Shown one piece after another: positions 1 through 64,000 of a stretch of 64,000 nt of DNA. This DNA comes from Desertibaculum subflavum (GTDB lineage Bacteria; Pseudomonadota; Alphaproteobacteria; Ferrovibrionales; Ferrovibrionaceae): NCBI GenBank assembly GCA_003576705.1, contig QOZS01000032.1, positions 1 to 64,000 of the forward strand. Reading direction: 5' to 3'. Within the stretch, counting starts at the first letter, position 1. The number at the start of each line of letters is the position of its first letter. Under the pieces are notes generated by a model that was not told the DNA's origin, did not search any database, and was given only the letters and a program-made list of their open reading frames with translations. Made by a program: the position numbers and the translations under genes.

Positions 1-276
1 CTCGCCGGCGGAGCGGCCGGCGGCCGGGGTCGGGGCCGCGCCGGTCAGCGCCGTCTGTGCGGCGTCGCGCGGGCGCTGCTCCTGGGGACGGGGGGCGCCG
101 GGCTCCGGCGGGCGCAGCTGGAAGTCGGGCGGCACGGAGAGTGGCGCCCGGGTCACCACCTCGAACTCGTTCGGCGCCTGCCTTGCGGTGCCGAAGGTGT
201 CGCGGATGGTGTCGCAGCCGCCGAGCAGGGGAGCCGCGGCCAGGCCGGCCAGGAGGAGTGCCTTCGAAGCGCGCAT
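1..276 (-). CDS. DUF3035-type lipoprotein (BamF-like), 3' part cut off by the window edge
   Basis: The minus-strand frame opens at 276 and is still open at base 1, giving 92 residues of an incomplete protein. It starts with a short charged stretch, a hydrophobic segment and a lipobox-like LLGGC with Cys21, so it is probably a lipoprotein. The following Pro-rich region contains APLSVPPDFQLRPP and GAPRP, which I recognise from the alphaproteobacterial DUF3035 family, sometimes described as a beta-barrel assembly accessory lipoprotein. The start codon lies 5 nt after the lspA stop, so the gene is probably co-transcribed with ileS and lspA. LspA would be the enzyme that cleaves its signal peptide. 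The family call rests on this N-terminal part only. Confidence 0.7.
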   Translation of the reverse strand, partial: MRASKALLLAGLAAAPLLGGCDTIRDTFGTARQAPNEFEVVTRAPLSVPPDFQLRPPEPGAPRPQEQRPRDAAQTALTGAAPTPAAGRSAGE

Positions 277-281
277 CGTGC

Positions 282-779
282 CTATTCTAAACTCCGTGAC
301 CTTGTCGGCAATATGGCGCCGAGGATCAGCCCGACCGCCCCGCAGGTGATCGCCGCGTCGGCGATGTTGAAGGCCGGCCAGTGCCATCCGCCCAGGTGGA
401 AATCGAAGAAATCCGCCACCGCGCCATAGACGACCCGGTCGATCGCATTGCCGAGCGCGCCCCCGATGACGAGGCCGAGCGCCAGCCGGTCGATGCCCCG
501 CTCCGCCTTGCGCAGCCAGAAGCCGAGCAGGACGGAAACCGCGATCGAGAGCACCACCAGAATCCAGCGCTGGTTGTCGCCGAACCACTCGCCGCCCAGC
601 ATCCCGAAGCTGACGCCCCGGTTCCAGACCTGGACCAGGTTGAAGAACGGGGCGATCTCAAGGCCGCCGGGATTGGCCCGCATCAGGTCGACCAGGACGA
701 ATTTGGAGGCCTGGTCCAGGACCAGCACGACGGCCACGACCATCAGGCCGAAGCGGAGTTCACCCTGGGATATCGTCAT
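282..779 (-). CDS. lspA: Lipoprotein signal peptidase (signal peptidase II)
   Basis: This inner-membrane aspartyl peptidase cleaves prolipoproteins just before the lipidated cysteine. Four hydrophobic segments are visible. The family motifs are present: DQASK near the N-terminus, NxGxxFG-like NRGVSFGML, and the catalytic region GNAIDRVVYGAVADFFDFH with its aspartates. I start at the ATG at 779 (MTISQGEL). The longer frame to 800 reads MAGSSPAM, which is only the translation of the palindromic repeat lying upstream. At about 165 aa the length is normal. It follows ileS, an arrangement common in Proteobacteria, with the repeat inserted between the two genes. Confidence 0.95.
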   Translation of the reverse strand: MTISQGELRFGLMVVAVVLVLDQASKFVLVDLMRANPGGLEIAPFFNLVQVWNRGVSFGMLGGEWFGDNQRWILVVLSIAVSVLLGFWLRKAERGIDRLALGLVIGGALGNAIDRVVYGAVADFFDFHLGGWHWPAFNIADAAITCGAVGLILGAILPTRSRSLE

Positions 780-860
780 GGCCGGGCTTGACCCGGCCAT
801 CCACGCCTCCGGACGGCGCGGCGTAAACCGTGGATGCCCGGGTCAAGCCCGGGCATGACG
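774..860. repeat. Palindromic intergenic repeat, family A, full copy
   Basis: An 87-bp imperfect palindrome lies between ileS and lspA. The outer arms begin CGTCATGGCCGGGCTTGACC and end in the complementary GGTCAAGCCCGGGCATGACG, each continuing inward to a CATCCACG/CGTGGATG pair around a central variable part. Related copies occur at 17622-17652 and 39410-39497. This type of element is widespread in alphaproteobacterial genomes. It would fold into a long hairpin in the ileS-lspA transcript and could stabilise or attenuate it; that role is inference. Confidence 0.85.
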
Positions 861-891
861 AAACAGCGTGATTGCGGCTGCCATTGCCGCA

Positions 892-3750
892 TCATGCCAC
901 CGCGTCGTCGCAGCGGCGGCAGAGGTCGGGCTTCCTCTGCTTGCCGACCTCGGGCAGGACCTGCCAGCAGCGCTGGCATTTGTGGCCCGCCGCCGCCTTC
1001 GACACGACGGCGACGCCGCTCACATCCGGCAGACGGAACGCATCGGCCGGTCCGTCGCCCTCGATGGTCTCGATGCCGGAGGTGATGCAGGTTTCGGCGA
1101 AGTCGATGCCTTCCAGCGCCGCGCGGCGCTCGCCGCTCAGGTACACCACCGGCCCCGCCTGCAGCGAGGAGCCGATGCGCTTCTCCTTGCGCTCGATCTC
1201 CAGCGCGCCGGTGACGACGCGGCGGATGTCGCGGATCTCGTCCCATGTCGCGGCCAGCGCCGGGTCCAACCATTCCGCCGGCACGTCGGGGAAGGTGCGC
1301 AGATGCACGCTCGACTTTTCGCCGGGGAAGCGCGCGAGCCAGGCCTCCTCCGCCGTGAAGCAGATGAACGGCGCGAGCCAGGCCGTCAGGTGCATGAACA
1401 GCGCGTCCAGCACCGTGCGCGCGGCGCGGCGGCGGGTGCTGGTGGGCGCGTCGCAATAGACCGCGTCCTTGCGGATGTCGAAATAGAAGCTGGAGAGATC
1501 GACGGCGCAGAAGTTGTAGAGCGCGACGTACATGCGGTGGAAGTCGTAGGCCTGGCAGCTCTCCTTCACCACGCGGTCGAGCTCGGCGAGCCGGTGCAGC
1601 ACCCAGCGTTCCAGCGGCGGCATCTCGGCATGCGGCAACCGCTCGCTTTCCTGGAAGCCGGCGAGATTGCCGAGCAGGTAGCGCATGGTGTTGCGCAGGC
1701 GGCGATAGGCGTCCGCGTTCGCCTGGATGATGGCGGGGCCGACGCTCTGGTCCTCGGTGTAGTCGGTCGAGACGACCCAGAGCCTGAGGATGTCGGCACC
1801 GGACTGCTTGATGACATCCGCCGGCTCGACCGCATTGCCGAGCGACTTCGACATCTTGCGGCCCTTCTCGTCGAGCGTGAAGCCATGCGTCAGCACGGCG
1901 TCGTAGGGCGCCCGCCCGCGGGTGCCGCAGCTCTCCAGCAGCGAGGAGTGGAACCAGCCGCGATGCTGGTCGGAGCCTTCGAGATAGAGCGAGGCCGGCC
2001 ATTTCAGGTCCGGCCGCTGCTCCAGCACGAAGGCATGGGTGGAGCCTGAATCGAACCAGACATCCAGGATGTCGGTCACCATCTTCCACTCGGCCGGATT
2101 GTACTGGTTGCCGAGGAAGTCCTCCGGCTTCGCCGTGAACCACGCATCGGCGCCGCCCTTGAGACAGGCCTGCACCACGCGCTCGTTCACCGCCTCGTCG
2201 CGCAGCAGCTCGCCGGTCTCCTTGTGCTCGAACACGGTGATCGGCACGCCCCAGGCGCGCTGGCGGCTGATCACCCAGTCAGGCCGCTGCTCGATCATCG
2301 AGTAGAGCCGGTTGCGGCCCTGGGCGGGGAAGAACTCGGTCGCCTCGATCGCGGCCAGCGCCTTCTTGCGCAGGTCGTTGGTCGCCATCGAGATGAACCA
2401 TTGCGGCGTGTTGCGGAAGATCAGCGGCGCCTTCGACCGCCAGGAATGCGGATACTGGTGGCGCAGCCGCCCGCGCCCGACCAGCGCGCCGGCCTGCGCC
2501 ATCGCCTCCATCACGCGGCGGTTGGCGTCGACCGGCTTGCCGGCATCGTCGAACACACGGGCCGGTTTGTCGCCGCCGAACAGCGGCACGTGGCGGAAAT
2601 AGCGGCCGTCCTCGTCCACCGTATGCGGCACCTCGATGCCGTTGGCGGTGCCGAGATTGTAGTCGTCGGCGCCGTGACCCGGCGCGATGTGCACGAAGCC
2701 GGTGCCGGCATCCATGGTGACGAAATCGCCGGCCAGGACCGGCACGTCGAAATCGTAGCCCTGGCCACGCAGCGGATGCGCGCAGACGGTGCCGACCAGA
2801 TCGGCGCCCTTGAACCGCGCGAGCTCGCTCCAGGTCGCGATGCCGCAGGCCCGCGCCGTGCCTTCGGCGAGATCGGCCGCCACGACGATCTCGTCGCCCA
2901 CCTTGGCGAGCGACTTCTCGCCCAGGCTGTCGATGCGCAGACGCGCGTACTCGGCCTCGGCGGAGAGCGCGATGGCGCGGTTGCCGGGCAAGGTCCAGGG
3001 CGTGGTGGTCCAGATCACGATCGCGGCACCGGCCAAAGCCGGCAGAGCGGGCTTCACCACCGGGAACTTCACGAACACGGTGTCGGAGGTGTGCTCGTGA
3101 TACTCGACCTCGGCCTCGGCCAGCGCCGTCCGCTCGACGATCGACCACAGAACCGGCTTCGAGCCCTTGAACAGGCCGCCGTTCATCAGGAATTTCTGGA
3201 TCTCGCGGACGATCTGCGCCTCGGCGGCGAAGCTCATCGTCGTATAGGGATTGTCCCAGTCGCCGATCACGCCGAAGCGCTTGAACTCCTCGCGCTGGAC
3301 GTTGACCCAGTGATCAGCGAAGTCGCGGCATTCCTGGCGGAACTCGGCGATCGGCACGTCGTCCTTGTTCTTGCCCGCCGCGCGGTACTTCTCCTCGATC
3401 TTCCACTCGATCGGCAGGCCGTGGCAGTCCCAGCCCGGCACATAATTGGCGTCGAAGCCCATCATCTGCCGCGAGCGGTTGATCACGTCCTTCAGGATCT
3501 TGTTGAGCGCGTGCCCGATATGCAGGTTGCCGTTGGCATAGGGCGGGCCGTCATGCAGGACGAAGAGCTCGCGGCCCTTCGACTGCTCTCTGAGCGTCCG
3601 ATAGAGGTCGAGCCTGGCCCAATGTTTCAGGATCTCCGGCTCCTTGGCCGGCAGGCCCGCCTTCATCGGGAAATCGGTGGTGGGGAGGAAGACGGTGGCG
3701 CGGTAGTCGGTGCCGCCTTCCGTCGTCTTCTTGTCTTGCGGGGTGCTCAT
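892..3750 (-). CDS. ileS: Isoleucyl-tRNA synthetase
   Basis: This 952-aa class I synthetase charges tRNA-Ile in the cytoplasm. The HIGH signature lies at residues 77-80 inside PPYANGNLHIGHALNK and the KMSKS signature at 632-636. The editing domain follows the first half of the Rossmann fold (WTTTPWTLPGNRA). The C-terminus carries two CxxC pairs (CQRC, CRRC), the zinc-binding tail of bacterial-type enzymes. A GGGAG Shine-Dalgarno sequence precedes the ATG at 3750. It leads the ileS-lspA-lipoprotein run. Length and motifs are complete, with nothing unusual. Confidence 0.98.
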   Translation of the reverse strand: MSTPQDKKTTEGGTDYRATVFLPTTDFPMKAGLPAKEPEILKHWARLDLYRTLREQSKGRELFVLHDGPPYANGNLHIGHALNKILKDVINRSRQMMGFDANYVPGWDCHGLPIEWKIEEKYRAAGKNKDDVPIAEFRQECRDFADHWVNVQREEFKRFGVIGDWDNPYTTMSFAAEAQIVREIQKFLMNGGLFKGSKPVLWSIVERTALAEAEVEYHEHTSDTVFVKFPVVKPALPALAGAAIVIWTTTPWTLPGNRAIALSAEAEYARLRIDSLGEKSLAKVGDEIVVAADLAEGTARACGIATWSELARFKGADLVGTVCAHPLRGQGYDFDVPVLAGDFVTMDAGTGFVHIAPGHGADDYNLGTANGIEVPHTVDEDGRYFRHVPLFGGDKPARVFDDAGKPVDANRRVMEAMAQAGALVGRGRLRHQYPHSWRSKAPLIFRNTPQWFISMATNDLRKKALAAIEATEFFPAQGRNRLYSMIEQRPDWVISRQRAWGVPITVFEHKETGELLRDEAVNERVVQACLKGGADAWFTAKPEDFLGNQYNPAEWKMVTDILDVWFDSGSTHAFVLEQRPDLKWPASLYLEGSDQHRGWFHSSLLESCGTRGRAPYDAVLTHGFTLDEKGRKMSKSLGNAVEPADVIKQSGADILRLWVVSTDYTEDQSVGPAIIQANADAYRRLRNTMRYLLGNLAGFQESERLPHAEMPPLERWVLHRLAELDRVVKESCQAYDFHRMYVALYNFCAVDLSSFYFDIRKDAVYCDAPTSTRRRAARTVLDALFMHLTAWLAPFICFTAEEAWLARFPGEKSSVHLRTFPDVPAEWLDPALAATWDEIRDIRRVVTGALEIERKEKRIGSSLQAGPVVYLSGERRAALEGIDFAETCITSGIETIEGDGPADAFRLPDVSGVAVVSKAAAGHKCQRCWQVLPEVGKQRKPDLCRRCDDAVA

Positions 3751-3897
3751 CGGGCGCTCCCGGCGCGCTGCAACGGAGGAGAATTAGGGGCGAGTGACGG
3801 TGTCCCGGACCCTCAGCCGAGGGCCGGGCCGATAATTCGCGCCGCGCCGGGTATGCGGAAGTCGCCCATGGCGGCGGGTTCTACCGGTCGGGGCGCC

Positions 3898-4353
3898 CTA
3901 GAGCAAGGCGCCCTCGCGGCGCAGCAGGTCGAGCTTGGTCGGCAGGCCCTTGCCGCCGGAAAAGCCGCCGAGCCGGCCGCTGGAGCCGAGCACCCGGTGG
4001 CAGGGGATCAGGATCGGGATCGGGTTGGCGCCGCAGGCCTGGCCGACGGCGCGCGGCACGCTTTTCAGCCGCCCGGCGAAATCGGCGTAAGTAGCTGTTT
4101 CGCTGTAGGGAATCTCGCGCATCAGGCGCCAGACCTGCTTCTGGAAACGGGTGCCGCCGGGATCCAGCGGCAGCTCGCAAGGCCCCGCTCGGCCGGCGAA
4201 ATAGCGCTCCAGGAAGCGCGCCGCCTGGCGCAGCACCGGCGCGCCGTCGCCCGCCGCCGCCGGCGCCGGCCCGAAGCGGAGCGCAATGATCGCCCCCTCG
4301 CGCTCGTAGAGCGAAAGCTTGCCGAGTGGGCTGTCGATATTGAGCGTGTGCAT
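3898..4353 (-). CDS. ogt: Methylated-DNA--[protein]-cysteine S-methyltransferase
   Basis: This suicide repair protein removes O6-alkyl groups from guanine by transferring them to its own cysteine. The active-site motif IPCHRV holds acceptor Cys118 of 151 residues, followed by the GxLGGFSGG segment and a C-terminal KxxLLxxEGA. The helix-turn-helix part (FQKQVWRLMREIPYSETATY) precedes the active site, as in the family. There is no fused AdaA-type domain, so this is the stand-alone Ogt form. It sits alone between ileS and the DUF255 gene, with a 147-bp gap to the ileS start that holds no other gene. Confidence 0.95.
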   Translation of the reverse strand: MHTLNIDSPLGKLSLYEREGAIIALRFGPAPAAAGDGAPVLRQAARFLERYFAGRAGPCELPLDPGGTRFQKQVWRLMREIPYSETATYADFAGRLKSVPRAVGQACGANPIPILIPCHRVLGSSGRLGGFSGGKGLPTKLDLLRREGALL

Positions 4354-4398
4354 CGCCGCTTTGGCGCCGTCTCCCCGGCGCAGAATAGCAGCGATCGT

Positions 4399-6447
4399 TC
4401 AGGGTTGCGGCAGCTCTTCGGCGAGCGCGGCGGGGTCGGTGACGGGGAGCGAGCAGGTCTCGCCGATGCAGACATAGGCCGTGGCCTTGCCGCCCTGCGC
4501 GCGCTTGCCGTGGGCGGGATGGCCCGCGGGCAGGTCCTGGCCGGGCGCCACCACGGCGATGATGCGGTCGGGGCAGGAGACCGATCGGGCGGCGGCGAGC
4601 AGAGCTTCGGTTTCCGGTTCGCCACGGCTGCCGACCACGGCGACGTTGACCGGACGAAACAGGGTTTCGGCGTTGTTCAGAAGGGTCGCATAGGCGAAGG
4701 CATTGCGGCCGAGTTCGGCCGCGAAGGCGTCGATGAGAGCGAGGGCGCGCTCGCGATACTTCGCCTCGCCGGTCAGCGCCTCGAGCCGCGCCAAGACGCC
4801 GACCATGGTGCCGTTGCCCGAGGGCACGGCGTTGTCATGCGCGTGGCGGGTGCGGACGATCAGCGCCTCGGCATCGTCGGCGGTGTAGAAATAGCCGCCG
4901 CGTTCTGCGTCCCAGTAGTGCCGGTCGAGCACCGCGACCCACGCGGCGGCCTGGGTCAGGTAGTTCGGCGTGCCGGTCGCTTCATGCAGCGCCAGCGCCG
5001 CACGCGCCATGTTGGCGTGGTCGTCAAGGAAGCCATCGCGCGCGAGCTTGCCCGCGCGCCAGGCATGGCGGAGCCGCCCGTCCGACTGCATCGTCGTGGT
5101 CACGAAGGCGAAGGCGCGCTCCGCCGCTTCGATCCAGGCCGGGGCGCGGAAGGCGGCGCCGGCATCGGACATGGCCGCGATCATCAGCCCGTTCCAATCG
5201 GCCAGCACCTTGTCGTCCCAGCCGGGCTTGATGCGGTGCTCGCGAACAGCGAACAGCTTCGCGCGGCAGTGTGCGAGCTTCGCTTCCGTCGCCGCATCGG
5301 CGAGCGCCGGCCGGCCTGAGCGGTTCAGGATGGTATGGCCTTCCCAGTTGCCGTGCGGCGTGACGTCGTAGTGGTGCTTGAACAGCGCCGCATCCGGGCC
5401 GAGCGCGGCGTCGATCTCCGCCTCGGTCCAGACGTAGAACTTGCCTTCCGCGCCTTCGGAATCGGCATCCTGGGTCGCCGCGAAGCCGCCGCCTTCGGCG
5501 ATCATCTCGCGCAGCACCCATTCGATGGTCTCGTGGATGCGCTGCTCGTAGAGCGGCGCGGCGGTCTCCGCATGCACGAGGCGCAGCAGGTCGATCAGCT
5601 GCGCGTTGTCGTACAGCATCTTCTCGAAATGCGGCGCCAGCCAGCGAGCATCGGTGGAATAGCGCGAATAGCCGCCGCCGAGATGGTCGTAGATGCCGCC
5701 CTGGCTCATCTTGTCGAGCGTCAGGGTCACCGCATCGCGGAACATGGCGCCGCCGGTGCGCAGATAGCCGCGCCACAGAACCTCGATGTTGTAGGTCTGG
5801 GGAAACTTGGGCGCGTCGCCGATGCCGCCTTCGACCGGATCGACCTCGCGCAGCAGGCGCGTCGCCACCTTGCCGAGGAAATCCGGCGAGATCTCCGCCT
5901 TGTCGCCCTCGGCGCCGCGCGCCGAAAGCTTGCCGAGCCCGTCGAGCAGCGCGGTGCGGTTCTTGGCGATGGTGTCGCTGTCCTCGCGGAACACCTGGGC
6001 CACGCGGCGCAGCAAGTCCTTGAAGGCCGGCCGGCCCCAGCGGCTCTCCGGCGGGAAATAGGTGCCGCCCCAGAACGGCTCGCCATCCGGATTGAGGAAC
6101 ATGGTGAGCGGCCAGCCGCCCTGCTCGCCGAGCAGGGCCAGCGCGCTCTGGTAGATGCTGTCGATATCGGGACGCTCCTCGCGGTCGACCTTGATGTTGA
6201 CGAAGAGCTCGTTCATCACCGCGGCGGTGGCGTCGTCCTCGAAGCTCTCATGCGCCATCACGTGGCACCAGTGGCAGGCCGCGTAGCCGACCGAAAGCAG
6301 GATCGGCTTGCCTGTCGCACGGGCATGCGCCAGGACCTCCGGCGCCCAGGCCTGCCAGTGCACCGGATTGTCGTGGTGCTGCAGCAGATAGGGGCTCGAT
6401 TCGCGGTCGAGGTTGTTGCGCGCGAAGTCGCTCGGAGCGGTGCTCAT
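4399..6447 (-). CDS. DUF255 thioredoxin-domain protein (YyaL/SSP411 family)
   Basis: The protein has 682 residues. The N-terminal third is the thioredoxin-like DUF255 domain, with the hallmark NPVHW, SVGYAACHWCHVM (CxxC at Cys58/Cys61) and VDREERPDID. The rest is the alpha/alpha-barrel part typical of the family (FEKMLYDNAQL, SRYSTDARWLAPHF, ADWNGLMI, HAHDNAVPSGNG). The length is normal. The cellular substrate of bacterial members is not established. It resembles glycosidase-type (alpha/alpha)6 barrels, but a sugar role is unproven. It is transcribed toward ogt with a 45-bp gap, so the two may share a transcript. Confidence 0.92.
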   Translation of the reverse strand: MSTAPSDFARNNLDRESSPYLLQHHDNPVHWQAWAPEVLAHARATGKPILLSVGYAACHWCHVMAHESFEDDATAAVMNELFVNIKVDREERPDIDSIYQSALALLGEQGGWPLTMFLNPDGEPFWGGTYFPPESRWGRPAFKDLLRRVAQVFREDSDTIAKNRTALLDGLGKLSARGAEGDKAEISPDFLGKVATRLLREVDPVEGGIGDAPKFPQTYNIEVLWRGYLRTGGAMFRDAVTLTLDKMSQGGIYDHLGGGYSRYSTDARWLAPHFEKMLYDNAQLIDLLRLVHAETAAPLYEQRIHETIEWVLREMIAEGGGFAATQDADSEGAEGKFYVWTEAEIDAALGPDAALFKHHYDVTPHGNWEGHTILNRSGRPALADAATEAKLAHCRAKLFAVREHRIKPGWDDKVLADWNGLMIAAMSDAGAAFRAPAWIEAAERAFAFVTTTMQSDGRLRHAWRAGKLARDGFLDDHANMARAALALHEATGTPNYLTQAAAWVAVLDRHYWDAERGGYFYTADDAEALIVRTRHAHDNAVPSGNGTMVGVLARLEALTGEAKYRERALALIDAFAAELGRNAFAYATLLNNAETLFRPVNVAVVGSRGEPETEALLAAARSVSCPDRIIAVVAPGQDLPAGHPAHGKRAQGGKATAYVCIGETCSLPVTDPAALAEELPQP

Positions 6448-6548
6448 CCCGGCAACCTATGGCGCCGCCGGTGGGGCGGCAACCGCGGAACCTTCGCCGC
6501 CACCTTCCGTTGCCTTGGCAGGCCCTTTCCGGATCAGGAGACCCCGCC

Positions 6549-6782
6549 ATGGCCGTCTGCGACCAATGCGGCAACGACTACGACAAGGCCTTCCGCGTGC
6601 TGCAGAAGGACAAGACCTGGACCTTCGACAGTTTCGAATGCGCGATCGAGGCGCTGGCACCGCGCTGCGCCCATTGCCAGTGCCGGGTGATCGGCCATGG
6701 TGTAGAAAAGAGCGGCGCGATCTTCTGCTGTGCCCATTGCGCCGGCCGCAGCGGCGCCACGGAGCTCAGGGACCGCGCCTGA
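6549..6782 (+). CDS. Small Cys-rich zinc-ribbon-like protein (prokaryotic metallothionein-like)
   Basis: This 77-aa protein has seven cysteines in CDQC, CAHCQC and CCAHC clusters plus histidines, consistent with binding zinc or another metal ion. It reads MAVCDQCGNDYDKAF, then a central FDSFECAIEAL, and ends in a charged tail. Close homologues with this layout are common in alpha- and betaproteobacteria and are usually labelled hypothetical or metallothionein-like; the exact function is unknown to me. I chose the ATG at 6549, behind a CAGGAG ribosome-binding site. A longer upstream frame has no such signal. It is followed 18 bp later by a glyoxalase-fold gene, probably in one transcript. Confidence 0.75.
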   Translation: MAVCDQCGNDYDKAFRVLQKDKTWTFDSFECAIEALAPRCAHCQCRVIGHGVEKSGAIFCCAHCAGRSGATELRDRA

Positions 6783-6800
6783 AGAAAGGCCGGTGAGCCC

Positions 6801-7214
6801 ATGCCGAAGCTCGACGCCGTGCTGGAGACTTCGCTCTATTTCGACGACCTCGACGCCGCCAAGCGCTTCTACGGCGAGGTGATGGGCCTTAAGCCCATGT
6901 TCGAGGACGACCGGCTCGCCGCCTGCCCGATCGGCGCCGGCAGCGTGCTGCTGATGTTCAAGCGCGGCCACACCGCGGACGACACGCAGATCCCCGGCGG
7001 CACCGTGCCGGGCCATGACGGCCAGGGCAAAGGCCACGTTGCCTTCGCCATCGATGCCGGCGCACTCGCCGACTGGGAAGCGCATCTCGAGCGCCACAAG
7101 GTCGCAATCGAAAGCCGGGTCGCGTGGGCGAAGGGCGGCAAGAGCCTGTTCTTCCGCGATCCCGAGGGCAATCTGCTGGAGGTCGCGACGCCCGGGCTGT
7201 GGCGCAACTACTGA
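6801..7214 (+). CDS. VOC (glyoxalase/bleomycin-resistance fold) protein
   Basis: A 137-residue vicinal-oxygen-chelate protein made of two beta-alpha-beta-beta-beta modules. The first opens with LETSLYFDDLDAAKRFYGEVMGL, the second with GHVAFAIDAGAL, and it ends FFRDPEGNLLEVATPGLW. These conserved His/Glu positions bind a divalent metal in the family. The substrate cannot be read from the sequence; members include dioxygenases, epimerases and drug-binding proteins. It follows the small Cys-rich gene with an 18-bp gap. Confidence 0.88.
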   Translation: MPKLDAVLETSLYFDDLDAAKRFYGEVMGLKPMFEDDRLAACPIGAGSVLLMFKRGHTADDTQIPGGTVPGHDGQGKGHVAFAIDAGALADWEAHLERHKVAIESRVAWAKGGKSLFFRDPEGNLLEVATPGLWRNY

Positions 7215-7217
7215 CTG

Positions 7218-7778
7218 CTACAGGCTCTTGCGCATCAGCGGCCGGTTGGGCGTCCGGCGCGCCGCTTCCTTGAAGCCGGCGCCCGTGAAGCAGGAAGCCA
7301 CGCCCACGAAGGCGCCGCCCCAGGCGGTGCTGCCGACCTTTTCCATCGGATAGGCCTCGACCAGGCGGGCCCCGGCCTGCTTCGCATGCGCCGTCGCCGC
7401 CTTGACCAGCGCCGCCATCACGCCACGGCCGCGATATTCCTTGTCGATGTAGAAGCAGGTGATCGCCCAGGCCGGCTTGTCGTCGATCGGCTTGGCCACG
7501 CGCGAAGTGGCAATCCGCGGCGTCGCCTCCCGCGGCGCGATGGCGCACCAGCCGACGGCGCGCCGCCCGTCATAGGCGAGGATGCCGGGCGGCGGGCCCT
7601 TCTCGACCAGGCGCTTGAAGGCGCGCTTGCGGCCGTCGCGGCCATGCCCGGTCCATTCGCCGCGGGTCAGCCGGAACCACATGCACCAGCAGCCGGAGAC
7701 GGCGCCGCGGGTCGGGCCGAACAGCGCCTCGAGATCGGCCCAGCGATCCGGCGCCAGCGGATGGAAGGCGAGCTTCAC
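7218..7778 (-). CDS. GNAT family N-acetyltransferase
   Basis: This 186-aa acetyl-CoA-dependent acyltransferase starts at a GTG whose GTGA overlaps the stop of the DUF962 gene, so the two are translationally coupled. The acetyl-CoA binding motif A is clear in [21 protein letters not shown], with the R-x-x-G-x-G/A pattern. The N-terminal part ([14 protein letters not shown]) and the region [11 protein letters not shown] match a subgroup of uncharacterised GNAT enzymes with a cysteine-rich first strand. The substrate is unknown. Confidence 0.85.
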
Positions 7779-8128
7779 GCTGCCCGCGCAGGTGTCGAGG
7801 CGACGCCTGCGGCAGCGAGATGCGGGCCGAGCCGGCCGGTGAGCCAGAGCCCGTACATGCGAAAGTCGCTGCCGAGCGACCAGAAGGGGTAGGTGAACGT
7901 CGCCGGCCGGTTGTGCTCGACGAAGAAATGCGCGGTCCAGGCCGGGCCGTAGCCGGCCACCAACGCGGCCAGGAACCACCACCAGATGCCGGTCAGCCCC
8001 AGCGCGACCAGGCAGAGGATGGCGAGCGTCGAGCCGACATAGTGCAGCGCACGCGCCGACGGCTTGCTGTGCTCGCGCAGGTAATAGGGCCAGAACTCGG
8101 CATAGGTCGAAATCCGCGCCTGGGCCAT
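7775..8128 (-). CDS. DUF962/Mpo1-like membrane protein
   Basis: A 117-residue protein with the family's [13 protein letters not shown] start, HYVGSTLA, a hydrophobic hairpin (two membrane segments), and [18 protein letters not shown]. Histidines in HYVG and the AHFFVEHN motif match the DUF962/Mpo1 family. In yeast, Mpo1 is an iron-dependent dioxygenase acting on 2-hydroxy fatty acids; that activity here is only inferred. Its stop overlaps the start of the GNAT gene (GTGA). Confidence 0.85.
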
Positions 8129-8223
8129 GGCAGATCCTCCCGGTCCGGATATTAGCGTTTATTTATATCGGGATAGACGAAAAACCAGAAGGCGGACGCG
8201 GGCGCGACGTTTGCGGCCCAGCC

Positions 8224-8251
8224 TTGACAGCGCGCCCCCCCGCCCTTAGGA
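8224..8251 (+). promoter_or_regulatory. Candidate promoter of rpmB
   Basis: A consensus -35 TTGACA at 8224-8229 is followed after 16 nt by TTAGGA at 8246-8251. It lies in the gap between the divergent DUF962 gene and rpmB, about 70 nt ahead of the rpmB start. The -10 match is moderate, so the exact start of transcription is uncertain. Confidence 0.45.
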
Positions 8252-8261
8252 AACGCGCCTT

Positions 8262-8284
8262 CGCGGCGGGCCCTTCCCGCCGCG
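8262..8284 (+). promoter_or_regulatory. Hairpin in the rpmB 5' leader
   Basis: A perfect 9-bp stem, CGCGGCGGG with CCCGCCGCG around a CCCTT loop, lies between the candidate promoter and the rpmB ribosome-binding site (GGAGGAG near 8315). It would form in the leader RNA. No T-run follows, so it is not an obvious terminator. A role in mRNA stability or protein feedback is possible but not shown. Confidence 0.45.
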
Positions 8285-8324
8285 CTACGTGTTCGGTGCC
8301 CTGCTGGAAGGGCGGAGGAGCGTC

Positions 8325-8615
8325 ATGTCCCGTCGTTGCGAACTCACCGGCAAGGGCGTCCAGTCCGGCAACAACGTGAGCCACGCCAACAACAAGACGC
8401 GGCGCAAGTTCAAGCCGAACCTGCGGGTGGTCACGGTGATGAGCGACAAGCTCAACCGGTCGATCCGGCTGCGCCTCTCGGCCCACGGCATGAAGTCGAT
8501 GGAGCATGCCGGCGGCCTCGACGCCTGGCTGCTGAAGACCGACAGCGAGCTGCTGTCGCCGACCGCGCTGCGCCTGAAGCGCGACCTGAAGAAGAAGCTC
8601 GCCGCCGCGGCCTGA
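8325..8615 (+). CDS. rpmB: 50S ribosomal protein L28
   Basis: This 96-aa ribosomal protein begins [23 protein letters not shown], the L28 signature, followed by RRKFKPNLR and the Arg/Lys-rich body. The start at 8325 has a GGAGGAG Shine-Dalgarno sequence. The frame can be read from 8289 but the added 12 residues do not belong to L28. As in many Alphaproteobacteria it stands alone rather than with rpmG, and it carries its own promoter-like sequence and leader hairpin. Confidence 0.97.
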
Positions 8616-8628
8616 GGCTTCCCGGCCT

Positions 8629-9591
8629 TCAGTCCAGCCGGAACTGCAGCAGCAAGGTCCGCTGCAGCATGTTCGTGTTGTCGTCCGAGATCAGGTAGAC
8701 CAAGGTCTCGCCGCGCGGCCCGCGGCCGATCGCGATCCCCTCGAAATTGTCGACCGTCAGCGGCGAGGCGAGCTCGGCCAGCGGCTCGGGCACGAGCGCC
8801 GCGCCGGGGCGGATCGTCCCCGCCGGTATGCGCGAGAGCCGGGCGGCCACGCCGCCGATCAGGGTGAAGCGCCGTTCCAGCAGCAAAACATCGCCGCCGG
8901 GCAGCAGTGCCGCCGCCGTGGGGCGGAACAACAGGCTGCGCCTGACAGTGAGGCGATGCCAGCCGGCCGCATCCTGCAGCCATGCGGCGCCCTCGGTTTC
9001 GCCTTCCAGCGGATCCTCGGCAAGCGCCAGCAACCGGCTTTGCGGCAAGGCCGCCAGCGCCTCGATGCCGCCATTCGGCGGCAGGCGGGACAGGCGGCCG
9101 GGCGCGGGGAACGGCACCGGCCGCGTCGCGGTCGGCGGCTGGCCCGGCGGATAGCGCACGAGGCGGTGGCGCTGCTCGAAGGCAATCACCAGCGAGCCGT
9201 CGTCGAGCCGCGCCGTCGCCTCGGCATCGGCGCCGCGCTTGCCGCCCAACGGCTGACCATCGAGCCCGATCAGGCGCGCGAGATCCGCTCGATCCGGCGC
9301 CAGAAGCCGGCCCTCTGCGTCAAGCGCAATCGCCAGGCTGAGATAGAAACCCTGGTCCGCAACGGCGCGCAGCTCGGCACCGTCCGCCGCCAGCTCGAGA
9401 TCGGAGAACCCGCCCCAGCCCTCGTGCACGGCCTTGAGCTCATACCCCGCGAGGTAGGTCAGGCGACCGACGCCCTGCCGTTCCGGCCGGTCGCCGTCGA
9501 GCGGCACCGGAACGGAGGTAATGGCAACACGCTCGGCCACCGCCGGCATGCCGGCCAGGGCCGCCAGCGCCACGAGCAGCACGAAACGCAT
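8629..9591 (-). CDS. Secreted esterase-like (phytase-like beta-propeller) protein
   Basis: About 320 aa with a cleavable signal peptide (MRFVLLVALAALAGMPAVA). The body matches the 'esterase-like activity of phytase' domain: GGFSDLEL, DADGRLL-type blades, GGIEALAALP and the C-terminal NFEGIAIGRGPRGETLVYLISDDN. The domain forms a propeller and probably works in the periplasm; the substrate is unknown. The start overlaps the rsmD stop as TGATG, so translation is coupled. A GTG three bases earlier (9594) is an alternative start. Confidence 0.85.
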   Translation of the reverse strand: MRFVLLVALAALAGMPAVAERVAITSVPVPLDGDRPERQGVGRLTYLAGYELKAVHEGWGGFSDLELAADGAELRAVADQGFYLSLAIALDAEGRLLAPDRADLARLIGLDGQPLGGKRGADAEATARLDDGSLVIAFEQRHRLVRYPPGQPPTATRPVPFPAPGRLSRLPPNGGIEALAALPQSRLLALAEDPLEGETEGAAWLQDAAGWHRLTVRRSLLFRPTAAALLPGGDVLLLERRFTLIGGVAARLSRIPAGTIRPGAALVPEPLAELASPLTVDNFEGIAIGRGPRGETLVYLISDDNTNMLQRTLLLQFRLD

Positions 9592-10166
9592 CACTGGGCG
9601 GCAACCCGGCGCAGGAAATGCAGCGCGGCGCGGCCATAGCGGCGGCGGTCGACCAGCTCGAATCCATCCGGCGCCTCGAAGGCCTCGCGATCCTCGGTCT
9701 CGACCACCGCCGCGGCCTCGGGCGCGAGCCAGCCGCCCTCGGCCAGCTCGACCAGCGCGAGCGCGGCGAGACCCGATCGATAGGGTGGGTCGAGCAGCAC
9801 GAGATCGGCGGCGCGGCTGGCGCGGCCGGGATGGGTGGCGTCGCGCTCGACGACCTGGCCTTGCTGCTCGGCGCCGAGCTGGCGCAGGTTGCGCCGGATC
9901 AGCGCCGCCGCCTCGGCATCCCGCTCCAGGAAGATGGCGGCACGGGCGCCGCGCGACAGCGCCTCGATGCCGGCGGCACCGGTGCCGGCGAAGGCATCGA
10001 GCACCACGGCGTCGAGGGGCAGCGGGCCGGCCGGGCGTCGCCAGGCCGGCGCATGGGCGAGAATGCCGAACAGCGCCTCGCGCACGCGGTCCGAGGTCGG
10101 CCTGACGGCAGCGCCCTCGGGCGCCATCAGGCGCCGCCCGCGCCAGGTTCCGGCAATGATCCGCAT
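9591..10166 (-). CDS. rsmD: 16S rRNA (guanine(966)-N2)-methyltransferase
   Basis: This 191-residue SAM-dependent methyltransferase modifies G966 of 16S rRNA in the 30S subunit. It begins MRIIAGTWRGRRL, as RsmD does, then RPTSDRVREALFGIL. The SAM-binding loop LDAFAGTGAAGIEALSRGA is at about residues 56-74, and the catalytic DPPY is at 126-129. It is complete. It lies upstream of the phytase-like gene with overlapping codons. Confidence 0.95.
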   Translation of the reverse strand: MRIIAGTWRGRRLMAPEGAAVRPTSDRVREALFGILAHAPAWRRPAGPLPLDAVVLDAFAGTGAAGIEALSRGARAAIFLERDAEAAALIRRNLRQLGAEQQGQVVERDATHPGRASRAADLVLLDPPYRSGLAALALVELAEGGWLAPEAAAVVETEDREAFEAPDGFELVDRRRYGRAALHFLRRVAAQ

Positions 10167-10198
10167 GGCCCGCTTTGTGGCGGGCTATGTTTGCGAGT

Positions 10199-14518
<4,320 letters not shown>

Positions 14519-14595
14519 AAAGGGGACAACCTCGAATACTGCCGCTCAATCAAATGTAAAGTTGTTTAAGGATCAGATAATCGAACCTGGTTTCG

Positions 14596-15891
14596 CTAAC
14601 CGTTCGCGGCCAGGATCGCCCCTGCCAAATATAATGATCCTGTGATCAACAGGCGCGCCGAGGCGGCCCTCGCGGCGACGATCGCCATGGCGGCGGCCGG
14701 GTCGGCCGCCGGCGCCGCGGCCATGCCGAGACCGGCGGCGGCGGCGACAATGGCCTCCGGCGGGTGACAGTTCGGATCGCCTGGAATGGCGATGCCGACC
14801 ACGCCGGCGGCGAGGCCGACAAAGGGCGCCAGCAGGTCGGCCGCATCGCGGTTCGCCTTCGCCGCGACGATCAGATGCGTGGGCCGCGACGGCAGGCTGC
14901 GGAGAAACGCCGCGGCGGCCCGGGCGCCGTGCGGGTTGTGGCCGCCGTCGAGCCAGATCTCGCCCTCAGGCAGGGCATCGACCAGCGGCCCGCGGCGCAG
15001 CCGCTGCAGCCGCGCCGGCCAGTCGGCGGCGGTGAGCCCGGCCGCAATGGCGGCGGCATCCAGCCGGAAACCGTCGAGCCGCCGGGCGCAGGCGACCGCG
15101 GTCGCCGCATTGTCGATCTGGTGGTCGCCCGGCAGGACCGGCGCCGGCAGGTCCAGCGCGCCTGCGGCGTCGCGGTAGCGAAAGCCCTCTGCCAGCCGCT
15201 CGACTTGGAACTCCCCGTCGCGCCGAAACAGCGGGGCGCCGATGCGGGCGGCGGCGGCGGCGATCACCGCCGCGGCCTCCGGGCGTTGCGGCCCGATCAC
15301 GCCGATGACGCCGGGCTTCAGGATGCCGGCCTTGGCGGTGGCGATCTCCGGCAGGGTCCGCCCCAGAAACTCCATGTGGTCGAAATCGATCGGCGTGATC
15401 GCGGTCAGCGCCGGCCGGTCGACCACGTTGGTCGAATCGAAATTGCCACCGAGCCCGGTCTCGAGCAGCAGAACGTCGCCCGGGTGGCGGGCGAAGGCGA
15501 GCAAGGCCGCCGCGGTGACGATCTCGAACTCGGTGATGGCCAAGCCGGCATTGGCGGTTTCCGCCGCCTCCAGCACGGCTTCGAGCTCGGCATCCTCGAT
15601 CAGCCGGCCGGCCAGCCGGATGCGCTCGTTGAAGCGCACGAGATGCGGCGAGGTGAAGGCATGCACGCGATATCCGGCGGCCTCCAGCATCGCGCGCAGA
15701 TAGGCGATCAGCGAGCCCTTGCCGTTGGTGCCGGCGACGTGGATCACCGGCGGCAGCTGGCGCTCGGGATGTCCAAGCGTCGCCAGGATGCGATGCATGC
15801 GGCCGAGCGAGAGATCGATCAGGCGCGGATGCAGCTTGCGCAGCCGCGCCAGGATCAGATCGTGGCGGGGCGGCGGCATATCAGCTCGCAT
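14596..15891 (-). CDS. folC: Bifunctional folylpolyglutamate synthase / dihydrofolate synthase
   Basis: This enzyme adds glutamate to dihydropteroate and to folates. The P-loop HVAGTNGKGS, the following SPHLVRFNERI, the central TPIDFDHMEFLG and GDHQIDNAATA, and the C-terminal WLDGGHNPHGA segment are all in place over 431 aa (about 427 from the second ATG at 15879). It starts 1 nt after the accD stop, and accD-folC adjacency is typical of Alphaproteobacteria. It is the last gene of the pyrF-trpFBA-accD-folC run. Confidence 0.96.
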   Translation of the reverse strand: MRADMPPPRHDLILARLRKLHPRLIDLSLGRMHRILATLGHPERQLPPVIHVAGTNGKGSLIAYLRAMLEAAGYRVHAFTSPHLVRFNERIRLAGRLIEDAELEAVLEAAETANAGLAITEFEIVTAAALLAFARHPGDVLLLETGLGGNFDSTNVVDRPALTAITPIDFDHMEFLGRTLPEIATAKAGILKPGVIGVIGPQRPEAAAVIAAAAARIGAPLFRRDGEFQVERLAEGFRYRDAAGALDLPAPVLPGDHQIDNAATAVACARRLDGFRLDAAAIAAGLTAADWPARLQRLRRGPLVDALPEGEIWLDGGHNPHGARAAAAFLRSLPSRPTHLIVAAKANRDAADLLAPFVGLAAGVVGIAIPGDPNCHPPEAIVAAAAGLGMAAAPAADPAAAMAIVAARAASARLLITGSLYLAGAILAANG

Positions 15892-15892
15892 G

Positions 15893-16798
15893 TCAGTTGG
15901 CGGTGGGCGCCGCTTCCGGGATGTCGATCTCGGCCACCGCCTGGACCTGCTCGCGCACCGTCAGCAGACCGATGAGACGGGCCAGCGCTTCCTTCAGCCG
16001 GTGGCGATGCACCACCATGTCGAGCATGCCGTGCTCCAGCAGATACTCGGCGCGCTGGAAGCCCTGGGGCAGCGTCTCGCGGATGGTCTGCTCGATCACG
16101 CGCGGACCGGCGAAGCCGATCAGCGCCCCCGGCTCGGCAATGTGGATGTCGCCCAGCATGGCATAGGAGGCGGTGACGCCGCCGGTGGTGGGGTCGGTCA
16201 GCACGACGATATAGGGCAGGCCGGCCTCGCGCAGGCGCTGCACCGCCACGGTCGAGCGCGGCATCTGCATCAGCGACAGGATGCCTTCCTGCATGCGGGC
16301 GCCGCCGGAAGCGGTGACGACGACCAGGGGGCAGCGCTCGCTCACGGCCTTCAGCGCCGCGGTGACGAAGGCCTCGCCGACGGCGAGCCCCATGGAGCCG
16401 CCCATGAAGGCGAAGTCCTGCACCGTCACCACCGCCGGATGGCCGCCGATGCGCCCCAGGCCCACGGTCATCGCATCCGGCGATTCGGATCTGGCCCGCG
16501 CTTCCTTCATGCGATCCGAATAGCGCTTGGAATCGCGGAACTTGAGCGGGTCCATCGGGACGTCGGGCACCGGCACCCGAGTCCACTGCGCGTCGTCGAA
16601 CAGCATTTCGAGCCGCGCCTTGGCGCCGAGGCGCATGTGATGGCCGCAATGCGGGCAGACGCGTTGCGCCGCGTCGAGGTCGCGCTGGAACACCATCTGG
16701 GCGCAGGCCGGGCACTTGGTCCAGAGGTTGTCCTTGACCTCCTTCTTGGCGCCGAGGGCGCGGATCTTCGGCAGGACGGTGTTGGTGAGCCAATTCAT
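15893..16798 (-). CDS. accD: Acetyl-CoA carboxylase carboxyltransferase subunit beta
   Basis: AccD pairs with AccA to transfer the carboxyl group from biotin to acetyl-CoA, the first step of fatty-acid synthesis. It has 301 aa. The N-terminal zinc finger (CPACAQMVF...CPHCGHHM) is complete, followed by the crotonase-fold carboxyltransferase domain with [11 protein letters not shown]-like [19 protein letters not shown] and [19 protein letters not shown]. Its ATG overlaps the trpA stop (ATGA), so expression is coupled to tryptophan genes. accA is not in the window. Confidence 0.97.
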
Positions 16799-17601
16799 CT
16801 TGCGCTCCTCACCCCCTCCGCCAGGCGTTGCACCAAGCCGTGCACGCGCGTGACCGCTTCGTCCGGCGTCTTCGCCGCGCCGACCTCGTTGACCAGGGCG
16901 GAGCCGACCACCGCCGCATCGGCGACGCGGGCGATGGCCGCGGCCTGCTCCGGCGTGCGGATGCCGAACCCGACCGCGACCGGCAGCTTGCAGGTCTGCT
17001 TGATGCGGCCCACCGCCTTCGCCACCACGTCGGCATCCGGCGCCGCCGCGCCGGTGATGCCGGTGATGGAGACGTAGTAGAGGAAGCCCGAGGCGCCTTC
17101 GAGCACCGCCGGCAGCCGCGCCGCATCCGTCGTCGGCGTGGCGAGGCGGATGATGTCGATGCCGGCCTTTACGGCCGGGCCGCGCAGCGCGCCGTCTTCC
17201 TCCGGCGGCAGGTCGACGATGATCAGCCCGTCGACGCCGGCCTGCTTGGCGGCGGCGATGAACGCCTCCAGCCCCTTGTTGTGGATCGGGTTGTAGTAGC
17301 CCATCAGGACGATCGGCGTGGTCTGGTCCTTGGCGCGGAACCGCGCGACGAGTTCCAGCGTCTTGTTCAGCGTGGCACCGGACTTCAGCGCGCGCAGCGA
17401 CGACAACTGGACCGCCGGGCCATCCGCCATCGGATCGGTGAACGGCATGCCGAGCTCGATCAGGTCGGCGCCGGCGGCCGGCAGGCCCTCGACGATGCGC
17501 GCCGCCGTCGCCATGTCCGGATCGCCGGCGGTGACGAAGGCGACCAGCCCGGCGCGGCCTTCTTTCTTGAGCTGCGCGAAGCGCGCCTCGATACGGCTCA
17601 T
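16795..17601 (-). CDS. trpA: Tryptophan synthase alpha chain
   Basis: The alpha subunit cleaves indole-3-glycerol phosphate and passes indole to TrpB. The 268-aa protein starts [20 protein letters not shown] at 17601. The catalytic region [14 protein letters not shown] carries the conserved glutamate and aspartate (DPMADG). GYYNPI, PPEE and the phosphate-binding GFGIRTPEQ and VGSALV follow. A longer frame to 17697 is translation of the family A repeat. The TrpB stop lies 73 bp upstream, with that repeat between, whereas all other joints in this operon overlap or nearly touch. Confidence 0.97.
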
Positions 17602-17621
17602 CGAACCGCCCTCGCCGCTAT

Positions 17622-17652
17622 CGTCATGGCCGGGCTTGTCCCGGCCATGACG
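17622..17652. repeat. Palindromic repeat, family A, short solo copy between trpB and trpA
   Basis: A perfect 13-bp inverted repeat, CGTCATGGCCGGG and CCCGGCCATGACG around CTTGT. It equals one terminal arm of the 774-860 element. It interrupts an otherwise overlapping operon and would form a stable hairpin in the trpB-trpA transcript. Confidence 0.8.
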
Positions 17653-17674
17653 GGCGGAGGGAGGATGTCGCCCA

Positions 17675-18895
<1,221 letters not shown>

Positions 18896-18930
18896 CGGGG
18901 AAGCTCTGTCGGCTGGGGCGCGACCGGCGC

Positions 18931-19578
18931 CTAGAGCGCGCGCGCCGCGCGGAGGAAGGCCTGGATGCGCTTCGGGTCCTTTACGCCCAGGCGCTGTTCG
19001 ACGCCGGATGAGACGTCCACCGCCATCGCTCCGCTCTGCCGGACCGCTTCCGCGAGGTTGTCGGCATCGAGCCCGCCGGCGAGCAGCCACGGCCGCTTGA
19101 ACCGGCGGCCTTGGAGCAAGGTCCAGTCGAAGCTGACGCGATTTCCGCCGGGCAGAGCATTGGTCATGGTTTTAGGCGGTTTGGCGTCGAACAGCAACCA
19201 ATCGGCCACGCCGTCGAAGGCCGAGGCGGCGTCGAGATCGGCGGCATTTTCGACCTTGATCGCCTTGATCACCGGGCGCTTGAAGGTGGCACGCACCTCC
19301 TTCACCCGCGCGGGCGTTTCCGAGCCGTGCAGCTGGATCAGGTCGAGCGGCGCCTCGGCCAGAACGGCGCCGAGCTCGCTGTCCTTCGGATCGACGAACA
19401 GGCCGACCCGGTCGATGCCGCTCGGCACGCCGGCGACCAGGCGCCCGGCGGCTTCCGGCGTCAGATTGCGCGGCGAGGGCGGATAGAACACGAAGCCGAC
19501 CATGGCGGCGCCTTCCACCACCGCCATGGCGACGCTGTCCGGCGCATCGAGGCCGCAGATCTTGACGAACAGGCTCAT
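18931..19578 (-). CDS. trpF: Phosphoribosylanthranilate isomerase
   Basis: This 215-aa TIM-barrel enzyme isomerises phosphoribosylanthranilate in tryptophan synthesis. The signature KICGL is at the N-terminus, followed by [21 protein letters not shown] and the phosphate-binding [12 protein letters not shown] and VDVSSGVE. Its ATG overlaps the pyrF stop (ATGA). The gene order trpF-trpB-trpA is common in Alphaproteobacteria. Confidence 0.96.
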
Positions 19579-20279
19579 GCCGCGATCTCGGCGGCGATCG
19601 CCGCCACCGCCTTGGCGGGGTCCGGCGCCGCATTGATCGGCCGGCCGATGACGAGCCAGTCGGCCCCGGCTTCCAGCGCCTCGCGCGGGGTCATCACTCG
19701 CTTCTGGTCGTCGGCCTTGCTGCCGGCCGGGCGGATGCCGGGCACCACCAGCTGCACCTTGGGCCCGAAGGCGGCGCGCAGCGGCATGATCTCCTGCGGC
19801 GCGCAGATCAGCCCGTCCAGGCCGCAATCGACCGCCAGCCGGGCGAGGCGCAGCACCTGCTGCTCCACCGAGCCAGTGACGCCGGTCGCCGCGAGGTCGC
19901 CGGCATCGAGCGAGGTCAGCACGGTGACGCCGAGCAGCTTCGGCCGCACCTGGCCGAACTCGGCAGCCGCCGCAGCGGCGGCGCGCAGCATGGCCGGGCC
20001 GCCGGCCGCGTGGATGGTGATGAAGGTCGGCGCCAGCACCGCCGCCGAGCGGATCGCGCCGGCCACCGTGTTCGGGATGTCGTGGAACTTGACGTCGAGG
20101 AAGAGCGGCGTGCCGGGCTCGCGCACGTCGCGCACGCCCTGCGGGCCGTTGGCGGCGAAGAACTCCTTGCCGAGCTTGATGCCGAAGCCGGCCGCGGCGG
20201 CGATATCGGCCAGCGCCTTGGCATTGGCCAGGTCGGGCGTGTCGATGGCGCAGAAGACGGGGTGGCGACGGCGGGTCAT
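19575..20279 (-). CDS. pyrF: Orotidine 5'-phosphate decarboxylase
   Basis: PyrF converts OMP to UMP, the last step of de novo pyrimidine synthesis. The 234-aa protein has CAIDTPDL at the N-terminus, the catalytic tetrad region LFLDVKFHDIPNTV with the D-x-K-x-x-D pattern, TIHAAGG, and the phosphate-binding VPGIRP and GADWLVIGRPI. It is the first gene of the pyrF-trpFBA-accD-folC run. Confidence 0.96.
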   Translation of the reverse strand: MTRRRHPVFCAIDTPDLANAKALADIAAAAGFGIKLGKEFFAANGPQGVRDVREPGTPLFLDVKFHDIPNTVAGAIRSAAVLAPTFITIHAAGGPAMLRAAAAAAAEFGQVRPKLLGVTVLTSLDAGDLAATGVTGSVEQQVLRLARLAVDCGLDGLICAPQEIMPLRAAFGPKVQLVVPGIRPAGSKADDQKRVMTPREALEAGADWLVIGRPINAAPDPAKAVAAIAAEIAA

Positions 20280-20363
20280 GAGGCCTCTCGGCAGCGGCGC
20301 CGCGTCTTAACGCAATCGCGCCCGGGAGGGAACGCCGGCGGCTCGAAACCCGACTCGATTTAT

Positions 20364-20384
20364 CAAACTGTGCGGTCTAGTTTG
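20364..20384. promoter_or_regulatory. Candidate TetR operator upstream of the emrA-like gene
   Basis: An inverted repeat CAAACT-N9-AGTTTG lies about 25 nt ahead of the membrane-fusion gene, in a patch richer in A/T than its surroundings. Palindromes with AAACT/AGTTT arms are typical of TetR-family operators. The TetR encoded at 23241 is the obvious candidate ligand; that link is inferred. Confidence 0.45.
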
Positions 20385-20409
20385 CCTTCCGGAAGCGCCT
20401 CGGAATCCC

Positions 20410-21495
20410 ATGATACGCAAAATCCTGCTGTCGATCCTGCTGGTCGCCGCGCTGGCGGCGGGCAGCTATTGGGGCTGGGGCTGGTGGCAGCATGGCCGTT
20501 TCGTGGAAAGCACCGACAACGCCTATGTCGAGGCCAACCTGACCGTCATCGCGCCCAAGGTCGCGGGCTACGTCGCCGAGGTGGCGGTGGCCGAGAACCA
20601 GGGCGTGAAGGCGGGCGACGTGCTGGCGGTGATCGACGACAGCGACTACCGCATCCGGCTGGCCCAGGCCGAGGCCAAGCTCGCCACCGCCCGCGCCGGC
20701 ATCCAGAGCGCGGAGACCCGGCTCACCCTCAACGTCAACCTGGTCGCCGAGGCGCAGGCGGTGGTCGCGGCCGCCGAGGCCGACCTCGCCCATGCGCTGC
20801 TCGAGGTCAACCGCTACAGGTCGCTGTCGGAACAGAACATCGCCTCGCGCCAGCGCTACGACACGGCGCAGACCGATCACCGCAAGGCGGTCGCCGCGCG
20901 CGACCGCGTCCGCGCCGCGCTCGCTTCCCAGGTCGGCCAGGTGCAGCTGCTCACCGCGCAGCGCCGCGAGGCGGAGGCGCAGGCGATGGAGGCGCAGGCC
21001 GCGCTCGCCGCCGCCAAGCTCGATCTCGACAACACGACGATCCGCGCGCCGGCCGACGGCATCGTCGGCAACCGCTCGGTGCAGACCGGGCAGTATGTGC
21101 GGCCCGGCGCGCAGATGATGGTGCTGGTGCCGACCGGCTCCACCTACGTGGTCGCCAATTTCAAGGAGACGCAGCTCGCCCGCATGCGGCCGGGTCAGGC
21201 GGTGGCGGTGACGGTCGACGCGTTCCGCGGCGCCCGGCTCGCCGGCCATATCGAGAGCTTCGCGCCGGCGAGCGGCGCCAAGTTCAGCCTGCTGCCGCCG
21301 GAGAACGCGACCGGCAATTTCACCAAGATCGTGCAGCGCGTGCCGGTGCGCATCCGCCTCGCCGACGACGACCCGCTGGTGCGCCGCCTGGTGCCGGGCC
21401 TCTCCGTCGAGGTCGCCGTCGACACCCGCGCCGAAGCGGCCAAGGTCGCGACGCCGAATTTCGGCATCGGCGCGCCGGCGGGAGCGGGGCGGTGA
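20410..21495 (+). CDS. HlyD/EmrA-type membrane fusion protein of an efflux pump
   Basis: A 361-aa periplasmic adaptor. It has one N-terminal membrane anchor (ILLSILLVAALAAGSYWGWGW), then STDNAYVEANLTVIAPKVAGYV, which is the EmrA-type biotinyl-lipoyl half. A long coiled coil occupies about residues 75-200, and the second lipoyl half follows (DNTTIRAPADGIVGNRSVQTGQYV). It lies immediately upstream of an MFS pump gene and links that pump to an outer-membrane channel. No TolC-type gene is in the window. A candidate TetR operator sits in front of the gene. Confidence 0.93.
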   Translation: MIRKILLSILLVAALAAGSYWGWGWWQHGRFVESTDNAYVEANLTVIAPKVAGYVAEVAVAENQGVKAGDVLAVIDDSDYRIRLAQAEAKLATARAGIQSAETRLTLNVNLVAEAQAVVAAAEADLAHALLEVNRYRSLSEQNIASRQRYDTAQTDHRKAVAARDRVRAALASQVGQVQLLTAQRREAEAQAMEAQAALAAAKLDLDNTTIRAPADGIVGNRSVQTGQYVRPGAQMMVLVPTGSTYVVANFKETQLARMRPGQAVAVTVDAFRGARLAGHIESFAPASGAKFSLLPPENATGNFTKIVQRVPVRIRLADDDPLVRRLVPGLSVEVAVDTRAEAAKVATPNFGIGAPAGAGR

Positions 21496-21505
21496 CAGCG
21501 CCCTT

Positions 21506-21618
21506 GTCCTTCGAGACGCACGCTGCGCGTGCTCCTCAGGGCGAGGGCGGCCGCGATGTCATGTCGGTCGACTACCTCATCCTGAGGAGCGCTCCGCAAG
21601 GAGCGCGTCTCGAAGGAC
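21506..21618. repeat. Palindromic intergenic repeat, family B
   Basis: A 113-bp element between the emrA-like and emrB-like genes. The ends are a perfect 14-bp inverted repeat, GTCCTTCGAGACGC and GCGTCTCGAAGGAC. Inside are CTCCTCAGG/CCTGAGGAG and two smaller hairpin tips. The 'cctcatcctgaggag ... gtctcgaagga' pattern is a repeat I recognise from Bradyrhizobium-like and other Alphaproteobacteria. It splits a pump operon and may affect relative expression of its genes. Confidence 0.8.
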
Positions 21619-21640
21619 GAGGTAGACGCCGCACGGCGCC

Positions 21641-23239
21641 ATGACCGCCCCGCATCCCTCCACCCTGCCGCCGGCGCCGCAGAGCGGGCGCTATGGCGTG
21701 CTGACGCCGGCCTTCGGCGGCGGGCGGATGCTGGCCGGCTATATCGCCATGGTGTTCGGGTTGTTCATGGCGATCCTGGACATCCAGATCGTCTCTTCCT
21801 CGCTGGCCGAGATCCAGGCCGGCCTCTCCGCCACGCCGGACGAGATCAGCTGGGTGCAGTCGTCCTACCTGATCGCCGAAGTGATCATGATCCCACTGTC
21901 GGGCTACCTGTCGCGGCTGCTCTCGACGCGGATCCTGTTCGTGCTCTCGGCCGCGAGCTTCACCATTGCCTCGGTCGCCTGCGCCTTCGCCACCTCGCTG
22001 GAAGCGATGATCGTGGCGCGCGCGGCGCAGGGCTTCCTCGGCGGCGCCATGATCCCGACCGTGTTCGCCGCAAGCTTCATGCTCTATCCCGGCGAGCGGC
22101 GGGTGCGCGCCTCGGTGATCGTCGGCCTGGTCGCCACCTTGGCGCCGACCATCGGACCGACCTTGGGCGGCTGGATCACCGATTGGCTCTCCTGGCACTG
22201 GTTGTTCCTGATCAACGTGGTGCCGGGGATCTGTATCTGCATCGCGGTCTGGCTGTTCGCCGATCTCGACCGGCCGGACTGGTCGCTGCTCAGGAACATC
22301 GATTTCGCCGGCCTGGTCGGCATGGCGCTGTTCCTCGGCAGCCTGGAATACGTGCTGGAGGAGGGGCCCCGGAACGACTGGCTGGAGGACCCGTCGATCT
22401 TCGACTTCACCGTCGTCGCGGTGGTGGGCGGCCTGATCTTCTTCTGGCGCACCTTCACGGCGAAGAATCCGATCGTCGACCTGCGCCCCTTCACCGACCG
22501 CAACTTCGCCACCGGCACCATCTTCGGCTTCACCTTGGGCGTCGCGCTCTACGGTCTCGTCTACGTGCTGCCGCTCTACCTCGCCCAGGTGCGCCATCTC
22601 ACAGCGGCGCAGATCGGCGAGATCCTGTTCGTCACCGGCGCCTGCCAGTTCATCGTCGCGCCGCTAGCCGGCCGGCTGACCCAGGCGATCGATGCGCGGC
22701 TGATCCTCACCCTCGGCTTCGCGCTGCTCGGGATCTCGACCTGGCAGATGACGCATGTGACCAACGAGTGGGAATTCCACGAGCTGCTCTGGCCGCAGGT
22801 CTGGCGCGGTATCGGGCTGATGCTCTGCATCGTGCCGATCAACTTTCTCGCTCTCGGCACGCTTCCGCCGCCGCTGCTCAAGAGCGCGGCCGGGCTCTAC
22901 AACCTGACGCGCAATCTGGGCGGCGCCTTCGGCATCGCCATCATCAACTCGCTGTTGATCGATGCGCGGGCCGAGCACTGGACCACGCTCTCGGCCAAGG
23001 TGACGCCCGGCGCGCCGGAAGTGCAGGCCTTCCTCGACCGCGTCACCGCCCGGATGGGCGACATGATTCCGGGCGATGCCGAGCTCGCGGCCATGAAGCG
23101 GCTGGTCGGCCTGGCGCAGCAGCAGGTGCTGGTGATGAGCTTCGCCGACACCTTCGCCGCGCTGACGGCGGCGTTCTTCGGCGTCGCCGCCGCGGTCTGG
23201 CTGATGCGCAAACCCGCACCGGCGCCGGGAGGGGCGTGA
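21641..23239 (+). CDS. DHA2 family MFS multidrug efflux permease (EmrB-like)
   Basis: A 532-aa inner-membrane protein with about 14 predicted membrane segments. It begins with a soluble Pro-rich stretch, then the MFS domain. Typical DHA2 features are LDIQIVSSSLAEIQAGLSATPDEISWVQSSYLIAEVIMIPLSG and RAAQGFLGGAMIPTVF with GPTLGGWITDWLSWHWLFLINVVPG (motif C). It forms a tripartite pump with the upstream fusion protein and exports drugs or fatty-acid-like compounds by proton antiport. Substrates are unknown. Confidence 0.93.
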   Translation: MTAPHPSTLPPAPQSGRYGVLTPAFGGGRMLAGYIAMVFGLFMAILDIQIVSSSLAEIQAGLSATPDEISWVQSSYLIAEVIMIPLSGYLSRLLSTRILFVLSAASFTIASVACAFATSLEAMIVARAAQGFLGGAMIPTVFAASFMLYPGERRVRASVIVGLVATLAPTIGPTLGGWITDWLSWHWLFLINVVPGICICIAVWLFADLDRPDWSLLRNIDFAGLVGMALFLGSLEYVLEEGPRNDWLEDPSIFDFTVVAVVGGLIFFWRTFTAKNPIVDLRPFTDRNFATGTIFGFTLGVALYGLVYVLPLYLAQVRHLTAAQIGEILFVTGACQFIVAPLAGRLTQAIDARLILTLGFALLGISTWQMTHVTNEWEFHELLWPQVWRGIGLMLCIVPINFLALGTLPPPLLKSAAGLYNLTRNLGGAFGIAIINSLLIDARAEHWTTLSAKVTPGAPEVQAFLDRVTARMGDMIPGDAELAAMKRLVGLAQQQVLVMSFADTFAALTAAFFGVAAAVWLMRKPAPAPGGA

Positions 23240-23240
23240 G

Positions 23241-23903
23241 ATGACAGCACATCTCGATCCACCCGAATTCCCCGCGCGCCGCGGCCGCAAGCCCGACCAG
23301 AAGAAGCGCGAAGCGATTTTCGACGCGGCGCATCGCCTGTTCATGACCCGCGGCTATGCCGCCAGCGTGGATGCGATCGCGGCCGAAGCCGGCGTCTCCA
23401 AGCAGACCGTCTACAAGGCCTTCCCGGCCAAGGTGGAGCTGTTCGCCGCCATCGCGGGGCGCATCTCCGACGGCATCGTGGCGCCGCTCGACCAGGCGCA
23501 TGCCGACGCGCTGAGCCCGGCCGAGGTGCTGACCGAGCTGTCGCGCCACATCTTCGAAGTGGTCTATGCCGACAGCTCGATCGCCCTGCACCGCGTGCTG
23601 ATCGCCGAGCGGGCGCAGTTCCCGGAACTGGCCGAGACCTTCTACCGCGTCGGCCCCGGCGCGACGCGCGTGCGCCTCGCCGAATACCTCGCCCGCGAAA
23701 CCGCGCGCGGCCGGCTCAGGACACCCGAGCCCGACGTCGCCGCCGAGCACTTCCTCGGCATGCTGACCGGCCACAGCTACATGCGCCGCCTGCTCGGGCT
23801 GGAGGCCGCGCTGACCGATACGGAGAAGGCGCGACGGATCGAGGCGGCGGTGAGGGGATTCCTGCGGGCTTATAGGGCGCAGGATACTGCCATCGATCGT
23901 TGA
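23241..23903 (+). CDS. TetR/AcrR family regulator of the efflux operon
   Basis: A 220-aa repressor-like protein. The helix-turn-helix region is at about residues 25-65 (IFDAAHRLFMTRGYAASVDAIAAEAGVSKQTVYKAFPAKVELFAAI). The C-terminal part resembles the AefR-like group. It starts 1 nt after the stop of the permease gene, so it is in the same operon and probably autoregulates it through the operator candidate at 20364. Confidence 0.9.
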   Translation: MTAHLDPPEFPARRGRKPDQKKREAIFDAAHRLFMTRGYAASVDAIAAEAGVSKQTVYKAFPAKVELFAAIAGRISDGIVAPLDQAHADALSPAEVLTELSRHIFEVVYADSSIALHRVLIAERAQFPELAETFYRVGPGATRVRLAEYLARETARGRLRTPEPDVAAEHFLGMLTGHSYMRRLLGLEAALTDTEKARRIEAAVRGFLRAYRAQDTAIDR

Positions 23904-23934
23904 TATTCACCGCGTAGCATCGTACGTTTTTGCC

Positions 23935-24222
23935 GTGATCCGGTCGTGGCGCAACGCGGCGAGCCGCAAGGTCTGGGAAGGCGAGCGGCCGAACCAATTC
24001 CGCGGGCTCGACCACGCCGCCGCGGTCGATCTATTGCTGGCCTTGAATGTGGCTACTGCATTGCGTGATCTAAACCCTTTGAGCAGCGTGGGTCTGCACA
24101 AGCTGAAGGGCAATCGCAAGGGTCAGTGGGCCATGACGGTGAACGGTCCGTGGCGCATCTGTTTCGAGTTTCGCGCCGGCGATGCCTGCGAGGTCGAGAT
24201 AGTCGATTATCACAAAGGATGA
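23935..24222 (+). CDS. higB: HigB-type toxin of a type II toxin-antitoxin system
   Basis: A 95-aa RelE/ParE-superfamily toxin read from GTG at 23935 (MIRSWRN). Family features are LNVATALRDLNPLSSVGLHKLKG, GQWAMTVNGPWRICFEF and the terminal VEIVDYHKG. HigB toxins cleave mRNA on the ribosome. It lies directly before a HigA antitoxin gene, the order characteristic of higBA. The base composition of this short locus looks less GC-rich than its neighbours, consistent with transfer. Confidence 0.9.
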   Translation: MIRSWRNAASRKVWEGERPNQFRGLDHAAAVDLLLALNVATALRDLNPLSSVGLHKLKGNRKGQWAMTVNGPWRICFEFRAGDACEVEIVDYHKG

Positions 24223-24227
24223 TACCG

Positions 24228-24515
24228 ATGCCTCCTGCCGTACACCCCGGTCGCCTGCTGAGGCGCGAGCTGGCAGCCCGCGGCTTGAGCGCCAATCGAC
24301 TCGCCATTGCGCTCGGCGTGCCATCGGGCCGAATCACCGACATCCTGAACGGGCGGCGCGCTATCAGCGCCGACACTGCCGTGCGGCTCGGGCGGTTCTT
24401 CGGCAACCGGCCGCAATTCTGGCTCGATCTGCAGAGCCAGTACGAGATTGCCCAGGTCGAGCGCGACCACGGCCCGGCGATCCGGAAGCGCGTGCAGCCG
24501 GCCGACGCGGCCTGA
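24228..24515 (+). CDS. higA: HigA-type antitoxin (Xre helix-turn-helix)
   Basis: A 95-aa antitoxin starting MPPAVHPGRLLRRELAARGLS, with the HigA hallmark HPG. The helix-turn-helix is GLSANRLAIALGVPSGRITDILNGRRAISADTAVRL, and the C-terminal RFFGNRPQFWLDLQSQYEI matches the family. I prefer the ATG at 24228, with AAAGGA 8 nt upstream, over the ATG at 24219 that overlaps the toxin stop (ATGA) but has no room for a ribosome-binding site. It neutralises HigB and probably represses the operon. Confidence 0.92.
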   Translation: MPPAVHPGRLLRRELAARGLSANRLAIALGVPSGRITDILNGRRAISADTAVRLGRFFGNRPQFWLDLQSQYEIAQVERDHGPAIRKRVQPADAA

Positions 24516-24576
24516 GCGGCGCCTTCGCCCTCCCGCTGACAAATGCTAACCTTCCGCTTCGGCGGGAGGTTCTTGC

Positions 24577-25209
24577 ATGGCGACAGCGCGCGACACGGGC
24601 GAGGCGGTCGACTGGGCCGGCGGGGTGGCGCTGGGGTTGCTGCTCGGGCTGCTGATCGGCCTGTCCGTCACGCCCGTTGTTTCCATCGTCGTCACCGCGC
24701 TGGTCGGGCTGCTCGCGGGCTTGTTCGGGCTGGGTGAGAAGAGCGCGCTCGGGATCTCCGCCGCCGGCGCGCGGCGGCTGGCGGCGTTCGGCTTCGCTGC
24801 GGTCATCGCCACGCCGATCGCGATCTGGCTGCGCACGCATGATGTGCTGGCGCCGTCGCTGGCCGATCAGCGCGCGACGCTGCGCGAGATCGGCTATGCC
24901 GATGGCTCGCCCGAGCAGAAGGAGATGCTGCGCTTCCTGCGCTATGGCATCGCGCCGGCCGGCAGCACCGTCACCGCGGAGGCCTCGCGCGGCGCGACGG
25001 CGCGCGGCGGCGTGCTCTATGCCGGCAATCCGGCCGCGCTCTGCGGGCGGCTGATGCAGGCCGGCGCGACGCCGGACCTGCTGCTGCAGCTCGACAACGC
25101 CGGCGATGCGAAGCTGCGTGACATGGCCACGCGCATCCGTGCCCTGCCGCCCGAGAAGCAGACGCCGGCGCTGGATTTTGCCCGCATCTTCCTCTGCGAG
25201 GGCGGCTGA
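24577..25209 (+). CDS. Hypothetical membrane protein paired with a trypsin-like protease
   Basis: A 210-aa protein I do not recognise. The first 90 residues hold two or three membrane segments (VALGLLLGLLIGLSVTPVVSIVVTALVGLLAGLFGLG and FGFAAVIATPIAIWLR). After these is a soluble, probably periplasmic, part with two cysteines that could pair (AALCGRL and IFLCEGG). The start has GGGAGG 7 nt upstream. Its TGA is followed one base later by the ATG of the protease gene, so the two are almost certainly translated from one mRNA. Confidence 0.7.
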   Translation: MATARDTGEAVDWAGGVALGLLLGLLIGLSVTPVVSIVVTALVGLLAGLFGLGEKSALGISAAGARRLAAFGFAAVIATPIAIWLRTHDVLAPSLADQRATLREIGYADGSPEQKEMLRFLRYGIAPAGSTVTAEASRGATARGGVLYAGNPAALCGRLMQAGATPDLLLQLDNAGDAKLRDMATRIRALPPEKQTPALDFARIFLCEGG

Positions 25210-25210
25210 G

Positions 25211-26704
25211 ATGCGTGGGGCCGCGCTGATCGCCGCGCTGGCGCTGCTCGCCGGCAGCGCGGCGGCGCAGCAGCAAGAAGGCCCGAGCTTCGCCGCGCGC
25301 GAGGCGGCGCTGAAATCGCTGGTGCATGTGGCGGCCGAGGATTGCGCCGACGGCTCCGCCCGGGCCGGCAGCGGCTTTGCCTTCGAGCAGCCGGGCCGCG
25401 TCGTGACCGCGCATCATGTGGTCGGCGGCTGCCGCCGCGTCACCGTCACCTATGAAGGCGCGCCACAAGGCACGGCGCGGCAGAAGCCGGCGCAGATCGC
25501 GCGTGTGCTGGCGGTGAGCGACCTCGCCCTGCTGGAAGTGAGCGGCGCGCCGCCTGTGCCGGTGCTGCGGCTCGCGCCGCCGCCGCCCGACCGGGCGAAA
25601 TCCTATGCCGGCTTCGGCTATCAGAACGGTCAGCTCACCGCCGGCGACCAGCTGGTCACCTTCTCCACCGGGCAGAGCCGGCTCGCCGACATCCTGCCGC
25701 CGGAGGCGCAGCAGGAGCTGGCCCGCGCCGGCTCGCGCATCGACACGCGGCGCGACGTGCTGCGCTTCAACGTGGCGCTGCAGCCCGGCATGTCGGGCGG
25801 TCCGATCATCAACGGGCAAGGCCAGGTCGTCGGCATCGTCGCCGGCGGGCTGAAGGCGGGCGCGGCGCCGGCGAGCTGGGGCTGGCCGGCGGAATGGGTG
25901 GCCGATCTGCTGCGCTCCAACGACGCGCGCGAGCAGCCGGTGCGGGTCGCCGGCACCTACTACTCGCTGAGCGACATGCGCGCGGTGGCGCAGGCCGAGG
26001 CGAGCGGGCGGCGCATGCGCTGCGGCCAGCTCGATTTCGAGTTCCGCGGCACGCGGCGCTTCGCCGATGTGGCGCGCGGGTCGGACGATCATCCGCGCCT
26101 GGAATACCTGCTGCAGATCGGCGGCCAGCCGCGCGCGGCGATCGATGCGCTCGCCTTCGACATCTGGGTGCATCGCGAGAGCGGCGCCACCGCCGTGGTG
26201 CCGTCGGGCTATCCGATGCAGAACCAGGGCGAGGTCTGTGTGGTGCGGTCGGCCACCGGGCCGTTCCTGCAGGTGGTCTGGGGCGTGCCGGCCTTCACCC
26301 AGCTGCAGGCCTCGCAGGCCTCGATCTTCTTCGAGCAGCGGGTGATGTATCCGCTGGCGCCGTATAATTTCGGCTTCGAGATCGATCCGGCGCTGACCAC
26401 CCAAGGCCCGCAATTCCGCGACAACGGCATGGTGTTCAACCGCAAGGGCTTCACCCAGCCCAAGGTCTATTGGGTGCCCGGCATGCCGTTCCCGCCGCTG
26501 GCCCATTCGTTCGAGACGCTGATCGCGAAATCCGGCTCGTTCCTCGGCGTCGGCACGCTGAACAACGACATGCCGCAGGGCCAGCTGCAGCGCTTCTGCC
26601 TGCAGGGCGGCCAGATGCCGGCTTGCCCGGCGGTGCTCGCCAATATCGTGGAATGGACCCGCTTCATCCTGGCGACCCAGCTCTCAACCTATCCGGCTAC
26701 CTGA
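25211..26704 (+). CDS. Secreted trypsin-like serine protease with an unknown C-terminal domain
   Basis: A 497-aa protein with a signal peptide (MRGAALIAALALLAGSAAAQ). Residues about 30-225 form a chymotrypsin-fold domain with the triad His in TAHHVVGG, Asp in SDLALL and Ser in QPGMSGGP, so it should be active and periplasmic. No PDZ domain follows, unlike DegP. Instead a 260-residue C-terminal part contains several cysteines and Gly/Pro-rich beta-like segments that I cannot assign. It is coupled to the upstream membrane-protein gene. Confidence 0.82.
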   Translation: MRGAALIAALALLAGSAAAQQQEGPSFAAREAALKSLVHVAAEDCADGSARAGSGFAFEQPGRVVTAHHVVGGCRRVTVTYEGAPQGTARQKPAQIARVLAVSDLALLEVSGAPPVPVLRLAPPPPDRAKSYAGFGYQNGQLTAGDQLVTFSTGQSRLADILPPEAQQELARAGSRIDTRRDVLRFNVALQPGMSGGPIINGQGQVVGIVAGGLKAGAAPASWGWPAEWVADLLRSNDAREQPVRVAGTYYSLSDMRAVAQAEASGRRMRCGQLDFEFRGTRRFADVARGSDDHPRLEYLLQIGGQPRAAIDALAFDIWVHRESGATAVVPSGYPMQNQGEVCVVRSATGPFLQVVWGVPAFTQLQASQASIFFEQRVMYPLAPYNFGFEIDPALTTQGPQFRDNGMVFNRKGFTQPKVYWVPGMPFPPLAHSFETLIAKSGSFLGVGTLNNDMPQGQLQRFCLQGGQMPACPAVLANIVEWTRFILATQLSTYPAT

Positions 26705-26725
26705 GGCGGATCCGTCCGCGGCGGG

Positions 26726-26998
26726 TCAGTCGCCTTCGCCGCCGGCTTGCCCATCGCCGTCGCCGGCCAGCATGCCGAAATCCTTCGACCGTGCGTCCTC
26801 GTCGGCGATGACGAACCCCTCGCCCGCGAGGCCGCGCTTCAGCAGCTCCCGGACGGCGGCGGCCCGGCTCGGCATGCGGCGGGCGAAACGCCAGTCGTCC
26901 AAGGCCCGCAGCTCTTCACGGGTCAGCATGATCTGCAGGCGCTCGCCCCTCGACAAGCCGTTCACGTCCAGCCCCTTGCTTCCCTTCACGATCCTCAA
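26726..26998 (-). CDS. Small ribbon-helix-helix-like protein
   Basis: A 90-aa protein. Residues about 20-60 (RLQIMLTREELRALDDWRFARRMPSRAAAVRELLKRGL) have the strand-helix-helix pattern of CopG/Arc-type DNA-binding proteins. The C-terminus is acidic and Gly-rich. There is no partner toxin gene next to it, so it may be a stand-alone regulator. The A/T-rich region just upstream with an inverted repeat could be its own control site. Confidence 0.65.
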   Translation of the reverse strand: MRIVKGSKGLDVNGLSRGERLQIMLTREELRALDDWRFARRMPSRAAAVRELLKRGLAGEGFVIADEDARSKDFGMLAGDGDGQAGGEGD

Positions 26999-27302
26999 CC
27001 CCCGCTCCGCGCGAGGCCGTGTCGGATCGCCTCGCCGGCCAAGCTAACGCGCATCCCGTGAAAGGGTTGCACTTTGCGCCTTTTACTCATTTTTGTCAAA
27101 TTACTACGATGACTCATCCTCTTCCAAAGTAGTGAGCAGCCCCATTTTAATAATTTCCGCTACAGACTGCAAAGGCGAGCTAAACACTTGGTAAATCATT
27201 GTTTAGATCGAGTTATTTCACAGGAATCTCCGAGTCCTGACCTTGCCGGGTTTGGTCGACCGGCCTAATGTTGTCTTGTGGGGTCGGAGAAAGGACGGGG
27301 AG
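26999..27302. other. 304-bp gap with a low-GC patch between divergent genes
   Basis: No gene is seen here. The part from about 27061 to 27225 is much richer in A/T than the rest of the window (for example TTTTACTCATTTTTGTCAAA). It separates the minus-strand RHH protein from the plus-strand HWE kinase, so it must hold both promoters. The inverted repeat at 27180-27206 is the clearest internal structure. Confidence 0.6.
27180..27206. promoter_or_regulatory. Inverted repeat CTAAACA-N13-TGTTTAG
   Basis: Two perfect 7-bp arms separated by 13 bp, about 100 bp upstream of the HWE kinase start. It is a plausible binding site for a dimeric regulator acting on the kinase gene or on the divergent ribbon-helix-helix gene. 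It is not followed by a T-run suited to a terminator. Confidence 0.4.
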
Positions 27303-28814
27303 ATGACAGCCTCGATTCCGCTCGGCGACTTGATCGGGTCGGTCGCATCCGCCCAAGCAGTTGAAGCAGCGAACGTCTTCCTTATGCGGCCCGACCGGCG
27401 CGGCATCAGGGAAGGCGTGCCGCCCGCACTTTCCCTCGGCGCCGAGCTGTTGGCCATTGCGCGCGAGGTCGCGGCCGCGACCCGCTTTGCCGGTCGGATC
27501 GATCTGGCCGATGCGCGGGCCGTGCCACCCGCCCGCCCCGACGCGCTGCCCTCGCTGACCCTGCTGGTGGCCGAGGCGGTGCGGAATGCCGTCCGGCATG
27601 CCCACCCTTCCGGTGTTGCCGGCATCATCCGCCTGGGCTGTCGGCGCGTCCCCACCGGTGAGATGGTGGTGGAGATCCAGGACGACGGCGTCGGCCTGCC
27701 CGAGGGTTTCGACGAGGCGCGGCATGGCGGCGGCTTCCGGCTGATGCGCGCCGCGGCGGCGCGGCTCGGCGCGGCGATGACCTATCGCTCCTCGCCGCTC
27801 GGATTGCGGCTGCGCTTCCGGCTGCCGGCATCGGTGCTCTCTCGACCGGAAGCAACGGCGGCCGACGCCCTGCTCGAAGCCTTGCCGACCGGCATCTATC
27901 TCACCGACGCGGCCGGCGGCATCACCTGGTTCAATCGCGCTGCCGCCACGATCTGGGGCCGCCGTCCGGCGCCGGGCGAGAAGTGGTGCGGATCGTGGAA
28001 GCTGCACGATGCGGAAGGTCGGCCGCTGGCGCATGCCGATTGCCCGATGGCGGTGGCGTTGCGCGAGCGCCGCGAGCTCAGCGGCGCCGAAGCGACGGTC
28101 GAGCGCCCGGATGGCAGCCGCGTGCCGTTGATGGTGTTCCCCACGCTGCTGCGCAATGCCGCCGGCGAGGTCACCGGCGCGGCGAACCTGATGGTCGAGA
28201 TCGGCGAGCGCAAGCGCGTCGAGCAGCGCCAGCAGCTGCTCAGCGGCGAGCTGCAGCATCGGGTGAAGAACCTGTTCGCAATCACCCGCGCGGTCGTGGC
28301 GCAGAGCCTGCGCGGCGCCGGCGCCGACATCGCGCGCGGCACGGTGCTCGGCCGGCTGCAGGCGCTGGCGGCGAACTACGACCGGCTGAGCGCCAGCGGC
28401 TGGAGCGGTGCCGCGCTGGGCGATGTGGTGCGCGACGCGCTCGAAGCGTTCGGCGATCGCGTCGCGATCGATGGGCCGGAGGTCACGCTCAATCCGCGCG
28501 CGGCGCAGAGCTTCGCACTGGCCGTGCACGAGCTTGCCACCAACGCGGCGAAGCACGGCGCGCTGTCGGCGCAGGGCGGTCGCGTCATCGTCACCTGGGG
28601 CATCGACGGCGAGGGCAGCGCGCTGCGCTTTCGGTGGGTCGAGGTCGGCGGGCCCGCGGTCACGCCGCCGGTACAGAAGGGCTTCGGCAGCGTGATGCTG
28701 GAGCAGGTGATGGCACAGGATTTCGGCCGCGCACCGGAAATACGGTTCGCCCCGGCCGGCCTGACCTACGAGCTGGTCGCCGGCCTCGACCACATCTCGC
28801 CGGCGCCGGCTTGA
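27303..28814 (+). CDS. HWE-family sensor histidine kinase with an extra N-terminal ATPase-like domain
   Basis: A 503-aa kinase. Residues about 75-180 resemble a histidine-kinase ATPase domain: N-box VAEAVRNAVRHA, DDGVGLP and GGGFRLMRAAAARL. A PAS domain follows (ALLEALPTGIYLTDAAGGITWFNRAAATIWG). Then comes the HWE phosphoacceptor region with His319 in LSGELQHRVKNLFAI and a second ATPase domain with HELATNAAKHGAL and the diagnostic RFRWVEVGG. No membrane segment is seen. The start at 27303 has an AAGGACGGGGAG ribosome-binding site. No response regulator is adjacent, typical for HWE kinases. Confidence 0.88.
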   Translation: MTASIPLGDLIGSVASAQAVEAANVFLMRPDRRGIREGVPPALSLGAELLAIAREVAAATRFAGRIDLADARAVPPARPDALPSLTLLVAEAVRNAVRHAHPSGVAGIIRLGCRRVPTGEMVVEIQDDGVGLPEGFDEARHGGGFRLMRAAAARLGAAMTYRSSPLGLRLRFRLPASVLSRPEATAADALLEALPTGIYLTDAAGGITWFNRAAATIWGRRPAPGEKWCGSWKLHDAEGRPLAHADCPMAVALRERRELSGAEATVERPDGSRVPLMVFPTLLRNAAGEVTGAANLMVEIGERKRVEQRQQLLSGELQHRVKNLFAITRAVVAQSLRGAGADIARGTVLGRLQALAANYDRLSASGWSGAALGDVVRDALEAFGDRVAIDGPEVTLNPRAAQSFALAVHELATNAAKHGALSAQGGRVIVTWGIDGEGSALRFRWVEVGGPAVTPPVQKGFGSVMLEQVMAQDFGRAPEIRFAPAGLTYELVAGLDHISPAPA

Positions 28815-28873
28815 CCGCGCGCGCGGGACGGCTAAGACCTGGGCCAAGCGAACAAGCTCCGGAGATCCGCGCC

Positions 28874-29302
28874 ATGATCGGCCGCCTGAACCATGTCGGC
28901 GTCGCCACGCCGTCGATCGACGAATCGGTGAAGCTCTATCGCGACGTGCTGGGCGCCACCAGCATCACCGAGAAATGGGCCATGCCCGAACAGGGCGTGT
29001 GGGTCTGCTTCGTCAACCTGCCGAATTCGCAGATCGAGCTGATCGAGCCCTATGGCGACAGCTCGCCGATCACGGGCTTCCTGGCCAAGAACCCGCTCGG
29101 CGGCCAGCACCATGTCTGCTTCGAGGTGGACGACATCATCGCCGCGCGCGACGAGATGCGGGCCAAGGGCGCGACGGTGCTCGGCACCGGCGAGCCCCGC
29201 ATCGGCGCGCATGGCGTGCCGGTCATCTTCGTGCATCCGAAGAATATGGGCGGCGTGCTGGTCGAGCTGATGCTGAAGCCGCCCGCCCAGGCCGCCCATT
29301 GA
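28874..29302 (+). CDS. mce: Methylmalonyl-CoA epimerase
   Basis: A 142-residue VOC protein starting MIGRLNHVGVATPSIDESVKLYRDVLG. Motifs of the epimerase branch include IELIEPYGDSSPI, KNPLGGQHHVCFEVDDI and VIFVHPKNMGGVLVELM, with the metal-binding His and Glu residues. It interconverts the two epimers of methylmalonyl-CoA in propionate and branched-chain amino-acid breakdown. The mutase genes are not in the window. Confidence 0.93.
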   Translation: MIGRLNHVGVATPSIDESVKLYRDVLGATSITEKWAMPEQGVWVCFVNLPNSQIELIEPYGDSSPITGFLAKNPLGGQHHVCFEVDDIIAARDEMRAKGATVLGTGEPRIGAHGVPVIFVHPKNMGGVLVELMLKPPAQAAH

Positions 29303-29349
29303 CCGCGGCAGACCGAGCGCGGCCATAGGGTTACCGCGCCGCAACCTCG

Positions 29350-29404
29350 CTTCTTAAGAAAACCTTCACGCCGCCTCTGCAATCTCTTGCATTGTTGGAG
29401 ATTG
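29350..29404. other. A/T-rich control region with two short palindromes
   Basis: Between the epimerase and the next gene are TTCTTAAGAA (29351-29360, a perfect 10-bp palindrome) and CAATCTC-N11-GAGATTG (29380-29404). They sit directly in front of the plus-strand gene at 29424 and are less GC-rich than the surroundings. Promoter or operator function is likely but unproven. Confidence 0.35.
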
Positions 29405-29423
29405 TAAGAGCAACGCTGGTCGG

Positions 29424-30830
29424 ATGACCTCCCACCACGACCCGATGTCGCGCCAGCTGCGCCGGGCATTGGCCGCGCTGTTCGGGCGCCTGCAGACCGC
29501 CGTGGCGCCGCCCGCGCCGCGATCGGCCGCGCGCGCCGCCAAGCCGATCGAACCCGACGCCTTCCCCCAGGCCTTGTTGGAGCAGCTGCGCAAGAGCGGC
29601 TCCGTGCTGGCCGGCCGGGTGCAGCTGATCGGGCTGGAGAAGGTCCGCGACAGTCTGGGTAATCGCTGGGAGGAGAAGCGCGACCACGTGCTCTCCATCG
29701 CCACCCAGATCATCAAAGAGCAGATGGCGAGCCCGGATTACTGGCGCGCGGTCGGCGAAGCCAGCTTCCTGCTGGTCTTCGCCCGGGCCAGCCGGGCCGA
29801 GGCCGAGCTCCGCACCGCCACCATGCTGGACCGCATCCATCGCCGCCTGCTCGGCGAAGGCGCACCGTTCGACCAGATCGAGGTCAAGACGCTGGTGGTC
29901 GAGGTCGACGGCCGGGTTGCCTTCCGCGAGGTCGACGCGGTCGAGATCCTGACCCGGGCGCTGGCCGAGGAAGAGCGCGCCGCCCAGGTGGTGCCGGCGC
30001 CTACCGGCGCCGATCCGCTGATGCCGCCGTCGCTGCGCTTCCGCTACCGGCCGATCTGGCAGGTGCGGCAGGGCGTGGTCGACACCTATCAATGCGTCGC
30101 CGAGGCGGTGCTGCCGGATGGCCGGCTGCTGCGCGACTATCGCGTCCTGCCGGGCGGTCTGCGCTCCTCGCTGGTCAGCGAACTGGACGAGCGCGGCCTG
30201 AAGCGCGCCGTCGCCGATCTGACCGAACTTGCGCGCGCCGCGCCGGATGGCCTGCCCACCGTGGCGGTGACCGTGCATTGCCGAACGCTGGAGACGCCGG
30301 CGGCCCGGCAGGCCTATCTCAAGCTCTGCAACGAGATCCCGGAGAAGCTCCGGCAGCACCTGGTGTTCGAAGTGGCGGCGCTGCCCGCCTTCGCGCCGGA
30401 GAGCCGGGTGCACAACTTCGCCTTCCTGCTGCGCGCCTTCAGCCGGGCGCTGGTGCTGCGCGTGCAGGAGCCGAACCAGTACCCGGCCTCGCTGCGCGCG
30501 CTCGGCATTCACGCGCTTTGCCTCGCCCTCGACGAGGTGCCGGGGGTCGCGGAAACCGATCCGGACGGCTTCGATACCCTGGTCCGGTTCCACAGCGCGT
30601 CGCGGCGTTCCGGCTGCGCCACCGTCGCGCGGGGGCTGGGCTCGACGCGGCTCGCCGCGGCCGCGCTCGCCGCCGGCTTCGATTTCCTGGCCGGCGAAGC
30701 GCTGCTGGGGATGCACGAAAAACCCGGCGCGGTCGAGAAGTACACTTTGAACGACTTCGAAATGCTGGCCGCCACCGCGATGGACGCCAAAAAGCTGATC
30801 GCTGCCGGAAATTGGAAGAAATCCCAGTAG
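29424..30830 (+). CDS. Degenerate GGDEF/EAL-like protein, probably catalytically inactive
   Basis: A 468-aa cytoplasmic protein. The middle region (DYWRAVGEASFLLVFARASRAEAEL) aligns by eye with the GGDEF active-site strand, but the GG(D/E)EF residues are missing. From about residue 205, LRFRYRPIWQVRQGVVDTYQ resembles the start of an EAL domain. The position of the EAL motif reads VAEAVLPDG, and the metal ligands cannot be found. The end (GFDFLAGEALLG) again fits the EAL fold. It may be a c-di-GMP sensor or a scaffold that lost activity. Remote homology is inferred, not demonstrated. Confidence 0.6.
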   Translation: MTSHHDPMSRQLRRALAALFGRLQTAVAPPAPRSAARAAKPIEPDAFPQALLEQLRKSGSVLAGRVQLIGLEKVRDSLGNRWEEKRDHVLSIATQIIKEQMASPDYWRAVGEASFLLVFARASRAEAELRTATMLDRIHRRLLGEGAPFDQIEVKTLVVEVDGRVAFREVDAVEILTRALAEEERAAQVVPAPTGADPLMPPSLRFRYRPIWQVRQGVVDTYQCVAEAVLPDGRLLRDYRVLPGGLRSSLVSELDERGLKRAVADLTELARAAPDGLPTVAVTVHCRTLETPAARQAYLKLCNEIPEKLRQHLVFEVAALPAFAPESRVHNFAFLLRAFSRALVLRVQEPNQYPASLRALGIHALCLALDEVPGVAETDPDGFDTLVRFHSASRRSGCATVARGLGSTRLAAAALAAGFDFLAGEALLGMHEKPGAVEKYTLNDFEMLAATAMDAKKLIAAGNWKKSQ

Positions 30831-30893
30831 CGTCGCGTGGAACCGCGCGACAGCTGGCTGCGCAGCTTGTTTGGGAAACGAAACGATCAGCTG

Positions 30894-31817
30894 TTAGAGC
30901 GGGTCCTCGGGCGGTCGATTGTCGTTCGTTACAGTGACGGATTGAGTCAGCCGCTCGCATAGCGCCTGCAGCTGGTCGAGTGACTGATAGCTGATCTGCA
31001 CCGTCCCGCGGCCGTTACGGTCGTGAACCGACACTTTGAATCCCAGGCTTTCCGTCAGGGATCGCTCCAGCGCGGCGGTGTTCGGGTCCGGTGCCTTCGG
31101 CGCCCGGGCGGCGTGCGGCCCTTTGGCCGGCGCCGCCGCCTCGGCTTCGCGCACGCTCATCTCGCCTTCGATCATGCGCTCGGCGAAGCGCTCCGGATCG
31201 GCCGTGCGGAGCGCCGCCCGGGCATGGCCGGCGGTCAGCTTGCCCTCGCGGATCCATTCCCGCACCCGCGACGGCAGTCCGAGCAGGCGGAGCGTGTTCG
31301 CCACATGGCTGCGGCTCTTGCCGACCACATCGGCCACCGCGTCCTGGGTATAGCCGAATTCCTCCATCAGGCGTTTATAGGCCTCGCCCTCCTCCACCGC
31401 GTTCAGGTCCTTGCGCTGGACGTTCTCGACGATGGCGATCTCGAGCGTCTCGCGGTCGGTCAGGTCGCGCAGCAGCACCGGCACTTCGTGCAGCGGCACC
31501 CGCTGCGCCGCACGCCAGCGCCGTTCGCCGGCCACGATCTCGTAGACATTGGGCTCCGCCGTCGGCCGCACCACGATCGGCTGCACGATCCCCACTTCGC
31601 GGATGGAGTTCGACAGCTCTTCCAGTGATTCCGGGGAGAAATCCCGCCGCGGCTGCAGTCGGCTGGGCCGCAGGAACTCGATCGGCAGGGTGCCGGTCGG
31701 CTTCGGCCGCGGCGCCGCCGCAGGTGCCGCTTCCACATTGTCGCCGAGCAGCGCCGAGAGGCCGCGGCCGAGCCCCTTCCTGCGCGCGCTGTCATCGGCC
31801 ATGGCTGCCTCGCTCAC
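30894..31817 (-). CDS. parB: Chromosome-partitioning protein ParB (CTPase, parS-binding)
   Basis: A 307-aa ParB. The N-terminal LGRGLSALLGD is the ParA-contact motif. The CTP-binding segment includes GERRWRAAQRV. The helix-turn-helix follows in YTQDAVADVVGKSRSHVANTLRLL. The C-terminal dimerisation domain ends LEALC-like QLQALCERL. ParB loads at parS, and two sites are nearby. I keep the GTG start at 31817 with GAGG upstream; the ATG at 31802 is equally plausible. parA ends 10 bp upstream. Confidence 0.97.
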   Translation of the reverse strand: MSEAAMADDSARRKGLGRGLSALLGDNVEAAPAAAPRPKPTGTLPIEFLRPSRLQPRRDFSPESLEELSNSIREVGIVQPIVVRPTAEPNVYEIVAGERRWRAAQRVPLHEVPVLLRDLTDRETLEIAIVENVQRKDLNAVEEGEAYKRLMEEFGYTQDAVADVVGKSRSHVANTLRLLGLPSRVREWIREGKLTAGHARAALRTADPERFAERMIEGEMSVREAEAAAPAKGPHAARAPKAPDPNTAALERSLTESLGFKVSVHDRNGRGTVQISYQSLDQLQALCERLTQSVTVTNDNRPPEDPL

Positions 31818-31827
31818 TGTCGCTGCC

Positions 31828-32655
31828 TCAAGCTGCCTGTTCGGTCGTCCGCGCCCGCTCCTGGCGCAGCAGCTCGCCGGCCAGCCGCATATAGGCTTCG
31901 CTGCCAGGGCAGCGATAGTCGTAGATCAGCGCCGGCTTGCCATGGCTCGGCGCCTCCGAGATGCGCACGTTGCGCGGGATCACCGTCTGATAGACCTTGG
32001 CCCCGAGATGGGCACGCACATCGCGCGCGACCTGGTCGCAGAGGTTGTTGCGCCGGTCGAACATGGTCAGCACCACGCCCTGGATGTCGAGGCCGGGATT
32101 GAGCGTGTGGCGCACCCGCTCGATCGTCTTCAGCAGCAGCGACAGGCCTTCGAGGGCAAAGAACTCGCATTGCAACGGCACCAGCACCGCATCCGCCGCC
32201 ACCATCGCGTTGAGGCTGAGCAGGTTCAGCGAGGGCGGGCAATCGACCAGGATATAGGCATAGTCCAGCGGCTTCTTGGTCGGCCCGACCTGCCGGTCGA
32301 TGGCGTCGCGCAGACGGTGCGCGCGGCGCTCCATCTCCACCAGCTCGAGTTCGGCGCCGGAGAGGTCGATGGTCGACGGCACGATGTCGAGATTGGGGAT
32401 CCCGCTCGGCACCGCCGCGTCGACCAGATCCGCCTCGCCCAGCAGCACTTCGTAGATCGACGTGCTGCGCGCGTGCCGGCCGATACCGAGCCCGGTCGAG
32501 GCATTGCCCTGCGGGTCCATGTCGAGGATCAGGGTGCGCATGCCCACGGCGGCGAGCGCGGTGGCCAGGTTGATCGCCGTCGTGGTCTTGCCGACGCCGC
32601 CCTTCTGGTTGGCCAGCGCCAGCACCCGCGGCTTCTCAATGATCGGCGTCAGCAC
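31828..32655 (-). CDS. parA: Chromosome-partitioning ATPase ParA
   Basis: A 275-aa deviant-Walker ATPase that moves ParB-parS complexes. Walker A is VLALANQKGGVGKTTTAIN, A' is LILDMDPQGNAS, and the Walker B region is YAYILVDCPPSLNLL. I choose the GTG at 32655, preceded by GGGAGGA at good spacing, over an ATG at 32682 lying deeper in rsmG. It overlaps the 3' end of rsmG by 20 nt, in the classic mnmG-rsmG-parA-parB order. Confidence 0.97.
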   Translation of the reverse strand: MLTPIIEKPRVLALANQKGGVGKTTTAINLATALAAVGMRTLILDMDPQGNASTGLGIGRHARSTSIYEVLLGEADLVDAAVPSGIPNLDIVPSTIDLSGAELELVEMERRAHRLRDAIDRQVGPTKKPLDYAYILVDCPPSLNLLSLNAMVAADAVLVPLQCEFFALEGLSLLLKTIERVRHTLNPGLDIQGVVLTMFDRRNNLCDQVARDVRAHLGAKVYQTVIPRNVRISEAPSHGKPALIYDYRCPGSEAYMRLAGELLRQERARTTEQAA

Positions 32656-33253
32656 GCGAAAGTCCTCCCACGCGCAGGACAACCCCCGAGGGGTCCGAGC
32701 GGCTCGGCAGCCGCTCCGTGGTGAATCTCCAACATTTCGCGGCTTCCGTCAATTCGGCGTCTATATCTTGGCCTTTGAGGAACAGGCCCAAGGTGTTGGG
32801 GGTCCAGAACCGCGCCGCCGCTGCCAGCAGACGGCCGAGCGGCGCGAAGGCGCGCGCGGTCACCACGTCGGCGGCGAGACCCTCCACCGCTTCGATCCGC
32901 GCCACATGTACCGTTACGGCGGCGCCGGTGACCCGCGCCGCCTCGCGGAGGAAGGCGGCCTTGCGCGCGTCGGACTCGATCAGATGCACGCCCTGCACGC
33001 CCATGATCGCGAGCACGAGCCCGGGAAAGCCGGCGCCGGAGCCGAGATCCACCAGGCATTGCGTGTCGTCCGGCACCAGCGGCCGGAGCTGCGCCGAATC
33101 CAGCATGTGGCGGCGCCAGAGATCCGGCAGCGTCTTCGCACCGACGAGATTGATCGCCTTCTGCCAGCGGCGCAGCGATTCCGCATAGGCCTCCAGCCGT
33201 TCCCGTGTTTCACGTGAAACACCGGTCGCCGCCTGGAACTCGCCCGCGTCCAT
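32636..33253 (-). CDS. rsmG: 16S rRNA (guanine(527)-N7)-methyltransferase
   Basis: A 205-residue methyltransferase that modifies G527 of 16S rRNA. It has the SAM motif LVDLGSGAGFPGLVLAI, then VHLIESDARKAAFLREA and VVTARAFAPLGRLL. Its start overlaps the mnmG stop (ATGA). A parS site lies inside the gene: the codons for VSRET near residues 12-16 are read from the palindrome, which explains the recurrent VSRET sequence in rsmG products. Confidence 0.96.
   Translation of the reverse strand: MDAGEFQAATGVSRETRERLEAYAESLRRWQKAINLVGAKTLPDLWRRHMLDSAQLRPLVPDDTQCLVDLGSGAGFPGLVLAIMGVQGVHLIESDARKAAFLREAARVTGAAVTVHVARIEAVEGLAADVVTARAFAPLGRLLAAAARFWTPNTLGLFLKGQDIDAELTEAAKCWRFTTERLPSRSDPSGVVLRVGGLSRADADH
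33206..33221. promoter_or_regulatory. parS site 1, inside rsmG
   Basis: TGTTTCACGTGAAACA, a perfect 16-bp palindrome and the ParB-binding consensus known from many bacteria. One extra matched base on each side makes it 18 bp. It lies within the first codons of rsmG, 1.4 kb from the ParB start codon. Confidence 0.95.
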
Positions 33254-35130
33254 CAGGCCGACCGCCGCCGGCCCTCCTTCTTCACGTGGGCGAGCAGCGC
33301 GACGAGCGCCGCCGGCGTGATGCCCGGCAGGCGCGCCGCCTGGCCGAGGGTCACCGGCCGGGCGCGACCCAGCCGTTCCTGCATCTCCGCCGAAAGGCCG
33401 CCGACCGCGGCATAGTCGAGGCCGGCCGGCAGCTTCAGCTCCTCGTCGCGGCGGAAGGCCAGGATATCAGCCTCCTGGCGGTCGAGATAGCCGGCGTAGC
33501 CGGCATCGATCTCGACCTGCTCCACCACATCGGCCCGGATTCCCTGGAGATCGGGCCAGATGCGGCAGAGATCGGCCCAGGAAACCTGCGGATAGCCGAG
33601 CAGGTCGAAAGCCGAGCGGGCGACGCCGTCCTGATTCAACGCCAAGCCGAAGCCCTGCGCCTTGGAGGGTGAGATGGTCAGCTTGGCCAGCTTTTCCCGC
33701 GCCGCGGCCAGGGCGGAGCTCTTGGCCGCGAAATGCGTCGCCCGCTCGGTGCCGACGCAGCCCCATTGCAGGCCGAGACCGGTCAGCCGCTGGTCGGCAT
33801 TGTCCGCCCGCAATTTCAGCCGGTACTCGGCCCGCGAGGTGAACATGCGATAGGGCTCGGTGACGCCGCGCGTCACCAGATCGTCGATCAGCACGCCGAT
33901 ATAGGCGTCGGCCCGGCCCAGCACGAAGCCCTCGCCCGCCGCGCCGGCGCCCGCGGCACGGCGGGCGGCGTTCAGCCCGGCCATCAGGCCCTGTGCCCCG
34001 GCCTCCTCGTATCCCGTGGTGCCGTTGATCTGCCCGGCCATGAACAGGCCGGCGATCCGCTTGGTCTCGAGCGTCGGATAGAGTTCGCGGGGGTCGACAT
34101 GGTCGTATTCGATGGCATAGCCGGGCCGGAACATCGCCGCCCGTTCCAGGCCCGGGATGGTCTTCAGGATCTCGGCCTGCACGTCGCGCGGCAGCGAGGT
34201 GGAAATGCCGTTCGGGTATACGGTCGGATCGTCCAGCCCTTCCGGCTCCAGGAAGATCTGGTGCCGGTCGCGATGGCCGAAGCGGACGACCTTGTCCTCG
34301 ACCGAGGGGCAATAGCGCGGCCCCACCCCCTCGATCTGGCCGGAAAACAGCGGCGCCCGGTGCAGGTTGGCCCGGATCAGCTCGGCCGTCGCCGACGTGG
34401 TCCAGGTGATGTGGCAATCCACCTGCGGCGTCGATATGCCATCGTTGAGGAAGGAGAACGGCACCGGCGGCCGGTCGCCGGCCTGGCGCTCCAGGGCCGC
34501 CCAGTCGATGGTGCGGCCGTCGAGGCGCGGCGGCGTGCCGGTCTTGAGCCGCCCGAGGGCAAAGCCGGCCCGGTCCAATGTCGCGGACAGGCCGATCGCC
34601 GGCGCATCGCCGGCCCGGCCGGCCGGAAAGCGCTCCTCGCCGATATGGATCAGCCCGCGCAGGAAGGTGCCGGTGGTCAGCACCACGGCGCCGGCCCGGA
34701 TCGTATCGCCCTCGCCCGTCACCACCCCGGCGACCCGGCCATTGGCGATCACCAAGTCCTCGGCCGCCGCCGCGCGGATTTCCAGATTGGCCTGCTCCGC
34801 CAACAGCTTCTGCATGGCGGCGCGGTACAGCTTGCGGTCCGCCTGGGCCCGCGGCCCGCGCACTGCCGGGCCCTTGGAGCGGTTGAGCAGGCGGAACTGG
34901 ATGCCGGCGGTATCGGCCGCGCGGCCCATCACGCCGTCCAGGGCGTCGATCTCGCGCACCAGATGGCCCTTGCCGACACCACCGAAGGCCGGGTTGCAGG
35001 ACATTTCGCCAATCGTCTCGATCTTGTGGGTCAGCAGCAGGGTGCGGGCGCCTAGGCGCGCCGATGCCGCCGCCGCCTCGCAGCCGGCATGCCCGCCGCC
35101 GATCACCACCACGTCGTAGCCGCCGCTCAT
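33253..35130 (-). CDS. mnmG: tRNA uridine-5-carboxymethylaminomethyl modification enzyme MnmG (GidA)
   Basis: A 625-aa FAD protein that works with MnmE on U34 of tRNAs. The N-terminal Rossmann motif is [16 protein letters not shown], followed by [24 protein letters not shown] and later [11 protein letters not shown] and [13 protein letters not shown]. The ATG at 35130 is chosen because the frame above it runs through the parS site, where a longer reading would add a FHVK sequence and no family residues. The stop overlaps the rsmG start. Confidence 0.97.
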
Positions 35131-35146
35131 CTTCGTCTCACTCCAC

Positions 35147-35162
35147 TGTTTCACGTGAAACA
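35147..35162. promoter_or_regulatory. parS site 2, between mnmE and mnmG
   Basis: The second TGTTTCACGTGAAACA, identical over all 16 bases to site 1 and 1.94 kb from it. It lies in the 49-bp gap in front of mnmG. Two identical perfect palindromes next to parAB leave little doubt about their role. Confidence 0.95.
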
Positions 35163-35179
35163 GCGCCCACTTGCCCAAA

Positions 35180-36523
35180 TCACTTCCCGATACAAAACTC
35201 GCGGAACACCACGTCCAGCACGTCCTCGACATCGACCCGGCCGGTAATCCGGCCGATCGCCCGGGCCGCCAGGCGGACATCCTCCGCCACCAGTTCCGGC
35301 GCCGCGCCGTTCAGCGCGCGGTCGACCGCGGCCCTGCATTCCTCCAGCGCCGCCCGGTGCCGCGCCCGGGTGATGGCCGGGTGATAGGCGGCGCTCTCCA
35401 GCCGCTGTCGGACTTCCGCCGTCAGGCCCTCGATCAGCGCCGGCATGCCGCTGCCGGTCTTGACCGAGACCGGGTAGATCGCCGGCGCGGCGCCGTCAAT
35501 ACCGCGCAGCTTGAGATCGGCCTGTTTGAGGTCAGTCTTGTTGATCACCACCAGGGCGTTGCGATCGATCAGCTGGGCCACGCCCTCCAGACTGCCGCCG
35601 GCCTCGACCACGATCAGCTTGAGGTCGGCCGCCGCGCCGCGCGCCTTGGCCCGGCGCACGCCCTCGGCCTCGATCGGGTCGCCGGCCTCGCGCAGGCCCG
35701 CCGTGTCGGCCACCACGACAGGGTAGCCGCCGAGATCGAGATGGCATTCCAGCACGTCGCGGGTGGTGCCGGCGATGGCCGAGACGATGGCCGCATCGCG
35801 TTTCGCTAAAGCATTGAGAAGACTGGATTTTCCGGCATTCGGCGGGCCCAGTATGGCGATCTGGATGCCGTCGCGAAGGCGTTCGCCGCGGGCGCCGTCG
35901 GTCAGGTGGGTGGCGAGCGCGATCTCGAGCCCGGCCAACACCGGCATGACGGAGGCCAGCGCCTTGTCCTGCGGCACATCGCCTTCGTCGGGGAAGTCGA
36001 GCTCCGCCTCGAGCCGGGCCAGCACCGCCACCAGCCCGCCGCGCCAGGTCTCGTACAGCCTGCCGAGCGCGCCTTCCATCTGGCGCAGCGCCTGGCGGCG
36101 CTGGGCCTCCGTTTCGGCATCGACAAGGTCGGCGAGGCCTTCGGCCTCGGTCAGGTCCATCTTGTTGTTCTGGAAGGCACGCCGGCTGAACTCGCCGGGC
36201 TCCGCCGGGCGCAGGCCGGGGATCCGGCCCAGCGCATCGCAAACGGCGCGGATCACCGCCGGCCCGCCATGCACATGCAGCTCGGCCACGTCCTCCCCGG
36301 TGAAGCTCGCCGGCGCCGGGAACCAGAGGCAGAGCCCGCGATCGATGCTGCTGTCGCCGTCGTAGAAATCGGCGCGGCGCGCCTTGCGCGGCGGCGGCAG
36401 GTCGTCGCGCCCGGCCAGCTGCCGCAAGGCCTGGCCCGCGGCCGGGCCGGAAATCCGGATCACCGCAATGCCGGCGCGCCCCAGTCCGGACGCGAGCGCA
36501 AAAATGGTGCCCTGTGACGCCAT
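35180..36523 (-). CDS. mnmE: tRNA modification GTPase MnmE (TrmE)
   Basis: A 447-aa GTPase that partners MnmG. The N-terminal part has [22 protein letters not shown] and the formyl-THF-binding helical domain. The inserted G domain has G1 [13 protein letters not shown]2 TTRD, G3 [13 protein letters not shown] and G4 NKTD. The C-terminus ends with the conserved FCIGK, whose cysteine is catalytic. I use the ATG at 36523 (MASQGTIF); the longer frame adds unrelated residues. Confidence 0.97.
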
Positions 36524-36620
36524 TCGCCGTAGGTGACGCAAAATGCGACGCAAATCCAGAGACCTTTGCGCCATCTGTACAAAATACAACTTTCTTACCG
36601 AGCCGGGGCAGAAATTGCGC

Positions 36621-36626
36621 TATACT
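36621..36626 (+). promoter_or_regulatory. Candidate -10 box giving a leaderless transcript
   Basis: TATACT lies with only five bases between it and the ATG at 36632, so transcription from it would begin at or next to the start codon. No Shine-Dalgarno sequence is present. I find no good -35 at the normal distance, so support is moderate. Confidence 0.4.
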
Positions 36627-36631
36627 ACGGT

Positions 36632-37165
36632 ATGCATCTGATCGTCCTCTTCGGCCTTCCCGGCGTGGGCAAGCTTACGGTGGCGGAGCGTCTGGCCAAA
36701 GCGACTGGCTTCAAGCTGTTCCACAATCATCTGGTGGTCGACACCCTGCTCGCCGCCTTCGAGTTCGGCAGCCCGCCCTTCGTCGAGTTGCGCGAGAATT
36801 TCTGGCTCTCCGTATTCGACCGTGCGGCACGCGACAGCTCCGCCGGCTTGATCTTCACCTTCGCCCCGGAAGCGACCGTGCGCGACACGTTCATTCCGGA
36901 GCTGCAGCGCACGGTTTCCGCCCGCGGCGGCAGAGTGTCGTTCGTCGAACTCACCTGCCCGCTCGACATCCTGCGCGCGCGCATCGACGCGCCGTCGCGC
37001 CAGCGCGGCGGCAAGCTCGTCTCCGTCGAACTGTTCGATCAGCTGCGCGCGGCCGGCGCGTTCGATCGGCCGCTCATGCCGAAGCCCGACCTCGTGATCG
37101 ACACGTCGATCATGGCGCCGGAGCAGGCCGCTTCGACGATCGCGGCCAAACTGCTGGCTGGCTGA
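36632..37165 (+). CDS. P-loop nucleotide/small-molecule kinase-like protein
   Basis: A 177-aa AAA/adenylate-kinase-like ATPase. The Walker A loop is FGLPGVGKLT at residues 7-16, followed by a conserved FKLFHNHLVVD. It resembles predicted kinases such as AAA_33-type or shikimate-kinase-like proteins. The middle segment (CPLDILRARIDAPSR) fits a lid with basic residues. The substrate is unknown. It is transcribed away from mnmE with a putative promoter directly abutting the start codon. Confidence 0.75.
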   Translation: MHLIVLFGLPGVGKLTVAERLAKATGFKLFHNHLVVDTLLAAFEFGSPPFVELRENFWLSVFDRAARDSSAGLIFTFAPEATVRDTFIPELQRTVSARGGRVSFVELTCPLDILRARIDAPSRQRGGKLVSVELFDQLRAAGAFDRPLMPKPDLVIDTSIMAPEQAASTIAAKLLAG

Positions 37166-37168
37166 CCG

Positions 37169-37561
37169 TCAGCCCTTCGCCGCCAGCTTTTCCTTGGCCA
37201 GCTTGGCCGGCGTCTGATCCGGGGTCAGCATCAAGCGCGTGACGCGCCTGCCTTCGACGAGATGCGTCAGCAGCACCTCATCCACATCGGCCTCGGTCTT
37301 CACCGCGTACCAGATGCCCTCCGGATAGATCACCATGGTGGGGCCGAGCTCGCAGCGGTCGAGGCAGCCCGACTGATTGATCCGCACCTTGTTGAGCCCG
37401 AGCGCTTTCGCGCGGCTCTTCATGTAATCGCGCAGCGCCTCGGACCCACGCGCCTTGCAACAGCCGCGCGGGTGATCGGGCGCGCGCTCGTTGACGCAGA
37501 CGAAGACGTGGGCGTCGAAATAGGGGCCCGGATCGTCCGGGCGCGTGCGATTGCTGCTCAT
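37169..37561 (-). CDS. (2Fe-2S) ferredoxin-like protein (thioredoxin fold)
   Basis: A 130-aa protein. Cysteines in HVFVCVNER...GCCKARGS and SGCLDRCELGPTMVIYPEG match the thioredoxin-like 2Fe-2S ferredoxin family (as in NuoE-related Fd proteins). The expected ligands are the first Cys, one of the CC pair and the two of CLDRC. It is a small electron carrier with unknown partner. The neighbouring DUF6489 gene lies 16 bp upstream in the same direction. Confidence 0.88.
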   Translation of the reverse strand: MSSNRTRPDDPGPYFDAHVFVCVNERAPDHPRGCCKARGSEALRDYMKSRAKALGLNKVRINQSGCLDRCELGPTMVIYPEGIWYAVKTEADVDEVLLTHLVEGRRVTRLMLTPDQTPAKLAKEKLAAKG

Positions 37562-37577
37562 CTCTGCTGGGCTGTCC

Positions 37578-37838
37578 TCACTTGTCCTTTTTCTGCTGGC
37601 CCCAATCGGCCGCCTGGGCGACCTGGTTCCAGAACAGCTTCTGCATCTCGCCGAGCCCCTGCATGGAGGCCGGCAGCCAGGTCCTCAACATGGTCTCCGG
37701 ATCGGTGGCGGCAAGCGCCTGCGACATGCGCTGCTTGATCTCGTCCATCAGCGCCGCCTGCATGGGCGCGACGTCCGGCAGGCCGAGAAAGGCGCGCGCC
37801 TCGGCCGGTGTGCAGTCGATATCCACCTTGATCTTCAT
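37578..37838 (-). CDS. DUF6489 family protein
   Basis: An 86-aa protein, MKIKVDIDCTPAEARAFLGLPDV, a motif diagnostic of the alphaproteobacterial DUF6489 family. It then runs MDEIKQRMSQAL and a C-terminal amphipathic helix (GLGEMQKLFWNQVA). Function unknown; some relation to PHA-associated proteins (phasin-like helices) is possible but unproven. The ATG at 37838 is preferred to an upstream frame of low-quality sequence. Confidence 0.8.
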   Translation of the reverse strand: MKIKVDIDCTPAEARAFLGLPDVAPMQAALMDEIKQRMSQALAATDPETMLRTWLPASMQGLGEMQKLFWNQVAQAADWGQQKKDK

Positions 37839-37930
37839 GGCCGGGCTCCGGTCGCGGCTCGCGCTCGCATCGGGCCCACTCTGGCCGCAAGCCGGCCGGA
37901 CTGGCAAGCGCGGCGGTCAGGCGCCCGATT

Positions 37931-39190
37931 CTAAGAACGACGGGGACCGATCAGGACAACGCCGGCGGCGAAGCTCATCAGTCCCGCGGCGACCAGATGC
38001 GGCAGGGCGTAGGAGCCGTTGAGATCGCGCAGCCAGCCGAGCAAGCCGGGACCGAAGGCGTAGGTGACCTGGTTGATCGCCGTGAGCAGCGAAATGACGC
38101 GGGCGAAATCGCGCGGCGCAAACTCGCGCTGCACAATCAGGCTGGGGAAGGTGATCAAGTTGCCGACGCCGAGCCCGAACACGATGCAGGCGCCGAACAC
38201 CACGGCCGGATCGGAGCTCGCCACCATGGTGGCCAGCGCCGCCACCTGCATGGCGAGGCAGCCCGCCGCGGCGTAGCGCGGCTGCAGGCGGTCGATGAAG
38301 AGCCCGGCGACCACACGGCCGACCACGGCGGCGATCGACGCGGCGCTGACGCAGATGCCGGCCATGGCCGGTCCCATCAGCGGCTGAAGATAAGCCAGCA
38401 TGTGGATGATGAAGCCGACCTGCGCCAACAGGCCGGCGGCGAACGGCACCGTGATGGTCCAGAACTGCCGGTGGCGCATGATCTCCGGCCGGCTCAGTGC
38501 CGGCGCCGGCGCGGCGCTGCGGACGGCCGGCGCCGGGGCGCCGTCGGGATGCAGGCCGAGCGCCGCGGGGCCGCGATGCAGCCAGAGCAGGATCAGCGGG
38601 TAGAGCAACAACGCCATCGTCGCGACCGCGGCGATGAGCGCCGTCGCGAGGCCCCAGAGCTGGATCATCGCGATCAGCGCCGGGCCTACGACGATGCCGC
38701 CGGTGGAAGCGCCGTTCAGCGCGAGGCTCACGGCAAGGCCGCGCTTCCGGTCGAACCACGGCGCGAGGATAGCGTTGACCGCCGCCATGCTCATGCCGCA
38801 CCAGCCGATCGACATCAGCAGGAAGCCCGGCGCCAGCTGCCAGACCTCATGCGCCAGCAGCAGCGTCAGCACACCCGCGCCCATCGACGCCGCAGTGACA
38901 CTGACGACGAGGCGCGGGCCGAAACGCTCGATCGCGTCACCGACCATGAAGATGATGCCAGCGCCGGCGACGTAATAGAGCGTGATGAAGGCGGAGACAT
39001 CGCCGATCGCCCAGCCGTGCTTCTCGACCAGTGCGGCGAGATAGACGCTCGGCCCGTAGAAGCCGAGGCCCCAGCCGAAGGTCGCGATCAGGAAGGCGAG
39101 GAGGACGATCTTCCAGCCGTGGTATAGGCCGCTCCGCCGTGCGCGCGCTTGAAGCCGATGCGAAGGTAAATCCACGTTCACAAACACCAC
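37931..39190 (-). CDS. MFS transporter, OFA/monocarboxylate-type
   Basis: A 419-aa inner-membrane carrier with about 12 membrane segments. Features include GWKIVLLAFLIATFGWGLGFYGPSVYL at the N-terminus, GVSG-like MSMAAVNAILAPWFDRKRGLAVSLALNGAS and a long central loop rich in Ala/Pro around residues 205-230. The pattern of an early Gly-rich segment and AxxLAxxxxNG fits oxalate/formate- or monocarboxylate-type carriers. Substrate unknown. The start is GTG at 39190 (a second GTG follows at once), with a weak ribosome-binding site. Confidence 0.85.
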   Translation of the reverse strand: MVFVNVDLPSHRLQARARRSGLYHGWKIVLLAFLIATFGWGLGFYGPSVYLAALVEKHGWAIGDVSAFITLYYVAGAGIIFMVGDAIERFGPRLVVSVTAASMGAGVLTLLLAHEVWQLAPGFLLMSIGWCGMSMAAVNAILAPWFDRKRGLAVSLALNGASTGGIVVGPALIAMIQLWGLATALIAAVATMALLLYPLILLWLHRGPAALGLHPDGAPAPAVRSAAPAPALSRPEIMRHRQFWTITVPFAAGLLAQVGFIIHMLAYLQPLMGPAMAGICVSAASIAAVVGRVVAGLFIDRLQPRYAAAGCLAMQVAALATMVASSDPAVVFGACIVFGLGVGNLITFPSLIVQREFAPRDFARVISLLTAINQVTYAFGPGLLGWLRDLNGSYALPHLVAAGLMSFAAGVVLIGPRRS

Positions 39191-39249
39191 GCCGTCCGGT
39201 CTAGGCCCCGGTCTAGGCCATGAGCCAATCTAGGCGCGGCCAGCGACCG

Positions 39250-39378
39250 ATCCTATCTTCGCGTGCATTGGGTCGCGGTTATTTTGGTCTGCACCCAATC
39301 ATTTCAGTCCAGAGTGCATTCTTGCGTACCGACGGGCCGCCTTGCTCCCCCTCCCCCCAAGGCGGCCCGTTTTTATTT
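39250..39378 (+). ncRNA. Candidate small RNA ending at the orphan terminator
   Basis: A strong plus-strand terminator with no plus-strand coding sequence ahead of it implies a short RNA of perhaps 60-130 nt. The 5' end is not determined. The stretch before the stem (CTGCACCCAATCATTTCAGT) is more A/T-rich than the surroundings and free of long ORFs. I do not recognise it as a known Rfam family. Confidence 0.45.
39332..39378 (+). terminator. Strong intrinsic terminator on the plus strand, without an upstream gene
   Basis: A perfect 13-bp stem, ACGGGCCGCCTTG (39332-39344) and CAAGGCGGCCCGT (39358-39370), around a C-rich 13-nt loop. It is followed directly by TTTTATTTT. The T-run is only on the plus-strand side. 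Both neighbouring protein genes are on the minus strand, so this is not their terminator. Confidence 0.85.
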
Positions 39379-39409
39379 TGCGCGACGCTTCCTCCCAACA
39401 GACACAGAC

Positions 39410-39497
39410 CGTCATGCCCGTGCTCGTCACGGGCATCCACGACTTGCCGCAGCGCTGCCGATAGACGTGGATGGCCGGGCCAAGCCCGGCCAAGACG
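39410..39497. repeat. Palindromic intergenic repeat, family A, diverged copy
   Basis: It begins CGTCATGCCCGTGCTCGTCA and ends in GGCCGGGCCAAGCCCGGCCA AGACG. The inner CATCCACG and CGTGGATG pair is the same as in the copy at 774-860, but the two outer arms have drifted apart. It lies between phaZ and the candidate small RNA. Confidence 0.7.
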
Positions 39498-39512
39498 AAA
39501 GGTTGATGCCTG

Positions 39513-40820
39513 CTACTCCGCCGCTTGCGGCATCGCGCGGTCGGTGCGGCGGCGGCGCGGCGGGTTCACGGCGATGATGCGGTCGCGTGCGCTGCCGATC
39601 TCGCGGTCATATTCGCGGATGAAGGCCTTGATGCGCGGTGCGATCTCGCGCCGCCACTTGCCGCCGTTGAAGACGCCGTAATGGCCGGCATCCTTCTGCA
39701 TGTAATAGCGCTTGGCGCTGGAGGTCAGGCCGGTGGTCAGCTTCAGTGCCGCCTTGGTCTGGCCGACGCCGCAGATATCGTCGAGCTCGCCTTCGACGCA
39801 TAGCAGCGCCGTGCGGTCGATCATGCGCGGATCGACCGGATGCCAGCGCGCCACCATCTCGCCCTTCGGCAGCGCGTGGTCCTGGAACACCGTCTTGACC
39901 GTCTGCAGATAGAACTCGGCCGGCAGGTCCATGACGGCGAGATACTCGTCGTAGAAGGCGCGCTTCTGTGCCGCCGCCTCCTCGTCGCCCTGCACCAAGT
40001 GGTCGAACAGCTGGTGCATGGATTCACGGTGCCGGTCCAGGTTCATCGACACGAAGTTGGTGAGCTGGATGAAGCCCGGATAGACGCGCCGCATCGCGCC
40101 CGGATAGGGCGGCGGCACGGTCTGGATCACGTTCTCCTCGAACCAGTCGATGGAATGCTCCTGGGCCAGCTTGTTCACCGCGGTCGGGTTTTCGCGCGTG
40201 TCGATCGGCCCGCCGATCATGGTCAAGGTGGCCGGCACGCAGAGATCGCCCCACATCGACATCACCGAGACCGCGGCGAAGACCGGCACCGCCGGCTGGC
40301 ACACCGCGATGACATGCGTGTTGGGGCCGAGGAAATGCAGGAAGTCCATCACATAGTCGATGTAGTCGGCCAGGTTGAACCGGTCCGAGGTGACCGGGAT
40401 CATGCGCGCATCGAGCCAATCGGTGATGTAGACGTCGTGGTCCGGCAGCATCGCCTCCACCGTGCCGCGCAGCAGCGTCGCGTAATGCCCCGACATCGGC
40501 GCCACGATCAGCAGCTTCGGGTCCTGCCGCTCGGTCGCGCGGTTGAAATGCAGCAGGTGGCAGTAGGCGCGCTTGATCACCGCCTCTTCGGTCACCGCCA
40601 CCTTGCGCCCGTCGATCTCGGTCTCGCCGAGGCCCCAGGCCGGCTTGCCATAGCGCCGTGTCAGCTGTTCGAAGATCGAGGCGGCCGAAGCCATGTTGCG
40701 GCCAAGCGGCGTGCCGGCGAAGAGGTTGAACGGATTGTTGAGAAGCTTGGTTACCCCGTCATTCATCATACGAGCCGGCAGCAGCGCCAAGTGCTGCATC
40801 TCGTGCAGAAAATAGAGCAT
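39513..40820 (-). CDS. phaZ: Intracellular polyhydroxyalkanoate depolymerase
   Basis: PhaZ degrades the cell's own polyhydroxybutyrate granules. The 435-aa protein starts MLYFLHEMQHLALLPARMM. The active-site Cys174 sits in HVIAVCQPAVPV, in place of a lipase Ser box, which is normal for this intracellular type. The catalytic Asp and His are expected in the VEGELDDICG and DAGHYGVFNG regions. I use the ATG at 40820, behind GGAAGGAAG. phbC and phasin genes are not in the window. Confidence 0.95.
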   Translation of the reverse strand: MLYFLHEMQHLALLPARMMNDGVTKLLNNPFNLFAGTPLGRNMASAASIFEQLTRRYGKPAWGLGETEIDGRKVAVTEEAVIKRAYCHLLHFNRATERQDPKLLIVAPMSGHYATLLRGTVEAMLPDHDVYITDWLDARMIPVTSDRFNLADYIDYVMDFLHFLGPNTHVIAVCQPAVPVFAAVSVMSMWGDLCVPATLTMIGGPIDTRENPTAVNKLAQEHSIDWFEENVIQTVPPPYPGAMRRVYPGFIQLTNFVSMNLDRHRESMHQLFDHLVQGDEEAAAQKRAFYDEYLAVMDLPAEFYLQTVKTVFQDHALPKGEMVARWHPVDPRMIDRTALLCVEGELDDICGVGQTKAALKLTTGLTSSAKRYYMQKDAGHYGVFNGGKWRREIAPRIKAFIREYDREIGSARDRIIAVNPPRRRRTDRAMPQAAE

Positions 40821-40898
40821 CCGACACTTCCTTCCCGGCACAGGGCCGGACAATGTCGGATCACGCTACGCGGGCGGGGTTAACGGGCCCGTAGCGGC

Positions 40899-41753
40899 CT
40901 ATTCGTCACCACGACTTGTTGCGCCAAGGCCCTCGCCAGCCTCTTCCTGCCGCCGGGCATAGAGGTTGAGAATCGATGCCGCGGTCTCCTCGATCGAGCG
41001 TCGCGTCACGTCGATCACCGGCCAGCCATGCTGGCTGAACAGGCGACGCGCGGACGCGACCTCCTCCTTGACCAGCTCGAGATCGACATAGTCCGTGTCA
41101 TTCTTCTGGTTCAATGCCAGCAGCCGATTCCGCCGCACCTGCACCAAGCGCTCCGGGTTGGTGGTCAGCGCGACGATCAGCGGCTTGCGCAGGCCCGCCA
41201 GCTCGGGCGGCGCCGGCATGTTCGGGATTAGCGGGATGTTCGCCGTCTTCAGCCCGCGATTGGCGAGGTAGATGCTGGTCGGCGTCTTCGAAGTCCGCGA
41301 GACGCCGACCAGCACGATATCCGCCTCTTCGAGATCGACCAGTCCCTGGCCGTCGTCATGCGCCATGCTGAACTGCATGGCATCGATGCGGCGGAAATAT
41401 TCGCGGTCCATCACATGCTGGCGCCCGGGCAGCGCGCGGCTCTGCGCGCCGAGATAGTGGCCGAGACCGTCCAGCACCGGCGCCAGCACATCCACCGCCG
41501 GCAGATGCTGCTTGCGTGCGCCCTGCACCAGCGTCTTGCGCACCTCCGCGTTCACCACCGTGAACATGACGATGCCGGGATGCGCATGAATGGCCTGCAG
41601 CACGCGCTCGGCCTGCGTCTTGGTCCGCACCAGCGCCCAGAGATGCACTTCGGCCTCCGCCGAATCCTCGAACTGCACCAGTGCCGCCTTGGCGATCGCC
41701 GAGAGCGTCTCGCCGGTCGCGTCGGAAACCAGATGCAGATGAAAGCGTTTCAT
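40899..41753 (-). CDS. Pyruvate phosphate dikinase regulatory protein (PPSR/DUF299)
   Basis: This bifunctional kinase/pyrophosphorylase switches PPDK or PEP synthase on and off. It has FHLHLVSDATGETLSAIAKAAL at the N-terminus, the nucleotide-binding VLVGVSRTSKTPTSIYLANRG (P-loop-like GVSRTSKT) and a C-terminal helix after RRLFSQHGWPVIDVT. I start at MKRFHLHL (41753); GTG at 41798 gives a longer form. The gene borders the proposed origin on its left, the same place as RP001 in Rickettsia and CC_0002-like genes in Caulobacter. Confidence 0.92.
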   Translation of the reverse strand: MKRFHLHLVSDATGETLSAIAKAALVQFEDSAEAEVHLWALVRTKTQAERVLQAIHAHPGIVMFTVVNAEVRKTLVQGARKQHLPAVDVLAPVLDGLGHYLGAQSRALPGRQHVMDREYFRRIDAMQFSMAHDDGQGLVDLEEADIVLVGVSRTSKTPTSIYLANRGLKTANIPLIPNMPAPPELAGLRKPLIVALTTNPERLVQVRRNRLLALNQKNDTDYVDLELVKEEVASARRLFSQHGWPVIDVTRRSIEETAASILNLYARRQEEAGEGLGATSRGDE

Positions 41754-41785
41754 CTGCTGTGCCGGTTCGCTGTCGTGCCGCATCG

Positions 41786-41799
41786 GCATGTCATCCACA
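41786..41799 (+). repeat. DnaA-box-like repeat 1
   Basis: GCATGTCATCCACA (41786-41799); core TCATCCACA at 41791-41799, one base from the DnaA box TTATCCACA. It lies at the PPSR-side edge of the gap, overlapping possible upstream PPSR start codons. Confidence 0.6.
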
Positions 41800-41881
41800 G
41801 GGAGGCAGGGGAAAAGTCAGGGACGAAGGCGGAATATGCGCTGGGTTAGCCGCTCGCGCGGGTTCGCTCAACCCTGTCGAT

Positions 41882-41919
41882 GATTCTATCCGCTCGGTCG
41901 CCGGCCGGGGGATAGAATC
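41882..41919. repeat. Perfect 10-bp inverted repeat in the origin gap
   Basis: GATTCTATCC (41882-41891) and GGATAGAATC (41910-41919) around an 18-bp G/C-rich loop. The arms are A/T-rich within GC-rich flanks. There is no T-run, so it is not a terminator. It may be a binding site for an initiator or for a regulator of the divergent genes. Confidence 0.6.
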
Positions 41920-41969
41920 TGCAGCCATCCCGCCGACCGGGGACAAGCGCTTCCGCCATACCTACCGGC

Positions 41970-41983
41970 GCATCTCATCCACG
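41970..41983 (+). repeat. DnaA-box-like repeat 2
   Basis: GCATCTCATCCACG (41970-41983); core TCATCCACG. It is followed by CAATCCACG and CTATCCAGA at 41984-42001, three related words in a row. Confidence 0.6.
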
Positions 41984-42064
41984 CAATCCACGCTATCCAG
42001 AGACGTCGGTTCGACCTCTTGCAGAACGAACAGCTGAGAGCAACGCACAGCCGAAGCTGCAGCG

Positions 42065-42078
42065 GCATCTCATCCACA
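42065..42078 (+). repeat. DnaA-box-like repeat 3
   Basis: GCATCTCATCCACA (42065-42078); identical over 13 bases to repeat 2, 95 bp downstream. Core TCATCCACA equals that of repeat 1. A TGTGGA word in the other orientation follows at 42085. Confidence 0.65.
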
Positions 42079-42194
42079 TGACGCTGTGGAGCGTAGAACC
42101 GTGACGGTAATCCCCGATTCCCACCCCTCCTACCACCACCACCACCTTTCTCTTTCTAGAGAGACTCTTTAAGGAAGTAGGAAAGGCAGGCGCT

Positions 42195-43220
42195 GTGAAC
42201 GCATCCCCTCTCATTCGCACATTGAAAGGCGAACGTGTCGATCCGGTGCCAGTCTGGCTGATGCGCCAGGCTGGGCGGTATCTGCCGGACTATCGCGCGA
42301 CGCGGGCGAAGGCCCGCGGCTTTCTGGATTTCTGCCTGACGCCCAAGCTGGCGATCGAGGCGACGCTGCAGCCGGTCGATCGCTTCGGCATGGACGCGGC
42401 CATTCTGTTCGCCGATCTGCCGCTGCCGGCATTGGGCCTCGGCCGCGCGCTCGACTACCGCGACGGCGAAGGGCCGGTGCTGGAGCCGTTGACCGACGGC
42501 GAGGCGGTGAAGCGCCTCGATATCGCTGGTGTGCGGCGCGTGCTCGCGCCGGTCTTCGAGACGGTGGCCGGCGTGCGCGCGAAGCTTCCACGCGAAGTGG
42601 CGCTAATCGGGTTTGCCGGCGCGCCTTGGACCTTGGCCTGCTACATGGTGCAAGGCCGCGGCAGCGCGGAATTCGCCGCGCCGCGGCGCTGGGCTTGGCG
42701 CGACCCGGAAAGCTTCGCCGCGCTGATCGACCGTCTGACGGAAGCCACGATCGAGTATCTGTGCGGGCAGATCGAGGCCGGGGCCGACGCGGTGCAGCTG
42801 TTCGACAGCTGGGCCGGCCTGCTGCCCGAAGAGGAGTTCCGCCGCTGGTGCGTCGAGCCGGTGTGCAGGATCCGCGCCGCATTGGCGCAGCATCATCCCG
42901 GCGTGCCTGTGATCGCGTTTCCGCGGGGTGCCGGCCAGCTCTATCAGGGCTATGCGGCGGCGACGGGCGTGGATGCGGTCGCCATCGATCAGACGGTTCC
43001 CGTCGGCTGGGCGGCGGCCTGGATCCAGCCGCAGGCCTGCGTGCAGGGCAATCTCGACCCGCAGCTCGTGGTCGCTGGCGGGCCGGCTCTGCCGGCCGAG
43101 GTGCGGCGCATCCGTGCCGGCCTCGCCGGCGGCGCGCACGTGTTCAATCTCGGCCACGGCCTGGTGCCGGACACGCCGCCCGAACATGTCGCTGCGCTGG
43201 TCACGGAGCTCCGCCGGTGA
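42195..43220 (+). CDS. hemE: Uroporphyrinogen decarboxylase
   Basis: HemE decarboxylates uroporphyrinogen III to coproporphyrinogen III in heme synthesis. It has 341 aa from a GTG start with purine-rich GGAAGTAGGAAAGGCAGG ahead. Signatures are VPVWLMRQAGRYLPDYR, DAAILFADLPLP, GFAGAPWTLACYMVQG and LFDSWAGLL. It is the first gene on the right side of the proposed origin. hemH starts within its stop codon (GTGA). Confidence 0.98.
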   Translation: MNASPLIRTLKGERVDPVPVWLMRQAGRYLPDYRATRAKARGFLDFCLTPKLAIEATLQPVDRFGMDAAILFADLPLPALGLGRALDYRDGEGPVLEPLTDGEAVKRLDIAGVRRVLAPVFETVAGVRAKLPREVALIGFAGAPWTLACYMVQGRGSAEFAAPRRWAWRDPESFAALIDRLTEATIEYLCGQIEAGADAVQLFDSWAGLLPEEEFRRWCVEPVCRIRAALAQHHPGVPVIAFPRGAGQLYQGYAAATGVDAVAIDQTVPVGWAAAWIQPQACVQGNLDPQLVVAGGPALPAEVRRIRAGLAGGAHVFNLGHGLVPDTPPEHVAALVTELRR

Positions 43221-44242
43221 GCCGCACCGCCGTCGTACTGTTCAATCTCGGCGGGCCGGACAGCCTGGATGCGGTCAAGCCGTTCCTGGTGAACCTGTTC
43301 TCCGACCCTGCCATCCTGCGCGTGCCGGGCCTCGTGCGCGGGTTGCTGGCGCGGCTGATCGCCGGGCGCCGGGCGCCGATCGCGCGCGAGATCTATCGCA
43401 AGCTCGGCGGCCGCTCGCCGATCCTGCCGCAGACCGAAGCGCAGGCGGCGGCGCTGAAAGCGGCGCTGGGCGGCGAGGCGGAGGTTGTGATCGCCATGCG
43501 TTACTGGCGGCCCTTCGCCGCCGATGCCGCCGCGCGCGTCGCCGCCTTCCGGCCCGACCGCATCGTGCTGCTGCCGCTCTATCCGCAATTCTCTACCACT
43601 ACGACGGCATCGTCGCTCAGCGACTGGCACCGGGCGGCCAAGGCGGTGGGGATCGGTCACCTGCCACAGCACACGATCTGCTGCTACCCGGGCGAGCCGG
43701 GATTCGTCGCCACGCAGGCCGAGGCCATTGGCGCCGCGCTGGACCAGGTGCCGCCCGGCATGCCGGTGCGGGTGCTGTTCTCCGCCCATGGCCTGCCGAA
43801 GCGCATCGTCGACGACGGCGACCCCTATCCGCATCTGGTCGAGCGCACCGCGGCTGCCATCGTGGCCCGGCTGGCGCGGCCGGGCCTCGACTGGCTGGTC
43901 TCCTACCAGAGCCGGGTCGGGCCGCTGGAATGGATCGGGCCATCGACCGATGCCGAAATCGACCGCGCCGGCCGCGACAAGACGGCCCTGGTGGTGGCGC
44001 CGATCGCCTTCGTGTCGGAGCATTCCGAGACGCTGGTCGAGCTCGACATCGAGTACCGGCACCGTGCCGAGGAGGAAGGCGTGCCGCTTTATCTGCGGGT
44101 GCCCACCGCCGGCGTCGCGCCCGATTTCATTGCCGGCCTCGCCGGCCTCGTGCGCGAGGCGCTCGGGCGGCCGGGGGTCGCCCCGTATGGCGGCCGGCGC
44201 TTCTGCCCGACCGCCTGCGGCCGTTGCCCGGTTCCGGGCTAG
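43217..44242 (+). CDS. hemH: Ferrochelatase
   Basis: HemH inserts iron into protoporphyrin IX. The 341-aa protein starts MSRTAVVLFNLGGPDSLDAVKPFL at a GTG overlapping the hemE stop. The motifs AMRYWRPF, LLPLYPQFSTTTTAS, the active-site His in LFSAHGLPKRIVDDGDPY and YQSRVGPLEWIGP are present. The C-terminus ends with cysteines (CPTACGRC), the 2Fe-2S-type tail seen in several alphaproteobacterial enzymes. Translation is coupled to hemE. Confidence 0.97.
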   Translation: MSRTAVVLFNLGGPDSLDAVKPFLVNLFSDPAILRVPGLVRGLLARLIAGRRAPIAREIYRKLGGRSPILPQTEAQAAALKAALGGEAEVVIAMRYWRPFAADAAARVAAFRPDRIVLLPLYPQFSTTTTASSLSDWHRAAKAVGIGHLPQHTICCYPGEPGFVATQAEAIGAALDQVPPGMPVRVLFSAHGLPKRIVDDGDPYPHLVERTAAAIVARLARPGLDWLVSYQSRVGPLEWIGPSTDAEIDRAGRDKTALVVAPIAFVSEHSETLVELDIEYRHRAEEEGVPLYLRVPTAGVAPDFIAGLAGLVREALGRPGVAPYGGRRFCPTACGRCPVPG

Positions 44243-44245
44243 GCC

Positions 44246-44683
44246 ATGATCGGCGCTGAATATTACTTATGGATCAAGGCGTTCCACCTGATCGCGGTGA
44301 TCGCCTGGATGGCCGGCATGCTGTATCTGCCGCGGCTTTACGTCTATCACTGCCAGGCGGCGCCGGGCTCCCCGCAATCGGAAACCTTCAAGGTGATGGA
44401 GCGCCGCCTGCTCCGCGCCATCATCGATCCGGCGATGATCGCCGCCTGGGCGCTGGGCCTCTGGCTGGCCTTCCTAGGCGATCACTGGGGCAGCGGCTGG
44501 TTTCACGGCAAGCTGTTGCTTCTGCTCGGCATGCAACTGATCCATGCCGCCTATGCCCGCTGGCGAAGACATTTCGCGGCCGACGCGAATACTCTCTCCG
44601 AGAAGGTTTTCCGCATCGCCAACGAAGTACCGACCGTGCTGATGATCGGAATCGTCCTTCTCGTCATCGTGAAGCCGTTCTGA
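44246..44683 (+). CDS. hemJ: Protoporphyrinogen IX oxidase, HemJ type
   Basis: HemJ oxidises protoporphyrinogen to protoporphyrin. It is 145 aa with about four membrane segments. The conserved histidine and lysine patterns are FHLIAVIAWMAGMLYLPRLYVYH, a middle HGKLLLLLGMQLIHAAYARW, and a terminal segment. It lies 3 bp after hemH, completing a hemE-hemH-hemJ operon. Confidence 0.95.
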   Translation: MIGAEYYLWIKAFHLIAVIAWMAGMLYLPRLYVYHCQAAPGSPQSETFKVMERRLLRAIIDPAMIAAWALGLWLAFLGDHWGSGWFHGKLLLLLGMQLIHAAYARWRRHFAADANTLSEKVFRIANEVPTVLMIGIVLLVIVKPF

Positions 44684-44761
44684 ATTCCGCCGCGATTTCG
44701 TGCGTATTGCGCCGAACTGAATCATCAGTATCTTAACCGGCATCGCCATAAGATTTGCTCG

Positions 44762-45496
44762 ATGAGCAACCAGAAAGTTCTTCTCGTCGTTCACCAGGAG
44801 ATGTCGGATCCCGGCCGGGTGCGGCAGCATCTCGAGCAGTTGGGCTACGACTGCGATCTCCGGCGCCATGCCTGCGGCGATCCCCTGCCCGGGGACCTCG
44901 ACGGCCATGCCGGCGTCGTCATCTTCGGCGGGCCGATGAGCGCCAATGACGACCATCTGGACTTCATCCGGAACGAGATCCGCCTGATCGAGCGCACCGT
45001 CTCGGCCGGCAAGCCGTTCCTCGGCATCTGCCTCGGTGCCCAGATGCTGGCCCGCGCCTATGGCTCCAAGGTCGCGCCGCATCCAGATGGCTGGCATGAG
45101 ATCGGCTATTACGAGCTGACGCCGACCGAGGCCGGCCGCCACCTGTTCGAACCGGGCTTCCATGTCTATCAGTGGCACGGCGAGGGCTTCGACATGCCGG
45201 GCTGCGGCACCCATCTCGCCGCCACCGAATGGTTCCCGCACCAGGCCTTCCAGGTCGGCGACAACGCCTATGGCGTGCAGTTCCACCCCGACGTGACCGG
45301 CCAGATGATGGAGCGCTGGACGGCCCGCGCCCGGCACCGGATGGTGCTGCCCGGCGCCCAGGCGCGCGACAAGCAGCTCCGCCTGCGCGACCGGTACGAG
45401 CCGATGATGGAGAAATGGTGCGAGCGTTTCTTCCGCACCTGGCTCGGCCTCGGCAATGCCCGGCCACAGGAAATGGTGCAAGCCGCGGCGGAGTGA
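44762..45496 (+). CDS. Class I glutamine amidotransferase-like protein
   Basis: A 244-aa cytoplasmic protein of the class I GATase superfamily. The nucleophile Cys90 is in FLGICLGAQML, the oxyanion region in VIFGGPMSAND, and His175 is in VQFHPDVT. The third triad residue, usually Glu two after His, is Asp177 here. Members of this stand-alone group may deglutamylate, for example gamma-glutamyl compounds. No synthetase partner is adjacent. It starts 79 bp after hemJ. Confidence 0.85.
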   Translation: MSNQKVLLVVHQEMSDPGRVRQHLEQLGYDCDLRRHACGDPLPGDLDGHAGVVIFGGPMSANDDHLDFIRNEIRLIERTVSAGKPFLGICLGAQMLARAYGSKVAPHPDGWHEIGYYELTPTEAGRHLFEPGFHVYQWHGEGFDMPGCGTHLAATEWFPHQAFQVGDNAYGVQFHPDVTGQMMERWTARARHRMVLPGAQARDKQLRLRDRYEPMMEKWCERFFRTWLGLGNARPQEMVQAAAE

Positions 45497-45558
45497 ACGG
45501 CGGCGGAGTAAACGGCGCGATTGCGCTGGCCCGCCGCTCCGGCTAGAGCGGCGCTGAC

Positions 45559-46440
45559 ATGCAGCACGTCCTCGTCCTTATCGCCGATCCGGAAGACCGC
45601 CCTCTGGAAGCGGCGGATGTCGCCTTGGCCGCCGAGGTGCTGGGCGACGCCGCGGGAGCGCCGCGCTGGCTGTCGCGCGAACGCGCGGTCGAGATCGCCT
45701 GCGCCGACTTCGTCGACGAGGCGTTGTTGCGCGACGCCTTCGAGGACGCGCCGATCGACATCGCCATCGTGCCGGCCGCGCAGCGCCGCAAGCGGCTGCT
45801 GGTGGCCGACATGGATTCCACCATCATCACCGTCGAGTGCCTGGACGAGCTCGCCGATTTCGCCGGGCTGAAGCCGAAGATCGCCGCCATCACCGAGCGC
45901 GCCATGCGGGGCGAGCTCGACTTCAAGGCGGCTTTGCGCGAGCGCGTCGGCATGCTGACCGGGCTCGACGAAAGCGCGCTGGCGCGGGCTTATGGCGAGC
46001 GCGTGCATCTGACGCCCGGCGCGCGCGCGCTGGTCGGGACGATGCGCAAGCACGGCGCCTATGCGGCGCTGGTGTCCGGCGGCTTCACCTATTTCACTGC
46101 GCGCGTGCGCGAGGCGGCCGGCTTCGACCAGGACAGCGCCAACACGCTGCTCATCGAAGCGGGCCGCCTGACCGGCAAGGTGGCGGAACCGATCCTGGAT
46201 TCCTCCGCCAAGCTCGCGACCCTGCAGCAGCTGACGCGCGAGCGGGGCCTCGATCCGGCGGAGACGCTGGCCGTCGGCGACGGCGCCAACGATCTGCCGA
46301 TGCTGCAGGCCGCGGGGCTCGGCGTCGCCTTCCGTGCCAAGCCCAAGGTCGCGGCGGCGGCACAGGTGCGGATCGAGCACGGCGACCTGACGGCGCTGCT
46401 TTACCTGCAGGGCTATGCCGACGAGGATTTCGCCGTCTGA
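45559..46440 (+). CDS. serB: Phosphoserine phosphatase
   Basis: A 293-aa HAD-superfamily enzyme making serine from phosphoserine. The nucleophile Asp84 is in VADMDSTIITVECLDELA, motif II is VSGGFTYF, and motif III is AVGDGANDLPML with GVAFRAKP. The N-terminal 80 residues are the usual regulatory part. It converges with the MFS gene and their 3' ends overlap by 28 bp. Confidence 0.96.
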   Translation: MQHVLVLIADPEDRPLEAADVALAAEVLGDAAGAPRWLSRERAVEIACADFVDEALLRDAFEDAPIDIAIVPAAQRRKRLLVADMDSTIITVECLDELADFAGLKPKIAAITERAMRGELDFKAALRERVGMLTGLDESALARAYGERVHLTPGARALVGTMRKHGAYAALVSGGFTYFTARVREAAGFDQDSANTLLIEAGRLTGKVAEPILDSSAKLATLQQLTRERGLDPAETLAVGDGANDLPMLQAAGLGVAFRAKPKVAAAAQVRIEHGDLTALLYLQGYADEDFAV

Positions 46441-47669
46441 ACCGCGGCGAAGCGCGGCCCGGAATCGGGGCCCAGCGCGAAGATCGCCGCGCCCACCACC
46501 AGCGACAGCGCAAGCAGCAGGAACACCGCCCGATAGGCCTCGACCGGATAAGGCGCGCCGTCCGGCGATATCCACTGCACGATCAGGCCGGACAGATAGG
46601 GCAGTGCGAAGGCGCCGGCGACCTGCGCCAAGTTGACGGTGGTGACGCCGCGTCCGAGCAGGGACGGCGGAAACAGGCTGCGGCCATGCGCGACGATGAC
46701 CACGCTGTAGGCGCCGATCAGGCAGAAAGCGATCAGCAGCGCATAGGAACCGAAGCGCAGATCCGCCGGCAGGAAGGCGAGCGCGACCAAGGCACCCGCC
46801 GCCGCGACCGCGCCGGCGATGATGATCGGCTTGCGCCGGCCGATCAGGCGGTCGAGCGGTCCATAGGCGAAGATGCCGGCGATCTGGCCGACCGCCATCG
46901 CGAGGATCACGTTGCCGCGGGCGATGGTGTCGAGCCCATGCACATGCTGCAGATAGGGGCCGGCCCATAGGCCGAGCAGGGTCACGATGGCCGCATAGGC
47001 GACCGAGTGGATGGCGAAGGTCTGACCGAGCCCGCGCGCACCGAGCACCGAGCCGAGGCCGCGCAGGATCTCGCCCAGGGTCTCGCGCGACGCCGGCAGC
47101 GGCGCCGCGCCAGGCGGCGCGTCGCGGGCGCCGAGATAGAAGATCACTCCGACCACGCCCGAGATCGCCGCGATCACCAGGAATGAGTTGCGCCAGCCGA
47201 CCGCTTCCGTCAACAGCGCCAGCGGCGTGCCGGCCATCAAGGTGCCGAGATTGGACAGCGCAAAAACCCAGGACAGCACCAGCGCATAGCGGTCCGCCGG
47301 GGCCCAGCGCGCGGTCAGCACGACAGCGCCCATGAAACTGCCGCCGCAGCCGATGCCGATGACCAGCCGCGCGGCGATCAGCTCCGCCGCGTCGCGCGCC
47401 AGGGCATTGCCGATGGCGCCGATCACCGCGACAATCGTCAGCGCCGCGACGGTGCGCCGCACGCCGATCCGGTCGAAAGCCATGCCGACCGGCACCTGGG
47501 CCAGGCCGAGGCCAAGGAAGAACGCGCCGCCGGCGAGCGATAACGAGGTGGCCGACAGGCCGAGATCGCGCAGCAGGTCCGGCGCGATGGCGCCATAGGC
47601 GACGCGGAAGAACTGGCTGACCAGCGTGAGCAGGACGAGCAGGGCGACGATGCGGAACAGCGGTTTCAT
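46413..47669 (-). CDS. MFS transporter
   Basis: A 418-aa inner-membrane carrier with about 12 membrane segments. Typical motifs are GAFFLGLGLAQVPVGMAFDRIGVRRTV (motif A-like) and LVIGIGCGGSFMGAVVLTARWAPADR. Substrate unknown. The start has AGGATGACGCC just upstream of ATG at 47669. The 3' end overlaps serB by 28 bp in the opposite direction. Confidence 0.88.
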   Translation of the reverse strand: MKPLFRIVALLVLLTLVSQFFRVAYGAIAPDLLRDLGLSATSLSLAGGAFFLGLGLAQVPVGMAFDRIGVRRTVAALTIVAVIGAIGNALARDAAELIAARLVIGIGCGGSFMGAVVLTARWAPADRYALVLSWVFALSNLGTLMAGTPLALLTEAVGWRNSFLVIAAISGVVGVIFYLGARDAPPGAAPLPASRETLGEILRGLGSVLGARGLGQTFAIHSVAYAAIVTLLGLWAGPYLQHVHGLDTIARGNVILAMAVGQIAGIFAYGPLDRLIGRRKPIIIAGAVAAAGALVALAFLPADLRFGSYALLIAFCLIGAYSVVIVAHGRSLFPPSLLGRGVTTVNLAQVAGAFALPYLSGLIVQWISPDGAPYPVEAYRAVFLLLALSLVVGAAIFALGPDSGPRFAAVQTAKSSSA

Positions 47670-47734
47670 GGCGTCATCCTAGCGGCGTCTCGATGCCCCT
47701 TGCTGCGGTCGCGACCAATGCGTATCGAGGGGCG

Positions 47735-48769
47735 ATGCGGCTCCGGATCCCGTATCTCGTCATCATCGCTGTGATCGTCGCCGGCATCGCCGGCTGGACG
47801 GGCTACTGGTTCTGGCTGCAGGGGCGGGTCGAGCAGGAGGTCGCCGCCTGGGTCGAGGCGCGCCAGGCCGAGGGCTACGAGATCGCCGATGCCGGGCGTC
47901 GCATCGGCGGCTTTCCCGCGCGCATGCAGGTGACGGTGGCGCAGCCGACCATCGCCAAGCCGGGCCACTGGCGCTGGCAGGCGGCCGGCCAGGTGGTCGT
48001 CTACCTGCAGCCCTGGAATCTCACCCACGTCATCGTCAATCTTGGCCCGAGCCACCAGCTCGAATGGGTCGAGGGCGATACGGTGCGCCGTGCCGGCGTC
48101 ACCGCCGAGCGCGCGCTGGCCAGCGGGATCTTTTCGGGTACCGGGCGTCTGGAACAGGGCGCGCTCGACATCGCCAGGCCGGTCGTCGTCGACAGCGCGA
48201 CCGGCACCAGCAGCGCCGACCGTGCGCAGCTGCACAGCCGCGCCAATCACGGCGAGACCGAGCAGCGGCCGGATGACAGCCTCAGCCTGGCGCTGCAGAT
48301 CGACAATGCCGCCCTGCCGCCGGCGGCCAACACGCCGCTCGGGAATGCGCTGGCCTTGCTCCGCATCAACGCGACCTTGCCGCCGCCGCTGCCGCCGCCC
48401 TCCCGCCGCGCCGAGGCGCTGGAGGCCTGGCGCGCGGCCGGCGGCGTCGTCAACCTGGACAGGTTCGAGCTGCGCTGGGGACCGCTCGACGCCGACGGCA
48501 GCGGTACGGTCGCCATCGACCGCGAGCTCCGGCCGCTCTTTGCGCTGGCAACCGAGCTGCGCGGCTTCGGCCCGACACTCGATGCCTATGCCGAAGCGGG
48601 GCTGCTGAAGCCGAAGCTCGCGCGCAACGCCAAGTTCGCGCTCACCGCCCTCGCCAAGCCCGACAGCAATGGCCGGCCGACAGTGAAGCTGCCGATCTCG
48701 GCGCAGGACGGCCGGCTCTATCTGGGCCCGGTCGGGGTTGCCGATCTCGCGCCGATCGTGCCGCGCTAG
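47735..48769 (+). CDS. DUF2125 family protein
   Basis: A 344-aa protein of alphaproteobacterial type. One N-terminal membrane anchor (YLVIIAVIVAGIAGWTGYWFWL) is followed by VEQEVAAWVEARQAEGYEIADAGRRIGGFPARM, the family signature, and a long beta-rich periplasmic domain. Function unknown; the domain resembles AsmA-like lipid-transfer proteins only loosely. The start at 47735 has CGAGGGGCG upstream. Confidence 0.88.
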   Translation: MRLRIPYLVIIAVIVAGIAGWTGYWFWLQGRVEQEVAAWVEARQAEGYEIADAGRRIGGFPARMQVTVAQPTIAKPGHWRWQAAGQVVVYLQPWNLTHVIVNLGPSHQLEWVEGDTVRRAGVTAERALASGIFSGTGRLEQGALDIARPVVVDSATGTSSADRAQLHSRANHGETEQRPDDSLSLALQIDNAALPPAANTPLGNALALLRINATLPPPLPPPSRRAEALEAWRAAGGVVNLDRFELRWGPLDADGSGTVAIDRELRPLFALATELRGFGPTLDAYAEAGLLKPKLARNAKFALTALAKPDSNGRPTVKLPISAQDGRLYLGPVGVADLAPIVPR

Positions 48770-48780
48770 GGCGCTACCGG

Positions 48781-49725
48781 TCAGAACCGGAAGCGGGCGT
48801 TCAGAATGGCGCCGACGTTGTTGGAATCGTCGTTGATCGTCTCGACCTGCATGGCCACGCCGAACGACACGCTCTGAGTCGGCTGCACGTCCACGCCCAG
48901 GGTCAGGTAGAGATAGTGGCGATCGGTGTTGACACCCGGGTCCTGGTGGGTGGCGTCGTATTCGTACTGCGCCATGACGTAGGGAACGAACTCGGCGATC
49001 ATGTAACCGGCCAGTGCGCCGACATACAGGAAATGGGTGTTCGTCGTGTCGTCGCTGCTGGAGCCGGTGTTGCGCAGGTTGGTGTGATTGAAACGCCACC
49101 CGGTCTTGGCGCGGATCACCCAGCTCTCGACCACGTTGCCGTAGTTCATCGACAGGTCGCTGAACAACGTGTCGGCACTGACCCGGGAATCGCTGATGTC
49201 GCTGAAGCTGTAGCCGGCGATGGCCAGCGGATAGAGATGGTCGGTCAGCAGATACGAGACGTAGGGCGAAATGGTGTAGGTATCGACGTTGATGCTCTGT
49301 GGCGAAATGGCGCCGCCCGACGTGGCCGAAAGGCCGTCGGCGACGGCATGGCCGAGCGAGGCCGAGCCGCCGACCACGAAGCGGTCGAGCTTCAGGTCGC
49401 CGCCGATGATCGCCTCGTAGACGTCGAGATCGCCGTCCGGTCCGCCTTTCACCACGGTGTCGATATCGTGATAGCTGGTGGTGAACCAGACCGAGCCCGA
49501 GGCCTGATCGGCGCCGCGGCCGCCGCCGACGGTGGCTGCGGCGATGGTGGATTGCTGCACCTGGGTGCCGAGCCGGCGGGCGATGGCATCGGCGATCTGG
49601 CGGCTGGTCTGCTTGACCGTCTCGTCCACCGCGTCGGCGGCGAAAGCGGGAGTGCCTGCCGCCGCGACCAGGGTTGCACCGGCGACGCCCGCCGCCAGCG
49701 CGAGACGCGACAACACCTTGCTCAT
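48781..49725 (-). CDS. Outer-membrane beta-barrel protein (autotransporter-barrel-like)
   Basis: A 314-aa protein with a signal peptide (LALAAGVAGATLVAAAGTPAFA). After about 75 residues a barrel-like pattern of alternating hydrophobic strands begins, for example YTISPYVSYLLTDHLYPLAIAGYSF and YVMAQYEYDATH. It ends NARFRF with a terminal Phe, the BAM recognition signal. The strand pattern resembles autotransporter barrels, but no passenger is present. Its gene diverges from the metacaspase gene with 144 bp between. A good -35/-10 pair (49800-49772, minus) drives it. Confidence 0.8.
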   Translation of the reverse strand: MSKVLSRLALAAGVAGATLVAAAGTPAFAADAVDETVKQTSRQIADAIARRLGTQVQQSTIAAATVGGGRGADQASGSVWFTTSYHDIDTVVKGGPDGDLDVYEAIIGGDLKLDRFVVGGSASLGHAVADGLSATSGGAISPQSINVDTYTISPYVSYLLTDHLYPLAIAGYSFSDISDSRVSADTLFSDLSMNYGNVVESWVIRAKTGWRFNHTNLRNTGSSSDDTTNTHFLYVGALAGYMIAEFVPYVMAQYEYDATHQDPGVNTDRHYLYLTLGVDVQPTQSVSFGVAMQVETINDDSNNVGAILNARFRF

Positions 49726-49771
49726 GGATGGCCCCACCGACCGCGTGTTTGAAATGTCAATGTTGCGGGCG

Positions 49772-49800
49772 ATAAGATGAGCGCGGATTACTTTTGTCAA
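49772..49800 (-). promoter_or_regulatory. Promoter candidate of the outer-membrane protein gene
   Basis: On the minus strand TTGACA (49800-49795) and TCTTAT (49777-49772) are separated by 17 nt, an ideal spacing, 47 nt from the start codon. The -35 overlaps the perfect palindrome GTCAATTGAC (49796-49805), a plausible operator shared with the divergent metacaspase gene. Confidence 0.55.
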
Positions 49801-49869
49801 TTGACTGATCGGGTTGGGAAAATGGTCGCTCGGCGCCGTGATATCCGGGCAACACCTCGTTATCCCGGC

Positions 49870-52167
49870 ATGAAGAGCCTGGTCGCCTGTCTTGCTGTCG
49901 GGATGGTCGCGGTCGCCCAGATTCCGCTCGCCCTGGCCCAGGGCGGCGTCACCGGGAACATCAGCCGCAGCATCAGCGAGGCGATCAGCGCCAATGTCGC
50001 CCGCGGCATCATCTATCCCAAGCTCGCCTATCGGAATCTGCCCGGCGCCGTGCAGTGGATGACCTTGGCGGCGGATGGCCGGACTTTGGCCGTGGTGCTG
50101 TCCGACAACACCGTTCGCCTCTGGGATCTCGAACTCGGCGTGCAGCGCCCGCCGATCGCCGCTTCGTCCGGGGTCGTGGCGGTGGCGCTGTCGGCCGACG
50201 GCACCCGGCTGGCGGTGGCGGAGCGCTCCGGAAAAGTCCGGGTCGTGGATGCCTGGGACGGCCGGGAACTGGCGTCGGCCGCGCTCGGTGCCCCGGCGAC
50301 GGCCCTGGCATGGTGGCCGAAGGGCGACCGCCTGGCGTTGCTGGGTACCGACGGCGCGCTGAGCCTGTGGGCACCGGAAGCCGGCCCACCGCGCAAGCTC
50401 GCCAATGCCGGTGCGCCGCCAACCGCCCTTGCCATCGGGCCGGGCGACGAGCTGGCCGTCGGCGACGCCGCTGGCAAAGTGACATTGGTCGATGCCGTCA
50501 CCGGAACCTTGCGCCCGGGTTTCGCCTTCGGCGCGCCGGTCACGTCGTTGGCCTACGATCCGGCCGGTCGGTCCTGGCTCGTCGGCGGTGACAAGGGCTT
50601 GCTCGCCCGCGGCGGCCAGCAACTTGCGGGAACGCGTTCCGGCGATGCCGTGGCCGACATCGATCCGTCGACGTCGACCGCCCTGCTGCGCCGCGGCGAC
50701 GACCGGCTGATCCTGGTCGACCTGGCGAGCGGTACCATCCGCGCGGAGGCGAAGTTCGACGGCGCCAGGATCGTCGGGGCGAAGATCGGCCAGGGCGCCA
50801 AGTTCCTGCTGGCCGGCGAGGCCTCCGGCATCGTGCGGCTGTGGGATGTGAAACAGGCGCGCCCGATCGTGCAGCTCGTCTCCACCACCGCCGGCTGGAC
50901 GGTGATCGACGTGCAGGGCCGGTTCGATGGCTCGCAGACCGGCATGGAATCGATTTCCTGGTCGGCCAAGGGCTTCGACCTGACATTGGACCGGTTCGCC
51001 AAGCGGTTCTTCGAACCGGGCCTGCTCGCGCTCTACTACGCCGAGCAATCCGCCAAGCTCGCCAAGCTGCCGGGCGAGCCGGAGAAGGGCGTCTCGGCCC
51101 CGCCGAAGGTGGAGCTCGAGATCGAAAGCCGCGAGGTCGAGGCCGGCAAGGAGATCGCGCCGCTGGTCGTGGCCGAGGATATGGGCGGCGGCATCGGCGA
51201 TCTCCGCCTCTACCACAACGGCAAGCTGGTCGATCCCGGCGCGCTGATCCAGCAGCAGGAAGTGAAGCAGGGCGGCCGCACGCTCCGCGTCCAGGCCTAC
51301 CGCGTGACGCCGGTGCCCGGCATCAACACCTTGCGCGCGGTCGGCGCCGGCAAATGGGATGTCGAAGGCGCCTCGCCGCGCGAGACCTTCGTCGCCAAGG
51401 GCGAGACGCGGCGCGGCACCCTGCACCTGATCTCGATCGGCATCAGCACCTACGCGGCGCCCGAGCTGAAGCTGGATTACAGCGTGCGCGACGCCGACGC
51501 GGTGACCTCGCGGCTGACCGCCGGTGCGCGGGCGCTGGTCGACCGTGTGGAAGTGCGGCGACTGGCGGACCGCCAGGCGACGCGCAAGGGAATACTGGAC
51601 GAGCTCGCGCGGCTGAAAGGCGCTCGACCGGAAGACATCGTCGTCGTCTACCTCGCCGGCCATGGCGTCGCCACCGAGGAGGACTGGCTGTTCCTGCCCT
51701 ACGACGTGCCGTACCTGCGGGATGTCCGGCAATATGCGCCGCATGCGCTGAAGGCGACCGATCTGGAGGCGGCGCTGGTCGGGTCGCCGGCACAGCGCGT
51801 GCTGCTCGCCATCGATGCCTGCTATTCCGGCGGCGGCCTGATCGCCTTCGAGGAACGGCAGGATTTCCACCGCCGCCTGTTCCGCGACCTATCGAAGAGT
51901 GCCGGCATCACCGTGCTGGCGGCGACGCGCTGGGACCAGTCGGCGGCCGAGCTGCATGCGCTCGGCCACGGCGTCTTCACCTATGTCACCTTGTCGGGAC
52001 TGGATGGCCGGGCCGCCCTGGCGCAGGCGAACCTGGTGACGGCGCACGAGCTGACCGGCTTCGTCGGCCGCAACCTGCCGCCGCTGTCGCGCCGCTATCT
52101 GAAGGAGGCGCAGGAAGTCAGCGCCTTCACCCTCGGCGCCGATTTCCCGCTGGTCCAGGCGCGATAG
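49870..52167 (+). CDS. Secreted WD40-repeat metacaspase (caspase-family peptidase)
   Basis: A 765-aa protein with a signal peptide (MKSLVACLAVGMVAVAQIPLALAQ). Residues about 60-360 form WD40-type propeller blades (VRLWDLELG, LSLWAPEAG, VRLWDVKQAR). A linker domain of about 120 residues follows, and a caspase-like domain occupies about 515-765: VGISTYAAPELKLDYSVRDADAV, His598 in VVVYLAGHGV and Cys651 in LAIDACYSGGG. Both catalytic residues are intact, so a periplasmic protease is expected. Metacaspases usually cleave after Arg/Lys. An upstream ATG at 49822 is an alternative start. Confidence 0.85.
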   Translation: MKSLVACLAVGMVAVAQIPLALAQGGVTGNISRSISEAISANVARGIIYPKLAYRNLPGAVQWMTLAADGRTLAVVLSDNTVRLWDLELGVQRPPIAASSGVVAVALSADGTRLAVAERSGKVRVVDAWDGRELASAALGAPATALAWWPKGDRLALLGTDGALSLWAPEAGPPRKLANAGAPPTALAIGPGDELAVGDAAGKVTLVDAVTGTLRPGFAFGAPVTSLAYDPAGRSWLVGGDKGLLARGGQQLAGTRSGDAVADIDPSTSTALLRRGDDRLILVDLASGTIRAEAKFDGARIVGAKIGQGAKFLLAGEASGIVRLWDVKQARPIVQLVSTTAGWTVIDVQGRFDGSQTGMESISWSAKGFDLTLDRFAKRFFEPGLLALYYAEQSAKLAKLPGEPEKGVSAPPKVELEIESREVEAGKEIAPLVVAEDMGGGIGDLRLYHNGKLVDPGALIQQQEVKQGGRTLRVQAYRVTPVPGINTLRAVGAGKWDVEGASPRETFVAKGETRRGTLHLISIGISTYAAPELKLDYSVRDADAVTSRLTAGARALVDRVEVRRLADRQATRKGILDELARLKGARPEDIVVVYLAGHGVATEEDWLFLPYDVPYLRDVRQYAPHALKATDLEAALVGSPAQRVLLAIDACYSGGGLIAFEERQDFHRRLFRDLSKSAGITVLAATRWDQSAAELHALGHGVFTYVTLSGLDGRAALAQANLVTAHELTGFVGRNLPPLSRRYLKEAQEVSAFTLGADFPLVQAR

Positions 52168-52169
52168 AC

Positions 52170-52820
52170 TTATGCGCCGCGGGTGCGGCGCAGGAGGCGG
52201 AATGGGTCCGGCAGGCGCTCGGCCAGCTTTTCGACCCGGCTGCGGGCGCCCTGGATGCGCATGATGTCGGCGAGGCGGCGGTCGAGGAAGGCCCAGCTCG
52301 CCTCCTGGCCGGGCGAGCGGTCGTCGAGCCAGAACAGCAGGGTCGTCGAGTAGACGCCGGCCAGCAGGAAGCGCTTCGTGTACCAGCTGAAATCGGTAGA
52401 GACATCGCCCACCGCATGCCAGATCGCATCCACCGTGCGATGCAGCTGGCGCAGCGCCAGCGGTGCGCGGTGCGGCAAGGTCATGGCGCCGACCGCCTTG
52501 CGCACCGCCTCGCGATGCGGCGCCAGGTGCTCGAGCCGCAGGCGGATGGCGAGCGCCACCTTCTCGCGCAGCTTCAGGTTGGCGAGATCCTGGGCCGCCA
52601 GCGCTTCCAGCATGGCGCGGTCGGCCTCGGCGACATGAAACTCGATCAGGTCGACGGCGCCGCCGGGAAAGGCGCGCATGGCCATGCTGCGCTCGAAGCC
52701 GGCCGCCTCGGTCGCGCGCAGCAGGGTGGATTCGCTCCAGCCGTCGAACGGCACATCGGGCAGCGCCGCCGCCAGGATGGCGCGCTTCTCGGCGAGCAGG
52801 TGCTCGGCTTGCTCGGGCAT
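52170..52820 (-). CDS. COQ9 family protein
   Basis: A 216-aa protein of the COQ9 family. Its N-terminal helices resemble TetR folds, with VPFDGWSESTLLRATEAAGFERSMAMRAFPGGAVDLIEFH, and it ends in the COQ9 region (DFSWYTKRFLLAGVYSTTLLFWLDDRSPG). COQ9 binds lipids and assists COQ7 in ubiquinone synthesis. Its start overlaps the def stop by one base (TGATG), so the two are co-translated. Confidence 0.93.
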   Translation of the reverse strand: MPEQAEHLLAEKRAILAAALPDVPFDGWSESTLLRATEAAGFERSMAMRAFPGGAVDLIEFHVAEADRAMLEALAAQDLANLKLREKVALAIRLRLEHLAPHREAVRKAVGAMTLPHRAPLALRQLHRTVDAIWHAVGDVSTDFSWYTKRFLLAGVYSTTLLFWLDDRSPGQEASWAFLDRRLADIMRIQGARSRVEKLAERLPDPFRLLRRTRGA

Positions 52821-53347
52821 CAGTCGACATCCTCCGGCAATACGATCTGGCCGAGATGGTGCTTCGCCTCGGTCTCGAAGATCAGATAGCGGAGATCAGG
52901 CATGCGCTGGGGATACAGCACGCCGTCGAGATGGTCGCATTCGTGCTGCACCACGCGGGCATGCATGTCCTCGGCCTCGCGCTCGACCTTGCGGCCGTCG
53001 AAGTCGAGGCCGGAATAGCGGATGCGGCGCCAGCGCGGCACCACCCCGCGCAGGCCCGGCACCGAGAGACAGCCTTCCCAGCCGAGTGCCATTTCATCGC
53101 CCAGCGGCTCGATCACCGGGTTGATCAAGATATCGGGCGTCGCCGTCACCTGCTCGGCATGGAAGATGACCAGGCGCTTGCCGACATGCACCTGCGGCGC
53201 CGCCAGGCCGCGGCCGCCGATATCCTCCAGCGTGTCGATCATGTCGCGCACCAGCTGCACGATCTCCGGCGCGCCCGGGTCGGCGACGGGCTCCGCCGGC
53301 TTCATCAGCACCGGGTGGCCCATGCGGGCGATCTTCAGAATGGCCAT
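52820..53347 (-). CDS. def: Peptide deformylase
   Basis: A 175-aa metalloenzyme that removes N-formyl groups from new proteins. Motif 1 is [10 protein letters not shown], motif 2 is EGCLSVPG and motif 3 is QHECDHLDG, with the Cys and two His metal ligands all present. Motif 1 has R in place of the common GVGLAAPQ valine. fmt is not next to it, so this could be a second Def in the genome. The start at 53347 gives the standard [14 protein letters not shown]. Confidence 0.95.
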
Positions 53348-53426
53348 GGCCTGAATATGGGTCGGGGCACGCGGCGGGTCAAAAGGAGTCCTGCGTCCGT
53401 GGTGATGTTCCGGTAACCTTTCGCCC

Positions 53427-55676
53427 ATGATCCGCCTGGAAGATTTCCGCTTCGTCACCGGCGCTGGCCGGTTCACCGACGACATCGTGCCGGCCGGCGC
53501 AGGCCGCGGCTTCGTGCTGCGCTCGCCGCATGCGCATGCCGAGATCCGAAGCATCGACACCGCGGCCGCTAAGGCCATGCCGGGCGTGCTGGCCGTGCTG
53601 ACCGGCGTCGACCAGGCGGGCGACGGCATCCGCCCGATCCGCTGCCCGGCCACCGTGGCGAAGCCGGACCGGAGCGATTATGTCGACCCGCCGCGCATGC
53701 CGCTGGCGGTCGGCCGTGTGCGCCATGTCGGCGACGCCGTTGCCTTCGTGGTCGCGGAGACGGTCGAGCAGGCGCGCGATGCGGCGGAGGCGATCGAGAT
53801 CGACTACGACCCGCTGCCGGCCGTGGTCGATGCCGAAGCCGCGGCCGCCCCGGACGCGCCACAGGTCTGGGACCAGGCGCCGGGCAATCTCTGCGTCACC
53901 TATGCCAAGGGCGACGTCGCGGCGGTCGATGCCGCCTTTGCCGGCGCGGCGCGCACGGTCAGCCTGCGGGTGGTCAACAACCGCCTCGTGGTGAGCTCGC
54001 TGGAGGCGCGTAACGCGCTCGGCCAGTTCGATCCGGCCGGCAACCGCTATACGCTGACCACTACCAGCCAGGGCGTGCACTTCCTGCGCAAGATCCTGTG
54101 CGACGCGCTGGGCGTCGCTGCCGATCGGCTTCGCGTGCTGACGCCGGATGTGGGCGGCGGATTCGGCATGAAGTTCCAGGCCTATCCGGAGCAGGCCCTG
54201 GTGCTGTGGGCGGCGCGCAAGCTCGGCCGACCGGTGCACTGGACGTCCGAGCGTGCGGAGGCCTTCCTCAGCGACACCCATGCCCGCGCGCATGTCAGCG
54301 AGGGCGAGCTCGCGCTGGATGCCGATGGCCGCATCCTCGCCTATCGCGCGCGGAGCCTCGCCGATGCCGGGGCCTATCTCTCGTCCTATGCGCCGGCGAT
54401 TCCCACGCTCGGCTTCGCCAAGGTGCTGACCGGTCCCTACAAGGTGCCGGCGGCATCGCTCGATGTGCGGGTGTTGTTCACCAACACGGTGCCTGTCGAC
54501 GCCTATCGCGGCGCCGGGAAGCCGGAGGCGCAATACCTGCTGGAGCGGCTGCTCGACATCGCCGCGGCCGAGCTCGGCCTCGACCGTGCCGAGATCCGCC
54601 GCCGCAACATGCTGCGGCCCTCCGACCTGCCTTGGACCAACATGTTCGGCGTGGTCTACGATTCCGGCGATTTCGCCGCGCCGCTCGACCGCGCGCTGAC
54701 GCTCGCCGATCGCGCCGGCTTCGCTGCGCGCCGCGCGGCTTCGGCCGCGCGCGGGCGACGGCGCGGCTTCGGCCTCGCGGCCTATGTGCACGGTACCGGC
54801 GGCGATCCCTCCGAGCGCGGCGTGGTGGAGATCGACACGCAGGGCCGCGTCACCGCCAGGAGCGGCACGCAATCGCAGGGCCAGGGCCATGCCACCGCCT
54901 TTGCCGCCGTGGTCGCCGAGGCGCTCGGCATCGCGGCGGCGGATGTGGCCCTGATCCAGGGCGACAGCGACGCGCTCGACCGTGGCGGCGGCACCGGGGG
55001 CTCTTCCTCCCTCTTGCTCGGCGCCAGCGCGCTCGCCAAGGCCTCCGCCACCTTGATCGACAAGGGCCGCGCCGTCGCGGCGGAGGCGCTGGAGGCCGCG
55101 CCCGGCGATGTCGTGTTCGCAGCGGGCGAGTACCGCATCGCCGGCACCGACCGGCGCATCCATCTCTACGACGCGGCGCGCAAAGCGGGCGGCCTTGCCG
55201 CCGATGCGCTGTTCGAATGGAGCCACCTCTCCTGGCCGAACGGCGTGCAGGTCTGTGAGGTGGAGGTCGACCCGGAAACCGGCCGGATCACCTTGGAGCG
55301 CTATGTCAGCGTCGACGATTTCGGCCGCGAGATCACGCCCAGGCTGGTCGACGGCCAGGTGGTCGGCGGCATCGTGCAGGGCATCGGCCAGGCCCTGCTC
55401 GAAGGCGTGGTCTATGACGGCGACAGCGGCCAGCTGCTGACCGGTTCGTTCACCGACTACGCCTTGCCGCGCGCCGACGATCTCGGGCCCTTCGTGCTGG
55501 AACGCCTGCCGACCCCAACGAAGAACAATCCCTCGGGCGCCAAAGGCGTCGGCGAATGCGGCACCATCGGCGCGCCGCCCTGCGCGATCTCTGCCATCTG
55601 CGACGCCCTCGGCATCGCCCATATCGACATGCCGGCGACGCCTGAGAAGATCTGGCGCGCCTTGCGCGGAGCCTGA
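53427..55676 (+). CDS. Molybdopterin-binding xanthine dehydrogenase-family large subunit, stand-alone
   Basis: A 749-aa subunit of the xanthine dehydrogenase/CO dehydrogenase family. It has [13 protein letters not shown] and [12 protein letters not shown] at the N-terminus (hammerhead region), [32 protein letters not shown] and the C-terminal [15 protein letters not shown] with the active-site Glu. It should bind Mo-MCD. The usual small 2Fe-2S and FAD subunit genes are not adjacent on either strand. The substrate is unknown. Confidence 0.92.
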
Positions 55677-55680
55677 CGGC

Positions 55681-56208
55681 ATGGCGGAATCCGCGCTGGT
55701 CATTCTGGTGCCCGAGGCGGAGCCGCTGGTCGGCAGCTTTCGGGCGCGGCATGACCCGTCGGCCGCCGAGGGCGTGCCGGCGCATGTCACACTGCTCTAT
55801 CCGTTTGCGGCGCCGGACCAGATCGACGCGACCGCCCTCGACGCGCTGCGCGCGCTGTTCGCGCCGATCATGCCGTTCGACTTTGCGCTGACCGCGGCAC
55901 GCCGCCTCGGTGACAGCGTCCTCTATTTGGCGCCGGAGCCGGCGGAGCCGTTTCGACAGCTCACTTTCGCCATCTGGCACCGATTTCCCAAGACGCCGCC
56001 CTATGGCGCACAGCACGCCGATATCGCGCCGCACCTGACGGTGGCACAGATCGCCGATGCCGCGACGCTGAACCGTGTCGCGGCCGGGTTCGCCGACGCG
56101 GCGCATGAGCGATTGCCGATCGAAGCCTCCGCGACGGAGGTCTCGCTGCTCGACAACCGCACGGGTCGCTGGCAGACGAACACCACGTTCCCGCTCGGAG
56201 GCATCTGA
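55681..56208 (+). CDS. 2'-5' RNA ligase / 2H phosphoesterase family protein
   Basis: A 175-aa protein with two HxT motifs, H35VT in PAHVTLLYPF and H118LT in APHLTVAQI, the hallmark of 2H phosphoesterases. Its cellular substrate is unknown. It begins 4 bp after the stop of the molybdopterin subunit gene and is followed 3 bp later by a LysE-type gene; the three are probably one transcript. Confidence 0.85.
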   Translation: MAESALVILVPEAEPLVGSFRARHDPSAAEGVPAHVTLLYPFAAPDQIDATALDALRALFAPIMPFDFALTAARRLGDSVLYLAPEPAEPFRQLTFAIWHRFPKTPPYGAQHADIAPHLTVAQIADAATLNRVAAGFADAAHERLPIEASATEVSLLDNRTGRWQTNTTFPLGGI

Positions 56209-56211
56209 TCC

Positions 56212-56841
56212 GTGTTCGATCCGCTGGGCTTCGCCCTCTTCCTCGGTGCCGCGCTGCTGGTCGCGCTGTCGCCCGGGCCTGGAATTTTCTACGTCGCCGC
56301 GCGCAGCTTGGCCGGCGGGCGCGGCGAAGGCATCGCGTCGAGCTTGGGCACGGCGCTCGGCGGCCTCGTGCATGTGGTTGCCGGCGCTGTCGGCGTCTCC
56401 GCGCTGATGCTGGCCAGCGCCGAGGCCTTCACGGCGCTCAAGCTCGCCGGCGCCGCCTATCTCCTCTGGCTCGGCATCCGCACCTGGCGCCAGGCCGGGG
56501 GGCCGATCGGGCCGGTGATCGCGGCGTCGACCGGCGCGCGCCGCGCCTTCGGCGAGGGCATCGTGGTGGAGGCGCTGAACCCGAAGACGGCCGCCTTCTT
56601 CCTCGCCTTCATCCCGCAATTCGTCGATCCGGCGGGGCCGGTGGCGGCGCAATTCGTCCTCATGGGCCTGATCTCGGTCGCGCTCAATACCGCGGTCGAC
56701 ATCCTGGTGGCGCAGGCGGCCGGCCATCTGCGCCGCATGCTGGAAATGCGGCCCTGGATCATCGCCCGGCTGCGGCGCGCCTCGGGCGCTGTGCTGTGCG
56801 GGCTCGGGGTTTCGCTGGCGCTGGCGCGCCGGCCGGGTTGA
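56212..56841 (+). CDS. LysE/RhtB family amino-acid exporter
   Basis: A 209-aa inner-membrane protein with about six membrane segments, starting at GTG (MFDPLGFALFLGAALLVALSPGPGIFYV, where SPGP is the family motif). ALNPKTAAFFLAFIPQFV is the second signature. It should export amino acids or related metabolites. The 3' end overlaps the convergent TetR gene by 83 bp. Confidence 0.9.
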   Translation: MFDPLGFALFLGAALLVALSPGPGIFYVAARSLAGGRGEGIASSLGTALGGLVHVVAGAVGVSALMLASAEAFTALKLAGAAYLLWLGIRTWRQAGGPIGPVIAASTGARRAFGEGIVVEALNPKTAAFFLAFIPQFVDPAGPVAAQFVLMGLISVALNTAVDILVAQAAGHLRRMLEMRPWIIARLRRASGAVLCGLGVSLALARRPG

Positions 56842-57412
56842 CCGCCGTCTCCAGCCGCTCCGCCAGCATCCGCGTCACGCCGCGGATCGGTCGCGCCGAG
56901 GCCTCGGCCCGGGCCAGCACCATGGCGCCTTCGAGCGAGGCGACGGTCAACAGCGCCAGCTCGCGCGCTCTCGCCGCCGGCACGCCGTCGCGCATCAGCG
57001 CCGCCGCGATACGGGCCTGCCAGGCGGCGAAGCCGGCCGCCGCCTCGGCGCGGATCGCCGGCGAGATCGCCGCCATCTCGACCGTCACGGTGGTCGCCGG
57101 CGACCCGTCGCGGAATTTCGAGTCTTCCATCCAGCCGGCGAGCGTGGCGCCGATGCGGCGGACGGCTTCGGCGGCGCTGCGGCTGCTGCCCAGCGCTTCG
57201 TCGAGCGTGGCAAGGAACAAAGCCGAGCCGCGCGCCAGCGCCTCGACCGCCAGCGCCTCCTTGCCGTCCGGGAAATAGTGATAGAGCGAGCCTTTCGGCG
57301 CGCCGCTCTTGTCGACGATCTCGTTCAGGCCGATCGCGGCATAGCCGCGCCGCCCGAACAGCCGCATCGCCGTATCGACCAGCCGCTCCCGGGCGCCGGT
57401 GGGTGTCCGCAT
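56759..57412 (-). CDS. TetR/AcrR family regulator (LmrA/YxaF-like)
   Basis: A 217-aa repressor-like protein. The helix-turn-helix is RLVDTAMRLFGRRGYAAIGLNEIVDKSGAPKGSLYHYFPDGKEAL. The C-terminal half matches the LmrA/YxaF-like group. The start at 57412 (MRTPTGARER) has GGAGG 5 nt upstream. It is divergent from a thioesterase gene, and an operator-like sequence lies between. Its Ala/Arg/Pro-rich tail is read from DNA that also codes the end of the LysE-like protein. Confidence 0.9.
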   Translation of the reverse strand: MRTPTGARERLVDTAMRLFGRRGYAAIGLNEIVDKSGAPKGSLYHYFPDGKEALAVEALARGSALFLATLDEALGSSRSAAEAVRRIGATLAGWMEDSKFRDGSPATTVTVEMAAISPAIRAEAAAGFAAWQARIAAALMRDGVPAARARELALLTVASLEGAMVLARAEASARPIRGVTRMLAERLETAVNPAGAPAPAKPRARTAQRPRRAAAGR

Positions 57413-57451
57413 CAACGCCTCCTGCGTGACTCGCAGCCGAATCAAATTATG

Positions 57452-57469
57452 ATGACTGGTCTATATATC
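57452..57469. promoter_or_regulatory. Candidate TetR operator between the regulator and thioesterase genes
   Basis: The run ATGACTGGTCTATATATC is A/T-rich with an ACTGGTC core. It resembles, as I remember it, the box bound by LmrA/YxaF-type repressors (a TATAGACCAGT-like word). It overlaps the likely promoter region of the thioesterase gene (start 57482). Confidence 0.4.
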
Positions 57470-57481
57470 TGGAGAACGAAG

Positions 57482-57913
57482 ATGACCAGTGCGGCAGCGG
57501 ACATTCCAGCCGGATTCACGTCCTCGCAGCGGTCGAGCGCGCTGCTCGACCTGATCGGGCCGATCTTTGAGAGCGGTGCCGGCCCCGACTATCGCCTGGG
57601 CCTGCGCGTGGATCAGCGCCACGTCAACGCCAAGGGCTTCTGCCACGGCGCGCTGCTGGCCATGCTGGCCGACGTGCATCTCGGCCGGCTTTGCGCCTTG
57701 TCGGCCGCGCCGCGGCTCAACCTCGTCACTGCCGGTTTGAATCTCAGCTATCTGGCGCCGGCCCGGCTCGGGCAATGGCTGCAGGCCGAAGGCGCGATCG
57801 ACCGCGTCGGCAAGAGCCTCGCCTGCGCCACCGGCCTCGTGCTGGCCGATGGCAGGCCGGCACTGCGCGCCACCGGCACCTTCCAGGTGATCGCCGAGCG
57901 CGCCGCCGCGTGA
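57482..57913 (+). CDS. PaaI-type hotdog-fold thioesterase
   Basis: A 143-aa hotdog protein (FESGAGPDYRLGLRVDQRHVNAKGFCHGALLAMLADVHLGRLC), with the GxxHGG-like GFCHGALL and active-site Asp in ADVHLG. It probably hydrolyses aryl- or acyl-CoA thioesters. The divergent TetR gene is a likely regulator. Confidence 0.88.
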   Translation: MTSAAADIPAGFTSSQRSSALLDLIGPIFESGAGPDYRLGLRVDQRHVNAKGFCHGALLAMLADVHLGRLCALSAAPRLNLVTAGLNLSYLAPARLGQWLQAEGAIDRVGKSLACATGLVLADGRPALRATGTFQVIAERAAA

Positions 57914-57917
57914 GCGG

Positions 57918-59615
57918 TCAGGCGGGCGGCGCGAAGCGCAGCAGATCGAACTTGGCGAGCCAGACCAGGCCGCGGGCGACCCCGGCTTGGCGCGCTTCGG
58001 GGAAAAGCTGCACCAGGTCGCCGGCCCGCGCGGGCCCGTATTCCTTCAGGGTGCGGAAGATCACTTCCACATGCTCCTGCGGCGGCTGCTCGTCGGCCGC
58101 GACATCGTTCATCGAGGTGGCGCGGAGCCGCGTGACGCGCTCCAGCGAGGCGTCGGGCGCCGGGCTCAGCACCAGATCACGATCGAAGGCGAGGCTCGGA
58201 TAGGCGGCGAACACGGCAAACGGATCGTCGCGCAGTGGATGCGCCGGCGCCCCGGCCGGGCGTGCCGCGGTCTCCGACGCCTGTACGCGGCGACGCGCCA
58301 GCGCCGCCCAGAGCTCCTGATAGCGGCGGATCACCTTCGGCCAGTCGAACTCCGCCTCGGCGCGCGTTCGCGCCGAAGCGCCCATGGCGGCGCGCAGATT
58401 CGGATCCGCAAACAGCCGCTCGAACGCCGCGGCCGCGGCGGTGACATCGACAGCGGCAAACTGGCTCGCCACCCCGATATGCCGGTCATAGCTGTCGATG
58501 CCGGCCTGGTAGCGCAGCGCGATGCCCTCGCCGGTGCCGGCCGGCGCCATCACGGTTGGCACGCTGAAGCCGTCGGCGCCGTCGCGCAGGGTGTCGCGGT
58601 AGCCGTCCCAGTTGCTCACCACCGAGGGCAGGCCCGCCGCCATGGCTTCCACCGGGGTCAGGCCGAAGGTCTCCTGGATGTTGTCCGAGAGCGAGCAGAA
58701 CACATCCGCCGCCGCCCAGATCTCGCGGCGGATGTCGGGCTTGCGGCCGTCCAGGAAGATCGCGTTGACCGACGGCGCGAAGGCGTCGGCGCCGTCGCGG
58801 AGCTGCTTGGCGATGCCGTCATTGGCGAACCAGCCCGCTTGGATCAGATGCACCTTGCCTTTCGCCTTGCGCGCGGCGCGTTCCACCGCGCTGTACATGG
58901 CGACCGGATGCGCCTTGGCGTGAAAGCTGAGCCGGCCGAAGAACAGCACCGCGATATCGCCGTCCGCGACGCCGAGCTTGCTGCGCCAGGCCTGCCGCTG
59001 CGCCGCGCGCGCCGCGCCGGTGGCGAAGCCGTCGCAATCGACGCCGAGCGGGATGACCGGCAGCTCGATCTCCAATGGCGGCCGCGCGCCGGTGCGCTCC
59101 TTCAGATAGTCGCGCCAGTTGTCGAGCAGGCGGGTCACAACCGTCTTCGCGGTCGCCGAGGTGCAGATCAGCGCGTCCCAGGCCTGGACCGGCGCCGTCG
59201 CCAGCGCGCTGACATGGTCCATCGCGCCGTGGCTGGACAGCGTGTGGGTCAGGCCGACGATGCTGTGGCCGCGCTGGTCGCCGTGGCGGCGCAGAAACGC
59301 CGGCTCGGCGAGCTCGGGCCCGTAGAGCTGCAGGATGCCGGGCCCGCGCAGCTTGTCCGGCTGGTCGGCCGGCAGCCATTGGCATTCGCGGCGGCGCTCG
59401 TCGAAACCCTGCACGCGCCGGGCGAAATCCTCGAAGCCGGCGCGGTCGGGCGCCTGGCACAGAAAGCGGTCGGCGCCGGCATGGCGCACATAGGCCCTGA
59501 GCAGGCCCTCGCCGGCGGCATGCCGGCCCATCAGGCGCTCGCGGGAGGTGTCGACGGCGTCGGCGGCGTGCTGGAAGGCGGCGTTGGGCAGCACGGGGCG
59601 CGGCACAGCACTCAT
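57918..59615 (-). CDS. GT4-type glycosyltransferase with a winged-helix-like C-terminal domain
   Basis: A 565-aa protein. The donor-binding half has FFGRLSFHAKAHP, IFLDGRKPDIRREIW, ADVFCSLSDNIQETFGLTPVEAMAAGLPSVVSNWDGYRD (the E-x7-E motif). From about residue 510, VEVIFRTLKEYGPARAGDLVQLFPEARQAGVARGLVWLAKFDLLRF has the pattern of a winged helix. It starts at 59615 with ATGA overlapping the stop of the next glycosyltransferase. The sugar and acceptor are unknown. Confidence 0.85.
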   Translation of the reverse strand: MSAVPRPVLPNAAFQHAADAVDTSRERLMGRHAAGEGLLRAYVRHAGADRFLCQAPDRAGFEDFARRVQGFDERRRECQWLPADQPDKLRGPGILQLYGPELAEPAFLRRHGDQRGHSIVGLTHTLSSHGAMDHVSALATAPVQAWDALICTSATAKTVVTRLLDNWRDYLKERTGARPPLEIELPVIPLGVDCDGFATGAARAAQRQAWRSKLGVADGDIAVLFFGRLSFHAKAHPVAMYSAVERAARKAKGKVHLIQAGWFANDGIAKQLRDGADAFAPSVNAIFLDGRKPDIRREIWAAADVFCSLSDNIQETFGLTPVEAMAAGLPSVVSNWDGYRDTLRDGADGFSVPTVMAPAGTGEGIALRYQAGIDSYDRHIGVASQFAAVDVTAAAAAFERLFADPNLRAAMGASARTRAEAEFDWPKVIRRYQELWAALARRRVQASETAARPAGAPAHPLRDDPFAVFAAYPSLAFDRDLVLSPAPDASLERVTRLRATSMNDVAADEQPPQEHVEVIFRTLKEYGPARAGDLVQLFPEARQAGVARGLVWLAKFDLLRFAPPA

Positions 59616-60862
59616 CCCGCGGCTCTCCGACGGGCGCGGGGTGGCGCGGCGGCCCCGCCGGCCAGCCGTTCGATCAGGCCGATCTGGATCGGCAGGCAGT
59701 GCTCGAGCGAATAGCGGGCCAGCGCCAGCGCGCGCGCATTGCGGCGGATCGTGGCGGCGAGCGCTCGGTCGTCCAGCGCCCGCTCGACCTGCGCCGCCAC
59801 CGCCTCGGGCTGGAAGAAATCGGCGAGCAGGCCGGTCACGCCGGGCTCGACCGCTTCCAGAACCGGCGGTGTGGTCGAACCGATGACGACGCAACCCGCT
59901 GCCAGCGCCTCGATCATCGACCAGGACAGGACGAAGGGCACCGTCAGGTAGATATGGGCCGACGAAACCTGCAGCACCTTGAGATAGTGCTCATAGGCGA
60001 GCTTGCCGAGGAAGCTGACCCGGTTCGGATCGAGCGTCACTTCCTTCAGCGCGACCTCGCGCCAGGTCTGGCCGTCCGGCGGCTGGGTGCCGTAGCTCAC
60101 CTCGTCGCCGCCGACGATGACGAACTGCGCGTTTGGCCGGCGCTTGCACAGGATCGCGATCGCCCGCATCGCCTGCAGGAAGCCGCGATGCGGCTCGAAA
60201 TTGCGCGCGACATAGGTCACCACCTCGTCGGCCGGGGTCAGAACGCGTCCATTCGGCAGGGCGAGCCTGGCATCCGGATTCGGCGCCACCTGGTCGGTAT
60301 CGATGCCGTCGTGCACGACAGCGATCTTGTCATGGAAGGCGGCGGGGAACTGCGCCCGCTGCCAGGCGGTCGGGCTCATGCCGGCATCGCAGGCTTCCAG
60401 GCTCAGGAGATGCATCGCGTTCAGGGCGCGGATACGCATGACGCGCTCCGCGGTCGGCGTCTCGCTCGGATCGAAATGCGCGTCGGAGCCGAAGGCGCGG
60501 TAATAAAACTCGCAGTAGTTCAACAGCGGCGTCTGCGGCAGCACGTCCTTCAGGAACAGCGCCTCGCCCCAGCCGGGATGCGCCGCGATGACGTCGGGCA
60601 CGAAGCCTTCGCGCTGCAGCTTCTCCACCAGCCGCGCCACCAGCTCGCCATGCTGCACGCCGTCGTCATAGCGGCGCGCGAAGGGATGCGTGCCGGCATG
60701 CGCACCCCGCGGCCGGGCATAGCGCTCCAGCCGCACGCCCGCGAGCGGCTTGGCGTTGTCGCGGCCGATCGCCACCACCTGATGCGCCTTGTCGGCCGCG
60801 AAGGCCGCGGCCACGTGCTTGTACTGGCCAGGAAAGTTCTGGTGGATGAACAGGATACGCAT
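59612..60862 (-). CDS. Glycosyltransferase family 4-like protein
   Basis: A 416-aa protein, MRILFIHQNFPGQYKHVAAAFA, with the N-terminal acceptor half and the donor half containing VVTYVARNFEPHRGF, VSFLGKLAYEHYLKVLQVSSAHIYLTVPFVLSWSMIEALAAG (E-x7-E region) and a C-terminal helix. It is followed by a second GT4-type gene with a 4-bp overlap. Probably involved in surface polysaccharide or glycolipid synthesis. Confidence 0.9.
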   Translation of the reverse strand: MRILFIHQNFPGQYKHVAAAFAADKAHQVVAIGRDNAKPLAGVRLERYARPRGAHAGTHPFARRYDDGVQHGELVARLVEKLQREGFVPDVIAAHPGWGEALFLKDVLPQTPLLNYCEFYYRAFGSDAHFDPSETPTAERVMRIRALNAMHLLSLEACDAGMSPTAWQRAQFPAAFHDKIAVVHDGIDTDQVAPNPDARLALPNGRVLTPADEVVTYVARNFEPHRGFLQAMRAIAILCKRRPNAQFVIVGGDEVSYGTQPPDGQTWREVALKEVTLDPNRVSFLGKLAYEHYLKVLQVSSAHIYLTVPFVLSWSMIEALAAGCVVIGSTTPPVLEAVEPGVTGLLADFFQPEAVAAQVERALDDRALAATIRRNARALALARYSLEHCLPIQIGLIERLAGGAAAPPRARRRAAG

Positions 60863-60949
60863 GACGCCTGCCGGCCCCGGGGTGACGCCAGATACCCCGG
60901 GACCGGCAAACGTTTGCTTAACGGATGGCTAAAATTGCGCGCTTCCGCG

Positions 60950-61825
60950 TCATTCGAACGGACGGTCCTTCCACCACGGTACGAAGGGCGGCAGGTCGCG
61001 CGCCGCGCTGAGCGGGAATTTCGCCGGGCGCTTTTCCAGGAAGGCGGTCACGCCTTCGCGCGCATCCGCCATCTTGCCGAGCTGGGCGATGCCGCGGCTG
61101 TCGATCTTGTGCGCCTCCATCGGATGGTCGGCGCCGAGCATGCGCCACAGCATCTGGCGCGACACCGCGACCGAGACGGCCGAGGTGTTGTCGGCGATCT
61201 CGCGCGCCAGCGCCCTGGCGCGCGGCATCAGCTGGTCGGGCGCGACGACGTCGCGCACCAGGCCCGCTTCCAGCGCTTCCGCGGCCGGGAACACGCGCCC
61301 CGTCGCCACCCATTCCATCGCCCGGCTGATGCCGACCACGCGCGGCAGGAACCAGCTGGAACAGGCTTCCGGCACCAGTCCGCGGCGGGCGAAGACGAAG
61401 CCGAACCGCGCTTCGGTCGAGGCGAGGCGGATGTCCATCGGCAGCTGCATGGTGACTCCGACGCCAACCGCCGGCCCGTTCACCGCCGCGATCACCGGCT
61501 TCCGGCTCTCGAAGATGCGCAAGGTCAACGTGCCGCCGCCATCGCGCCAGTGCTGCCCCGCCGACTGCGCGCCGCCGGTGATGGTCTGCCGCTTTTCCAC
61601 ATCGAAGGTGTCGCCGCCGCGCGAGAGATCGGCGCCGGCGCAGAAGCCGCGCCCGGCGCCGGTAACGATGACGACGCGCACATTGTCGTCGTCGTCCGTC
61701 TTGTCGAAGGCCTCGATCATCTCGCGGCGCATCGTCTCGGTGAAGGCGTTGAGCTTGTCGGGCCTGTTGAGGGTGATCGTCGCGATACCTTCTTCAACGC
61801 CATAGAGGATTTCCTGGAACGCCAT
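60950..61825 (-). CDS. Enoyl-CoA hydratase/isomerase family protein
   Basis: A 291-aa crotonase-fold protein starting MAFQEILYGVEEGIATITLNRPDKLNAF. The CoA/oxyanion regions are GAGRGFCAGADLSRGG and AAVNGPAVGVGVTMQLPMDIRLAS. The Glu of ARRGLVPEACSSWFLPRVVG fits the second catalytic residue. The gene stands alone; a specific pathway cannot be deduced. The ATG at 61825 is preferred to upstream in-frame codons. Confidence 0.9.
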   Translation of the reverse strand: MAFQEILYGVEEGIATITLNRPDKLNAFTETMRREMIEAFDKTDDDDNVRVVIVTGAGRGFCAGADLSRGGDTFDVEKRQTITGGAQSAGQHWRDGGGTLTLRIFESRKPVIAAVNGPAVGVGVTMQLPMDIRLASTEARFGFVFARRGLVPEACSSWFLPRVVGISRAMEWVATGRVFPAAEALEAGLVRDVVAPDQLMPRARALAREIADNTSAVSVAVSRQMLWRMLGADHPMEAHKIDSRGIAQLGKMADAREGVTAFLEKRPAKFPLSAARDLPPFVPWWKDRPFE

Positions 61826-62022
61826 GTCGCTTCCTCCCACAAATGATGCCGACGATGCCGCGCGAAACCCCTCTGCCGCAAGGCCGGAAACGACATCGAT
61901 GTCAAGAAGAGCCGATAAAATCGGACGAAGTGGGCTGTTTCGACTCTTGCGCAGAGTCTTGCGTTGTGATCGTCTCGCTGCCGTTCCACTCGATTCGCGC
62001 CTAAAGGCGTGGGAGGCAAGGC

Positions 62023-62325
62023 ATGGCAGCAAAGAAGACGGCGTCGCCTGCGACCGTGACGCTGAAGCACATCTCGGCGGCGCTCGCCGAGAAGCACGGG
62101 ATGCAGAAAAAGTCGACCGAGACGGTTATGGGCGACTTGGTCGGTCTTCTGGTCAAGCACCTGAAGAAGGGCGACCGCATTCGCATCGTCGGGCTCGGCG
62201 TGCTCCAGGTCCGCAAGCGCGCCGCGCGCATGGGCCGCAACCCGGCTACCGGTGAGGCCATCAAGATCAAGGCGAGCAAGAAGGTGGCGTTCCGCGCCGC
62301 CAAGGAGCTCAAGGAAGCGATCTGA
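62023..62325 (+). CDS. HU family DNA-binding protein
   Basis: A 100-aa histone-like protein. KHISAALAEKHGMQKKSTETVMGDLVGLLVKHLKKGDRIRIVGLGVLQVRKRAARMGRNPATGEAIKIKASKKVAFRAAKELK shows the HU beta-arm (GRNPATGE) and dimer core. HU bends DNA in the nucleoid. A Lys-rich N-terminal extension (MAAKKTASPA) is slightly unusual. It diverges from the crotonase gene. Confidence 0.95.
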   Translation: MAAKKTASPATVTLKHISAALAEKHGMQKKSTETVMGDLVGLLVKHLKKGDRIRIVGLGVLQVRKRAARMGRNPATGEAIKIKASKKVAFRAAKELKEAI

Positions 62326-62354
62326 GATCGTCGCGGCTTCTTTTCGCCACGGGC

Positions 62355-62385
62355 CCGCGCCTTCGATCGCCGACCGAAGGCGCGG
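62355..62385 (+). terminator. Hairpin downstream of the HU gene
   Basis: CCGCGCCTTCG (62355-62365) pairs with CGAAGGCGCGG (62375-62385), a perfect 11-bp stem around a 9-nt loop, 30 bp after the HU stop. A T-run is lacking, so termination may need Rho or the hairpin may protect the 3' end. Confidence 0.45.
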
Positions 62386-62489
62386 CTGTCCGACGCGGTT
62401 CCGGGCGCAACTCGTTGAATTGACTCTTTAATCGATACGAACGGCAGGGCGCGCGCGGTGTCGCTGGCGGTGCTGCCCCGGCGACGGCG

Positions 62490-62861
62490 TCAAACTTTTG
62501 TCGCGACCCAGAAGGCCAGCGCCATCAGCCAGAGCAGCAAGGCGCCAGCCGCCGAGATCTCGGCATACCGCCAATAGGTGGCGCGGAGCGCCTCGCTGAT
62601 CAGGCGCTGGGCCAACGCTTCGGGCGGCCGCCGCTGTTGGCCCAGCATGATCCAGACCTCGGTGCGGCGGCAGCTCTGGCTGCGCGCGAGTTGCGCCCGG
62701 AAAGCCAATACCACGACCATCATGGTCAGCAGGATGGCACCGGATTTGAGCGCCAGCAGCGGCGTGCCGGCGAGGCCGGTCATCACGGTGGTAATGGCAA
62801 GCAGCGCGAAGGCACATCCGCGCTTGACCGACAAATCGGCAAACCGCTCGATCTCGTCCAT
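62490..62861 (-). CDS. Hypothetical membrane protein
   Basis: A 123-aa protein I do not recognise. It has three hydrophobic segments (GCAFALLAITTVMTGLAG, SGAILLTMMVVVLAF and AGALLLWLMALAFWV). A charged RSQSCRRTEVW loop lies between the second and third. The ATG at 62861 is preceded by GCAGGACAG. It lies between HU and the cyclase gene, 121 bp after the cyclase stop. Confidence 0.6.
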   Translation of the reverse strand: MDEIERFADLSVKRGCAFALLAITTVMTGLAGTPLLALKSGAILLTMMVVVLAFRAQLARSQSCRRTEVWIMLGQQRRPPEALAQRLISEALRATYWRYAEISAAGALLLWLMALAFWVATKV

Positions 62862-62982
62862 CTGTCCTGCCCGGCCGACCTGGCGGCCTTCGTCATCCTG
62901 CCGGCGATATCCTAGCAATCCGTATGCCAAGCGCGGCGAATCACAATTCGGGTAGGAAGGGCGAAGTTCCGCGACAGGCCCG

Positions 62983-64000
62983 CTACTTGTCGGTCAGGGT
63001 AATTTCGAACCAGCGGTCCTGCATTGTGCCGTCGGATTTGCGCCGTCGCGGCGTATTGAGCAGCGCCGCCAGCCGCTCGCGATGCATGCGCAGCAGGCCG
63101 TCCGTCGCTGCCTCGGGGTGTTCGAGCAGGGCGTCGACGGCGGCGAGCGCTGCTGCCGCGTCGTTGCCGAGTTCGCCGCGGATCATCTGGTATTCGGCGA
63201 GATAGCTATGCCGGGGATCGTCCGCCGCCAGGGGTTCGTAGACGTCGAGAAACTCGTTCCTGCCCTTGACCTGCAACGCGCCAATGGAGCGGAAGGTGAA
63301 GCCTTCGGCCCGCTCGACGGTGGTGCCGGCGATGCAGACACGGGTGCCGAGATATTTGTTGGCGCCTTCCAGCCGCGCGGCGGTGTTCACCGTATCGCCG
63401 ATGGCCGTGTAGTCGAACTGCTGCTCGCCGCCGAAATTGCCGATGATGGCGAATCCCGAATTGACGCCGATGCGGGTCTCGCCGAATTCCAGGCCCCGCT
63501 CGGACTTCTGGCGCGCGGCGAATTCCGTGGCGAAGCGGTCGAGTGCCAGCGCACAGGCCACCGCCTCCTTCGCGTGATGATCGCCGTCGTCGAAGGCGCC
63601 GAACACCGCCACCACGGCGTCGCCGATATATTTGTCGATCGATCCATTGTGGTCGAACACCACCTTGGTCGCACCGTCGAGATACTCGTTCAAAGCCGCG
63701 ACCAGAACCGCCGGCTCGGTCCGCTCCGACAGGCTGGTGAAGCCGGCGATATCGGTGAAGAGATAGGTGAGCTCGCGCCGTTCGCCGCCGAGCTTCAGGC
63801 GCCAGGGCTCGGATTCCAGCTGCTTGACCACGCCTTCCGGAACGTAGCGCGACAGCGCGCCGCGGATGAAGGCACGCTCCTCCATGTGCCGCCGCTGCTG
63901 GTAGAAGCTGATGCCGATCACCGCCAGCCCGAAGCCCAGCGTCGGGCTGACCAGCGGCAGCAGATAGCCGGTCAGCGGATAGGCACCGAACAGGACGGCC
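62983..64000 (-). CDS. Class III adenylate/guanylate cyclase, 5' part beyond the window
   Basis: The frame is open to base 64000, so the N-terminus is missing. The visible 338 residues begin with membrane-type sequence (YPLTGYLLPLVSPTLGFGLAV). After RGALSRYVPEGVVKQL comes the cyclase domain: ELTYLFTDIAGFTSLSERTEPAVLVAALNEYL with a metal Asp, and KYIGDAVVAVFGA with the second. A CHASE2-type sensor before it is likely from this layout but not visible. The C-terminal 60 residues follow the cyclase domain. Confidence 0.88.
   Translation of the reverse strand, partial: AVLFGAYPLTGYLLPLVSPTLGFGLAVIGISFYQQRRHMEERAFIRGALSRYVPEGVVKQLESEPWRLKLGGERRELTYLFTDIAGFTSLSERTEPAVLVAALNEYLDGATKVVFDHNGSIDKYIGDAVVAVFGAFDDGDHHAKEAVACALALDRFATEFAARQKSERGLEFGETRIGVNSGFAIIGNFGGEQQFDYTAIGDTVNTAARLEGANKYLGTRVCIAGTTVERAEGFTFRSIGALQVKGRNEFLDVYEPLAADDPRHSYLAEYQMIRGELGNDAAAALAAVDALLEHPEAATDGLLRMHRERLAALLNTPRRRKSDGTMQDRWFEITLTDK

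Follow-up and report, generated by a model that had tools for sequence, protein, structure and literature searches.

The origin of Caulobacter crescentus, Cori, reportedly adjoins hemE, and the gene neighborhood of oriC in E. coli differs from this hemE type. As described in the accessible text of one paper (PMC4285127), Cori carries the G-box TGATCCACA, a one-mismatch 9-mer, plus weak TCCCCA W-boxes, and the available parts of another (PMC4468827) link this origin to parABS. In the basal unwinding system of the B. subtilis type, a DnaA box is followed by a spacer and a run of triplets (the DnaA-trio); the accessible sections of PMC8287927 report spacer lengths that peak at 10–13 bp and published trios that are mostly 3'-GAT-5', with a search program that treats the middle adenine as conserved. 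In B. subtilis itself, according to the portion of PMC10721633 that is available, Asn187 of DnaA contacts the amino group of the middle base, and changing the middle A to G or T harms origin function more than changing it to C. The E. coli DUE with its KAK-boxes has a triplet repeat beside the unwinding element in which the middle A is kept, the need for the repeat being still to be established according to the accessible part of a 2026 review (PMC13220808).

In the window (the whole 64,000-nucleotide stretch of Desertibaculum subflavum DNA analyzed here), the 441-bp gap between the gene for the PPDK regulator (PPSR) and hemE, at positions 41754–42194, is very probably the chromosomal oriC, lying in the place typical of the class and representing a new case of the known hemE-type alphaproteobacterial origin. 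Judged from sequence, we put the probability of the whole explanation, that is, an oriC with DnaA boxes, a trio-like tract on which a DnaA oligomer would open the DNA, and ParABS segregation, at roughly 0.93. The first-pass annotation had also called the gap a probable chromosomal origin, and this assignment is supported by a cluster of DnaA boxes, by synteny and box enrichment in relatives, and by a sampled GC-skew minimum near the orthologous hemE locus of G005, a complete 4.26-Mb genome from the same family. Like Cori, as far as the accessible descriptions go, the gap lies by hemE, contains one-mismatch 9-mer boxes, and is linked to parABS; unlike Cori, its main boxes are TCATCCACA or the form with a final G, and it has no TTAA-N7-TTAA CtrA site.

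Gene neighborhood and putative DnaA boxes of the gap

The PPSR gene (Kinase-PPPase by Pfam; 40899–41753, − strand) and hemE (URO-D by Pfam; 42195–43220, + strand) are divergent around the gap, and hemE is followed by hemH (ferrochelatase by Pfam; 43217–44242, + strand) and then by a UPF0093 gene. The open frame of PPSR runs from 40899 to 41798, and homology to the relatives begins near residue 16 in most alignments, so that the true start is probably at 41753 (Met16 of the longer frame) and the first box (41791) falls outside the gene. The divergent arrangement of a PPSR/RP001 homolog, a gap, and hemE, which marks the alphaproteobacterial hemE-type oriC, is seen in 84 of the 111 loci examined, and the earlier observation that the neighbors fit this origin locus is borne out by Pfam and by a layout that is kept in many relatives. 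The segregation system is likewise where it had been placed, 7–11 kb away: parB and parA (Pfam ParB and ParA; 30894–32682, − strand) lie 9–11 kb from the gap, and two exact parS sites found by motif scan (33206–33221 and 35147–35162, both + strand) lie 7–9 kb from it, where 0.02 matches with up to three mismatches would be expected by chance. The genes gidB (rsmG), gidA (mnmG), and mnmE (Pfam GidB, GidA, and MnmE) occupy 32636–36589 on the − strand, and the 64-kb window has no tRNA or Rfam features.

Three copies of the 13-mer GCAT(C/G)TCATCCAC had been noticed in the gap; all three are found, at 41786, 41970, and 42065 on the + strand, they are the only ones in the 5,667,292-base genome, and the reversed-pattern control has no match genome-wide. 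Their nine-base cores are putative DnaA boxes on the + strand, namely TCATCCACA at 41791–41799 (one mismatch to TTATCCACA), TCATCCACG at 41975–41983, and TCATCCACA again at 42070–42078, one of the three ending in G; all three are also picked out by a box score, and the two TCATCCACA copies by word count. A fourth putative box, TAATCCCCG (42108–42116, + strand), identified by box score, is weak, with three mismatches to TTATCCACA, and lies 13 bp ahead of the triplet tract described below. By this score, which was hand-made after the gap and its relatives had been viewed, the gap has six sites in 441 bp against a window mean of 0.52, making it the top bin in the 64 kb, and the maximum in four other stretches of the same genome is three, i.e., the cluster is denser than anything elsewhere in the window or in these four stretches; the 13-mer count is independent of the score.

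It should be noted that the genome-wide comparison covered the 13-mer and TNATCCACA words only, and that two other contigs, C13 and C45, have closer TNATCCACA pairs. TNATCCACA occurs 88 times in the genome versus 29 times for its reversed control, and a count of the listed matches gives 9 TTATCCACA, 35 TCATCCACA, and 44 TGATCCACA; none of the nine TTATCCACA copies and two of the TCATCCACA copies are in the gap. Two more TCATCCACA words lie less than 5 kb from the gap (37278, + strand; 38401, − strand) and may be there by chance. The suggestion in the first-pass annotation that the lineage may use a variant box holds in part: the gap is without canonical TTATCCACA and has TCATCCACA and TCATCCACG as its main cores, but we rejected TCATCCACA as a lineage-specific box, the gaps of relatives using TTATCCAC, TCATCCAC, TGATCCAC, and TNATCCCC. 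Because spellings vary in this way, we regard TCATCCACA as one usable spelling among several interchangeable ones, comparable in this respect to the Caulobacter G-box TGATCCACA as given in the accessible text of PMC4285127.

Of 61 genomes, that of the window among them, 51 yielded HemE, and a comparison of 110 loci yielded 33 usable gaps, the remaining 77, most of them not from Alphaproteobacteria, being without one. Words of the form T.ATCC(A/C)C number 98 in these 33 orthologous gaps against 5.8 expected, with at least one in 31 gaps, and the reversed controls give 0 for the A-type and 2 for the C-type. The same-genus gap (L086) has no A-type word and has four when either type is counted. 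The gap is kept as a box-rich stretch between PPSR and hemE in many relatives. Named relatives with this arrangement suggest that the lineage itself is alphaproteobacterial.

The A/T-rich stretch reported next to hemE is present but mild: 42110–42194 is 47% AT, and the richest 60-mer (42125–42184, 53% AT against ~31% over the window), a candidate unwinding element at and after the triplet tract, ties for ninth to twelfth place in the window. The 10-bp hairpin of the first-pass annotation was recovered as a perfect inverted repeat with an 18-base loop (41882–41919; arms GATTCTATCC and GGATAGAATC at 41882 and 41910), with one of the four GANTC sites of the gap in each arm. At the end of the trio-proximal box, a GATTC (GANTC, a possible CcrM site; 42116) overlaps the box or comes directly after it, and several relatives (L086, L087, L088, and L093) show the same. 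Strong inverted repeats at or after the tract are seen in L086, L092, and L099 (z of −6.6, −5.4, and −3.9 as RNA); their sequences differ, and a dyad at the unwinding element or a hemE leader hairpin are possible interpretations. We make no claim for a hairpin conserved beside hemE, the best mean z being −0.86 versus −0.03 to −0.57 elsewhere and the best z of the window's own gap (−2.09) falling before the tract. The gap has no exact TTAA-N7-TTAA site for CtrA, and allowing up to two mismatches within the TTAA halves brings up a single one, at 42169; a Caulobacter-type Cori under CtrA control was rejected on the absence of an exact site.

A triplet tract upstream of hemE

When the hemE-proximal ends of the gaps were compared, recurring CTAC/CAAC triplets were spotted. 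In the window, a (CNA) scan places the DnaA-trio-like tract CTACCACCACCACCA at 42130–42144 on the + strand, with 3'-GAT GGT GGT GGT GGT-5' on the complementary, presumably bound strand. The weak box at 42108–42116, a spacer of 13 bp, and the tract follow one another with the order, strand, polarity, and approximate spacing that the available text of PMC8287927 gives for the basal unwinding system of B. subtilis, and, as in the E. coli DUE (PMC13220808, accessible part), the tract adjoins a candidate unwinding element.

Among the first 33 gaps, 18 have a run of three or more CNA triplets within 160 bases of hemE on the + strand and one has it on the − strand (Markov mean 0.96), and the rest of the gap has none on the + strand. 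The set was extended to 84 gaps (111 loci examined, 27 of them without a usable PPSR–gap–hemE layout, some not from Alphaproteobacteria or at contig ends); within the last 180 bases before hemE, 43 of these gaps carry such a run on the + strand and a single gap does on the − strand (Markov mean 3.3), the numbers for the distal rest being 1 and 2, respectively. Of the 51 gaps that were not among the first 33, 25 have the tract, and the strict (CNA)x3 form is missing from 41 of the 84. It occurs in none of 13 further PPSR–hemE gaps (from 20 stretches, most of them picked for a diverged DnaA), which brings the total to 43 of 97 gaps, and in 2 of 11 further loci without an adjacent PPSR.

Among the 16 XNY period-3 classes scanned, CNA is by far the most enriched (43 versus 3.2), followed by ANC (19 versus 3.7), whose enrichment we take to be in part the CNA tract in another phase. 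The canonical-type pattern ([CT]T[AT])x3 is present in 23 of the 84 gaps on the + strand and in 13 on the − strand against 4.0 expected, and is thereby less strand-specific than CNA; the corresponding values for (CTA)x2 are 18 and 5 against 1.4. In the window's own gap, no canonical trio is present on either strand (box with up to two mismatches, spacer of up to 16 bp, at least three 3'-NAN-5' triplets) by a single-box search modeled on the published rule, the published program using paired boxes and looser mismatches. A loose NTNx3 pattern was dropped as a test, since it does not discriminate between the strands (71 and 81 of 84 gaps).

A box word (in a looser pattern) precedes the tract in 37 of the 43 cases, at a median spacing of 13 bp. 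The spacing is 11–14 bp in 15 of these 37, against 5% for random placement, and 60–92 bp in 8; the window entered this tally at 6 bp, from the looser word CGATTCCCA, while the better box TAATCCCCG gives 13 bp.

The 43 tracts contain 159 triplets, which are not mutually independent; their middle base on the presumed bound strand is A in 60, T in 60, G in 39, and C in none, compared with 13% A, 28% T, 33% G, and 27% C predicted from composition alone, indicating a preference for A, tolerance of T and G, and exclusion of C. Three consecutive middle-A triplets occur in only 3 of the 43 alphaproteobacterial tracts, and in CTACCACCACCACCA of the window the middle base is A in one triplet and G in the other four. 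The alphaproteobacterial tracts thus differ from those of B. subtilis in that the middle base is not a fixed adenine, and from the E. coli triplets, in which the middle A is kept according to the accessible account. They also have T and G and no C, unlike B. subtilis, where C is, in the available description, tolerated better than G or T.

These features lead us to propose, at somewhat under even odds, that many Alphaproteobacteria use a deviant DnaA-trio made of bound-strand 5'-TDG-3' repeats (D = A, T, or G, never C), which would be recognized by a DnaA that has an aromatic residue or His in place of Asn187; the 13 further gaps without a CNA tract, some of them from genomes with the aromatic residue, lower those odds. 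We found no earlier description of such an alphaproteobacterial trio in a search of openly accessible main texts, and the supplementary tables of the 2021 paper may list alphaproteobacterial trios. The accessible parts of Ori-Finder 2022 (PMC10225481), the 2026 review (PMC13220808), and Richardson 2019 (PMC6669920) do not mention one.

An alternative, unlikely in our view and still to be weighed seriously, is that DnaA binds the tract in another register (with 3'-TG-5' captured and the third base free), or that the deviation from published trios is nothing but base composition. CNA, NAC, and ACN repeats are one and the same tract, for which the register is not fixable from sequence, and the share of middle C on the + strand increases with the GC content of the gap (Spearman 0.46, p = 0.0018). 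Composition nevertheless predicts 27% middle G on the + strand, where 0 of 159 are seen, and T stands at 38% against 13% expected.

The confinement of the tract to the hemE-sense strand, within the searched last 180 bases before hemE, would also suit an element of the hemE promoter or leader sequence, such as an unstructured, CA-rich enhancer of translation, in place of a DnaA-trio; this we consider improbable. In 60 upstream-of-hemE stretches from loci taken as non-alphaproteobacterial by title (two being titled only Proteobacteria), where hemE is not known to lie at the origin, the tract is present in 2, as it is on the other strand, i.e., it is missing in 58. Few such tracts occur distally in the gap or on the other strand, and the tract keeps a clustered distance from the box word, as described above, but a spread-out one from hemE (interquartile range 67–95).

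Residue 187 of DnaA

A deviant trio of the kind proposed would involve DnaA itself, for which Bac_DnaA has one match in the window's genome, on another contig. DnaA sequences were aligned to PDB 8btg, in which 187 is N, 190 I, 193 I, 196 N, and 202 R, in agreement with the residues named in the accessible text of PMC10721633. In this alignment, the DnaA of the window's genome carries His at position 187 and Lys at both 196 and 202; that is, the equivalent of the Asn187 that contacts the middle adenine in B. subtilis is a different residue here.

Position 187 is Tyr, Phe, or His in 76 of 89 Alphaproteobacteria, made up of 33 of 33 in a sample of which 30 were picked for having the tract, 15 of 15 drawn from the best DnaA matches, 27 of 40 picked as diverged, and one Meinhardsimonia. 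In 10 non-alphaproteobacterial genomes it is G, S, Q, M, S, R, R, S, S, and S, never aromatic or His; among aligned PDB chains, 2z4r has N and 1l8q has Q. The relaxed middle base (A, T, or G, not C) looks like a fit to the loss of the base-reading Asn in much of the class.

The relation between residue 187 and the presence of the tract is mixed, with few genomes in the comparison and 30 of them picked for having the tract. Ten of the 13 Alphaproteobacteria with another residue at 187 were inspected upstream of hemE (G099, G101, and G104 were left out); 8 have PPSR there, and none shows a CNA tract. With Arg at 187, G088 (L337) and G145 (L336) show CAT repeats upstream of hemE and G021 is without PPSR beside hemE; with Asn, G130 (L214) shows the canonical CTACTACTT; with Thr, G077 shows TTATTACTA; and G081, which also has Asn, shows neither clearly. 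Diverged genomes in which residue 187 is aromatic or His are often without the tract as well; it is present in 2 of the 8 with a gap, and in 0 of 9 of a later set (3 of these 9 with PPSR). Triplet type and residue 187 may co-evolve, which we offer as a lead and not as a test.

In the mechanism that we propose, DnaA would bind the several co-oriented near-consensus boxes, which are visible in the gap and point to hemE, and a DnaA-ATP oligomer would extend from the weak box at 42108 across the 13-bp spacer onto the strand opposite CTACCACCACCACCA (5'-TGGTGGTGGTGGTAG-3'). By analogy with the basal unwinding system of B. subtilis, the A/T-richer segment beside hemE would open and the helicase would be loaded, and the gene content suggests that ParABS, 7–11 kb off, would segregate the new origins.

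Placement of the probable origin in the genome

In G005, cumulative GC skew interpolated from 40 sampled 20-kb stretches has its minimum at 1.208 Mb (−9.21), a value nearly equaled at hemE (1.307 Mb, −9.07), and its maximum at 3.456 Mb, about half the circle from hemE; one parS lies at 1.32–1.34 Mb. Because the skew is sampled and shows local reversals near hemE, it places the origin only to ~0.1 Mb, and to this precision the minimum is at the locus. Within the 64-kb window, which belongs to a draft of 132 unordered contigs, the GC skew is weak and not monotonic, and KOPS-like words are too few to indicate polarity.

An origin elsewhere, either upstream of dnaA or at a canonical TTATCCACA pair on C13, with the gap being a promoter with DnaA-regulated boxes, is very improbable: the two perfect TTATCCACA on C13, 30 bp apart, outdo any pair of boxes within the gap, but they sit upstream of an HNH-endonuclease gene, TTATCCACA occurs within 330 bp upstream in only 3 of 15 HNH loci (that of the window's genome included), the 980 bp before dnaA in the same genome hold two box sites, scoring 6.5 and 7.5, without a cluster, and in G005 both the HNH gene (2.448 Mb, 1.14 Mb from hemE) and dnaA (2.524 Mb, 1.2 Mb from hemE) are distant from the sampled skew minimum at 1.2–1.3 Mb, by which these two obvious rivals are rejected in the family. 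The C45 box pair was rejected as an origin, the pair lying inside a coding frame. The first-pass annotation had held that a skew minimum or a dense box cluster elsewhere would speak against the gap; the G005 skew minimum is near hemE, and C13, C45, and dnaA all fail as candidates. The perfect TTATCCACA pair lies at C13:90515 and 90545 (L115 5516 and 5546), and one TTATCCACA is retained upstream of the HNH ortholog both in the same-genus genome and in G005, which suggests that the gene is under DnaA control or that the site titrates DnaA.

As a hemE-type oriC, the gap is ordinary, and it supplies a firm location for the lineage. Of more consequence than the origin itself is that many members of one class appear to have altered triplets plus a change in the DnaA pocket; if the trio is indeed deviant in these bacteria, the code by which DnaA recognizes its single-stranded target would be directly testable by the swap of one residue or one base.
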